The notes beneath the pieces were generated by a model. That model was not told the DNA's origin, made no database searches, and saw only the letters and a list, made by a program, of their open reading frames with translations. A program made the position numbers and the translations under genes. This document shows, one piece after another, positions 1 to 43,924 of a stretch of 43,924 nt of DNA; position 1 is the stretch's first letter, and each line of letters opens with the position of its first letter. Where the stretch lies: NCBI GenBank assembly GCA_003151335.1, contig PLXE01000066.1:1-43924 (forward strand). Direction: 5' to 3'. This DNA comes from Acidobacteriaceae bacterium (GTDB lineage Bacteria; Acidobacteriota; Terriglobia; Terriglobales; Acidobacteriaceae).

Positions 1-21
1 ATCACCGAGATTATTGCGTAG
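1..21 (+). CDS. tuf: Elongation factor Tu, last six codons (partial)
   Basis: The first bases read I-T-E-I-I-A followed by TAG. EF-Tu proteins of many phyla end in a very similar V-T-E-I-I-x tail, and tuf is the usual gene directly before rpsJ at the junction of the str and S10 operons. Only the end of the gene is inside the window, so the call rests on six residues plus position. Confidence 0.6.
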
Positions 22-131
22 TTTTACGGGTGCGGCGCGGGCCGTCGCACTCATTATCAACCGCGGCACTAGCCGCAGGGCAGGTTGCGAAGACGCGACT
101 GCCGCAACCGAGATCTTTGAGAGAAACTAAC

Positions 132-461
132 GTGATTGGCAAAGAACGAATCCGAATCCGGCTGAAAGCATACGACTATCGCGTTCTCGACCAGTCCACC
201 GGCGAAATCGTCGATACGGCGAAACGCACGGGGGCGCAAATTGCGGGACCGATCCCGTTGCCCACGGTGAAAAACAAGTATTGCGTGTTGCGTTCGCCTC
301 ACGTGGACAAGAAATCTCGCGAGCAGTTTGAAATTCGCACGCACAAGCGCCTGCTCGACATTCTCGAGCCCACGCAGCAAACCGTGGACGCGCTGATGAA
401 ACTTGAGCTTCCCGCCGGCGTCGATGTCGAGATCAAGGCGTTTGGGAAGGAACATAGGTAG
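132..461 (+). CDS. rpsJ: Small ribosomal subunit protein S10
   Basis: S10 (uS10) is part of the 30S head and, as NusE, also takes part in antitermination complexes. The 109-residue product matches the family from the N-terminal [10 protein letters not shown] stretch through the H-K-R-L-L-D-I core. I place the start at GTG 132 after a purine-rich GAGAGA. An upstream in-frame ATG at 30 would add 34 residues unlike any S10 and would overlap the tuf-rpsJ spacer. It is the first gene of a ribosomal cluster that runs to 18485. No separate promoter could be recognised between tuf and rpsJ, so transcription may continue from the str operon. Confidence 0.95.
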
Positions 462-465
462 CAAG

Positions 466-533
466 AAGCAGTAAGCAACTAGCAACTCGCAATTAGTTTT
501 CAGCTAAAGGCCAAATGCTAGCGGCTAAGTGCG
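466..533 (+). repeat. Heptad repeat block, rpsJ-rplC gap
   Basis: Degenerate 7-bp units (AAGCAAC, TAGCAAC, TCGCAAT, then GCTAAAG and GCTAAGT types) fill half of the 152-bp spacer. No gene or terminator is visible. Confidence 0.6.
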
Positions 534-613
534 AACAAGAAACAAAGCTTCCGCGGCGCAAGCCCCCGGTGCGACCAACACCGGAATAAGGAAGCGGAGT
601 TGAGGACAAGCAA

Positions 614-1339
614 ATGGCAGTGAGTGGAATTCTGGGCAAGAAAGTTGGCATGACGCAGCTCTTCGATGACAAGGGTGATGTCCACCCCGTCACCGTGCTG
701 CAGGCTGGTCCGTGCTTTGTGACGCAGCGCAAGACCGTCGCCAAGGACGGCTACGACGCCGCCCAGATCGGGCTGGTGGAGTTTGTGAAGGAGTCGCGCC
801 TGACGCAGCCGATGAAGGGCCATTTCGCCAAGCACAACCTGCCACCGATGCGGTTCCTGCGCGAGGTGCCAATTATCGTCGATGCCGACAACCAGGATGG
901 CGCCAAGGTTGGCGACAAAGTTCTGGTCGACATTTTCGACGGCGACAAGTTTGTGGATGTAGTTGCGACCAGCAAAGGCCGCGGGTTCGCGGGCGTAGTG
1001 AAGCGCCACAAGTTTGCCGGCGGCGCTGCTTCGCACGGCTCCATGTTCCAGATCACCGGTTCGATCGGCTCGTCTGCCTTCCCGTCGCGCGTGTTTAAAG
1101 GTATGCGCATGTCGGGGCACATGGGCGTCGATCGGGTGACGGTCCGTAACCTGCGCGTGCTGGGCGTGGACAAGGACGAGAACCTGCTAGTAGTGGAGGG
1201 CGCGGTGCCCGGGCCGAAGGACGGTTACGTGATGATCGCCAAGGCCAAGAAGCCGCCCAGAGAGCGTCGTGGATTTAGTGGCACCGGTACGGTCGATCCG
1301 TTGAAGGCCTCCAAGCGCCAGGTGGCGAAGAAGAAGTAG
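614..1339 (+). CDS. rplC: Large ribosomal subunit protein L3
   Basis: L3 (uL3) is an early-assembly 50S protein whose central loop reaches towards the peptidyl transferase centre. The protein begins [11 protein letters not shown], the family signature, and has the conserved central loop around G-G-A-A-S-H-G-S. At 241 residues it is longer than the usual 205-220; the excess is a basic C-terminal tail ending in K-R-Q-V-A-K-K-K. The start ATG 614 follows GAGGA at a normal distance. The gap before it contains heptad repeats, and so does the 44-bp gap after it. Confidence 0.96.
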
Positions 1340-1375
1340 CTGAGAACTGGCAACTGACTACTGGCAACTGATTGG
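1340..1375 (+). repeat. Heptad repeat block, rplC-rplD gap
   Basis: Five contiguous 7-bp units of the TGGCAAC / TGACTAC type begin on the base after the rplC stop and run up to the rplD ribosome-binding site. Confidence 0.75.
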
Positions 1376-1383
1376 AAGAACAT

Positions 1384-2046
1384 ATGGCAACGATTGATGT
1401 GGTAAATCTCGGCGGCGAAAAGGTAGGTTCCTTCGAACTGGCCGACGAAGTATTCGGCGCGGTGAATGAGGACCTGTTGTGGGAAGCGGTGAAGCATTAT
1501 CGCGCCGGGCAGCGTGCGGGCACCCACGCCACCAAGAACAAGAAGCTGGTGAGCGGCGCGGGTAAGAAGCTGTGGAAGCAGAAGGGCACCGGGCGCGCGC
1601 GTGTGGGCTCCATTCGCTCACCGCTGTGGCGGCACGGCGGCACGGTCCACGGACCGCAGCCCCGCTCTTACGATTACGCTTTTCCGCGCAAGAAGCTGCT
1701 GGGCGCGTTGCGCTCGGCGTTGGCGGCCAAGTTGGCCGATGGCAAGCTGGTCGTTGTGGAGAGCTTCGAGGTGAAAGAGCCGAAGAGCAAAGAGTTCCGC
1801 AAGACGCTGCACAAGTTGAACGCGAAAGGTACGACCTTGCTGGTGGAAAGCACGTCCAGCGAGAATCATAACCTTCATCTGAGTTCACGCAATCTTGCAG
1901 GCGTGGAATTGCTGGCGGGCAACCAGGTCCATCCTTATCACCTGCTTCGCTACGAAACCACAATCTTCGCTCGCCCGGCGCTGGAGAAGTTGCAGAACTC
2001 CCTGAAGGCTGCGGCGCCCAAGCGCAAGCACGCGGAGGTGGCGTAA
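1384..2046 (+). CDS. rplD: Large ribosomal subunit protein L4
   Basis: L4 (uL4) lines the nascent-chain exit tunnel with its extended loop and in some bacteria regulates the S10 operon. The 220-residue product has the diagnostic basic loop K-L-W-K-Q-K-G-T-G-R-A-R followed by the G-G-T-V-H-G-P segment, at about residues 61-90. ATG 1384 is chosen because GGAAGA lies six bases upstream; an upstream in-frame TTG at 1372 would place the start inside the repeat/Shine-Dalgarno region. The stop codon TAA shares one base with the rplW start, which implies translational coupling. Confidence 0.95.
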   Translation: MATIDVVNLGGEKVGSFELADEVFGAVNEDLLWEAVKHYRAGQRAGTHATKNKKLVSGAGKKLWKQKGTGRARVGSIRSPLWRHGGTVHGPQPRSYDYAFPRKKLLGALRSALAAKLADGKLVVVESFEVKEPKSKEFRKTLHKLNAKGTTLLVESTSSENHNLHLSSRNLAGVELLAGNQVHPYHLLRYETTIFARPALEKLQNSLKAAAPKRKHAEVA

Positions 2047-2339
2047 TGAAATCGGCATATCAGGTCCTGCGCCGCCCGGTGATTACCGAAAAGGGTTTAG
2101 GTGTAAAGGAAACCGAAGCGACTCTGGTATTCGAAGTTTCCCTGAAGGCGACCAAGACAGAGATCAAGCAGGCGGTGCAAAGCATTTTCAAGGTGAAGGT
2201 GGATTCGGTGCGCACCGCGACTTTTGAAGGCAAAGAGCGCCGCCGCGGCAAGTTTACGGGATATCGCCCCAACTGGAAGAAAGCTTACGTGCGGTTGAAG
2301 GCGGGTGAGAAGATGCCCGAATACGCCGAAAACCTCTAG
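2046..2339 (+). CDS. rplW: Large ribosomal subunit protein L23
   Basis: L23 (uL23) sits at the tunnel exit and docks trigger factor, SRP and SecYEG. The 97-residue product has the expected length and the family pattern V-L-R-R-P-V-I-T-E-K at the N terminus and G-K-F-T-G-Y-R-P-N-W-K-K-A at the C-terminal beta hairpin. Its ATG overlaps the rplD stop (TAATG), so the two genes are coupled, and there is no intergenic repeat between them. A heptad block follows the stop codon. Confidence 0.95.
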   Translation: MKSAYQVLRRPVITEKGLGVKETEATLVFEVSLKATKTEIKQAVQSIFKVKVDSVRTATFEGKERRRGKFTGYRPNWKKAYVRLKAGEKMPEYAENL

Positions 2340-2371
2340 TTAGTGGCTAGTGACTAGTGGTTAGTGGTTGG
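2340..2371 (+). repeat. Heptad repeat block, rplW-rplB gap (TAGTGGY class)
   Basis: Contiguous 7-bp units of the type TGGCTAG, TGACTAG and TGGTTAG start directly after the rplW stop codon. Confidence 0.75.
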
Positions 2372-2395
2372 AAGCAGTGAGAAACGAGTAGACAC

Positions 2396-3220
2396 ATGGC
2401 TATCAAGACTTACAGACCGGTTACTCCGTCGCGGCGGTTCACCACGAGCACGGTCAACGATGACCTGACGACGAACCGCCCGTACAAGCCGCTGACCGAG
2501 CCCAAGCAGCGCACCGGCGGACGCCGCAATTCCGGCGATCTGACCATCTGGCACCACGGCGGGGGACACAAGCGCAAGCTGCGCATCATCGACTTCAAGC
2601 GCGACAAGTTCGGAATTCCCGCCACCGTCGCCTCCATCGAGTACGATCCCAATCGCTCGGCGCGTATCGCTCTGCTAAATTACGCCGATGGCGAGAAGCG
2701 CTACATCGTGTATCCGGTGGGACTACAGGTGGGCGCCAAGATCGTCAGCGGTCCCGAGGCCGACATCCTGGTGGGTAATGCGCTGCCATTGCGCAACATT
2801 CCTCCTGGCACCACGGTCCACAATGTCGAGTTGAAGCCCGGCAAGGGCGCGCAGATGGCGCGATCGGCGGGAGCGCAGGCGCAGTTGGTCGCCAAGGAAG
2901 GCGAGTACGCGCTGCTCAAGCTGCCGTCCGGCGAAACCCGTAAGGTGCTGGTCGATTGCATGGCCACCGTGGGGCAGGTCGGCAATATCGATCACGAAAA
3001 CATTTCCATCGGCAAGGCCGGCCGCACACGCTGGCTGGGAATCCGCCCGACGAACCGCGGCGTGGTCATGAACCCAGTCGATCATCCGCACGGCGGAGGC
3101 GAAGGCAAGACCAGCGGCGGACGTCACCCGGTGACTCCTTGGGGCAAGCCGACGCGTGGCTACAAGACTCGCAACAACAAGCGGACCGATAAGTTCATCG
3201 TGAACCGCAGACAGAAGTAG
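2396..3220 (+). CDS. rplB: Large ribosomal subunit protein L2
   Basis: L2 (uL2) is needed for subunit association and tRNA positioning at the peptidyl transferase centre. The 274-residue product is standard length and carries the invariant loop [13 protein letters not shown] near residue 223 with the essential histidine. ATG 2396 gives the typical M-A-I-K-T-Y-R-P start. It is separated by only 12 bp from rpsS, without repeats. Confidence 0.97.
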
Positions 3221-3232
3221 GACTGAGACGAT

Positions 3233-3535
3233 ATGGCACGTTCAACGAAAAAAGGCGCGTTCATCGATTCGCACCTGCAAGCGAAGATTGACGGCATGAA
3301 CGCCCGCAACGAGAAGAAGGTTGTGCGCACCTGGTCGCGCCGCTCGACCGTGATTCCCGAGATGGTGGGACACACTCTGGCGGTGCATAACGGCAAGAAG
3401 TTCATTCCGGTGTATGTGACCGAGAACATGGTCGGCCACAAACTGGGCGAATTCAGCATGACCCGCAGCTTCAAGGGGCACTCGGTCAGAGCTGCGACGG
3501 AAACCGCAGCCAAGCCCGCTCCTCCGGCGAGATAA
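3233..3535 (+). CDS. rpsS: Small ribosomal subunit protein S19
   Basis: S19 (uS19) lies in the 30S head near the A-site finger bridge. The product begins [10 protein letters not shown] and contains the family signature V-G-H-K-L-G-E-F near residue 66. At 100 residues it is slightly longer than usual, the extra part being a short Ala/Pro/Lys tail (A-A-K-P-A-P-P-A-R). It is packed between rplB (12 bp) and rplV (10 bp) with a good AAGGAG before the next gene. Confidence 0.96.
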
Positions 3536-3545
3536 GGAGAACGAC

Positions 3546-4064
3546 ATGGAATTCACCGCCAAACTGAATTACGTGCGAGTCTCACCGCAGAAGGTGCGCC
3601 TGGTATTGGACCTGATCAAGGGCCGCCGGGTGGAAGAGGCGCTGGACACGCTGCTGTATGCCAAGAAGGGCATCGCTCCGAAGCTGTATAAACTTTTGCG
3701 CTCGGCCGTCGAGAATGCCAACTACGCAAGCGCGGAAAAAGGTTTGGACATCGATGTCGACCGGCTGTACGTAAAGCGCGCCGTGGCCAACGATGGGCCG
3801 CGCATGAAACGTATCCGTCCGGCTCCGATGGGTCGCGCCTACCACTATCAGCGGCGTATCTCTCACGTGGAGATTGCCCTGGAGGAGAAGGCGGGTCGCA
3901 ATGGTGATGCCAGCTTGGTGCAAACGGTGCAGGAAGGCGCGCCGGCCAAGAAGCCAGTCAGGAAAGTCGTGAAGAAAGCGCCTGCCAAGAAGAGGCCTGC
4001 GGCCAAGAAACCGGCGGCGAAGAAGCCGGCAGCGAAGAAACCGGCCAAGAAGAAAAAGAAGTAG
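3546..4064 (+). CDS. rplV: Large ribosomal subunit protein L22 with long basic C-terminal tail
   Basis: L22 (uL22) contacts all 23S rRNA domains and its hairpin lines the exit tunnel. Residues 1-115 form a normal L22 core (R-V-S-P-Q-K-V-R-L-V near the start, R-P-A-P-M-G-R-A at about 91-98). Residues 116-172 are an added tail made almost entirely of K, A, P and V, with repeated A-A-K-K-P units at about 151-166 and a final run of lysines. Comparable Lys/Ala/Pro tails are known on mycobacterial L22; whether this one is related or convergent cannot be told here. The tail is within the frame and is not caused by a frameshift. Confidence 0.95.
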   Translation: MEFTAKLNYVRVSPQKVRLVLDLIKGRRVEEALDTLLYAKKGIAPKLYKLLRSAVENANYASAEKGLDIDVDRLYVKRAVANDGPRMKRIRPAPMGRAYHYQRRISHVEIALEEKAGRNGDASLVQTVQEGAPAKKPVRKVVKKAPAKKRPAAKKPAAKKPAAKKPAKKKKK

Positions 4065-4119
4065 AGATTGAAAAGAGCGGCGATGCCAGAGTGCGATCGT
4101 CGCGGAGAAGAAACAGATT

Positions 4120-4788
4120 ATGGGACAGAAAGTCCATCCATACGGATTCCGCCTCGGCATTACCAAGCCGTGGAAGTCGCGCTGGTTCGTAGTGCGCGAC
4201 TACGACAAACTTCTGCTGGAAGATGTGAAGCTGAAGGCCGAGCTGAAGGAAAAGCTGAAGTCGGCGGGCGTCAGCTCGATCGAGATCGAGCGTCCTGGCA
4301 ACAAGCTGCGCATCATCATCCGTACCGCGCGTCCGGGCATCATCATCGGCCGCAAGGGAACGGAGATCGACAAGCTGAAGCAGGACATTCAGAAGCGCAC
4401 CAATCGCGATGTCTTTGTCGACATTCAGGAAGTGCACAAACCGGAGCTCGATGCGCAACTGGTGGCGGAGAGCATCTCGCTGCAACTGGAAAAGCGCGTG
4501 GGATTCCGGCGGGCCATGCGCAAGGCCGTGGATTCGGCGCTGCGTTTCGGCTGCAAGGGAATTAAGGTCCGGGTCAGCGGCCGACTGAATGGCAACGAGA
4601 TCGCCCGCTCCGAGTGGTACCTGCAGGGCCGGCTGCCGCTGCACACTCTGCGGGCCGACATCGATTACGGCTTTGCCGAGGCCCATACCACCTACGGCAT
4701 CATCGGCGTGAAGTGCTGGGTTTACAAGGGCGAGATCTTCAAGGAACGCAAGCGCGAACCGCAGGGCGTACAGAGCGGAGCGTTTTAA
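4120..4788 (+). CDS. rpsC: Small ribosomal subunit protein S3
   Basis: S3 (uS3) forms the mRNA entry channel and has RNA-helicase activity with S4 and S5. The 222-residue product opens [13 protein letters not shown], has a type II KH domain with [10 protein letters not shown] at about residues 70-79, and the C-terminal [12 protein letters not shown] signature. The 55-bp gap from rplV has no heptad repeat. The stop TAA at 4786-4788 is followed at once by a heptad block. Confidence 0.97.
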
Positions 4789-4790
4789 GA

Positions 4791-4876
4791 GCAGTTGTCA
4801 GTGGCCAGTTGCCAGTTGTCGGAAAGAGGGCAACGAACCATGGTTACTGAGAACTGACAACTGATTACTGGGAACT
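4791..4876 (+). repeat. Heptad repeat pair with 11-bp inverted arms, rpsC-rplP gap
   Basis: A forward block (CAGTTGT, CAGTGGC and CAGTTGC units, 4791-4820) and an opposed block (4844-4876) face each other. CAGTTGTCAGT at 4792-4802 is perfectly complementary to ACTGACAACTG at 4853-4863, so the transcript could fold. No T-run follows, so it is not a typical terminator. Confidence 0.75.
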
Positions 4877-4880
4877 AATT

Positions 4881-5297
<417 letters not shown>

Positions 5298-5300
5298 AAA

Positions 5301-5434
5301 GCAGTTGCCAGTGATCAGTTGTCAGTTCTCAAGAAGAGACATGACGAGACATAACTGGTAATTGGCACGAACAGAAAGGTAGGTCGGTTGCGAGTCAGTG
5401 GCACTGACGACTGATAGCTGACAACTGACAACTG
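5301..5434 (+). repeat. Heptad repeat pair with 12-bp inverted arms, rplP-rpmC gap
   Basis: A forward block at 5301-5330 and an opposed block at about 5401-5434. CAGTTGTCAGTT (5316-5327) is perfectly complementary to AACTGACAACTG (5423-5434), with 95 bases between. The right arm ends ten bases before the rpmC start codon. Confidence 0.75.
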
Positions 5435-5443
5435 GGTTTAACG

Positions 5444-5731
5444 ATGGATGTAAACAAAATTCGCAATTTGACCGATATCGAACTGGCGCATCAGCAGCGG
5501 GAGCTGTCTGACCAGCTCTTCAAGATGAAGTTTCAGTTGAAGATGGGACAGACCGAGAGCCTGAAAAAAATCCGCGAACTGAAGAAGGACATCGCTCGCG
5601 TGCACACGGTGCTGCGTCAGAAAGAGCTGGCGGGCAGTAACGGGCCGGCTGCGAGCGCAAGTAATCCCGTGAAAAAGATAGTGACGGCGAAGAAGGCGGC
5701 CAGCAAGAAGGCTGCGACGGAGAAAAAGTAA
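5444..5731 (+). CDS. rpmC: Large ribosomal subunit protein L29 with basic tail
   Basis: L29 (uL29) sits next to L23 at the tunnel exit. The coiled hairpin core spans about residues 1-65 (I-R-N-L-T-D-I-E-L near the start). Family members are usually 60-70 residues, while this one has 95; the last 30 are Ala/Lys/Ser-rich (T-A-K-K-A-A-S-K-K-A-A-T-E-K-K). The stop codon is followed after one base by the rpsQ ATG, so the pair is coupled. Confidence 0.93.
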   Translation: MDVNKIRNLTDIELAHQQRELSDQLFKMKFQLKMGQTESLKKIRELKKDIARVHTVLRQKELAGSNGPAASASNPVKKIVTAKKAASKKAATEKK

Positions 5732-5732
5732 T

Positions 5733-6050
5733 ATGGCCGAAACAACAGTAACCAGCACAGCAAAGACCCCTGGCCGTCGCAAGATCCTGATTGGCGAAGT
5801 GGTCTCCACCAAGATGGCCAAGACCATCGTGATTGAAGTCCGGCGGCAGAAGGCCCACCCGTTCTACAAGCGCGTGGTGGCCCGCAGCAAGAAGTTTTAC
5901 GCTCACGACGAGGATGGCACGGCGCATCTCGGCGACTTCGTGAAGATCGAGGAGACCCGTCCGCTCTCCAAGTTGAAGCGGTGGCAGTTGAAGGAAATTG
6001 TGCGGCGTGCGGCGCTGATAACGCCGGTCGAGGAGCAGCCGGCGAGTTGA
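5733..6050 (+). CDS. rpsQ: Small ribosomal subunit protein S17
   Basis: S17 (uS17) is a primary 16S rRNA-binding OB-fold protein. The product shows the family core G-E-V-V-S-T-K-M-A-K-T-I-V-I-E-V and the later D-F-V-K-I-E-E-T-R-P-L-S-K motif. It has 105 residues with short extensions at both ends (a Thr-rich N terminus and a C-terminal V-E-E-Q-P-A-S). One base separates it from rpmC. Confidence 0.95.
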   Translation: MAETTVTSTAKTPGRRKILIGEVVSTKMAKTIVIEVRRQKAHPFYKRVVARSKKFYAHDEDGTAHLGDFVKIEETRPLSKLKRWQLKEIVRRAALITPVEEQPAS

Positions 6051-6098
6051 CCCGGTGGCATTGGCTCCGCCTCGGTGGTGGAGCAAGGAGACAAGATT

Positions 6099-6470
6099 AT
6101 GGCAGTGATGATGAGATCCATGCTCGACGTCGCCGACAACTCCGGCGCGCGCAAGCTGCAGATGATTCTGCCGCTGGGCGGTTCCACCGGCCTGGTCGCC
6201 CATTTGGGTGACGTGGTTACGGCGTCGGTGAAGGAAGCCTCTCCCGACGGCACCGCCAAGAAGGGCACGGTGGTGAAGGCCGTGATCGTGCGCACTCGCA
6301 AAGAGCATCGCCGCCGTGACGGCACCTACATCCGCTTCGATCAGAATGCGGCGGTGTTGATCAACGACGTGCATGAGCCAATCGGGACACGCGTGTTCGG
6401 CCCGGTAGCCCGGGAGTTGCGCGAGAAGAAGTTTTTGAAGATCGTTTCCCTGGCGCCGGAAGTGCTGTAA
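6099..6470 (+). CDS. rplN: Large ribosomal subunit protein L14
   Basis: L14 (uL14) forms inter-subunit bridges and contacts L19. The 123-residue product starts [17 protein letters not shown] and has the usual [13 protein letters not shown] ending. ATG 6099 is selected because AAGGAG lies eight bases upstream; in-frame GTG codons at 6075 and 6078 would include that ribosome site in the coding sequence. The family length (122-124) agrees. Confidence 0.96.
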
Positions 6471-6472
6471 AT

Positions 6473-6560
6473 CAGTTGCCAGTAGCCGGTTGTCAGTTGT
6501 CAGTGGTACAGCAACCCGCGATTACTAAAAGCTAGTTGCTAGCTGCTAATTGCTAAGGGG
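6473..6560 (+). repeat. Two heptad repeat blocks of different class, rplN-rplX gap
   Basis: The first block (6473-6508) has CAGTTGC, CAGTAGC and CAGTTGT units. The second (6531-6560) has GCTAGTT, GCTAGCT, GCTAATT and GCTAAGG units. Both keep a 7-bp period. The second one runs into the rplX ribosome-binding region. Confidence 0.7.
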
Positions 6561-6570
6561 TTTCAGAGAG

Positions 6571-6897
6571 ATGCAGAAGAGCGTAGATATTCGCCGCAAC
6601 GATCAGGTGCGGGTGATTACCGGTCGCGACAAGGGCAAGGAAGGCCGCGTACTCCGCGTCATGCCGGACGAGTCCAAGGTGCTGGTGGAGCACGTGATGA
6701 TGGTGAAAAAGAACGTGCGGCCCAACCCGCAGAAGAACATCAAGGGCGGCATCGCCGAACAGGAGAGCCCGATTTCCATCAGCAACGTGATGCTGATGTG
6801 CTCCTCCTGCGCGCGCCCAGTGCGGGTGGGTCATGAGAAACACGGTGACCGCCACTCTCGCGTATGCAAGAGCTGCGGGACGACGTTGGAGAAGTAG
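6571..6897 (+). CDS. rplX: Large ribosomal subunit protein L24, zinc-ribbon form
   Basis: L24 (uL24) is one of the two assembly-initiator proteins of the 50S subunit. The 108-residue product has a KOW-type N terminus (R-V-I-T-G-R-D-K-G-K-E-G-R-V) and keeps four cysteines, C77, C80, C99 and C102, in two C-x-x-C pairs, so the C-terminal zinc ribbon is probably intact. ATG 6571 gives the standard start; an upstream in-frame TTG at 6550 falls inside a heptad repeat and was not used. Confidence 0.95.
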   Translation: MQKSVDIRRNDQVRVITGRDKGKEGRVLRVMPDESKVLVEHVMMVKKNVRPNPQKNIKGGIAEQESPISISNVMLMCSSCARPVRVGHEKHGDRHSRVCKSCGTTLEK

Positions 6898-6995
6898 TCC
6901 GTAGCAGTGCATTTAGCCCTTTTGCTAAGTGCGAATTGATTTCCTCACGAACCGGTAGCAGTAACAAACCGAAACCGTGAGAAAGGCAGCAGGGA

Positions 6996-7688
6996 ATGGC
7001 AGACGAGAAGAAACCGAAAGCGCAGCCTGCGGGTGCAGAAGGAAAACCGCAAGGCAAGCCACAGGGCAAGAAGGCGAAGCCTGCGCAGGCCGAAGTAGCG
7101 GAGGCGGCATCGGGCAAACCGGCGCGGCCCAAAGCGACCAATCGCCAGACCGCCCGTATGCGTGACCGCTATTACAAGGATGTATTGCCGGCGCTCATGA
7201 AAGAGTTCGACCTCGACAATCCCATGGCGGCTCCCAAGCTGGAGAAGATCATCGTCAACATGGGAGTGGGCGAGGCGACGCAAAACGCCAAGTTGATCGA
7301 TCCGGCGGCGGGCGAGGTTGGCCAGATCACCGGTCAGAAGCCGGTCATCACGCGGGCGCGCAAGTCCATCGCGGCTTTCAAGGTGCGCGAAGGAATGCCC
7401 ATCGGCGTGATGGTGACGCTGCGCGGCGACCGCATGTACGAGTTTTTCGACCGCCTGGTGAACGTGGCGCTGCCGCGGGTTCGCGACTTCCGTGGAGTGC
7501 CGACCAAGTCCTTCGATGGACGCGGCAATTTCACCTTGGGCGTGCGCGACCAGTTGATTTTTCCGGAGATCGATTACGCCAAGGTCGAGAAGCTGAAGGG
7601 CATGAACATCACGATTGTGACCTCGGCGGGCACCGACGACCAGGCGCGCGCCTTGTTGAAACACATGGGCATGCCGTTTAGGCAGTAG
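6996..7688 (+). CDS. rplE: Large ribosomal subunit protein L5 with basic N-terminal extension
   Basis: L5 (uL5) binds 5S rRNA and holds the central protuberance. The L5 core begins near residue 53 (R-M-R-D-R-Y-Y-K-D) and continues with [13 protein letters not shown] and R-A-R-K-S-I-A-A-F. Before it lies a Lys/Ala/Pro/Gly-rich extension of about 52 residues. ATG 7158 (residue 55) would give a normal 176-residue protein, but no ribosome-binding sequence precedes it, and the upstream frame is open with biased composition, so I keep ATG 6996. The extension's reality is the main doubt. Confidence 0.9.
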
Positions 7689-7745
7689 CCAGTTGTCAGT
7701 GGCTAGCAACTCGCGAAGAGCGAATAGCGAAAGGCGAAAAGCGTA
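7689..7745 (+). repeat. Heptad repeat block, rplE-rpsN gap (CAGTTGT then GCGAANA class)
   Basis: Starts directly after the rplE stop with CAGTTGT/CAGTGGC units and then changes to GCGAAGA, GCGAATA, GCGAAAG and GCGAAAA units while keeping the 7-bp period. Confidence 0.65.
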
Positions 7746-7754
7746 AAGGAAACA

Positions 7755-7940
7755 ATGGCGAAGACATCCAGTATTGCCAAGGCGAACAAGAAGTCCAAAT
7801 TCCCGGTCCGGCAGCACAATCGCTGTCATATCTGCGGACGTCCGCGCGCCTTTCTGCGCAAGTTCGGTATCTGCCGTCTGTGCTTCCGTGGCCTGGCCCT
7901 GAAGGGCGAGATTCCCGGGGTCATGAAGTCGAGTTGGTAG
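7755..7940 (+). CDS. rpsN: Small ribosomal subunit protein S14, zinc-binding type Z
   Basis: S14 (uS14) is located in the 30S head near S3 and S10. The 61-residue length and the cysteines C24-x2-C27 and C40-x2-C43 define the short zinc-binding (type Z) form rather than the 100-residue cysteine-free form. ATG 7755 follows AAAGGA at a good distance. The C terminus G-V-M-K-S-S-W matches the family. Confidence 0.97.
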
Positions 7941-8066
7941 GGCAGTGATTGTCGGAAAGTGGTTGGGTAGTCCGTCGCGGCTGGTTCTTTCCCCAGCGTT
8001 GATGAAGCGCTGGCGCGAAGAGTTCGTGCGAAAGCTAACGAGCGACGATTTGAGGAGATATAAAGC

Positions 8067-8465
8067 ATGAGTTTGACCGATCCGGTCTCAGATTTTTTGA
8101 CCCGCGTTCGCAATGCCATCAAGGCACGGCACCAGAAGGTGGACGTTCCTCATTCCAAGCTGAAGGTGGAGATGGCCCGCATCCTGAAGGAAGAGGGCTA
8201 CATCGCCAACTTCAAGGCGACCGAAGAAGAGGGCCGCAAGGTCCTGCGGGTGTACTTGAAGTACAGCCCGGACAACGCGTCGCCAATTTCGGACTTGAAG
8301 CGGGTTTCGCGTCCCGGTTGCCGCGTCTATGTCGGACACACGGAGATTCCGCGCGTGCTGGGCGGCCTTGGGATCAGTATTCTGACGACTCCCCGGGGCG
8401 TGATGACCGGTCGCCAGGCGCGCAAAGAAGGCATTGGCGGAGAGGTGCTGTGCGAGATTTACTAG
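8067..8465 (+). CDS. rpsH: Small ribosomal subunit protein S8
   Basis: S8 (uS8) is a primary 16S rRNA binder in the platform and in several bacteria represses the spc operon. The 132-residue product begins [17 protein letters not shown] and ends with the family signature [19 protein letters not shown] 8067 follows GAGGAG. The 126-bp gap before it has a small CCAGCG/CGCTGG hairpin (near 7993-8013) and only faint heptad traces. Confidence 0.96.
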
Positions 8466-8493
8466 CGCTGTAGCGCTTCCGAGCGCACGAAAA

Positions 8494-8540
8494 GCAGGTC
8501 CCTCGACCCGGTCGCCGCGGCGACCTCGCTCGGGATGACA
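8494..8540 (+). repeat. 47-bp dispersed repeat with 16-bp palindrome, copy 1
   Basis: A 47-bp stretch containing the perfect palindrome GGTCGCCGCGGCGACC at 8510-8525. It differs at one base from 37994-38040. Diverged relatives lie at 9707-9739 (same orientation) and 34647-34684 (opposite orientation). Confidence 0.8.
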
Positions 8541-8555
8541 ATAGTTTTAGGTATT

Positions 8556-8584
8556 TGCTAAGAGCTAATTGCTAAAGGCTAATC
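8556..8584 (+). repeat. Heptad repeat block, rpsH-rplF gap (GCTAANN class)
   Basis: Four perfect-period 7-bp units, GCTAAGA, GCTAATT, GCTAAAG and GCTAATC, end at the rplF start codon. No canonical ribosome-binding sequence remains upstream of the ATG. Confidence 0.7.
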
Positions 8585-8585
8585 T

Positions 8586-9125
8586 ATGTCAAGAATTGGA
8601 AAGAAGCCGATTCCGTTGCCCAAGGGCGTCACCTACGCCGTAGAGGGCAATACGGTCCGGGTGAAGGGGCCGAAGGGCGAAGTCACGACCCACATGCCTG
8701 CTGGCGTGAAACTGGAACAGAACGATGGAATCTTAACGGTGGTTCGCGAGGACGACTCCAAGGCGGCGGTGCACGGACTGGTGCGCGCTCTGGTTAACAA
8801 TTCGGTGGAAGGGGTCACCCGAGGCTGGACCAAGGAACTGGACATCGTCGGCATTGGTTACCGTGCGGAAATGAAGGGCAAGGGCACCGTGGTGTTTACC
8901 TTGGGGTATTCCCACCTGATCGAATACCCGCTACCGGCGGGCATCGGAGTGACTGTCGATCCCAAGCAGACGCACCTGACGGTTAGCGGTATTGACCGGC
9001 AGAAGGTGGGGTTCGTCGCCGCCGAGATGCGCAGCCTTCGTCCACCTGATCCGTACAAGAACAAGGGCGTGCGCTATAGCGATGAGCGCCTGAAGAAGAA
9101 GGTCGGGAAGACCGGAGCGAAGTAA
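8586..9125 (+). CDS. rplF: Large ribosomal subunit protein L6
   Basis: L6 (uL6) lies close to the sarcin-ricin loop and helps bind GTPase factors. The 179-residue product begins [15 protein letters not shown] and contains the C-terminal [11 protein letters not shown] signature, with two repeated alpha/beta halves as usual. Its ATG follows a heptad block of the GCTAANN class, and its stop codon is followed directly by another block. Confidence 0.96.
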
Positions 9126-9184
9126 CAGTTGTCAGTGGCCAGTTGTCAGTAGGGAATTGGCAATTCAGCAATTCGCGAAAAGCG
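9126..9184 (+). repeat. Heptad repeat block, rplF-rplR gap
   Basis: Seven or eight consecutive 7-bp units: CAGTTGT, CAGTGGC, CAGTTGT, CAGTAGG, then GAATTGG, CAATTCA and GCGAAAA types. The remaining 90 bp before rplR hold no recognisable element. Confidence 0.75.
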
Positions 9185-9274
9185 CAGAGCCACGGGCGAA
9201 AAGCGACTCACGACGGGATGGCGCAGGAGCGCACCGTTACCCGGTTCAGAAACCCGGGATGAGGAAGAGAGACG

Positions 9275-9646
9275 ATGATCACGAAGTCTTCAAAAGACCA
9301 AACGCGGCAGAAGGTCCACTCCCGAATTCGCAAGAAGGTTCTGGGCACGGCGGAGCGTCCGCGGCTGAACGTCTATCGTTCGGTAAACCACATTTACGCT
9401 CAGGTGATCGACGACACCCAGGGTGTGACCCTGGTCTCGGCGACCTCGGTGAAGAAAGTCGGCAAGGGCGAAAAGCGTCCGACCGGCGGCAACGTGGGTT
9501 CGGCGAAAGATGTAGGCAAGCTGATCGCCGAACGTGCCAAGCAGAAGGGCATCGAGAAGGTGGTCTTCGATCGCGGTGGATATCTTTACCACGGACGCAT
9601 CAAGGCGCTGGCCGACGCGGCACGGGAAGCGGGCCTAAAGTTCTAA
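9275..9646 (+). CDS. rplR: Large ribosomal subunit protein L18
   Basis: L18 (uL18) binds 5S rRNA together with L5. The 123-residue product carries [19 protein letters not shown] and the C-terminal [16 protein letters not shown] signature. ATG 9275 follows GAGGAAGAGAGA. A possible upstream in-frame extension is not supported by homology. Confidence 0.96.
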
Positions 9647-9652
9647 AGGCAG

Positions 9653-9676
9653 GGGTTAGTGGTCAGTGGCTAGTCT
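9653..9676 (+). repeat. Heptad repeat block, rplR-rpsE gap
   Basis: Short run of TTAGTGG, TCAGTGG and CTAGT-type 7-bp units after the rplR stop; the 47-bp-family fragment at 9707-9739 lies just downstream. Confidence 0.55.
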
Positions 9677-9706
9677 TAACCTGCTGCCAGCCAGCGAAAA
9701 GCGAAA

Positions 9707-9739
9707 GCAGGTCCCGCGACTCGCTCGCTCGGGATGACA
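9707..9739 (+). repeat. Dispersed 47-bp-family repeat, diverged copy
   Basis: Shares the left GCAGGTCCC and right CTCGGGATGACA ends of the copies at 8494 and 37994 but lacks the central palindrome. An in-frame ATG at 9734 inside it is a false start for rpsE. Confidence 0.65.
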
Positions 9740-9793
9740 AGATTTGAGGGCGTGATTGCCAGAGGGCGCGCACGCCAGGAGATTACAAAGGTA

Positions 9794-10303
9794 ATGCCAA
9801 CAGTTAAGAAAAAGCTTGACGCCGGTCAGTACCAACTGAAAGACCAGGTGGTCTCGATCAACCGCGTCACCAAAGTCGTCAAAGGCGGCAAGAACCTGTC
9901 GTTTGCGGCGCTGGTGGTGGTGGGCGATCCCAGCTCCGCTGTGGTGGGCTACGGATCCGGTAAAGCCAAGGAAGTTCCGCAGGCGATCCGCAAGGGAATC
10001 GAAGCAGCCAAGAAGAACCTGCTGCGCGTGAACCTGACCCAGACCTCGATTCCTCACCAGGTGCTGGGCCGCTACGGCGCAGGCATGGTGATGCTGAAGC
10101 CGGCTCCCGAAGGCACTGGCGTAATTGCCGGCGGCGCGGTCCGCGCGGTCATGACCTCGGCGGGAATCCAGAACGTGCTGACCAAATCCATCGGTACCAC
10201 CAACCCGCACAACGTAATCAAAGCCACGTTCAACGCGCTGTCCCGTCTGCGCGACCGTAAAGACGTGGCCAGCGCGCGCGGCAAGGCGGTCGAGGAGCTT
10301 TAA
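9794..10303 (+). CDS. rpsE: Small ribosomal subunit protein S5
   Basis: S5 (uS5) shapes the mRNA entry site and decoding fidelity with S4. The 169-residue product contains the double-stranded-RNA-binding segment [13 protein letters not shown] and the S5 C-terminal fold with T-S-I-P-H and G-S-G-K-A-K-E-V-P. The longest frame would start at ATG 9734, but that codon is part of a dispersed repeat copy, and the residues it adds do not resemble S5. ATG 9794 gives the family length and has AGGAGA upstream. The rpmD start follows one base after the stop. Confidence 0.94.
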
Positions 10304-10304
10304 T

Positions 10305-10535
10305 ATGGCCCGGATTCGTAAGAAGGCAAAAACGGCAACGGCGGCAAAGGCGGGCGCGAAGCTCCAGCTCAAGTGGGTGCGTTCGGCAATTGCGGCCCCG
10401 GTCAAACACAAACTGGTGGTCAAGGGATTGGGTTTCACCCGGTTGAATCAGGTGGTGGAGCGTGAGGACACGCCTTCCATCCGTGGCATGGTGGCCAAAG
10501 TCCCGCACCTGGTGAAAGTTGTCAGTAGCCAGTAG
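10305..10535 (+). CDS. rpmD: Large ribosomal subunit protein L30 with repeat-encoded C terminus
   Basis: L30 (uL30) is a small globular 50S protein. The L30 core starts at about residue 19 (K-L-Q-L-K-W-V-R-S-A-I) and includes V-K-G-L-G-F-T-R-L-N and D-T-P-S-I-R-G-M. It is preceded by a basic Lys/Ala extension, giving 76 residues against the usual 60. The last residues V-V-S-S-Q and the TAG stop are read from the heptad repeat that begins at about 10517, so the natural 3' end seems to have been replaced or extended by repeat sequence. Confidence 0.94.
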   Translation: MARIRKKAKTATAAKAGAKLQLKWVRSAIAAPVKHKLVVKGLGFTRLNQVVEREDTPSIRGMVAKVPHLVKVVSSQ

Positions 10536-10634
10536 CCAGTCGTCAGTTGTGGCAACTGGTAACTGGCAACTAGCAGCTGGAATATAGTCACCCTGATGGC
10601 GGATTTAAACTGACAACCGGCAACTGGCAACTGA
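10517..10634 (+). repeat. Heptad repeat region overlapping the rpmD 3' end, rpmD-rplO gap
   Basis: Units such as CAGTAGC, CAGTAGC and CAGTCGT start inside rpmD and continue into opposed GGCAACT/GGTAACT units; a second opposed set lies at 10606-10634 before rplO. CAGTTG and CAACTG around 10544-10558 can pair as a small hairpin. Confidence 0.75.
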
Positions 10635-10643
10635 AGGTAAACA

Positions 10644-11090
10644 ATGAATCTCAGCAATTTACGTGCACCGCGAAAAGCTTCGGAGAACAAAAAGCGTGTC
10701 GGCCGCGGTATGGGCTCGGGCATGGGAAAGACTTCCACCCGGGGCCACAAAGGCCAGAGGTCACGTAGCGGTTCGCGCATGATGCGCGGCTTTGAAGGCG
10801 GCCAGATGCCGCTGCATCGCCGCCTGCCCAAGCGCGGCTTCACCAACATCTTTCGTGTCGAGTATGAAGTGGTCAACCTGGAACGGCTGGCAGGCTTGGG
10901 CGAGAGCGAGATCACGCCCGAATTGCTGCGCAAAGCGGGCGTTGTCAGTTCCAAAAAAACGCTGGTGAAGGTGCTGGGCCAGGGCGAGTTGTCCAAAGCG
11001 ATCACCGTACACGCGCACAAGTTTTCCAAGTCGGCCCAGGAAAAGATCGAGAAAGCGGGCGGCACAATCAAAGTTGTCAGCAGTCAGTAG
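10644..11090 (+). CDS. rplO: Large ribosomal subunit protein L15 with repeat-encoded C terminus
   Basis: L15 (uL15) is a late-assembly 50S protein with a long N-terminal extension. The product has the Gly/Arg-rich N-terminal pattern [19 protein letters not shown] and the conserved core N-L-E-R-L-A. It is 148 residues, a normal length. Its final V-V-S-S-Q and stop codon are encoded by the start of a heptad repeat block, exactly as in rpmD, although the two genes are unrelated. Confidence 0.95.
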
Positions 11091-11140
11091 CCAGAACTGA
11101 TAGTTGACTGGCAACTGACCACTGGCAACTGACAACTGGG
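11073..11140 (+). repeat. Heptad repeat region overlapping the rplO 3' end, rplO-secY gap
   Basis: Forward CAGT units (11073-11092) include the rplO stop codon; opposed TGGCAAC/TGACCAC/TGACAAC units fill the rest of the 55-bp gap and stop a few bases before the secY ATG. Confidence 0.75.
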
Positions 11141-11145
11141 GTTTT

Positions 11146-12552
11146 ATGCTTGAGAAGTTGGCCAACGTATTTCGCGTTCCCGATCTGCGCAAGCGCATCT
11201 TGTTCACGCTTGGGCTGCTGGCGGTTTATCGCTTCGGCGGACACATTCCCACGCCTGGCATCAACGCCGATCTGCTGTCGCAGTTCTTCGACCAGAATCG
11301 CGGCACCTTCCTGGGCTTCGTCGATCTGTTTAGCGGCGGTCAGTTGCGCCGCCTGACGATCTTCGCCCTTGGCATCATGCCGTACATTACCGCGTCCATC
11401 ATTTTGCAGTTGATGACAGTGGTGTACGAGCCGCTGGCCAAGCTGCAGAAGGAAGGCGAACTGGGGCGCAAGAAGATCACCCAGTGGACCCGTTACCTCA
11501 CCCTGTTGCTGAGTGCGGTGCAGTCGCTGGGCATTGCCATCACGCTGGAGCGCCAGACGATAAGCGGAGGCACGGCCTTCGTCAACAACCCGGGCCCCGG
11601 CTTCGTGCTGATGACCATGTTGACCCTGACCACGGGCAGCGTCTTCATCATGTGGCTGGGCGAACAGATCACGGAGCGCGGTGTCGGCAACGGCATGTCC
11701 CTGCTGATCTTTGCCGGTATCGTGGTTGGCCTGCCGCGGGGCGTCATGGATTTGTACGAGAAAGCGGCATCCCAGGCTTGGGGTGCCTTCACCGTTCCTG
11801 CGCTGCTGCTGCTGGTCGTACTGATGGTTGCGGTAGTCGCTTTCATCGTGTTCGTCGAACGGAGTGAGCGCCGCATTCCTGTGCAGTACGCCAAGCGAGT
11901 GGTCGGCCGCAAGATCATGGGCGGGCAATCGACCCACTTGCCATTGCGCGTGAATTCCGGCGGCGTTATGCCGGTCATCTTTGCATCGTCGGTGCTGACC
12001 CTGCCGCAAACGGCGGGCGCAATGTTCAAGGGCAAGAGCGTTTTCCTCGATCGCATGCTGAGTCAGCTCGCCTGGGGCGAGCCGATGTACACCTTGCTCT
12101 ACGCGGTCGGAATCGTCTTCTTTGCCTACTTCTACGTGTCTATTGTCTTCAACCCCACCGAGGTTGCCGACAACATGCGGAAGTACGGTGGATTCATTCC
12201 GGGCATCCGGCCCGGGGCCCGGACGGCCAACTACATCAACGATATTCTGACGCGCATCACCTTGGTAGGTGCGCTGTACCTGATCTTGATCTCCTTCATT
12301 CCTGAATGGATGATCACGGGCATTCACCTCAATCACCTGTTTGGTCCCATCGGAGCATTCTTCGAACGCTTGCCGACCTGGGTGACCAATGGACTGGGTG
12401 TGAACTTCTACTTTGGCGGGACCTCGCTGCTGATCGTCGTAGGCGTGGCCATGGACACGGTCAATCAGGTCGAGTCGCAATTGGTGATGCGTCATTATGA
12501 AGGTTTCACCCCGCGCAGCGGACGCATCCGCGGGCGCAGGGCGACGTGGTAA
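11146..12552 (+). CDS. secY: Protein translocase subunit SecY
   Basis: SecY is the channel subunit of the SecYEG translocon in the inner membrane. The 468-residue product has ten predicted hydrophobic segments and the SecY patterns R-F-G-G-H-I-P-T-P-G near residue 26, G-I-M-P-Y-I-T-A-S-I (signature 1, about residues 77-86) and R-R-I-P-V-Q-Y-A-K-R in the C4 cytosolic loop. It is somewhat longer than E. coli SecY, mainly in the C-terminal half. It stands in the normal place between rplO and adk. Confidence 0.97.
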   Translation: MLEKLANVFRVPDLRKRILFTLGLLAVYRFGGHIPTPGINADLLSQFFDQNRGTFLGFVDLFSGGQLRRLTIFALGIMPYITASIILQLMTVVYEPLAKLQKEGELGRKKITQWTRYLTLLLSAVQSLGIAITLERQTISGGTAFVNNPGPGFVLMTMLTLTTGSVFIMWLGEQITERGVGNGMSLLIFAGIVVGLPRGVMDLYEKAASQAWGAFTVPALLLLVVLMVAVVAFIVFVERSERRIPVQYAKRVVGRKIMGGQSTHLPLRVNSGGVMPVIFASSVLTLPQTAGAMFKGKSVFLDRMLSQLAWGEPMYTLLYAVGIVFFAYFYVSIVFNPTEVADNMRKYGGFIPGIRPGARTANYINDILTRITLVGALYLILISFIPEWMITGIHLNHLFGPIGAFFERLPTWVTNGLGVNFYFGGTSLLIVVGVAMDTVNQVESQLVMRHYEGFTPRSGRIRGRRATW

Positions 12553-12556
12553 GAAA

Positions 12557-12590
12557 TCAGGGGTTAGGGACTAGGTTCTAGGGGCTAGTG
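12557..12590 (+). repeat. Heptad repeat block, secY-adk gap (GGGGYTA class)
   Basis: Units of the AGGGGTT, AGGGACT, AGGTTCT and AGGGGCT type with a 7-bp period. The remaining gap to adk has no recognisable element apart from the adk ribosome-binding site. Confidence 0.65.
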
Positions 12591-12683
12591 ATGGTGGGAA
12601 ACAGGGGTCGAGTCAGCCGAATAGTGGCGAGACGATCGCATGAAGAGCTAACCCCTAGCACCTGCCTTTGGAGGGTACGAGGT

Positions 12684-13424
12684 ATGGATGTGCAGACATC
12701 CGCGGCAGTGGGCGTTAAGACAAACCAACAAATAGTCGGTCCCATTGTGCTGTTGGGTCCGCCAGGCGCGGGCAAGGGAACGCAGGCGAAGCTGATCGCT
12801 GAAACGTACGGCATCCCTCAGATCTCCACAGGAGATATCTTGCGGGACAACGTGGCCCGTAAGACGGAATTGGGCGTAAAGGCCAAGGAGATCATGGGGC
12901 GTGGCGACCTGGTTCCCGACGAACTGGTTTGCGGCATGGTTGCAGACCGGCTAACGCAGGCGGATTGCGTCCGCGGGTTTATTCTGGACGGGTTTCCGCG
13001 CACCGTGCGGCAGGCCGAGTGGCTGGACGCGCAGTTGGAAAAAATGCGGGCAGGCCAGGACGGCAAGCGGCAGCAGGCGTACGCGCCGCCGGTTGTGATC
13101 CGCTTGGTAGTAGAGTATAATCAACTACTGCAACGGCTTACCGGGCGTCGTTCGTGTCCCACCTGCGGACTGATTTACAACGTCTATTACCAGCCTCCCA
13201 AGGTCCAAGGCATCTGTGATGTCGATGGTACGCCCTTAGTGACGCGTCGGGACGATACAGAAGAAGTTATCGCCGAACGCCTGAAGGCCTATGAGCAGCT
13301 TACCCTGCCCCTGGTGGAATATTACGGTGCTCGGGGCCGATTGATCGAAGTGAACGGCGATCAGCCGGTGGAAGGGGTAATGGCGCAAACGTTTAGTGCG
13401 ATAGAGAATGTCAATCGTTTGTAA
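12684..13424 (+). CDS. adk: Adenylate kinase, zinc-lid type
   Basis: Adenylate kinase converts ATP and AMP into two ADP. The P-loop G-P-P-G-A-G-K-G-T is at residues 25-33, followed by S-T-G-D-I-L-R and the D-G-F-P-R-T motif at 102-107. The LID has C158, C161, C178 and D181, the zinc-coordinating form with Asp as fourth ligand. GGAGGG eight bases upstream supports ATG 12684; a longer frame from 12588 begins in a heptad block. The 17-residue N-terminal lead before the core and a Lys/Gln insert around 121-133 make it 246 residues, longer than the usual 214-218. It overlaps map by 17 bp. Confidence 0.96.
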   Translation: MDVQTSAAVGVKTNQQIVGPIVLLGPPGAGKGTQAKLIAETYGIPQISTGDILRDNVARKTELGVKAKEIMGRGDLVPDELVCGMVADRLTQADCVRGFILDGFPRTVRQAEWLDAQLEKMRAGQDGKRQQAYAPPVVIRLVVEYNQLLQRLTGRRSCPTCGLIYNVYYQPPKVQGICDVDGTPLVTRRDDTEEVIAERLKAYEQLTLPLVEYYGARGRLIEVNGDQPVEGVMAQTFSAIENVNRL

Positions 13425-14160
13425 GTCGGCCTCGGAAATTGACAAGATGCGCCGCAGTGGGCGCATCGTCCGTCAAGTGCTTGAGGCGGCGCGAGAAGCG
13501 GTTGCGCCCGGGGTCTCAACCATGGATCTGGAGCGCGTCGCCGAGCGCACGATCCGGGATTTGGGGGCCAAGCCGGCATTCAAGGGGTACTACGACTATC
13601 CCTGCGTGCTATGCACGTCGGTGAATGACGAGATCGTACATGGTATCCCGTCGCCGCGGCGGATGCTGAAGGCGGGAGACATTGTTTCCATCGATTGTGG
13701 CGTCGTGCTGGATGGGTACTACGGCGATTCGGCGATCACGGTCCCAGTGGGCGACACGATTACGCCGGAGTTGCAGAAATTGCTGGAAGTGACGCGCGCG
13801 TCTCTATTTCACGGAATAGACGCGGCGCGGGTGGGCAATACGGTCGGGGACGTGGGCGCAGCCGTGCAGCAACTGGTTGAGGCCAACGGCTTTAGCGTGG
13901 TACGGGAATTCGTCGGGCACGGCATCGGTACGAAGCTGCACGAAGACCCGCAGATTCCGAACTACGGAACCCCCGGGCACGGGGCGAAGTTGCGCGACGG
14001 CATGGTCCTGGCGATCGAGCCCATGGTGAACATCGGCGGGCCCGGAACGCGAGTGCTTGACGATAAGTGGACGGCAGTGACTGAAGACGGCAGTTACAGC
14101 GCGCACTTCGAACATTGCATCGCGGTGACCCGGAACGGACCGGTGATCCTAACGGAGTAG
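13408..14160 (+). CDS. map: Type I methionine aminopeptidase
   Basis: Map removes the initiator methionine from nascent proteins. The 250-residue M24A enzyme shows the full dinuclear metal set D96, D107, H171, E204 and E235, plus H79 in the substrate pocket. It lacks any N-terminal zinc or SH3 extension. ATG 13408 lies within the end of adk (17-bp overlap), so translation is probably coupled. The adk-map-infA order is typical of the spc/alpha junction in Gram-positive bacteria and several other phyla. Confidence 0.96.
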   Translation: MSIVCKSASEIDKMRRSGRIVRQVLEAAREAVAPGVSTMDLERVAERTIRDLGAKPAFKGYYDYPCVLCTSVNDEIVHGIPSPRRMLKAGDIVSIDCGVVLDGYYGDSAITVPVGDTITPELQKLLEVTRASLFHGIDAARVGNTVGDVGAAVQQLVEANGFSVVREFVGHGIGTKLHEDPQIPNYGTPGHGAKLRDGMVLAIEPMVNIGGPGTRVLDDKWTAVTEDGSYSAHFEHCIAVTRNGPVILTE

Positions 14161-14162
14161 AG

Positions 14163-14288
14163 CAGTTGTCAGTAGCCGGTTGTGCAGCTATCAGCCGGGG
14201 TGATCTGGTACTGGCCACTGGAATAGTCGCTGGTTGTTAGCACGCAAGCTGTGCCAACTGGTAACTGAATACTGACAACTGACAACTG
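14163..14288 (+). repeat. Heptad repeat pair with 12-bp inverted arms, map-infA gap
   Basis: CAGTTGTCAGTA (14163-14174), two bases after the map stop, is perfectly complementary to TACTGACAACTG (14270-14281), close to the infA start. Additional CAGT-type and opposed units lie between. Confidence 0.75.
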
Positions 14289-14302
14289 AAGCTCGGGGTT
14301 GA

Positions 14303-14521
14303 ATGAGTAAGGAAGACGCGATTGAGGTAATGGCGGTGGTGGTTGAACCCCTGCCCAATGCCATGTTCAAGGTGGAATTGGAGAACAAGCACCAGGTGCT
14401 GGCGCACGTCTCGGGCAAGATGCGCAAGAACTTTATTCGCATTCTTCCCGGCGACCGGGTGGCGGTTGAGCTGTCGCCATACGACCTGACGCGCGGCCGC
14501 ATTGTTTATCGATATAAGTAG
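14303..14521 (+). CDS. infA: Translation initiation factor IF-1
   Basis: IF-1 binds the 30S A site during initiation. The 72-residue OB-fold protein has the standard length and motifs: M-S-K-E-D-A-I-E-V at the start, F-K-V-E-L-E-N in the middle, and [18 protein letters not shown] at the C terminus. The region before ATG 14303 is an inverted heptad repeat, with only a weak purine-rich GGGG before the start. Confidence 0.97.
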
Positions 14522-14526
14522 GCATT

Positions 14527-14586
14527 AGCCAGTTGTCAGTCGCCAGTAACTGAGAACTGAAAACCGAGAACTGGCAACTGACAACA
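14527..14586 (+). repeat. Heptad repeat hairpin directly before rpmJ
   Basis: GTTGTCAGTCGCCAGT (14532-14547) pairs with ACTGGCAACTGACAAC (14570-14585) at 15 of 16 positions around a 22-base loop. The stem ends next to the AGAGG ribosome-binding site of rpmJ, so folding could influence rpmJ translation. Confidence 0.75.
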
Positions 14587-14595
14587 GAGGTTTTC

Positions 14596-14709
14596 ATGAA
14601 GGTAAGGGCATCCGTCAAGAAGATTTGCGATAAATGCAAGGTGATTCGCCGTCACGGAGTGGTCCGCGTGATCTGCGAAAACGCGAAACACAAGCAACGG
14701 CAAGGATAA
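14596..14709 (+). CDS. rpmJ: Large ribosomal subunit protein L36, zinc form
   Basis: A 37-residue L36 (bL36) that begins [11 protein letters not shown]. Zinc ligands C11, C14, C27 and H32 are all present, so this is the zinc-binding paralogue. ATG 14596 follows AGAGG at 6-9 bases. The gene lies between infA and rpsM, its usual place in the alpha operon. Confidence 0.97.
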
Positions 14710-14712
14710 TCA

Positions 14713-14823
14713 AGGGGTTATGGGCTAGGGATCAGGTGTTAGAACCTGCAAGCTAGCCGGCTGAAAGCAAAAAATTGGGAGAGTACGCTAGTGACTGACC
14801 CCTAGCCACTAGCCCCTAGCTAC
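14713..14823 (+). repeat. Heptad repeat blocks, rpmJ-rpsM gap (GGGGYTA class)
   Basis: Forward units around AGGGGTTA/GGGCTAGGG at 14713-14730 and opposed CCCCTAGC/CACTAGC units at 14798-14823. GGCTAGGG (14723-14730) is complementary to CCCTAGCC (14800-14807). Confidence 0.65.
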
Positions 14824-14838
14824 TGTTCTGGAGCAACT

Positions 14839-15225
14839 ATGGCACGTATTGCAGGTGTGGATCTTCCGCGCAACAAGCACATCAGCATCGCTCTGACCTA
14901 CATTTTCGGGATCGGGAATTCGCGCGCCAAGAGCATTCTCGGCTCTGCGAACGTGGAAACCGATAAGAAGGTCAGCGACCTCAACGAAGATGAAGTCAAC
15001 CGCATTCGCCAGGTGATTGAAGAGGGCGGCAACGTCGAAGGTGATCTCCGCAAGGACGTCTCGATGCACATCAAGCGGCTCATCGAAATCGGCTCCTATC
15101 GTGGATACCGCCACCGCCGCAGCCTGCCGGTTCGCGGACAGCGCACTCACACCAATGCTCGCACCCGTAAGGGTCCGCGCAAGGGCACGGTGGCAAATAA
15201 GAAGAAAGCAGCAGGGAAGACATAG
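14839..15225 (+). CDS. rpsM: Small ribosomal subunit protein S13
   Basis: S13 (uS13) lies in the 30S head, bridges to the 50S subunit and contacts P-site tRNA. The 128-residue product begins [13 protein letters not shown] and has the signature [16 protein letters not shown] near residue 95, with a basic C-terminal tail. The next gene, rpsK, starts three bases after the stop, with no repeat between them. Confidence 0.97.
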
Positions 15226-15228
15226 CAC

Positions 15229-15651
15229 ATGGCGAAACCAGCGGGGTCCGCCGCAGCGGACAAAAAAGGCAAGAGCAAGAAGTTCAAGAAGAAGGAGCGC
15301 AAGCACGTTCCCAACGGACTCGTGCATATTCAGGCCTCTTTCAATAACACGATCGTTACCATCACCGATCCGAACGGAAATACGGTGTCGTGGAAGAGTT
15401 CGGGCTCGCTCGGCTTCCGCGGGTCGCGTAAGGGCACGCCCTTCGCGGCGCAGCAGGCGGCCGCTAACGCCGCCAATCAGGCGCGGGACCACGGCATGCG
15501 CGTTGTGGATGTGCGGGTAAGCGGTCCGGGTTCGGGGCGCGAGTCGGCGGTGCGGGCTTTGTCTGCGTCCGGCTTGGACGTCCGTTCGATTAAGGACTCG
15601 ACCCCGGTCCCGCACAACGGTTGCCGCCCGCCGAAGAGGCGCAGGGTATAG
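15229..15651 (+). CDS. rpsK: Small ribosomal subunit protein S11
   Basis: S11 (uS11) forms the 30S platform and contacts mRNA near the E site. The core from about residue 25 has [16 protein letters not shown] and the C-terminal signature [18 protein letters not shown]. An N-terminal Lys/Ala-rich lead of about 22 residues gives 140 in total. The gene ends just before a 19-bp inverted heptad repeat. Confidence 0.97.
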
Positions 15652-15656
15652 AAGAG

Positions 15657-15776
15657 AGTGGCTAGTGGTTAGTGACTAGTGGATAGGAAAGCAAACTAGT
15701 ACATGCCGCGGCCGGAGATTTTGGGCAAGTGTCGAAATGGTTGGAGGAGACATCTAATCACTAACCACTAGCCACT
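15657..15776 (+). repeat. Heptad repeat pair with 19-bp perfect inverted arms, rpsK-rpsD gap
   Basis: AGTGGCTAGTGGTTAGTGA (15657-15675) is the exact reverse complement of 15758-15776, with 82 bases between. Both arms are built of TAGTGGY-class 7-bp units. There is no T-run. It is the longest perfect dyad in the cluster. Confidence 0.85.
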
Positions 15777-15865
15777 AACAACTGATCGGGACGAAGGGAC
15801 GCCAAGCGCCCGTAAACCGATCGCTACAAGGGCGGACAAGCTCTGCCCGATAAGGAGAACGTAAC

Positions 15866-16495
15866 TTGGCAAGGTACAAGGACGCAGTATGCCGCCTTTG
15901 CCGCCGCGAGGGCATGAAACTGTTCCTCAAAGGCGCAAAGTGCTTCACCGACAAATGTCCGGTCGAGAAGCGCAACTTCGCTCCCGGCCAACACGGCAAA
16001 GACCGCAAGGCCAAGATCGTCGGCTACGGGTTGCAACTTCGCGAGAAACAGAAGGCGAAGCGCATCTACTTTACCCAGGAAAAGCAATTCCGCAACTACT
16101 TTGAACGCGCCGCCCGTACCCGCGGCGTCACTGGCGAAGTGCTGCTGCAACAACTGGAGCGCCGGCTCGACAATGTGGTCTATCGTCTCGGCTTTGCCGT
16201 AGCGCGGCGGCAGGCCCGTCAGTTGGTTCGTCACGGTCACGTGCAGATCAATGGCAAGAAGGTGGACATTCCTTCTTACCAGGTGAGTGCTGGCGAAGAA
16301 ATCTCCGTGCGCGAGAAGAGCAATAAGCTCGGGCTGTTGGAGATTGCGAAGGATTTTGCCAGCCATCAGGCCCCGCCGGCATGGCTGGAAGTGGACCGCG
16401 ACGGCTACAAGGGACGGGTGGTCTCATTGCCGACGCGGAACGACATCAACTTGCCCATCAACGAGCAGTTGATCGTGGAACTTTATAGCAAGTAG
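15866..16495 (+). CDS. rpsD: Small ribosomal subunit protein S4, zinc form
   Basis: S4 (uS4) nucleates 30S assembly and works in decoding fidelity. The 209-residue product has four N-terminal cysteines, C9, C12, C26 and C31, typical of the zinc-containing (C+) type, followed by the S4 core and the RNA-binding S4 domain ([13 protein letters not shown]). The start codon is TTG at 15866, preceded by AAGGAGA at an ideal distance; no ATG or GTG gives the conserved M-A-R-Y-K-D start. Confidence 0.96.
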
Positions 16496-16620
16496 TACGC
16501 CCGTGACGCGGAGCGATCGGCGTCGCGTTCTCTACAATCTTCGAGCCAGATCAGCCGGTGTGCGCTTGCATGAGACGCCAACCGCGCAGCATGGCCGAAC
16601 TGAACAGACAGGAGTTAGGA

Positions 16621-17667
16621 ATGCTTTGGAAAGGATTTCAGAAGCCTAAACGGCTGGCTACCGACACCGAGACCTTGACCGACCAGTACGGTCACTTCTG
16701 GGCGCAGCCGTTTGAGCGCGGTTTCGGTACCACCATCGGCAACGCGTTGCGCCGCGTGTTGCTGTCGTCCATCGAGGGCGCCGCGGTCACCGCGGTCAAA
16801 ATTGAAGGTGTGCTGCACGAGTTCCAGTCGATCCCAGGGGTGGTGGAGGATGCGACCGACATCATTCTCAACCTCAAAGAGATTCCCTTCCGCCTCAACG
16901 GGGACGCACCTAAGGCTATTTACTTGCGCGCCGATCAGCCGGGCGTAATCACTTCCGGCATGATCGACGCTGACGCTGACGTCGAGGTGCTCGACAAGGA
17001 CGTTTACATCGCCACCGTCAGCGAAGGTGGCAAGATCGACATGGAAATGCGGCTGAAGCGGGGCCGGGGTTACGTTTCGGCAGACAAGAATTTCGACGAG
17101 GACCTGGGGTTGGGATTCATTCCCATCGACTCCGTGCACTCGCCGGTGCGCAAATGTAACTACTCGGTCGAAGCTGCTCGTTTGGGACAGATCACGGATT
17201 ACGACAAGCTGGCCATTGAAATTTGGACGAACGGTTCGGTGACTCCGGCGGATTCGCTGGGATTGGCCGCTAAGTTGCTGAAGGACCATATGAACATCTT
17301 CATCAACTTTGAGGAAGAACTCGAGGCGCAGGCTGCCGGCCTGGGCGACAAGCCGGAGATTCGCAACGAGAACCTCAATCGCTCGGTGGAAGAGCTTGAG
17401 CTTTCCGTGCGCAGCTATAACTGCCTGAAGAATGCCAACATTCAGACCATCGGCGAGCTGGTGCAGAAGTCGGAAGCCGAGATGCTGAAGACGAAGAATT
17501 TCGGCCGCAAGTCGCTGAACGAGATCAAAGAAATTCTGGCTTCGATGGGCCTGGGGCTGGGCATGAAGATCGACGACCAGGGAAACGCCGTTCCCGGCAA
17601 TCCGTCGGGAGCGTCGCAAGGCTATTCGCTGCCGTCGTCGGGCTACGGCAACGATCCGAATTTCTAA
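16621..17667 (+). CDS. rpoA: DNA-directed RNA polymerase subunit alpha
   Basis: The alpha subunit dimer nucleates RNA polymerase, and its C-terminal domain binds UP elements and activators. The 348-residue product has the N-terminal dimerisation domain ([17 protein letters not shown] near residues 39-55) and a helix-hairpin alpha-CTD (R-S-Y-N-C-L-K-N-A and [12 protein letters not shown]). ATG 16621 is preferred because AGGAG lies six bases upstream; longer in-frame starts at 16558 and 16591 are not needed. A Ser/Gly-rich tail of about 25 residues follows the CTD. Confidence 0.97.
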
Positions 17668-17670
17668 CTA

Positions 17671-17948
17671 CAGTTGCCAGTAGCCGGTTGTCAGTTGTCA
17701 GTTTCTAACTGCGCAATTACGACGGGCTGCTGATAACTGGCAACTGAATAGAACTGGTTGCACGTCAGATTTGTATCAGGGCACGACTTAGAGTCGTGCC
17801 GCACCGGTAACCTAAGGACATCGGCTTTAGCCGCTGCTGACAGGGGTTAAAGCCCGGCGGAGAAGCGTAGGTTTCGGCACGGCTGAAGCTATGCCCTGAT
17901 ACAAACCGCAGCTTATGCCGTTTATGAAGCCGGTTCTACTGGCAACTG
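17671..17948 (+). repeat. Nested palindromic element filling the rpoA-rplQ gap
   Basis: The 314-bp gap holds no gene. Outer arms are heptad blocks: CAGTTGCCAGTAG (17671-17683) pairs exactly with CTACTGGCAACTG (17936-17948). Inside lies a 136-bp element, 17770-17905, bounded by the perfect 14-bp inverted ends TTTGTATCAGGGCA and TGCCCTGATACAAA. It contains the hairpin GCACGACT-TAG-AGTCGTGC (17781-17799) and GGCTTTA/TAAAGCC pairing. No transposase is encoded, so it resembles a REP- or MITE-like element. Confidence 0.8.
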
Positions 17949-17981
17949 ACTACTGACTACTGATTTCGAAGGATCACAGAA

Positions 17982-18485
17982 ATGCGTCATCGTAGAGCAG
18001 GATGGAAGTTAGGACGGAACACTGAGCATCGGCGCGCGTTACTGCGCAACCTGGTGACCTCGCTAATCGTGGACGAGCGTATTGAGACCACTGTCACGAA
18101 GGCCAAGGCCATGCGTCCTCATGTGGAGAAGATGATCACTCTGGGCAAACGCGGCGATGTGGCCGCGCGCCGGCAGGCGGCGTCGTATCTGATGACGCGG
18201 GATGCGGTGGACAAGCTGTTTAACACCATCTCACCTCGTTACGGGGATCGCGAAGGCGGTTACCTGCGCATCATACATGGCGGTTTCCGCCAGGGAGATG
18301 GCGGCGACATAGCCTTTGTCGAACTGCTCGGCAGCGAGAAGACCCTGGACGAGAAGCGCCAGAAACGCGCCGAACTCCGCGCCAAGCGTGCCGAAGAAAC
18401 CCGCAAGGCCATGGAATCGGCCGAGGCCGAAAACAAGCAGATGGAAGCGCAGCAAGCCGCGAACGAAGACAAGAAAGAAGAGTAG
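17982..18485 (+). CDS. rplQ: Large ribosomal subunit protein L17 with charged C-terminal tail
   Basis: L17 (bL17) lies at the tunnel-exit side of the 50S subunit. The core (M-R-H-R-R-A-G-W-K-L-G-R, then R-R-A-L-L-R-N-L-V-T-S-L) covers about residues 1-122. The family is usually 115-130 long; the 167 residues here include a highly charged helical tail rich in Glu, Ala, Lys and Arg. It is the last gene of the ribosomal cluster and is followed by a strong terminator. Confidence 0.96.
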   Translation: MRHRRAGWKLGRNTEHRRALLRNLVTSLIVDERIETTVTKAKAMRPHVEKMITLGKRGDVAARRQAASYLMTRDAVDKLFNTISPRYGDREGGYLRIIHGGFRQGDGGDIAFVELLGSEKTLDEKRQKRAELRAKRAEETRKAMESAEAENKQMEAQQAANEDKKEE

Positions 18486-18532
18486 AAGCAGGTCCGCCGG
18501 CTTACTTGCGTCGGAGAGGAATTCACAATAGA

Positions 18533-18568
18533 AGGCCCCGTTCTAGCGGAAGCTAGGGCGGGGCTTTT
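18533..18568 (+). terminator. Intrinsic terminator of the ribosomal cluster
   Basis: A 13-bp stem (18535-18547 with 18552-18564, including two G-U pairs) closes a GGAA tetraloop and is followed by TTTT. It lies 50 bp after rplQ. The opposing VanZ-like gene ends at 18594, so it separates convergent genes. Confidence 0.9.
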
Positions 18569-18593
18569 GCGGTTGATGCAACCACCACGAAAG

Positions 18594-20777
<2,184 letters not shown>

Positions 20778-20863
20778 ACGCGGTGCGCCAGGAATACTTA
20801 GTTGGCAAGAGAGGAACGAGACGCCCCTCCCTGCCGTTGTAAGCTCTATTCACCGTGTGTTCA

Positions 20864-20892
20864 TTGAATTTTCGGAGTCTTCGGCGTATAGT
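20864..20892 (+). promoter_or_regulatory. Sigma-70-like promoter of the rimP-nusA-infB operon
   Basis: TTGAAT (20864-20869), a 17-bp spacer and TATAGT (20887-20892) match the housekeeping consensus well. Transcription would start near 20899, giving an untranslated leader of roughly 220 bases before rimP. Confidence 0.7.
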
Positions 20893-20978
20893 CAATGAGG
20901 TACTGTTGTGTTTTGAGGGTTCTGTCACCCCCTCCCGGCGTGACGGCGAGCCCGCTGCATAATCGGCGAAGCACATCG

Positions 20979-21000
20979 GTGGGCGAGAGCCCACTTTTTA
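20979..21000 (+). promoter_or_regulatory. Attenuator-like hairpin in the rimP leader
   Basis: GTGGGC-GAGA-GCCCAC followed by TTTTT forms a perfect terminator-like hairpin about 80 bases into the predicted transcript and 120 bases before the rimP start. Terminator-like hairpins upstream of rimP are known in other bacteria as rimP leaders. The rest of the leader (21001-21122) contains no open frame of note. Confidence 0.65.
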
Positions 21001-21122
21001 TTTCCACCCGTAATCCGCTGGTGCACGGCGAGTCCAGGCGGCAGCGATAGCCTGACGGGTAGTTTGTGCTTATTCGCAGGGGGGCCGTTTTTTGGACAGC
21101 AACATTTGGACAGGAACAGACG

Positions 21123-21620
21123 ATGGCAGGCGGTTTGGAAAAAGTTCGAGAGATCGCGGAGCGGGTGGCGCAATCCAGCGGCCTGGAAGTGGTCGATATC
21201 GAACTGCTGGGCGGCGGTAAGGCGCGCATGCTGCGCATCTTTATCGACAAGCCGGATGGAGTTACGCACGAGGATTGTTCCAGCTTCAGCCGCGAAGCAG
21301 GCACCATCTTCGATGTTGAGGAGGCTGTGCCGGGCGCTTCGTACCGGTTGGAGGTTTCATCGCCGGGACTTGATCGCAAGTTGTCAAAGCCGGCCGACTA
21401 CCAGCGTTTCACCGGTAGCCTGGTGAAGCTGATGACGCGGGACCCGGTGAACGGAAACCGGCATTTTGAAGGGCGGCTGAAAGCGTTTCACGATGGCCGG
21501 CTCAGTTTGGAATTGACCGGCAGGAAAAAGTCGAAGAAGCACCAGGCAGTGGAGCCGGGAACGGAAGTTGAAATCGAGCTGGCCAACGTCGAAAAGGCGA
21601 ACCTGGTTCCCGAGTTCTGA
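21123..21620 (+). CDS. rimP: Ribosome maturation factor RimP
   Basis: RimP is needed for 30S maturation. The 165-residue product has the N-terminal alpha/beta domain (E-R-V-A-Q-S-S-G-L-E-V-V-D-I-E-L) and the family segment Y-R-L-E-V-S-S-P-G-L-D-R, then the Sm-like C-terminal domain ending V-E-K-A-N-L-V-P-E-F. ATG 21123 follows AGGAAC and gives the normal start; the frame is open upstream to 21066 but that part lies in the leader. The gene opens the nusA operon. Confidence 0.95.
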   Translation: MAGGLEKVREIAERVAQSSGLEVVDIELLGGGKARMLRIFIDKPDGVTHEDCSSFSREAGTIFDVEEAVPGASYRLEVSSPGLDRKLSKPADYQRFTGSLVKLMTRDPVNGNRHFEGRLKAFHDGRLSLELTGRKKSKKHQAVEPGTEVEIELANVEKANLVPEF

Positions 21621-21666
21621 TCCGAAGGCAGCAAAGACCAAATGGAAGTAAGGTGGCAAACATTTT

Positions 21667-23343
21667 ATGGCGAGTGAACTGTACAACGTAATCGACGCTC
21701 TGAGCCGGGAGAAAGGCATCGATCCGCAGATCGTCGTGAACGCGGTGGAGGATGCCATTGTTGTGGCCACCCGAAAGTACTACAAAAGCCAGGAGAACCT
21801 GCGCGCTGAACTCGACAAAGAGAGCGGCCAGATCCGTGCGTTCGCGGTGCGGACCATCGTCGAGGGCCTCGACCAGCTCGAAGATCCCCTCTCTCAGATT
21901 ACGCTGGAGGACGCCAAGCGCATCGATCCGGCCGCCGAGGTGGGTGGCGAGTTGCGCACCTATAAACCGACGGACGTGCTAGGTCGCATTGCGGCCCAAC
22001 TGGCCAAGCAGGTCATCTTCCAGAAGGTACGGGAGGCGGAACGGGACACCATCTACAACGAGTACATAGGCCGGGTCGGTGAAGTGATCAACGCGACGAT
22101 TAAGCGCCAGGAGGGGCAGGACGTCATTGTGGACCTCGGCAAGGCCGAAGGACGCATGCCCAAGAAGGAGCAATCGCGACTGGAATCGTTCGCTCCCGGC
22201 GAGCGGGCGCGAGTGGTGCTTGTCCGCGTGGAGAAAGCTTCCAAGGGGCCGCAGGTGGTGGTCTCGCGCGCGGTGCCGGAGCTGGTATCGCATTTGTTTC
22301 AGACCGAGGTGCCTGAGATTTACGACAACACGGTGGTCATCCGCGCCATTGCCCGCGAGGCTGGTGAGCGCACCAAGATCGCGGTCATGTCGAAGGACAA
22401 GGATGTCGATCCGGTGGGCGCTTGTGTCGGAATGAAGGGCATGCGTGTGCAGTCCATCATCCGCGAATTGCGCGGCGAAAAGATTGACATTATCGAATAC
22501 CACGAGGACCCAGTGACCTTTGCGGAAAAGGCGTTACAGCCGGCGAAGGTCAGCCGCGTCACCGTCCTCGAAGGCCAGGAGAAGCACCTGGAGGTAATCG
22601 TCGACGACAGCCAACTGTCGCTGGCAATCGGCAAGAAGGGACAGAACGTCCGCCTGGCCGCCAAACTACTGGGCTGGAAGATCGACATCAAGAGCGAAGA
22701 AGAAAAGCGTCAGGAAGTGGAAGATCGGATGAACGTGGTGTTGAACCAGCCGGCCACGCCGCTGGAAAGCGTCCCCGACCTGGAGCCCGGAATCATCGAG
22801 AAGCTGGTCGCTGCAGGCATAACGACGGTCGAAGCCGTCGCCGACATGACTCCCGAGCAGCTCGAAGAGGTGCCGGGTGTCGGCCCCAAGACGGTGGAGA
22901 AAATCAGTATCGCGGTCAATAATTATTTTTCCAGTTTGGACGCGGCGGCTGGCAGCGAAGAAGTTCCACTATCCGAAGACGAAGGGTCCACCGAATCAGA
23001 AGTAGCGACCGAATCAGAAGCGGCCACGGAAGAAGCTGCGCTTGCGGGAGATGAGGCGCCTACGGAAGGCGAAGCTCCCATGGAGGGCGGTGGCGAGGAT
23101 AGCGCCACGGGACCTGACTCGGGTGGGCAGTCTGGCGACCTTACCGGCTTGGAGGAAGAGCCGGAAGCAGGACCGGACAGCGTGGAGGACCTAGTCGAGA
23201 CCGGCCAATACTACGAGGCCGAGGTCGTCGAAGGGATCGAGGATGCGCCTCCGGCCGATGAAGCCGAAGTGACGACGCACGAGCGTCCGGCCGGGGAAAA
23301 CGAAAACGTTCCTGATGAAGAAAAACCTGGCGAGCAGAGGTAA
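21667..23343 (+). CDS. nusA: Transcription elongation/termination factor NusA with long acidic tail
   Basis: NusA modulates pausing, termination and antitermination. Order of parts: N-terminal RNAP-binding domain (1-130), S1 domain (about 135-200), KH1 (G-M-K-G-M-R-V near 255), KH2 (G-K-K-G-Q-N-V-R-L-A at about 322-331) and a helix-hairpin-helix segment (364-420, E-E-V-P-G-V-G-P-K-T). Residues 421-558 form a Glu/Ala/Gly/Thr/Ser-rich acidic tail of about 138 residues. In proteobacterial NusA the equivalent region holds structured acidic repeats; this one looks disordered. There is no ylxR gene between nusA and infB. Confidence 0.95.
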   Translation: MASELYNVIDALSREKGIDPQIVVNAVEDAIVVATRKYYKSQENLRAELDKESGQIRAFAVRTIVEGLDQLEDPLSQITLEDAKRIDPAAEVGGELRTYKPTDVLGRIAAQLAKQVIFQKVREAERDTIYNEYIGRVGEVINATIKRQEGQDVIVDLGKAEGRMPKKEQSRLESFAPGERARVVLVRVEKASKGPQVVVSRAVPELVSHLFQTEVPEIYDNTVVIRAIAREAGERTKIAVMSKDKDVDPVGACVGMKGMRVQSIIRELRGEKIDIIEYHEDPVTFAEKALQPAKVSRVTVLEGQEKHLEVIVDDSQLSLAIGKKGQNVRLAAKLLGWKIDIKSEEEKRQEVEDRMNVVLNQPATPLESVPDLEPGIIEKLVAAGITTVEAVADMTPEQLEEVPGVGPKTVEKISIAVNNYFSSLDAAAGSEEVPLSEDEGSTESEVATESEAATEEAALAGDEAPTEGEAPMEGGGEDSATGPDSGGQSGDLTGLEEEPEAGPDSVEDLVETGQYYEAEVVEGIEDAPPADEAEVTTHERPAGENENVPDEEKPGEQR

Positions 23344-23443
23344 GAACACGGGCCTCAGTTGCTGCTGGGGCTCGGCAAGATTTAACGGTGAGGATGCTAT
23401 GACGGCTTAACCGGGCGGGACAATACGGAGGCAATAGGGCGGA

Positions 23444-26400
23444 ATGCAGAAGATTCGAATTAACGACCTGGCGAGAGAGCTCGAGGTAAAGAGCAAGATG
23501 ATCCTCGATGCTCTCATCAAGGTTGGTGTAACCGAAAAGAAAACGCACTCCAGTTCCATCGAAGTGGACGAAGCGGAGCGGGTCAAGAAGTACTTTGCGC
23601 AGCACCCCGAGCCCGGCAGCAGTCGCGCCTCGTCGCGCGCAGCGGCAGACGAATTCAAGCGCAAGCTGGATCTTTCGCATATCTCCAAACCGGGCGATGT
23701 GCTGAAGGCGGTCACACAGCGGGCCGCCCAGCCTTCCGCGGCTGCGCGTCCGGCCACGCCTCCGACCCTTGCCACACCCGCCGGGCCTCGCCAAACGATT
23801 GCGCCGCCTTCCGCCGTTCGTCCTGCGACTTCGGTTACGAAACCGGTTGCACCGGTGGCGAACGCCACACCAGCAACTCCTGCGGAACCGCCCAAGCCAG
23901 CACCGCGTTTCATTACACCTCAGTCGGTCGCGCGCCCGCCCGCCGCTATCTTTATTCCGCCGAAGCCGCCGGTAGTGGCGCCTCCGGCGATGCCACCAGC
24001 GCACCTGTCATCCGCGACTGGGACGGCGCAACCTTCCGAGCCCGTGATCGAGGACCAGATAACGGCACTCGAAGAAAGTGAAGCCGTGCCGTCCACGTCC
24101 GAAATGATCGAGATTCCCACTGCTGCAGAAGGCGAAGTTCCGGCTGCGCTATTGGAAGCGCCGCCCGCCGCAGAAAAGCGCGCCGGCGTTACTCGCCCCG
24201 CTGTTCCGGGGCAGCCCGGCCAGGGCATCGGTCGTGCCGGGCTACCGACGCGTCCTGGACAGCCGGGGACCGCTGCGCACACGCCACGCCGTTTGATCGT
24301 TCCCCACACCGGACCACGTCCGGTGTATCTGGCTCCGCCGTTGGCCGCACCCCGTGCGGGCGCTAGCGCGCCTCCGCGAGGGGGAATGCCGGAACGTGGC
24401 AAACCCATTTTCCAGCGCCCGCGTCCGGGAGTGTTGCCGCCAGGACAGACGCGGCCACCCGTGCGCCCGGGAGAGCGCCGCGGCCCCCATCCAACCCGTT
24501 CCGGGGCGCCGGGAACTCGTCCGGGGTTCGGAGCTGGCGCAGGCGTCGCCCCGCCGCCGCCTACCGGACAGCGTCCCGCCGGCCGCCCGGCGCGTCCCGG
24601 ACAGCGCTATGTTCCCCGAGGCGTGAAGGAAGGCCCGATGAAGGGCTTTGTTCCGCCGCCGCGGCTTTCGCTTTCCAGCGAGCCGCTGCCCATCACGCGG
24701 AGCATCACCATTCCGGAAGGCATCAGCGTAAAAGACCTGGCGGAGAAATTGGGAATTCGAGCCAAGGACCTTATCGCCCGCTTGCTGGCGCGAGGCGTTT
24801 TCGCCACGGTCAACCAAACGCTCGATTCCGACCTGGCCACCGACATGGCGCGTCACTTCGGCGCCGAGACGGCCGTCATTACCTTTGAGGAGCAGTTGGC
24901 CAAAGACACTGTGTCGGCGGAAGGTACGGGCGAAGAAGGAACAGCTCAGGGAGTTGTACGCCCGCCGGTGGTCACCATCATGGGGCACGTGGACCACGGC
25001 AAAACCAGCTTGCTCGACGCGATCCGCTCGACCAATGTTGCTGGAGGTGAGGCCGGTGGAATTACGCAGCACATCGGCGCCTACAAGGTCGCGATCACCG
25101 ATCCCAACTCGCCGGCTCTTGGCCGCGAGATCGTCTTCCTGGACACGCCTGGTCACGAAGCTTTCACCCGCATGCGTGCGCGTGGATCGAAGGTGACCGA
25201 CATCGTGGTGCTAGTCGTGGCTGCCGATGACGGTGTGATGCCGCAGACCTTGGAGGCGATCGATCATGCTAAAGCAGCGAACGTCCCGATGATCGTCGCG
25301 GTGAACAAGATCGACAAGCCGGAGGCGCTGCCCGAGCGGGTGAAGAAGCAACTCGCCGACCGTGGTCTGATGCCGGAAGACTGGGGCGGCAGCACGGTCT
25401 TCGTGGACGTGTCGGCGAAGCAGAAGACCAATCTCAATCTGTTGATGGAAATGATCTGCCTGGTTGCCGACCTGCAGGATTTGAAGGCGGTGCCTGACCG
25501 GCTGGCGCAGGGCACGGTGCTTGAAGCCAAGCTGGACCGCGGTCGTGGTCCCGTAGCGACGGTCTTGGTGCAGAACGGTACGCTGAGGACCGGCGACAAT
25601 TTCGTGGTCGGTAACGTCTTCGGAAGGGTCCGCGCCATGTTCAACGATCGGGGCGCTGCCTTGGATGCCGCCACTCCCGCAACCCCGGTGGAGATTCTCG
25701 GCCTGGAAAGTTTGCCGCAGGCCGGCGATCAACTGGTGGCCGTGGCGGACCGCGAGAAGGCGCGTGGCATCTCCGAATATCGCGAAGGCAAGGCCCGCGA
25801 AGCTCAACTGGCCAAGAGTTCGCGAGTCTCGCTGGAAGGCTTGGCGGAACAGCTGAAGTCTGCCGGACAGAAAGAGCTGGACATCATTCTCAAGGGCGAT
25901 GTTCAGGGCTCGGTTGAGGTACTGAGCGACGTACTGACCAAGCTGTCCAACGACAGGGTCAAGATCAAGATCCTGCTCAGCGGTGTGGGCGCCATTACTG
26001 AGACCGATGTGCTGCTCGCCTCGGCCTCGAATGCCGTTATCATCGGCTTCAACGTGCGCCCGGAACGCAAAGCGCAGGAACTGGCCGAGCAGGAGAAGGT
26101 TGACATTCGCCTGCACTCCATCATCTACGAGTTGGCGGACGAGATTAAGCGCGCCATGACGGGATTGCTCGAGCCAATCATCAAGGAAGTTTATCTTGGA
26201 CGCGCCGATGTTCGCGACACCTTCCGTGTACCCAAGGTAGGTATGATTGCGGGTTGTTACGTCACCGATGGTGTCGTTAAACGCGACGCGGAAGCTCGCC
26301 TGCTGCGCGACAACGTGGTGATGTTCAAGGGCAAGATCGGCTCGGTGCGGCGCTTTAAGGAAGATGTCAGCGAAGTCCGCCATGGCATGGAATGCGGCCT

Positions 26401-26488
26401 CTCGATCGCCAACTATGGTGATATCAAAGTCGGAGATGTCATTGAAGTGTTCGTTACCGAGAGAGTGGCAGCCGAAGCTTTCGTGTAG
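23444..26488 (+). CDS. infB: Translation initiation factor IF-2
   Basis: IF-2 is the GTPase that brings initiator tRNA to the ribosome. The 1014-residue product starts with an IF2_N domain (1-50). A Pro/Ala/Arg/Gly-rich disordered region covers about 60-410 and is followed by a second IF2_N-like domain (about 424-483). The G domain has G-H-V-D-H-G-K-T at 514-521, D-T-P-G-H-E near 567 and N-K-I-D near 620; domains II-IV complete it. The total is well above the usual 740-890. ATG 23444 has GGAGG and GGGCGGA upstream. Confidence 0.97.
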
Positions 26489-26491
26489 AAA

Positions 26492-26523
26492 CAGGGATTA
26501 GGGGCTAGGGGTTAGGGATTAGT
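26492..26523 (+). repeat. Heptad repeat block, infB-ylxP gap (GGGGYTA class)
   Basis: AGGGATT, AGGGGCT, AGGGGTT and AGGGATT units with an exact 7-bp period begin four bases after the infB stop. It is the only heptad block in the rimP-nrnA operon. Confidence 0.75.
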
Positions 26524-26588
26524 GGGCCCCGTATCCGCGTGAGTTGCGACACGTAGCGGTCGGCCCACAAGCACCATGAGACCAACGA

Positions 26589-26637
26589 CGTCCCGGGACT
26601 GAATCCTCCCATGAGAGGACCCACGGTGTCCGGGACG
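26589..26637 (+). other. Two-tier inverted repeat upstream of ylxP
   Basis: CGTCCCGG (26589-26596) pairs with CCGGGACG (26630-26637); between them TCCTC and GAGGA form an inner stem. It ends 20 bases before the ylxP ATG. No T-run follows, so it may be a processing or translation-control hairpin rather than a terminator. Confidence 0.4.
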
Positions 26638-26656
26638 AGGTGCAATAGGACAGAAA

Positions 26657-26983
26657 ATGATTGCGTATCTCACGCTCGAGATTCGCATTGAAGGCGCGCA
26701 TTCGCTCAAAGACAAGCGGCAAGTCGTGCGCAGCGTGAAGGACGGGCTGCGGGCCCACTTCAACGTCTCCGTCGCCGAGCTTGACCCGAGCGAGGCTTGG
26801 CAGCGTGCCACCTTGGGCGTGGTCGGCATTTCGCACTCGCGCGATTACCTGGAAGGCCTGATGCGCAATGTGGAACGGCATGCAGTGCGCACAGCCAATA
26901 ACAGCGGCGGCGAAGTCATCGATTCGTTTCTTGATTTCTTGAGTGAAGCAGAACTTGGCGGACGTGCGACCGAGGAACCGTGA
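26657..26983 (+). CDS. ylxP: DUF503 / YlxP-family protein
   Basis: The 108-residue product has the DUF503 pattern: M-I-A-Y-L-T-L-E-I-R-I at the start, S-L-K-D-K-R-Q-V-V-R-S-V-K-D near residues 16-29 and F-N-V-S-V-A-E-L-D near 36-44. YlxP proteins are nearly always encoded between infB and rbfA, as here, and are thought to have a role in translation or ribosome biogenesis, but the exact function is not known. ATG 26657 lies after AGGACAG. Confidence 0.88.
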   Translation: MIAYLTLEIRIEGAHSLKDKRQVVRSVKDGLRAHFNVSVAELDPSEAWQRATLGVVGISHSRDYLEGLMRNVERHAVRTANNSGGEVIDSFLDFLSEAELGGRATEEP

Positions 26984-27059
26984 TCGTTATCACCGCCGGC
27001 TTGACAGGTTGGCGTATCCTCTAACGTTCCCCTATTTTCGGCTGGCAGAATAGAAGGCA

Positions 27060-27422
27060 ATGGAGAACCGGGGACAGAAATACCATCGCGGCCGTATGGC
27101 AGAGGCCCTGCGGGAAGAAATCGTTGCCCTGGTGGAAGGGGAATTGGGCGATCCTCGCATTGGATTGGTCAGCGTCAGCGAGGTCCAACTGGGTCCCGAT
27201 GGCAAGACCGCCCGCGTGTTGATTTCAGTCGCGGGAGACGAGGACGAAGTAGAGCAAAGCCTCAAAGGCTTGAACGCTGCGGGCGGCTACATTCGGCATG
27301 AACTGGTGGGCCGTCTTGCTATCCGGCAAGCCCCAGAGTTGATCTTCGCACTCGACCAGTCGGATCAATACGGGGGCAGGATCGAGCAGTTGTTGCAGCG
27401 TATTCAGAAAAGGAAGCGTTAG
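27060..27422 (+). CDS. rbfA: Ribosome-binding factor A
   Basis: RbfA is a KH-fold protein that assists maturation of the 16S rRNA 5' end and cold adaptation. The 120-residue product begins with R-M-A-E-A-L-R-E-E-I and shows the core D-P-R-I-G-L-V-S-V-S-E-V and the C-terminal L-D-Q-S-D-Q-Y-G-G-R-I-E-Q-L-L. ATG 27060 follows AAGG. The order infB-ylxP-rbfA-nrnA is common in many phyla. Confidence 0.94.
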   Translation: MENRGQKYHRGRMAEALREEIVALVEGELGDPRIGLVSVSEVQLGPDGKTARVLISVAGDEDEVEQSLKGLNAAGGYIRHELVGRLAIRQAPELIFALDQSDQYGGRIEQLLQRIQKRKR

Positions 27423-27444
27423 GTTCGAGATCGGGTCCATTAGG

Positions 27445-28401
27445 ATGCTTGACGAAGTTCTGAATCAGATCGGCAGAAGGCAGAAATTCATGCTCACGTC
27501 GCACGCCCGGCCAGATGGCGATGCCGTCGGGTCGGCGCTGGCCTGCTGCCAGATTCTGCGCAGCATGGGCAAGCAGGCGAACGTCGTCCTCAGCGATGGC
27601 GTGCCGGGCATCTACCGCCCGTTGCCCTTCAGCGATTCAGTGCTGCAAACCACCGAGAACGCGCCCCAACCCGAGGCGGTCATCATCCTGGAATGCGATA
27701 GTGTGCAGCGGACGCGCCTGACTGGACTGGAGCAGCACTACCTCATCAACATCGATCACCATGCGACCGCCCGTCCTTTCGCGGACGTGAACTGGATCGA
27801 TCCCAGTGCCTGCGCAACCGCGGAAATGATCTTCCGCCTGGCGCGCGAGGCCGGCGTCCAGATCTCACCCGAAGTAGCCACTTGTCTCTATACTGCGGTG
27901 CTCACCGACACAGGTTCGTTCCGCTTCAGCGGAACCAACGAGAGTACTTTCGCCCTGGCAAAGGAATTAGTGCGCTGTGGCGCTGACCCGGTCCGGATTG
28001 CCCATAACGTGTACTTCTCGAACCCGCTCTCCAAGATGCGTCTGCTGGGAGCCGCCCTCACCAGCCTTCAGCGGGACGGTAGTCTGGCCTGCATGCACGT
28101 AGACCGCGCTACCGTAGAATGCTGCCAGGCCAACGAAGAAGATTGCGAAGGGTTAGTCAACTACGCGCTGGCCATCGAAGGCATCGAAGTGGCATTGTTC
28201 TTTCGGGAACAGCCCGACGGCAGCTTCCGCGTGAGCCTGCGCAGCAAGGGTGCGGTCAATGTAGCCGCGGTGGCCGCGCAGTTCGGCGGTGGTGGTCACG
28301 AGTGCGCCAGCGGATGCGCGATGCCGGGCCCATTGTCGGCTGCCACCAGGCGTCTGCTGGCAGAATTTCAGATTCGCGGTTACCACGCGGTGGTGCACTA
28401 G
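27445..28401 (+). CDS. nrnA: NrnA-like DHH/DHHA1 phosphoesterase (nanoRNase/pAp phosphatase)
   Basis: DHH-subfamily 1 enzymes of this type degrade short RNA oligomers and dephosphorylate pAp. The 318-residue product has the motif H-A-R-P-D-G-D-A-V-G-S at residues 20-30, the name-giving D104-H105-H106, the T-D-T-G-S-F-R-F segment and the C-terminal DHHA1 motif G-G-G-G-H-E-C-A-S-G. The position after rbfA is typical. A truB gene often follows rbfA/nrnA elsewhere, but here a glycosyltransferase follows instead. Confidence 0.9.
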   Translation: MLDEVLNQIGRRQKFMLTSHARPDGDAVGSALACCQILRSMGKQANVVLSDGVPGIYRPLPFSDSVLQTTENAPQPEAVIILECDSVQRTRLTGLEQHYLINIDHHATARPFADVNWIDPSACATAEMIFRLAREAGVQISPEVATCLYTAVLTDTGSFRFSGTNESTFALAKELVRCGADPVRIAHNVYFSNPLSKMRLLGAALTSLQRDGSLACMHVDRATVECCQANEEDCEGLVNYALAIEGIEVALFFREQPDGSFRVSLRSKGAVNVAAVAAQFGGGGHECASGCAMPGPLSAATRRLLAEFQIRGYHAVVH

Positions 28402-28427
28402 CTTTCGCCAGGCGAACGGACCAAGCT

Positions 28428-30068
28428 TTGAAACAGAACCGCATCCTGGAGGAACGCACCCGCCGTTCCACCGACCTTCTCGCTCTTATCGCATTCTGCG
28501 GATTCCTGTTTTTCGCCGGCCTTCAGGTGATCGGCTTGGTCGGCGCTGACGAGCCCCGCTATGCGCAAATCGCGCGCGAAATGCTGCAACGCGGCGATTG
28601 GGTCACTCCGGTCCTGAATGGTCAGCCCTGGCTTGAAAAGCCGCCGCTTTATTACTGGGCCACCATGCTGGCATATAAGGCGAGCGGAGGGGTAAGCGAT
28701 TGGGCGGCGCGCCTGCCATCCGCAGTCCTTTGCTCGCTGATGATCTTCTTCATCTACGTATGGGCCCGCCATTTTCGCAGGGGAATGCAGCTGGATGCTG
28801 CGTTGATCACCGCAGCCTCAGCCATTGTGATTGGGTTCGGGCGGAGCGCTTCTACCGACATGCCTCTGACGGCGATGTTCACCGCCGCAATGTTGTGTTG
28901 GTACGGGTGGCACTCCAACCAGAATCGGGGCTGGCTGCTGGCGTTCTACCTCTTTACCGGACTCGGAACCCTGGCTAAGGGTCCAGTTGCCGTTTTCCTT
29001 GCCGGGTTGATCATCGTGGTCTTTGCCGTCCTGCGACGCGATGGGCGATTGATTCTCCGCACTCTTTGGCCTGCCGGAATCGTGCTGTATCTCGCGGTGA
29101 CCTTGCCTTGGTTTATAGCGGTGCAGCGCGCCAATCCCGAGTTCTTCCGCACCTTCTTTTTGCAGCACAACGTGGAACGCTTTAGCACCAACCTCTATCA
29201 CCATGCCCAGCCCTTCTGGTATTACCTGCCGGTGGTGCTGCTGGCGTTGGTGCCTTGGACTGTCTTTGTCATCGTCGCGCTTGCAGATGCCATTCGCGAC
29301 TGGCGTTTCTCGATGCAGCAGCCAGCCGGAGTGGAAGATTTGCGCACCTATCTTACGGTGTGGTTCTTGCTGCCGATAGCATTTTTCTCGCTGTCGCAGT
29401 CGAAGCTGCCGGGATATATTCTTCCCGCAATTCCAGCCGGTACGATTCTGCTGGCGAACTTTGTCTGGCGTCGCGAACAGGAGGCAGAGAAGCCGAGTGC
29501 GTGGTTGGGGATGCTGCATGCCCTGCTGTCAGCGGCCATGATGGTGGCAGCGCTCATCGTGCCGTTCAAACTATTGAAGCTGGTCCTGCCACGAAATGTC
29601 ATTATCGTCGCGGCGGCGCTCGGCGTTACAGCGATCGTTGCTCTTTGGTTCAGCATGCGTCTGCAAGGCTACCGCGTGTTACGGTTCATCACACTGGTTC
29701 CGGTGGTCATCGCGTTTGCGCTGTTACTGCGCGGCACAGCGCCGATTGTCAATCTATTGCAATCGGCCCGCCCAGTGGAGGCGGCGATTCACCAGAGCGT
29801 GCTCGGACAAATCCCAAGCATTGCGGTCTACGATGTGCCTCCCAGTGTGAGATACGGCCTGGGGTTCTACCTTAACCAGCCGATCGCAAGCTACGAAAAC
29901 AATGAAGTTCCACCCTTCGATCATTTGGTGGTAGCCGCCAGTGGCGTCCAGAAGGAATTGGAATATCGCCTACCCGGACGCAGTGTCACGCGCGTGGGCG
30001 GCTTCGCACCGCAGCACTTGGATTTTTACGTGGTGTTGGGAAAAGCGTCGGGCCAGGCGAAGCCCTGA
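28428..30068 (+). CDS. ArnT/PMT-like membrane glycosyltransferase
   Basis: This integral membrane protein resembles ArnT-type GT-C glycosyltransferases, which move a sugar from a polyprenyl-phosphate donor to lipid A or another envelope acceptor. Diagnostic parts are D41-E42 in A-D-E-P-R-Y-A, R-E-M-L-Q-R-G-D-W and L-E-K-P-P-L-Y-Y-W at about 69-77. About 11-12 hydrophobic segments follow, then a soluble C-terminal part. I place the start at TTG 28428 (M-K-Q-N-R); the frame is open further upstream but there it overlaps nrnA in another frame and is Arg-rich nonsense. Donor and acceptor cannot be named. Confidence 0.85.
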   Translation: MKQNRILEERTRRSTDLLALIAFCGFLFFAGLQVIGLVGADEPRYAQIAREMLQRGDWVTPVLNGQPWLEKPPLYYWATMLAYKASGGVSDWAARLPSAVLCSLMIFFIYVWARHFRRGMQLDAALITAASAIVIGFGRSASTDMPLTAMFTAAMLCWYGWHSNQNRGWLLAFYLFTGLGTLAKGPVAVFLAGLIIVVFAVLRRDGRLILRTLWPAGIVLYLAVTLPWFIAVQRANPEFFRTFFLQHNVERFSTNLYHHAQPFWYYLPVVLLALVPWTVFVIVALADAIRDWRFSMQQPAGVEDLRTYLTVWFLLPIAFFSLSQSKLPGYILPAIPAGTILLANFVWRREQEAEKPSAWLGMLHALLSAAMMVAALIVPFKLLKLVLPRNVIIVAAALGVTAIVALWFSMRLQGYRVLRFITLVPVVIAFALLLRGTAPIVNLLQSARPVEAAIHQSVLGQIPSIAVYDVPPSVRYGLGFYLNQPIASYENNEVPPFDHLVVAASGVQKELEYRLPGRSVTRVGGFAPQHLDFYVVLGKASGQAKP

Positions 30069-30072
30069 GTCC

Positions 30073-30142
30073 GGGCGGTCCCAGGAGCGGTGGTTGCCGG
30101 TTTTGAAGCGTCTTCGGCAGCTCGCAACTCGAGGGACCGCCC
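30073..30142. other. 10-bp inverted repeat between convergent genes
   Basis: GGGCGGTCCC (30073-30082) and GGGACCGCCC (30133-30142) are perfect complements, lying between the glycosyltransferase and the WXXGXW gene that end towards each other. It might act as a bidirectional transcript end, but neither side has a clear T-run. Confidence 0.35.
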
Positions 30143-30173
30143 TAAGCCGCGGTCCCGAAAATCCTCCTTTACC

Positions 30174-31361
30174 CTAGAAGCCGTGTGGCTCCTTAGACCT
30201 GCTTGGTGCGCTTTGATGCGGCGGAGCCTGGTGTTGCGCCGGCGGCTGGCTTACGTGGGGAGCCGGCTGGTTCTGGTGCGCCGGCGGCAGGCTTACGTGC
30301 GGAGCCGGCTGGTTCTGGTGTGCCGGCGGCTGGCTTACGTGCGGAGCCGGCTGGTTCTGATGCGCCGGCGGACGCGGAGCGTTGTTATTGTGAGGCGGCC
30401 CGCTCGCTGCGCTCGTGCCATGAGGAGCCGGTGCGCTCTGGTTCGTGTGAGCCGGAGCGGTAGGGTTGTTCGGGCGAGGGACGTTGTTGGCACGGTTCGT
30501 GTGCGCTGCTCCAGCACCATTGGGATTGGAAGCGTTCGCACGTTCGGGCGGGCGAGCGACATTGTTGTTGGCCGGTCGCGACGTCGTTGCGTTGCCCGCA
30601 TTGTTTGTTCGTGGAGCATTCACCGCCGGATTGTTGGTCACCGGCGCATTACTCGCTCTGACCACGCCGGTGCCGTGGAAGGCCGCTGGTTTGGGAGTTG
30701 CTGCCACTTGCGGCCGGCCCTGGTTCACCGATGCCCATTGGGCGCGGTCGGAGCGCGCCATCTGCTCATGCCGGGTCTGCACCGTCGTGGGAGCGATGTG
30801 GCGCCCGCGCAAGGCGGTTTCCTGAGCAGCATTGGGGCGCGCGTTGATTCCGCCATTGCCACCGTTATAGGCGACGCGATTCACGGTGACATTGTTCACT
30901 ACGGTCCTGCTGTAAACATTGTGAATGCTGGTTACGTTCACGCGATTGACGTTCTGGTTGTAATAAAAATTACGACCGCGCCAGTATCCGCCGTCGTAGC
31001 CATAACCGGTGTAACCGAAGCCGTAGTTGATGCCGCCATAGAAGCCTATCGTCGGGCCCCAGTATCCGACGTGCCAGATGAAGGCCGAACCTCCCCATCC
31101 CCAATAGCCTGGCGTCCACAGAAAGCCGACTTGGGGGGCCAGCACCCACGTTCCGGGCACCCAGAAATAGCCATCATCACCATACGCCCAGTAGCCTGGA
31201 GTCCAGATGTAGCCGGGCCCCGGGCACCAAGGCTGCTCGTACACCGGCAGCGGAGGCGGCGCGATCCCTACCGAGATGAACACTGCGGCAAATGACGATA
31301 CGGGTACCGCAACAATCAGGAAAGCTAGCAAGAACAACCGACTGCAACGGAGGATGCGCAT
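30174..31361 (-). CDS. Secreted WXXGXW-repeat protein with Asn/Pro/His-rich tail
   Basis: The 395-residue product has a Sec signal peptide (R-x2-R-C-S-R, then L-F-L-L-A-F-L-I-V-A-V-P, ending near S-S-F-A-A). Next comes a Trp/Gly/Tyr-rich segment with W-T-P-G-Y-W, W-V-P-G-T-W and W-T-P-G-Y-W units, the WXXGXW/YXWGXW type. A long Asn/Pro/Ala/His-rich tail ends with three 14-residue repeats of the form P-P-A-H-Q-N-Q-P-A-P-H-V-S-Q. ATG 31361 follows AAAGGGAAA; the frame is open to 31448 but the signal peptide fixes the start. It is probably exported to the envelope; the function is unknown. Confidence 0.85.
   Translation of the reverse strand: MRILRCSRLFLLAFLIVAVPVSSFAAVFISVGIAPPPLPVYEQPWCPGPGYIWTPGYWAYGDDGYFWVPGTWVLAPQVGFLWTPGYWGWGGSAFIWHVGYWGPTIGFYGGINYGFGYTGYGYDGGYWRGRNFYYNQNVNRVNVTSIHNVYSRTVVNNVTVNRVAYNGGNGGINARPNAAQETALRGRHIAPTTVQTRHEQMARSDRAQWASVNQGRPQVAATPKPAAFHGTGVVRASNAPVTNNPAVNAPRTNNAGNATTSRPANNNVARPPERANASNPNGAGAAHTNRANNVPRPNNPTAPAHTNQSAPAPHGTSAASGPPHNNNAPRPPAHQNQPAPHVSQPPAHQNQPAPHVSLPPAHQNQPAPHVSQPPAQHQAPPHQSAPSRSKEPHGF
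30241..30366 (-). repeat. Three tandem 42-bp coding repeats
   Basis: Copies 30241-30282, 30283-30324 and 30325-30366 differ by only a few bases and encode 14-residue units in the C-terminal tail of the WXXGXW protein. Near identity at DNA level points to recent duplication. Confidence 0.9.
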
Positions 31362-31451
31362 ATTTCCCTTTCTTATTCGATTCCAGCGCCCGGCCAGTTG
31401 CGGGAGTCCACCGGCGAATTCCTTCGGACTTCGCCAAGATGAGTTCAAATC

Positions 31452-31485
31452 CTCGGTTCTTTTGTCTCTATAGATTGGAACCGAG
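31452..31485. promoter_or_regulatory. Dyad CTCGGTTC/GAACCGAG upstream of the WXXGXW gene
   Basis: A perfect 8-bp inverted repeat with an 18-bp centre that contains the palindrome TCTATAGA. On the minus strand the centre contains TATAGA, a possible -10 element about 105 bp upstream of the WXXGXW start. It could be an operator or leader hairpin. Confidence 0.4.
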
Positions 31486-31580
31486 CTAGCCAGGAATAGT
31501 TGCTAAAAAAACGATGGCCTCCACGCACAAGTTTTCCGGTCAGCGGATTCCGCAGGCAACCCCGCCCGTCCGTTTAAGGT

Positions 31581-31609
31581 TTGCTTCAGATGCCAACCCG
31601 CACTAGACT
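31581..31609 (+). promoter_or_regulatory. Promoter of the GNAT gene, possibly leaderless
   Basis: TTGCTT (31581-31586), 17-bp spacer, TAGACT (31604-31609). The ATG of the GNAT gene lies nine bases after the -10 element, so the transcript would begin at or next to the start codon. Confidence 0.5.
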
Positions 31610-31618
31610 GACTCAGGT

Positions 31619-32623
31619 ATGGCCGCAGCGCATAGAGCCGTTGATAATTACCGTCGGCCGCCTTGGCTGAGTACTGTGGAGATTCTCGACCTCAGGCACT
31701 TCTCATCTGACGACCTGCGTCCCCTGCTCGACCGCGAGGTCGAAGTCTGGGGTGGATTGCTCGCCTGGGACTATCGCGGTTCGGCGGACATGATCTTGCG
31801 TTACGTCGATGCCAAGATCCTGCCGGGGTATGCCGCCGTCGAGCGGGGAAGCATCGTCGGTTACTCGTTTTTCGTGTATGAAGGCAGCAAAGGCGTAGTG
31901 GGCGATCTCTTCGTCTCGCCACGCCGCCCCGATGCCCGCGCGATCGAGCTTCAGATGGTGGAACATATAATTGCAACCCTGCAGCAGTCGCCGGGCATTC
32001 TCCGCGTAGAAGCGCAGTTGCTGACCCATCAGGCGGGAGAGCTTGCTGTCAACTTTGTTTCTGCGGGATTTCATCGCTACCGGAGACTATTCCTCGCCTT
32101 GCATTTGAGGGGCGCCGATGCTCCGCCGATCCCGCCAGTAGGCATGCCGCGAGATATCCTGGTGCGCCGCTGGTCTGAACAGGACTATCAGCCGGCAGCC
32201 GGCGTCATCACCGCCGCCTATCGCGCCCATATTGACTCCGAAATTAACGACCAGTACCGCACTAACGCCGGTTCCAACCGCTTCCTGAATAACATTGTGC
32301 GATTTCCAGGCTGTGGCGTCTTCGACCTGGACTCTTCGTTTGTCGCCATTCATCGCCCCTCCAATACGCTGATCGGACTGATTCTTTGTTCCAGGGTGAA
32401 AGACGACGTGGGACACGTAACCCAGGTGTGCCTGATGCCGGAGTACCGGGGACAGGGCATTGGAGAAAGCCTAATTGCCACCACCTGTCACTCGCTGCGC
32501 AACCGCAATTTCAGCCTGCTGTCGCTGACCGTGACCGAAGCCAACCAACGCGCGGTAGATCTGTACAGGCGGCTGGGCTTCGTCGAGTTGCGGGTGTTTG
32601 ATGCGTTTGTGTGGGAAGGGTGA
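31619..32623 (+). CDS. GNAT-family N-acetyltransferase, two-domain
   Basis: The 334-residue product looks like two GNAT folds in tandem. The C-terminal half is the clear one, with the acetyl-CoA loop V-C-L-M-P-E-Y-R-G-Q-G-I-G at about 270-282, then N-Q-R-A-V-D-L-Y-R-R-L-G-F near the end. The N-terminal half (V-V-G-D-L-F-V-S-P near 90) is degenerate and lacks a clear R/Q-x-x-G-x-G/A loop. The substrate is unknown. The gene stands alone on this strand, between a divergent secreted-protein gene and a convergent minus-strand cluster. No ribosome-binding sequence precedes ATG 31619, consistent with a leaderless message. Confidence 0.85.
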   Translation: MAAAHRAVDNYRRPPWLSTVEILDLRHFSSDDLRPLLDREVEVWGGLLAWDYRGSADMILRYVDAKILPGYAAVERGSIVGYSFFVYEGSKGVVGDLFVSPRRPDARAIELQMVEHIIATLQQSPGILRVEAQLLTHQAGELAVNFVSAGFHRYRRLFLALHLRGADAPPIPPVGMPRDILVRRWSEQDYQPAAGVITAAYRAHIDSEINDQYRTNAGSNRFLNNIVRFPGCGVFDLDSSFVAIHRPSNTLIGLILCSRVKDDVGHVTQVCLMPEYRGQGIGESLIATTCHSLRNRNFSLLSLTVTEANQRAVDLYRRLGFVELRVFDAFVWEG

Positions 32624-32628
32624 AAAAG

Positions 32629-32690
32629 CAGTTGTCAGTTGCCGGTAACCAGCTGTGACTTTCGAACTGACTACTGGCAACTAGCTAGTG
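32629..32690. repeat. Heptad repeat region between convergent genes
   Basis: Forward CAGTTGT/CAGTTGC units (32629-32655) and opposed TGACTAC/TGGCAAC/TAGCTAG units (32666-32690) follow the GNAT stop. The stop codon of the minus-strand 60-residue gene lies in the right end of the block. Confidence 0.65.
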
Positions 32691-32867
32691 TTTGATCAGC
32701 CACATGGCCCAGGCCGCGACAATGACCCCGCCAACGAAAAGGGCAAAGCAGTAGGCGCCATAGCGGAACATGTCGCGCGGGGTGTTGCGTTGGGTGATGC
32801 CGAACACCGTGGAGGCACAGAGCGCAAACAGCAGGGCGGCGTTGAAGTGAGAGAGTTCGAAGGTCAT
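32685..32867 (-). CDS. Small two-helix membrane protein
   Basis: This 60-residue product has two hydrophobic helices (about residues 8-25 and 37-57) with a short polar loop N-T-P-R-D-M-F-R-Y between them. I do not recognise a family. Its ATG overlaps the stop of the preceding minus-strand gene by four bases (ATGA), which strongly suggests translation in the same operon as the DUF6677-like protein and the M24 peptidase. The stop codon TAG lies at the edge of a heptad repeat. Confidence 0.7.
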   Translation of the reverse strand: MTFELSHFNAALLFALCASTVFGITQRNTPRDMFRYGAYCFALFVGGVIVAAWAMWLIKH

Positions 32868-33295
32868 GGTTTCTTGCCGATCGCAATGTGGTGAGCGTCA
32901 ACCGCGGCAATCACATTCAGCAATCCTGCCACCACAATGTACTTGGTGCCGTAGTCAGCCACGGCGCGATGAATGTTGCCGATTCCCCAGTCCATGGTTC
33001 GGGCGACGAAGTAGAGAGCGCCCGCGCCCAAGTCGCCGACAAATCCCAGCATGTCGAGCAAGTCACCGGTGTTAAGCGAGTACACCTTGCCCTGCATGCC
33101 GAGCCCGGCGAAGAACATCACAAACACCGCTGACATCAGCAACAAGCCCCGAATCCAGCGGCGCTGAATGAAGTGCCCGAGGCCGGGAAAGAGCCATCCC
33201 GCGACCGGGGCAATGATGGCCATCGGATTGTCGCTCTTAGCGGAAGCTTTGTTAGGGCGCTGGGCCACCGTAGCGGTATTCTGCGGATTCGCCAT
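32864..33295 (-). CDS. DUF6677-like membrane protein
   Basis: The 143-residue product has a polar N-terminal stretch of about 25 residues, then a conserved-looking G-W-L-F-P-G-L-G-H-F-I-Q-R-R-W-I-R-G segment followed by three to four hydrophobic segments. The P-G-x-G-H-x(4)-R/K-W-x-R-G pattern resembles the acidobacterial DUF6677 family, an assignment made from memory only; no function is known. Its ATG shares one base with the M24 peptidase stop (TGATG) and its own stop overlaps the next gene, so the three genes are translationally linked. Confidence 0.75.
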   Translation of the reverse strand: MANPQNTATVAQRPNKASAKSDNPMAIIAPVAGWLFPGLGHFIQRRWIRGLLLMSAVFVMFFAGLGMQGKVYSLNTGDLLDMLGFVGDLGAGALYFVARTMDWGIGNIHRAVADYGTKYIVVAGLLNVIAAVDAHHIAIGKKP

Positions 33296-34458
33296 CAGAC
33301 CAGCACCAACTCGTTCTGCACGCGGCCGGTAACTTCGCCCTTCCCGTTGCGGATCATCATATTGATTTCGCTGCGTACGCCGAATTCCGGCAGGTAGATT
33401 CCAGGCTCGATTGAAAAGCAGGTGTTGGGCAGAATGTCACGATCGTCTTTGGTCTCGAGGTTGTCCAGGTTGGCGCCGTTGGCGTGAATGTCGCGGCCGA
33501 TGGAATGTCCCGTGCGATGGATAAAGTACTTCCCGTAGCCCTTGCCGGCGATATAGCCGCGGACCGCTTCGTCCACTTCCCAGCCCTGGATTTTCTGCTT
33601 CGCCTCAAAGGCCTGTTTGACCTTGTCGATGCCGACGTTGCGAGCGTCGCGCACGATCTCGAATACTTCGCGCTGCTTGTCGCTGGGACTGCCAAGCACG
33701 CCCGTCCAGGTGATGTCGTAGTAGACGCTATCGGGACCGTTGGTCTTTGCCCACAGATCCAGCAGCACAAAGTCGCCTTCGCGAATCGGGGCGGACGTTG
33801 CTGCGGTAGGGTCGTAATGCGGGTCGCCACTGTGCGCGTTGACGCCGACAATGGGCGGATTGTCGGTCGTCAAGTTCTCTCGCTTGAAAGCTTCCATGAC
33901 CCATTGCTGCATTTCGAATTCGTGCGTGCCGCCGTTGCGTACGCGCCGTCCCATCTCCGGGAAGAACGCGGCGGTGATCTGGTCCACCGCATCACGGGCC
34001 TTGAAGTGGGTCGCGATCTGCGCGTCAGTCAACGTGGCTTCGAAGCGCGCCACCAGGTTCGCCGAGCTGACAATCTCTTTGCCGAAGCTGCGCACCAGTT
34101 CCAGCATGCCGCCGTCCACCAGCGAGATGTAGGGAATCTGGTTGTTCGGCGAGTACTGCATCACCACCGTGCTGTAGGGCTTCAGCATCGACTCGAGGTT
34201 TTGCCACAACTCCTGCCATGCCGAATATTCCAGCTTCCTGCCGGGCAGCGAGTCGAGGTGATGGCTTTCGATGCGGTGCACCAGCTTTACCGGCTCGCCA
34301 TTAGCAGGCACCACGTAAAACCAGCGGCGGGTGACCATCATTTTTGGCGGCAGACCCAATACGCTGTAGGCAATCGCATCGCGGTGATGGTGATCGTAGA
34401 AGAGCCAGCAATCGTTGTGGCTGTCGCGCAGCGCAGCCTGAATATCTGGGAGATTCAT
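33295..34458 (-). CDS. M24-family Xaa-Pro dipeptidase/aminopeptidase
   Basis: M24B peptidases cleave X-Pro bonds in peptides. The 387-residue product has an N-terminal creatinase-like domain (1-150) and a pita-bread catalytic domain with dinuclear metal ligands D234, D248, H318, E351 and E364, plus P-H-Y-D-P-T near 213-218. All ligands are present, so it should be active. ATG 34458 is preferred to the longer frame from 34536 because a TACAAT element ends ten bases upstream, leaving little or no leader. It is the first gene of a coupled three-gene operon. Confidence 0.9.
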   Translation of the reverse strand: MNLPDIQAALRDSHNDCWLFYDHHHRDAIAYSVLGLPPKMMVTRRWFYVVPANGEPVKLVHRIESHHLDSLPGRKLEYSAWQELWQNLESMLKPYSTVVMQYSPNNQIPYISLVDGGMLELVRSFGKEIVSSANLVARFEATLTDAQIATHFKARDAVDQITAAFFPEMGRRVRNGGTHEFEMQQWVMEAFKRENLTTDNPPIVGVNAHSGDPHYDPTAATSAPIREGDFVLLDLWAKTNGPDSVYYDITWTGVLGSPSDKQREVFEIVRDARNVGIDKVKQAFEAKQKIQGWEVDEAVRGYIAGKGYGKYFIHRTGHSIGRDIHANGANLDNLETKDDRDILPNTCFSIEPGIYLPEFGVRSEINMMIRNGKGEVTGRVQNELVLV

Positions 34459-34467
34459 GCGTGTTCT

Positions 34468-34473
34468 ATTGTA
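34468..34473 (-). promoter_or_regulatory. Putative -10 element (TACAAT) of the M24 operon
   Basis: TACAAT on the minus strand lies with a nine-base gap before ATG 34458, the spacing expected for a leaderless transcript. No convincing -35 element is visible. Confidence 0.4.
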
Positions 34474-34500
34474 AATGAGAGCATCGGGTGCGGGGATGTT

Positions 34501-34770
34501 TTCAGCGCAGAGGCACGGAGGGCACAGAGATAGCACTTAGCATTTGGCAATTAGCACTTGGCTCAGAGGCCGGTGTTTGGGTGGCGCGAACTTTCAGAGC
34601 CTGCCCTGAGCCAGCCGAAGGGTCCGCGTGCAAGCTCTTTGTCTGTTGTCATCACGAGCGGTTTTTAGCCCGCGAGGGATCTGCTTTTCCCGATCTTTCG
34701 GCCCACGGTCGTACGGTCTTGCTGACTCTTAGTCACTAATTCTTTTCTTCTCTGTGTCTCTGTGATGAAA
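34501..34770. repeat. Repeat-rich gap between alkD-like and M24 genes
   Basis: No gene. It contains a GAGGCACGGAGGGCACAGAG-type tract at 34509-34529 and an inverted relative at about 34749-34766, a heptad-like block (34531-34564), the imperfect palindrome CCCTGAGCCAGCCGAAGGG (34604-34622), and a diverged reverse copy of the 47-bp family (34647-34684). It looks like an accumulation site for short dispersed repeats. Confidence 0.6.
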
Positions 34771-34772
34771 AT

Positions 34773-35525
34773 TCAAATTCTTCCTGCCGCCGCTGGTTTC
34801 GCTTGGTTTCTGGCTAACACGCGCGCTCGCGCGGCGGCTGGCAGGGTCTCGCAGGCTGTTCGCAACACCAACCGCGGCATTCGGCCGCGAATCGTCATCA
34901 GATAGTCGACGGTCTGTTTTGGGTTCGCCTTAGCGACTTCGCGCAGCAGCCAGCCCAGGCCTTTCTGCACCATGTCGTCGTCGCTGGTCAACAGCATCTC
35001 GGTGATGCGCTGGATATCGCCGAAGTTCTTGTGCTGCCGAGTGCTGTGGATAAGGCCTACGGCCGCGGCGCGCTGATGCCAGCGCTTGTGTGCCTTGGCC
35101 CAGCGAGGCGGCCGCGACAAATATGCAGCGTCTGCGGCGATCATGGGGCCGATGAGGTAATGCACCAGTGCGTCGTGATCGGCCCATGTGCTGATGCGGT
35201 CCAGCCAGCGCTCGAACAGCTTGAACTCCACCTTGCCGAACTCCCCCACGATTCCCTGAAGCATGACGACGGCTAAAAGTTTTTCTTCCAAAATCTCGCC
35301 GCGAAAGAGCTGATCGGCAACTTGCAACAGGAAAGGCACACCGTTCTCCGCAACGATTGTCCGCCGAAATCGCACGGCAACTTTGCGCAGCTCGCCGGTG
35401 TACCAGCCGCGCGACTGGACCTCATGCTTGAAGAAGCGTTGAACGTCCTCCGTATGTGGCGCCGAGCCGCCGTTCTTGATTACGGTGCAGATGTGTTTGG
35501 CGATATAGGCTGGAGTCTTTTTCAT
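34773..35525 (-). CDS. AlkD-like DNA alkylation repair protein
   Basis: The 250-residue product is an all-helical HEAT-like repeat protein resembling the DNA alkylation repair (AlkD/AlkC) family, which excises N3- and N7-alkylated purines. Helical segments with the pattern R-F-R-R-T-I, W-A-D-H-D-A-L-V-H-Y-L-I and M-V-Q-K-G-L-G-W-L-L-R-E-V-A-K match the family; the last one is its most typical motif. A basic tail ends the protein. Catalytic activity cannot be judged from sequence alone. ATG 35525 gives M-K-K-T-P. Confidence 0.8.
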   Translation of the reverse strand: MKKTPAYIAKHICTVIKNGGSAPHTEDVQRFFKHEVQSRGWYTGELRKVAVRFRRTIVAENGVPFLLQVADQLFRGEILEEKLLAVVMLQGIVGEFGKVEFKLFERWLDRISTWADHDALVHYLIGPMIAADAAYLSRPPRWAKAHKRWHQRAAAVGLIHSTRQHKNFGDIQRITEMLLTSDDDMVQKGLGWLLREVAKANPKQTVDYLMTIRGRMPRLVLRTACETLPAAARARVLARNQAKPAAAGRI

Positions 35526-35610
35526 CGGAGTTATCGGCTATAAAGAATCAACTTCACCCAAAGAGACGCCACAAAGCAGTGACGTGATCGTCTCGGGCGA
35601 AGCTGGTCGA

Positions 35611-36900
35611 TCAACCGGCCGTTGCGTGCTTGGGATCTCCCGCTGGTTGTGGCAGCACGAACCTGTCATAAATCCACAGCAGAATTGCGGTGAGGACACC
35701 GACCCCCGTGATCACCCACCACATCATCGCGGGCTGGTGTTTCACCTCGCCAAAGTAGTGGATGAGAAATCCGCCGAACTCCCCGCCTATGAATGAGCCG
35801 ATGCCCAAGGGCAGAAAAGCAAATCCCATGTAGGTCCCTTGCTGTCCGGAGGGCGCGAGCCGGGAAATGTATTCATAGTAGCGAGGCGATTGAATAATCT
35901 CGCCGAGCGCAACCGCAATCAGTGTAAGGACCACGCCCGTTACGGTTGGTCTGACGATCAGGATGATCCACGCCAGGGCGACCATCAATGTGCCGATGAT
36001 GATGGCGCTGAAGGCGGGTATCTTCTGGGTCAGGATATTGATCGCCAGCGTGAGGGCAATCACCACCAGCGGGCCGGTCACGAGCAGGAGTTCGGTGTCG
36101 GTGCGAGGATTGATGTAGTCGTGAACATAAAGCGGCAGCGTAATGAACTCCTGCCAATAGACGATCCAGTAGCCGGTAAAGATCAACAGGAAGAGCATGA
36201 AGCGGGGATTGGTAGTGACGGTCCAGAAGTTTCTAGCGGCCTGCGAGAGACTGGTAGTTTGAACTTCCTCGGTGCGGCGCGGCTCACGGAAGAACAGCAA
36301 GACGCCCAGGAACATCAGGAACACGCTCAGCGCTGCCACGCGAAAGACATTCTCCACGCGCATACGCTGGTGCACGTACGACGCAACATATGGGCCGGCC
36401 GCTCCGCCGATATTTACCAGCGTGTAATAGATGGAGTATCCGATAGAGCGGACGTTTTCCTTCGAGGCGCGTGCGGTGGTCCCGACGACGCTGGGCTTTA
36501 CCAGCGCAACTCCCAAGGCTGGGAGAGCCAACACAATAGCGACCAGCACAACCAGCGGCACCGAATCGCGCACTGGGGCGAGCCAGGGCGATCCCAGCGA
36601 TCCCAGCAGGAAGTAGGCGCAGCTCAGGATCAGGTAAGCCAGCGAAAGCGCACGGCGAAAGCCCATGCGGTCGGCGAGAGTTCCGCCGAACACCGGCAGA
36701 AACCATACCAGCCCACCGAAGAATCCGGTGAGCGTGCCGGTCTGCTCGGTGGGAAACTTAAGGACTTCATGCAGATAGCGCGCCAGCGAGGCGAACGCCG
36801 CATAATAAGAAAGGCGCTCGAACAACTCGCTAATGTTAGCGACCCAGAAAGGACGTTCGAAGCCCACGCGAATGTCGCGCCAGCGCTGTGCAAAGCTCAA
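35611..36900 (-). CDS. POT/PTR-family proton-dependent oligopeptide transporter (MFS)
   Basis: The 429-residue product has about 12 membrane segments and near its N terminus the motif E-L-F-E-R-L-S-Y-Y-A, equivalent to the E-x-x-E-R-F/L-x-Y-Y signature of POT transporters that import di- and tripeptides with protons. The MFS loop motif D-R-M-G-F-R-R-A follows helix 2. The start is TTG 36900, supported by GAGGAG seven bases upstream. Its family-typical 480-500 residues are shortened mainly in loops. The exact substrate is uncertain. Confidence 0.85.
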   Translation of the reverse strand: MSFAQRWRDIRVGFERPFWVANISELFERLSYYAAFASLARYLHEVLKFPTEQTGTLTGFFGGLVWFLPVFGGTLADRMGFRRALSLAYLILSCAYFLLGSLGSPWLAPVRDSVPLVVLVAIVLALPALGVALVKPSVVGTTARASKENVRSIGYSIYYTLVNIGGAAGPYVASYVHQRMRVENVFRVAALSVFLMFLGVLLFFREPRRTEEVQTTSLSQAARNFWTVTTNPRFMLFLLIFTGYWIVYWQEFITLPLYVHDYINPRTDTELLLVTGPLVVIALTLAINILTQKIPAFSAIIIGTLMVALAWIILIVRPTVTGVVLTLIAVALGEIIQSPRYYEYISRLAPSGQQGTYMGFAFLPLGIGSFIGGEFGGFLIHYFGEVKHQPAMMWWVITGVGVLTAILLWIYDRFVLPQPAGDPKHATAG

Positions 36901-36913
36901 AATGCTCTCCTCA

Positions 36914-36998
36914 ACCAGTTGTCAGTGATCAGTAGCCAGTTGCCAGTTGGCATCGGCGGTCTCAGTAACTGACTACTGGCTCCTGACTACTGGCTCCT
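36914..36998 (-). repeat. Heptad repeat region overlapping the yggU 3' end
   Basis: CAGTTGT, CAGTGAT, CAGTAGC and CAGTTGC units (36914-36949) and opposed TGACTAC/TGGCTCC units (36962-36998). The opposed units lie within the coding frame of yggU and supply its last residues and stop codon. Confidence 0.7.
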
Positions 36999-37279
36999 TT
37001 CAGCCTGGCTTCGACCTGTGCGGCGGCGAACCCGCACACGCGAATGACTTTGTTTCGGCTGCTTTCCCCGGCGGCTATCGTAACCGACGAAGGCGGCACA
37101 TTCAAAACTTCGGCCAGAAATTCAATGCAAGCCTGGTTAGCGCGGCCTTCCACTGGAGGTGCAGTCAAGGCCAGCTTCAGCGCGTCGCCAACCTCGCCGG
37201 TGATGGCGTTTTTCTTCGCTCGGGGATGCACCTTCACTTGAAAGGTTGCGCCGAGTGGAGTGTCGCGAACAGGAATCAT
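36962..37279 (-). CDS. yggU: DUF167/YggU-family protein with repeat-encoded C terminus
   Basis: The 105-residue product has the DUF167 core: F-Q-V-K-V-H-P-R-A-K-K-N-A-I near residues 13-26, A-P-P-V-E-G-R-A-N-Q-A-C near 40-51 and G-E-S-S-R-N-K near 70. The function is unknown, though the family is widespread. ATG 37279 overlaps the yggS stop by four bases; a much longer frame upstream is the shadow of yggS. The last eleven or so residues (G-A-S-S-Q-E-P-V-V-S-Y) come from the heptad repeat block and are not part of the DUF167 fold. Confidence 0.88.
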   Translation of the reverse strand: MIPVRDTPLGATFQVKVHPRAKKNAITGEVGDALKLALTAPPVEGRANQACIEFLAEVLNVPPSSVTIAAGESSRNKVIRVCGFAAAQVEARLKGASSQEPVVSY

Positions 37280-37980
37280 GGCTTTGGGCGATCCCCAAAG
37301 ATCGCGGTACCGATACGCACGCAGGTCGAGCCTTCCTCGATGGCAACTTCGAAGTCGTGGGACATGCCCATGGAGAGTACATCGAGCGTAAGCCCGGGCA
37401 GATTGCGAGCGGCAAGACGGTCCCGCAATTCGCGAAGCTGGCGAAAGTAGGAGCGCGCTCCCTCGGGATCTTCGGTGAATGGCGGCACCGTCATCAGCCC
37501 GCGAATGCGCAGATGCGTCCAAGTGGGGGCGCCGGCGAAGATGCTTTCGAGCTGCGGTGAGTTGTGGGCGAGACCGCTCTTGGCCTCTTCGCCTCCAACA
37601 TTGATCTCGATGAGCACGTCGAGCGTTTTGCCCAGTTTCTCGGCCGCAGCATTCAGCCGTTCTGCCAACTTTGCCGAATCGAGAGAATCAACCGCGTGGA
37701 AGACTTCGGCCGCTTTCGGCGCTTTATTCGATTGCAGGTGGCCGATCATGTGAAAGTCGGCGTCGCGCAGGTTCGCAAGAGCCCCCACCTTTTCGGAGAA
37801 TTCCTGCACCCGGTTTTCGCCGAACAGGCGCTGGCCGGCTTCGTAGGCCTCGATGATCTTGGCGGCGGGCTGGGTTTTTGAGACCGCCATCAGCGCGATG
37901 TCGTCAGCATCTCTTGCAGCGCGCTTAGCGGCGCGCGCGATGCGCTCGTGGACGGCGGACAGATTGGAGGCGATGGTCAT
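37276..37980 (-). CDS. yggS: YggS/PLPBP-family pyridoxal 5'-phosphate homeostasis protein
   Basis: This family binds PLP on a single-domain alanine-racemase-type barrel and regulates vitamin B6 and amino-acid pools; it has no known enzymatic activity. The 234-residue product has the PLP lysine K35 in A-V-S-K-T-Q-P, F-G-E-N-R-V-Q-E near 53-60, H-M-I-G-H-L-Q-S-N-K near 77-86 and S-M-G-M-S-H-D-F near 205-212. It is coupled to yggU by a 4-bp overlap, the same association seen in many bacteria. Confidence 0.95.
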   Translation of the reverse strand: MTIASNLSAVHERIARAAKRAARDADDIALMAVSKTQPAAKIIEAYEAGQRLFGENRVQEFSEKVGALANLRDADFHMIGHLQSNKAPKAAEVFHAVDSLDSAKLAERLNAAAEKLGKTLDVLIEINVGGEEAKSGLAHNSPQLESIFAGAPTWTHLRIRGLMTVPPFTEDPEGARSYFRQLRELRDRLAARNLPGLTLDVLSMGMSHDFEVAIEEGSTCVRIGTAIFGDRPKP

Positions 37981-37993
37981 CCGCGCACAAACA

Positions 37994-38040
37994 GCAGGTC
38001 CCTCGACTCGGTCGCCGCGGCGACCTCGCTCGGGATGACA
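37994..38040 (+). repeat. 47-bp dispersed repeat with 16-bp palindrome, copy 2
   Basis: Identical to 8494-8540 except at one position; the same 16-bp palindrome lies at 38010-38025. It occupies most of the short gap between yggS and the OPT gene. Confidence 0.8.
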
Positions 38041-38060
38041 GTGAGATAAATAATGGCGCC

Positions 38061-40115
38061 CTACATAATCGCGGTCGGAGGCGCCGGCTCATCCGGTCGG
38101 CCCGCATTGGCCAGCGGCACTCGAATCATGACCACGGCAAGAATCACCAGCACGATAAATCCAGAAACAACATTTGGGTGCTGGAAAATAACCGGCAGCC
38201 GCCACTGTTTATATCTGAAGACGGCTATGACAATCCCCATGAGTGCCTCGCCGGCAATAAATCCAGAAGCCGTCAGCACTCCGGCATTTTCCACGCGGGC
38301 CTTCTGGGCCTCGTTAAAGTTCCTGCTGTCCCGCATCTTGTCGGTGATCCAGCGAATCATCCCGCCCAGGAAAATGGCGAATGTCGTCTCCAGCGGCAGA
38401 TACATGCCGACGGCGAACAGCATCGGACTTCTGACCTCAATCATGATCAAGGCAATTCCCATCAGGATACCGACAACGATCAGCGGCCATGCCATTTCGC
38501 CGCCGACGATACCGCGCGAGAGCATGGCCATCAGACCAGCTTGCGGAGCGGGGAGTTGAGGGTCTCCAAAACCGATGCCGCCGCTATTAATATTGGCCTG
38601 ATTCAGCAGCAACAGAACCGGAAGGAGCGCGAAGCTGGCGACAGTCACGCCCATGAAGTCGCCAATCTGCATCTTTGCGGGAGTGCCGCCGAGGATGTGT
38701 CCCACCTTCAGGTCCTGAAGCATCTCGCCAGCCACCGCCGAGGAGATGCAGACGACAGCAGCCACGCCGAGCACGGCGGCGACGCCGTGAATTCCCGAGA
38801 CGCCCATCAGCACCATCAGTAATGCCGCGATCACTAGGGCCGCCAGAGTCAGGCCGGAGATGGGGTTGTTCGACGACCCGATTAAGCCCACCAGGTTCCC
38901 CGAGACAGCCGCGAAGAAGAAGCCGACGATGATCATCACAATTGCTGCAACAATGCCGGGCCCCCACGAAGCGGCGTAGCTCTTGTACAAGAAGACCATG
39001 CTAATCAAAACGACCAGCAACCCGCTAAATACAAATTTTGCATTTAGGTCATGTTCCGTGCGGGCCGTGCCGGCGTGTGCCGCGGCAGACTTCTGCAAGT
39101 CAGAGACAGCGCGCGCCATGCCCGAGCCCAGGCTCTTACGCATCCGGAACAGCGTGTAACATGCGCCCACCAACATGCCTCCGACAGCGATAGGCCGCAC
39201 GATGAAGCTCCACACCACCCCGGCCTGTCCTGCCCAGAATGCGTTATCGGGAAGCGTCGTGCCCGCAGGTGCGAACTGCGCGACCAGGGTTGGACCACCG
39301 AGGAACAAGATCAACGGAACCAACAGGCCCCACGCAATGACTCCGCCGGCGAAGTTCAGTGAAGCCAGACGCGGACCGATGATGTAGCCGACGCCGAGGT
39401 ATGCCGGGCTGATGGCCGGCGCAGACATTGTTGTCACCGCCCCCGCGGGGAGCTTTGCCGCCGTAGCGCTGCGACCCATGCGGACAAAGCTGGTGCCAAG
39501 GGTTCCGACGTTGACGATGAAGTCCCGGCTCGCGCTGAACAGGCTGAACTGGCCGAGCAAGTAAACGATGCCGCCGAAACCCATGTTGCCGAACAGAATT
39601 TTGGCGGCGCGGCTGCCCTGTTGTCCGGCGATGTGAATCTGCGAGGCGGCTACCGACTCGGGGAAGGGAAGCTCGGGATCTTCTACCATCACGCGCCGCA
39701 GGAGAGTCACGAAAAGAATGCCGAGTGCGCCGCCCACTAACATCAAAATGGACGACTTCCAGTAAGCGTGCTCGAAGTCAAAAACCGGCCACGCGCCGGA
39801 AATGACGAACGCCGGGATGGTGAAGATCGCGCCCGCCGCCACCGACTCGCCGATCGAGCCCACTGTTCGTGCAATGTTCTCCTCCAGGATTGAACCCTTC
39901 ATGATGCGCAGCACCGCCATGCCGATGACGGCAGCGGGATAGGTGGCGGCGATGGTCATGCCAGCGCGCAGGCCAAGATAGGCGTTGGCCGCACCCAGAA
40001 TCACCGTCAGGACCAAGCCGAGGAGCACGGCCCGAAGGGTAAACTCCGGCATCGTGCTGTTATCGGGAACGTAGGAACGAAACTTCTTTTGTGGCGTGCT
40101 GATGGTAGTACTCAT
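38061..40115 (-). CDS. OPT-family oligopeptide transporter
   Basis: The 684-residue product has about 14-16 hydrophobic segments and the N-terminal pattern P-E-F-T-L-R-A-V-L-L-G followed by N-A-Y-L-G-L-R-A-G-M-T, a hallmark of the bacterial OPT family (relatives of yeast OPT1 and plant YSL), which take up peptides or metal-chelate complexes. Further support is G-S-S-N-N-P-I-S-G-L-T in the central region. ATG 40115 is used; an upstream frame to 40295 is basic and non-hydrophobic. With the POT gene nearby, peptide uptake seems a theme of this cluster. Confidence 0.88.
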   Translation of the reverse strand: MSTTISTPQKKFRSYVPDNSTMPEFTLRAVLLGLVLTVILGAANAYLGLRAGMTIAATYPAAVIGMAVLRIMKGSILEENIARTVGSIGESVAAGAIFTIPAFVISGAWPVFDFEHAYWKSSILMLVGGALGILFVTLLRRVMVEDPELPFPESVAASQIHIAGQQGSRAAKILFGNMGFGGIVYLLGQFSLFSASRDFIVNVGTLGTSFVRMGRSATAAKLPAGAVTTMSAPAISPAYLGVGYIIGPRLASLNFAGGVIAWGLLVPLILFLGGPTLVAQFAPAGTTLPDNAFWAGQAGVVWSFIVRPIAVGGMLVGACYTLFRMRKSLGSGMARAVSDLQKSAAAHAGTARTEHDLNAKFVFSGLLVVLISMVFLYKSYAASWGPGIVAAIVMIIVGFFFAAVSGNLVGLIGSSNNPISGLTLAALVIAALLMVLMGVSGIHGVAAVLGVAAVVCISSAVAGEMLQDLKVGHILGGTPAKMQIGDFMGVTVASFALLPVLLLLNQANINSGGIGFGDPQLPAPQAGLMAMLSRGIVGGEMAWPLIVVGILMGIALIMIEVRSPMLFAVGMYLPLETTFAIFLGGMIRWITDKMRDSRNFNEAQKARVENAGVLTASGFIAGEALMGIVIAVFRYKQWRLPVIFQHPNVVSGFIVLVILAVVMIRVPLANAGRPDEPAPPTAIM

Positions 40116-40542
40116 GTATGAAGACCTCGTGCGGCGCAGCAAAGGGGCAACGGCGCAAGGTAGCATGCCAGTGGTACTTGTTACAAGTGCGGCTGGCCGG
40201 GACTGCGGTTCAGGGCGCCGGATTGAATGCGACCAGTGATGAAATTTCCGTGAAATCCTTCGCCGGAACTTTCTCCGGCATTGCGCGTTGTGCATCGAAG
40301 CTCTTATACTGTGCTGTCACGGTGCTTCGGGACCGGATCAGGGTCCCCGACGAGTTCTCGCTCGTTGGGGTGATCGGACGAGCGTCAACCATCGCTCCTC
40401 TGGCACCCGGCACCGGCGACGGATCCTCGACGCGCGTCGAATGGGCGCGTGATCGGAAGGTTGGAGGGTCGTCTTCAGCAGTCGTGAGACGCTAAAGCGA
40501 GACCGGCGAAGTCAGCGCGCCCAGCAACGCGCCGTAGTTTTC
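40116..40542. other. 427-bp intergenic region between OPT and comF
   Basis: No convincing gene. Seen here: a 13-bp palindrome ACTTGTTACAAGT at 40176-40188 upstream of the OPT start, a candidate promoter at 40281-40310 facing comF, and several short GC-rich hairpins around 40335-40390. An open frame on the plus strand (40118-40495) has no protein-like composition. Confidence 0.5.
40281..40310 (+). promoter_or_regulatory. Candidate promoter upstream of comF
   Basis: TTGCGC (40281-40286), 18-bp spacer, TATACT (40305-40310). The start codon of comF lies 230 bp downstream, so the leader would be long. Confidence 0.4.
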
Positions 40543-41367
40543 GTGCCTTTGCAAGCCCTCCTGCGCAGCGTTTTTTCCGTCCTTTTCCCCTCCGATTGTA
40601 GGCTGTGCGACACGCCGCTCAATAACATCTCCCGGATTCCTGTCTGCCCGGAATGTCTTGCCGCCATCGCGCCGGTGCGCGAGCCGCAGTGCGTGGTTTG
40701 CGGCGATCGCCTGTTCAGCGCGCAGTTGCTGATGGGCGATGGCCGCTGCCAGAACTGCCGCGACTGTGAGCCGGAGTTCGCGCGTGCCGTCTCCTTCGGG
40801 GAATATGAAGGTGGCCTTCGTGGTCTGGTGCATCTACTTAAATACGAGAGCGTTCTTCCCGTCGCCCCCGTGCTGGGTGGAATGCTGGCCAGCGCCATCG
40901 CGGAACTTCTCCCCGGTTGCGGCGACGCGCCTCCGCTGATCGTCCCGGTTCCGCTGCACAAGAGCAAGCGCAGTGAGCGCGGGTTCAACCAGGCCGAGCT
41001 GATCGCTCATGCCGCGGTAAAGCGCTTACCGCAACCGATAGAGGTAGCGACCGAAGTATTGGTTCGTCAGCGCGCGACTATTTCGCAAGTGGGACTCAGC
41101 CGCGAGCAGCGTATCGCCAACGTGAGCGATGCCTTTCGGGTCCGGGACCGGCGTCGTGTTGAAGGTCGTACGGTGATCGTAGTGGACGACGTCATGACCA
41201 CCGGGACCACGCTTTCGGAGTGCGCCCGAATGCTGAAGCAGGCGGGCGCAGAACGAGTTTGGGCGGCAACCGTGGCCCGTGCTTTTCAGGCGGCGGCTAC
41301 ACTGAAAGCTGTCAATCACGGGGATGAGGAGGAAATCGAAGCAGTGGCAGTCACGGCTTCGGTATAA
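40543..41367 (+). CDS. comF: ComF-family phosphoribosyltransferase-like protein
   Basis: ComF proteins combine an N-terminal cysteine-rich zinc finger with a type I phosphoribosyltransferase fold and are needed for DNA uptake in competent bacteria; the molecular role is unsettled. Cysteines C19, C22, C35, C38, C50, C53, C69 and C72 form four C-x-x-C pairs. The PRPP-binding loop V-I-V-V-D-D-V-M-T-T-G-T-T lies at about 211-223, and R-G-F-N-Q-A before it is typical. The start is GTG 40543. The C-terminal 30 residues after the fold are acidic and variable. Confidence 0.9.
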   Translation: MPLQALLRSVFSVLFPSDCRLCDTPLNNISRIPVCPECLAAIAPVREPQCVVCGDRLFSAQLLMGDGRCQNCRDCEPEFARAVSFGEYEGGLRGLVHLLKYESVLPVAPVLGGMLASAIAELLPGCGDAPPLIVPVPLHKSKRSERGFNQAELIAHAAVKRLPQPIEVATEVLVRQRATISQVGLSREQRIANVSDAFRVRDRRRVEGRTVIVVDDVMTTGTTLSECARMLKQAGAERVWAATVARAFQAAATLKAVNHGDEEEIEAVAVTASV

Positions 41368-41373
41368 CCGGGC

Positions 41374-41988
41374 ATGTCCATGTCGGCCCAGAGTGCAGCG
41401 TCGCGATACGGCAAGTCGCTTGCCGGATGTATGCAGCCCGCCCGTGTCGCCGGTGATGAGCCGCCGCAGTGGACGGCGATGCACGCACCCGTGCTGGTGC
41501 TCAATGCGTCCTACGAGCCCATCAATGTTTGTGCCGCACGTCGCGCCGTCATTCTTGTGCTGAAGGGTGTGGCCATGATGGAAGAAGCCAACGGACACTA
41601 TCTGCACGCGGCGCGCATCGCCATGCACGTGCCCTCCGTCATCCGTCTGCTGGAATACCGGCGCATTCCGCACCAGACCCGGGCCCTCTCGCGCAAGAAC
41701 ATTTTGCTGCGCGACCGCAACACCTGCCAATATTGCGGGAAGATCCTGGCCGCCGGCGAGTTGACGCTGGATCACGTCATCCCGCGTTCGCGAGGTGGGG
41801 CTTCGACATGGGAAAACCTGGTGGCCTGCTGTCACTCCTGCAATCGCCGCAAGGGCAATCTGCTGCCTCACGAAGCCAGCATGAAACTCATGCGCGAGCC
41901 ACGCGCTTTCAACTTGCATACCAGCCGCCACATCATGCGCATGATGGGGCGATCCGACTCGAAGTGGCGCAAGTACCTCTTCTACTGA
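41374..41988 (+). CDS. HNH endonuclease family protein
   Basis: A 204-residue protein with an N-terminal [11 protein letters not shown] segment and a C-terminal HNH nuclease module: zinc cysteines C118, C121, C153 and C156, the catalytic D133-H134 pair in [12 protein letters not shown], and N148. Many bacteria carry one such standalone gene; its role is unknown. It follows comF by six bases and is probably co-transcribed. ATG 41374 gives a longer N terminus than usual; ATG 41479 would start right at the conserved region. Confidence 0.88.
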
Positions 41989-42016
41989 GCCCCGCGGTCG
42001 AACTCGCGGCACGCCG

Positions 42017-42078
42017 CTGACGTTTCTGATGCGCGGGGCGCTCGTTGGGGACCCCGGCTACGGGACTCGTCAGTTTTT
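42017..42078 (+). terminator. Possible terminator after the HNH gene
   Basis: CTGACG (42017-42022) pairs with CGTCAG (42068-42073), which is followed directly by TTTTT; the interior includes GGGG-A-CCCC. The long interior makes it weaker than a standard terminator. The rest of the gap to 42244 is featureless. Confidence 0.4.
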
Positions 42079-42244
42079 CCCAGACTTTACTCAGGACTTC
42101 CGCCCTGGGCTAAAAGCAATTCCGCCTCTGCGTGGCACGATTTTTCGCAATCCCTCCACCATGCCAACCTCAAAGCAAGTTCACACACGCGCTATTAAAA
42201 GGCATGAGTTGTCCACGCGATTTAGCGAACAGCGAACAGCGGCT

Positions 42245-43123
42245 CTACTGCTTCGGCGGTGGCGGCGTCTTGCTGGGCTGTTGCGTTCCCGACTGCGGCT
42301 GGTCCTTCGGGATTTCCTGGCCCTGGTAGATGATCTTCGACTTGGCGCCAAAGCGCTTGTAGTTGGTGTACTTCACTACCTGCCTTATATGAACGTCGCC
42401 GTTGGAGAAGTGAAGCTCGTCGTCGATCTTGGTGTAAACCGGAAACCAATATTGCCCGTCAATTTGCTGCCGCCAGGTGGTGAACTTGGGAAACAGGTTC
42501 TCGTTTTCCCCGTGATGCTTGCCAACGCCAATGTCGGGAACGTTCTTGCCGTAGGTCTTTACGATTTGGAAGTCGTGGTCATCGACCCAGATACGGCCCT
42601 GGAAATAACGTTTGTTCTTTTCGATTTGCTTGGGCGCAACATCGAAGACGTAGGTCCCGAGTTCGTCTTCCTTTTGTTTGCCGACGTAAAGAATCGAGTA
42701 TTCCGGAATTTCGTCGCTGGTCAGCACAAAAGGCAGGCGATGCTGAATGTCGTCGAAGTCCTCACGGCTCATGGAAATGCGCTGCAAAGTTGACTGCGGG
42801 GCAAACACCACCTGCTCACTCCGGCGGCCCTGGTCGTCAAACAGGACATCCACCACCTGGCGGAATTCACCGTCCACGGTGTCGCCCTCGAGCGTTTCCA
42901 CCATCACGTCTTGGCGATAGGTGTATTGCTCGCGCGCAATCTTGAACTGCTTTTCCTTGGCGGCAAATTGCTGGATGATCGCGTCCACCGTAATGCCAGT
43001 CGGCTGCGAAGGGTCGAGTGGGCCCTCGCCCCGGTCGGACGCCAGCGCCGGAATGGTCAGGCACAACGCGAGCAGCAATAGTGAGAACGTCAGGAAACGC
43101 GATGGGCCTGGCTGGAACTTCAT
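42245..43123 (-). CDS. Exported LolA/RseB-fold-like protein
   Basis: The 292-residue product has a Sec signal peptide (F-L-T-F-S-L-L-L-L-A-L-C-L-T-I-P, cleavage near A-L-A/S at about 28) and a periplasmic domain whose beta-strand pattern (Y-T-Y-R-Q-D-V, R-I-W-V-D-D-H-D-F-Q-I-V-K, F-P-K-F-T-T-W-R-Q-Q-I-D-G-Q-Y-W-F-P) resembles outer-membrane lipoprotein-sorting or RseB-type folds. A Gln/Pro/Thr tail follows. ATG 43123 is preceded by AAGGA. The LALC sequence does not match a good lipobox, so it is probably soluble. The function is not known. Confidence 0.7.
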   Translation of the reverse strand: MKFQPGPSRFLTFSLLLLALCLTIPALASDRGEGPLDPSQPTGITVDAIIQQFAAKEKQFKIAREQYTYRQDVMVETLEGDTVDGEFRQVVDVLFDDQGRRSEQVVFAPQSTLQRISMSREDFDDIQHRLPFVLTSDEIPEYSILYVGKQKEDELGTYVFDVAPKQIEKNKRYFQGRIWVDDHDFQIVKTYGKNVPDIGVGKHHGENENLFPKFTTWRQQIDGQYWFPVYTKIDDELHFSNGDVHIRQVVKYTNYKRFGAKSKIIYQGQEIPKDQPQSGTQQPSKTPPPPKQ

Positions 43124-43143
43124 TAGGATGGTCCTTTGCAACT

Positions 43144-43149
43144 ATTGTA
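43144..43149 (-). promoter_or_regulatory. Putative -10 element (TACAAT) upstream of the LolA-like gene
   Basis: TACAAT on the minus strand with a 20-base gap to ATG 43123; the -35 region is not recognisable. Confidence 0.35.
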
Positions 43150-43262
43150 TTCGATGCTGGTTGCCAGCCGCTGGTTCCGCGACATCCCTCTGGCAACCGC
43201 TGCGGACAAGAGGAGCAACGTTGAATAACCGACCTTACCTCAAGTTGCCGGACACGCGCGTC

Positions 43263-43299
43263 ACACAAGAAAAAGAATAGGCGAAGCTGGAGCTTCGCC
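43263..43299 (-). terminator. Terminator of the Pro/Gln repeat gene
   Basis: GGCGAAGCT (43280-43288) and AGCTTCGCC (43291-43299) form a compact hairpin; read on the minus strand it is followed by TATTCTTTTTCTTG. It lies about 40 bp after the stop codon of the gene ending at 43338. Confidence 0.75.
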
Positions 43300-43337
43300 C
43301 ATCCTGTTGCACCGCGATTGAACGCAGCGGATCGCCG

Positions 43338-43924
43338 CTACTGCGGCGGCTTCTTCTCCCCGGCTGGAGGCAGCTTCTTCGGAGCCGGCTTAGCCTGCTG
43401 CGGTGGCTGAGGAGCAGGACGTTGCTGCGGAGCTGGCTTAGCCTGCTGCGGTGGCTGAGGAGCAGGACGCTGCTGCGGGGCCGGCCTAGCCTGCTGCTGC
43501 GGCTGAGAGGCCGGACGCTGCTGCGGCGCGGGCCTAGCCTGCTGCTGTGGCTGTGCCTGTGGCCTTGGTTGAGGAGCAGGACGCTGCTGCGGCGCAGGTT
43601 TGGCTTGCTGCTGCGGTGGCTGAGGAGCAGGACGCTGCTGCGGAGCCGGCTTAGCCTGCTGCGGTGGCTGAGGAGCGGGGCGTTGCTGGGGAGCAGGTTT
43701 AGCCTGCTGCTGCGGCCGTGGCTGAGGAGCAGGGCGCTGCTGCGGCGCCGGCTTAGCCTGCTGCTGCGGTGGCTGAGGAGCGGGACGCTGCTGCGGAGCA
43801 GGTTTAGCCTGCTGCTGCGGCGGCTGAGGAACCGGACGCTGCTGCGGTGCGGGTTTAGCCTGCTGCTGCGGCGGCTGAGGAGCAGGACGAGTCTGCGGAG
43901 CAGGTTTAGCCTGCTGCTGTGGTT
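43338..43924 (-). CDS. Pro/Gln/Ala-rich repeat protein (partial, C-terminal part)
   Basis: An open frame enters from the right edge on the minus strand and ends at TAG 43338-43340. The visible 194 residues are almost entirely a 16-17-residue repeat of the form R-P-A-P-Q-P-P-Q-Q-A-K-P-A-P-Q-Q, in about 11 copies. The end is P-K-K-L-P-P-A-G-E-K-K-P-P-Q. No stop codon interrupts the frame. Such tails often span or decorate the cell envelope, but the functional domain lies outside the window and I cannot name the protein. Confidence 0.75.
   Translation of the reverse strand, partial: PQQQAKPAPQTRPAPQPPQQQAKPAPQQRPVPQPPQQQAKPAPQQRPAPQPPQQQAKPAPQQRPAPQPRPQQQAKPAPQQRPAPQPPQQAKPAPQQRPAPQPPQQQAKPAPQQRPAPQPRPQAQPQQQARPAPQQRPASQPQQQARPAPQQRPAPQPPQQAKPAPQQRPAPQPPQQAKPAPKKLPPAGEKKPPQ
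43385..43920 (-). repeat. Eleven tandem 48-66-bp coding repeats
   Basis: Unit boundaries recur at spacings of 48, 48, 48, 66, 51, 48, 54, 51, 51 and 51 bp, always in multiples of three, with few differences between copies. They code for the Pro/Gln/Ala repeat and continue beyond the window edge. Confidence 0.85.

Follow-up and report, generated by a model that had tools for sequence, protein, structure and literature searches.

The origin and spread of RAYTs (Y1/HUH single-strand transposases) and of REP-like repeats are an open question. Several described systems lie close to the locus reported here, in the sections of the papers drawn on below. In TIRtrons, a Y1 RAYT-like gene lies between long inverted repeats of a non-GTAG type, and these TIRYT repeats also occur dispersed, often in dimers or clusters; the sharpest TIRYT group is acidobacterial, with T. 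saanensis, K. versatilis, A. capsulatum and G. mallensis (PMC3733652). In REPINs, two inverted hairpin units make up one mobile, RAYT-linked insert, and RAYTs themselves have been reported as single-copy genes apparently incapable of self-mobilization (PMC3116915). IS200/IS605 elements combine a Y1/HUH transposase with hairpins at the element ends (PMC2817692, PMC6006769). Finally, tandem 7-nt TAACTGA repeats occur between genes in Beggiatoaceae, Cyanobacteria and Bacteroidetes, some of them in putative ribosomal-protein operons (PMC4679880).

The element that we describe here, from the rpoA-rplQ spacer of an Acidobacteriaceae genome, is in kind a REPIN- or TIRtron-derived MITE without the canonical REP GTAG foot. 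As in TIRtrons, the full-length units carry a Y1 gene between long non-GTAG inverted repeats, which likewise occur dispersed, both singly and in dimers. However, its ends read GGGGCTRA rather than the GGGGWSAS motif of some TIRs, and the internal-deletion derivatives and empty sites seen here are absent from the TIRtron account in the consulted part of PMC3733652. It differs from REPINs, as the cited part of PMC3116915 presents them, in that TATCAG rather than a GTAG or GTGG foot (GT[AG]G) precedes the stem, that each end is a terminal hairpin plus an inner repeat, and that the RAYT lies inside the unit, twice over in genomes G001 and G051; moreover, no cognate RAYT was found in the same genome, and eight related genomes carry it instead. 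Compared with IS200/IS605, it has perfect 14-nt terminal inverted repeats, and with the IS200 model the RAYT protein reaches no more than 36.8 bits (cut-off 55), which is less than its RAYT score. In being an internally deleted, non-autonomous derivative of a coding element (alignment A2 and the intermediate at locus L181, below), it agrees with MITEs in general.

Layout of the rpoA-rplQ spacer

The window, that is, the whole stretch of DNA analysed, is a complete contig (C116; 43,924 nt) from a genome of 4.65 Mb in 121 contigs, and the near relatives compared with it are acidobacterial metagenome-assembled genomes. On the plus strand, rpoA (16558-17667, the longest ORF; the real start is probably 3' of the first GTG) has its stop at 17667 and rplQ (17982-18485, plus strand) begins at 17982, leaving a spacer of 314 bp. 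RpoA is 97-100% and RplQ 98-100% identical in L093-L096.

Two palindromic layers are nested in this spacer. The outer layer is an older heptad hairpin, the left arm of which (17671-17705, plus strand) begins 4 nt past the rpoA stop and consists of five tandem heptads, CAGTTGC, CAGTAGC, CGGTTGT, CAGTTGT and CAGTTTC; L093 has the same arm without the inner element. The right arm (minus strand) is split into an inner portion left of the insertion (17733-17746) and an outer portion right of it (17936-17962). The inserted segment occupies approximately 17748-17937, as judged from alignment with five empty sites and from outward conservation in other copies; its outer flanks, TAGAACTGG ... CCGGTTCTA, pair imperfectly, and its exact borders are uncertain within the heptad tract. 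A direct repeat, ACTGGCAACTGA (family D1), flanks the insertion at 17736 and 17938. As this repeat is made of heptad sequence and stands twice even in the empty L096, it does not show a clean target-site duplication at rpoA-rplQ, nor can precise borders of the insertion be read from it.

The core of the element (17770-17905), which we interpret as a transposase-less derivative of a RAYT unit, is bounded by a left terminal repeat, TTTGTATCAGGGCA (17770-17783, plus strand), and a right terminal repeat, TGCCCTGATACAAA (17892-17905, minus strand). Between and partly overlapping them lie the left terminal hairpin GGCACGAC-TTAGA-GTCGTGCC (17780-17800, plus strand), whose stem covaries across copies, the left inner repeat CGGCTTTAGCCGCT (17822-17835, plus strand), the right inner repeat CAGGGGTTAAAGCCC (17841-17855, minus strand) and the right terminal hairpin GGCACGGC-TGAA-GCTATGCC (17876-17895, minus strand), which is damaged in the window copy.

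A sequence-only reading of this stretch had described perfect 14-bp inverted ends inside a second set of 13-bp inverted heptad arms. Both sets are present and 100% complementary, the inner arms (17770-17783 and 17892-17905) separated by 108 nt and the outer arms (17671-17683 and 17936-17948) by 252 nt. The internal hairpins that it mentioned were likewise found, at 17780-17800, at about 17822-17855 (a central stem) and, in damaged form, at 17876-17895. Its element size of 136 bp proved too small: the gap exceeds that of seven congeners by 207-222 bp, and 136 bp underestimates the unit because conservation continues outward beyond the 14-mer, 28 of 29 ends having a G at position -2, beyond which comes a weaker CATAAATC-like stretch. 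As for its statement that the element separates rpoA and rplQ, the gap is indeed longer, but the two genes remain neighbours.

Empty sites and dispersed copies

The rpoA-rplQ gap was found in seven congeners and measures 92-107 bp in all of them, compared with 314 bp in the window; none has the inner element. Five (105, 105, 102, 107 and 92 bp in L093-L097) align with the window and carry the same heptad hairpin, whereas L099 (104 bp) has a different heptad word as an inverted pair and L098 (97 bp) has other hairpins. The closest relative, L093 (palsa_354), matches at 100% identity in both RplQ and RpoA, and at 85-95% over those pieces of DNA that align. The survey used oriented loci (L093-L126) that cover seven of the eight congeners; loci under genome handles with a reverse-strand gene were skipped, four loci had no RpoA, one yielded no gap, and the eighth congener, G006, gave no RplQ match and so falls outside the comparison. 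Because five congeners retain the same heptad hairpin without the element, we conclude that the element was inserted into an older heptad palindrome. The sequence-only reading had left it open whether the element landed in a heptad tract or recruited one, and had named empty sites as a check; these exist, with the heptad hairpin retained, and since heptads are already there in the empty relatives, 'landed in' fits and 'recruited' does not.

Four relatives likewise lack a second copy, at C95:97773-97910. The 250 bp of the window's genome correspond to 45 bp in G003, while G002, G007 and G008 are without a larger segment that includes the copy; the flanks are too diverged for the insertion borders to be read. 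A more distant relative (L106, QIAR01000149.1; RplQ 77%) carries a half-element of the same family in its own rpoA-rplQ gap, in other surroundings, apparently an independent insertion.

The 14-mer TTTGTATCAGGGCA occurs 19 times exactly in the 4.65-Mb genome and 40 times with at most one mismatch (reversed-pattern control 0), at least two of the 40 sites (L052, L062) being an unrelated IS-like end. Seven facing pairs of ends span 128-164 bp, within the spacing of 100-200 bp that had been proposed for dispersed copies, and one further pair points in the same direction. With about 40 sites, the element is far from single copy. Searching the genome with the whole gap returned three near full-length copies at 75-78% identity and many partial ones and, separately, many heptad tracts. 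The copies are built alike, each with a terminal hairpin and an inner repeat followed by the mirror images of both in reverse order, and several of those in the window's genome are one-sided or have one degenerate end.

The abundance of the ends varies widely. At up to two mismatches, TTTGTATCAGGGCACG has 44 sites in the window's genome and 91, 19, 12, 122, 23, 104, 40 and 21 in congeners G001-G008; elsewhere there are at most 42 in the family, 100 in one genome of another family and 0-8 in most others (reversed control 0-3). Ends are more numerous where a cognate RAYT is present (p 7.6e-5; 7 vs 54 genomes, 61 in total, uncorrected for kinship), but within the genus the two are not clearly linked (91, 104 and 40 ends with the RAYT; 44, 19, 12, 122, 23 and 21 without), and G052 bears a RAYT yet only 7 ends.

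A further repeat, starting AGGCTGCTGAAAAA, lies inside the terminal hairpin of several copies, at the identical base (1504) in L034, L035 and L044; it also occurs in L056, by its contig end, and in L014 and L047, near the site. L034 alone showed a far end to match, TTTTTCAGCAG.CT, at a distance of 138 bp. By its appearance, this repeat would be an IS or MITE with the terminal hairpin as its target.

Full-length RAYT units in related genomes

Ten intact RAYT units flanked by inverted copies of these ends were found in eight genomes, three of them congeners (two units each in G001 and G051; one each in G006, G007, G012, G052, G134 and G095). They are about 600-690 bp long; among six that were measured, those of the genus have 598-599 bp and the remaining three 607, 684 and 692 bp. 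Some unit ends have 1-2 mismatches in 13. The second unit of G001 is on another contig, and the similarity, 72% over 552 bp, is confined to the element, with ends TTTGTGTCAGGGCACG; the two units of G051 are about 2.3 kb apart. Most of the ten came from RAYT searches. Only those of G134 and G095 were picked by end spacing alone: a class-wide search for the end pattern at up to one mismatch matched 54 of 299 genomes, and among the matches listed were two facing pairs about 600 bp apart, between which a RAYT was expected and, in both, was present.

Y1_Tnp is present in 51 of 61 genomes, and a scan of 32 RAYT loci for the ends found L181 and no flanking pair at the others (five had single matches with 1-2 mismatches). 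At L181, an apparent RAYT C-terminal part lies between the two halves of one element copy, as a half-deleted intermediate. This 48-residue tail piece matched no Pfam family on its own, and we call it a RAYT because it is 54-61% identical to the tails of RAYT-type ORFs in other genomes. When it was used as a query, the 30 returned loci included three intact RAYTs with the same ends on both sides. A full-length RAYT query over 30 loci (one per genome) placed both ends at the best six and none at 23; two of the ends among these six (in L230 and L232) have 2 mismatches of 13, and a partial RAYT at a contig edge (L252) adjoins ends.

The protein is recognizably a RAYT. That of L219 scores 109 bits against NCBIfam REP_Tyr_transpos (cut-off 80) and 48 bits against Pfam Y1_Tnp (cut-off 23), and it aligns, as a distant match (E 9e-5), with E. 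coli TnpArep (PDB 4er8) over the HUH stretch (DHVH to EHMH) and Y..NPV. In a tree of 60 RAYTs (proteins under 90 residues excluded, L252 excepted), a single change suffices to explain which proteins have these ends (7 rows). The same holds for 93% of 200 bootstrap trees, and 0 of 500 shuffles came out as low; the support of the end-bearing clade is 92/41, from a bootstrap that had not settled.

In six units, the first ATG of the RAYT lies directly 3' of the equivalent of the left inner repeat, while residues at the RAYT C-terminus (..QGLKP, ..AAGAKA or ..AAGAEA) are encoded by CAGGGGCTRAAGCCC, the inner repeat on the right. The RAYT ORF of three of these units continues through the terminal hairpin to a TGA within CCCTGATAC. 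Alignment A2 shows that the window copy and three other copies from its genome share the ends of these units and lack the whole ORF, which identifies the window copy as an internal-deletion derivative.

Three neighbouring observations concern REP-like arrays and other RAYTs. In G039, which belongs to another family of the class and has about 100 ends, a partial RAYT (L252/L223) sits beside three tandem ends and groups with the copies of the genus; its copies might conceivably have arrived by horizontal transfer. In G051, six successive ends at about 40-bp spacing, the first of them a RAYT-unit end, resemble a tandem REP array (L270, 3684-3889). In G049, L181 also holds a tandem pair of RAYT genes of another lineage (1431-2785), which agree at 97% over 300 nt and have their own palindromes.

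In the window's own genome, the search for Y1 proteins found two Y1_Tnp genes and no others. Both are flanked by different palindromes and fall outside the end-bearing group of the tree. The tail query returned 0 matches in this genome at E<=1, and the full RAYT protein just two, at 31-34% identity, both placed elsewhere in the tree. An associated RAYT, as suggested by the sequence-only reading, was found between the same ends in eight related genomes, but the two of the window's genome carry other repeats. The RAYT that served the window's lineage would now be missing or unassembled. One of the two resident genes, on contig C96 (L032, 1156-1779 and flanks), is both flanked and interrupted in frame by its own palindromes (GGTGCCCCAGGTTCGCGTCC..); in-frame interruption by a palindrome has been described for one RAYT subclass (PMC6006769).

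Folding of the element and its stems

As RNA, the 136-nt core folds at -68.4 kcal/mol (z -6.7; 0 of 200 shuffles as good), and as ssDNA at -37.2 (z -6.2). The terminal hairpin is formed by 48 of 56 distinct ends, in a set restricted to ends followed by GCA and with at least 80 nt of context. Among these 48 hairpins, a stem pair is GC in 26, AT in 13, TA in 4 and CG in 3 (unpaired in 2). Perfect stems occur in 40 of the 56 ends, against a mean of 15.8 and a maximum of 23 in shuffles (n=200), although kinship among the sequences inflates such counts.

In the rpoA-rplQ gap, no promoter-like or terminator-like (intrinsic) site was found. Since the element adds a stronger stem-loop to the spacer mRNA without a terminator-like U-run, its effect is likely to be mild, giving a longer and stabler spacer and no new regulator.

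The outer heptad hairpin

The outer layer is a separate and abundant repeat class, less well explained and more novel than the inner element. At up to two mismatches, CAGTTGCCAGTTGTCAGT has 171 sites in the window's genome (control 0). The heptad pattern occurs in 38 of 61 genomes, several with just one or two sites; the control is 0-3, except for 9 in G026 (116 sites). The window alone holds 20 tandem heptad arrays, compared with a mean of 0.3 and a maximum of 2 in 20 simulations. Judged by crude ORF calls, 8 of 12 array clusters lie outside ORFs, and the other 4 overlap possibly spurious minus-strand ORFs; five clusters start 1-6 nt past a stop codon and three end 2-20 nt 5' of a start.

Neighbouring arrays (at most 150 bp apart) in the fetched loci are facing in 17 cases, tandem in 3+3 and diverging in 0 (n=23), with the qualification that the 17 are not independent, since about seven are the same gap in different genomes. 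The TAACTGA heptads are similar 7-nt tandem repeats but are direct, with one inverted set of 170, whereas the 17 of 23 facing pairs seen here form hairpins; the string 'acidobacteri' does not occur in the searched text of PMC4679880. We found no published account of heptad hairpins in Acidobacteria in the literature searched, most subscription papers being outside it.

The heptad word varies. Read by eye, it is CAGTTGY in most of the genus, of the CGGCTNT type in one congener, and CACTCAG, GTTTCGA, AGCTAGT or still others elsewhere, and the rpoA-rplQ gap of other genomes often has period-7 inverted arms built of other words. Among 33 rpoA-rplQ gaps that measure 50 bp or more (two rows mis-parsed), a lag of 7 gives the best period in 17, and it does so in 11 of 28 and 16 of 41 neighbouring gaps; as the neighbouring gaps show it too, this is a trait of spacers in these genomes and not of rpoA-rplQ alone. 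We do not claim co-evolution between the arms of heptad hairpins, since the signal is weak: arm-to-arm identity in the best register is 0.845, against 0.810 when partners are shuffled (sd 0.016, maximum 0.863; n=17 hairpins). It is tempting, if doubtful, to see an order-wide class of acidobacterial heptad hairpins, made of facing 7-nt arrays after stops and before starts, notably in the ribosomal operon, in which the word varies while position and stem persist, and which might function between cistrons, as spacers or processing stems, and also offer RAYT elements a single-stranded landing pad.

Two further features of the heptads were observed. Although heptads vary, 32 nt are identical at 6473-6504 and 17671-17702 of the window, which by sequence suggests copying or gene conversion between spacers. 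A second heptad word, of the TAGCAAY type, flanks several copies of the element in the window's genome (L033, L035, L037).

Discussion

Our analysis indicates, with a probability that we put at about 0.88, that the inner element is a non-autonomous miniature transposon derived by internal deletion from a RAYT unit. The sequence-only reading had proposed a REP/MITE-type mobile element, and the dispersed ends, the same ends flanking RAYTs in relatives and the empty sites all speak for it.

A conserved structured RNA, such as an attenuator or leader in the rpoA-rplQ spacer, would account for the strong fold of the core, and spacers at this position are often hairpin-bearing across the order (z <= -2 in 28 of 33 gaps of at least 50 bp, two rows of which were mis-parsed: L093 as 460 bp, where 105 is correct, and L098 as 341 bp, where 97 is correct). 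However, two other operon spacers also fold well (z <= -2 in 16 of 28 and 17 of 41), so that we dropped the idea of a hairpin special to the rpoA-rplQ gap; Rfam gave no match to this gap at gathering thresholds, the gap is not conserved among relatives, and copies lie at many unrelated places. For the inner element, the empty sites in seven congeners refute such an RNA, which we consider extremely improbable. A scarcely more probable reading is that of a MITE of a DDE-transposase insertion sequence that only resembles REP elements. Perfect terminal inverted repeats and direct repeats (D1) beside the insertion would suit it, but the flanking direct repeat belongs to the heptads, the terminal hairpin covaries, and a RAYT is present in all ten coding units read between these ends, even if only two were picked by end spacing.

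Equally small is the chance that the element is ancestral and was lost from the relatives. The half-element in the same gap of L106 could be taken in this sense, but its surroundings differ, the element is absent from seven congeners while other gaps hold diverse other spacers, the second locus shows the same absence, and several deep-branching relatives with a full element at the same position, which such an ancestry would lead one to look for, were not seen. That one of the two RAYTs of its own genome moves the element is unlikely, though not to the same degree: no other Y1 proteins were found there, and the C96 RAYT ORF has one end, with one mismatch, at a distance of about 300 bp; against this, both genes carry different flanking palindromes and both fall outside the group with these ends.

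Taking the inner element as a deletion derivative of a RAYT unit, we can present a rough proposal for its movement, based on sequence comparison. A RAYT would bind the terminal hairpin in single-stranded DNA, either on the lagging strand or extruded, would cut near the TATCA tag, join both ends and reinsert the unit. Copies without a transposase would be mobilized in trans. The window copy would have inserted in this way between rpoA and rplQ, in the 3' arm of a heptad hairpin that was already there, and the nested order is accordingly that of the alignments: heptad hairpin first, mobile element second.

Within this one family the full series can be followed, from full-length RAYT units, which one genome carries at two unrelated places, through an intermediate that is half deleted to transposase-less miniatures, together with sites that are still empty. 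The end of the RAYT gene within its own repeat arm ties the protein to the repeat, and it suggests how the central stem of the miniature may have come about.
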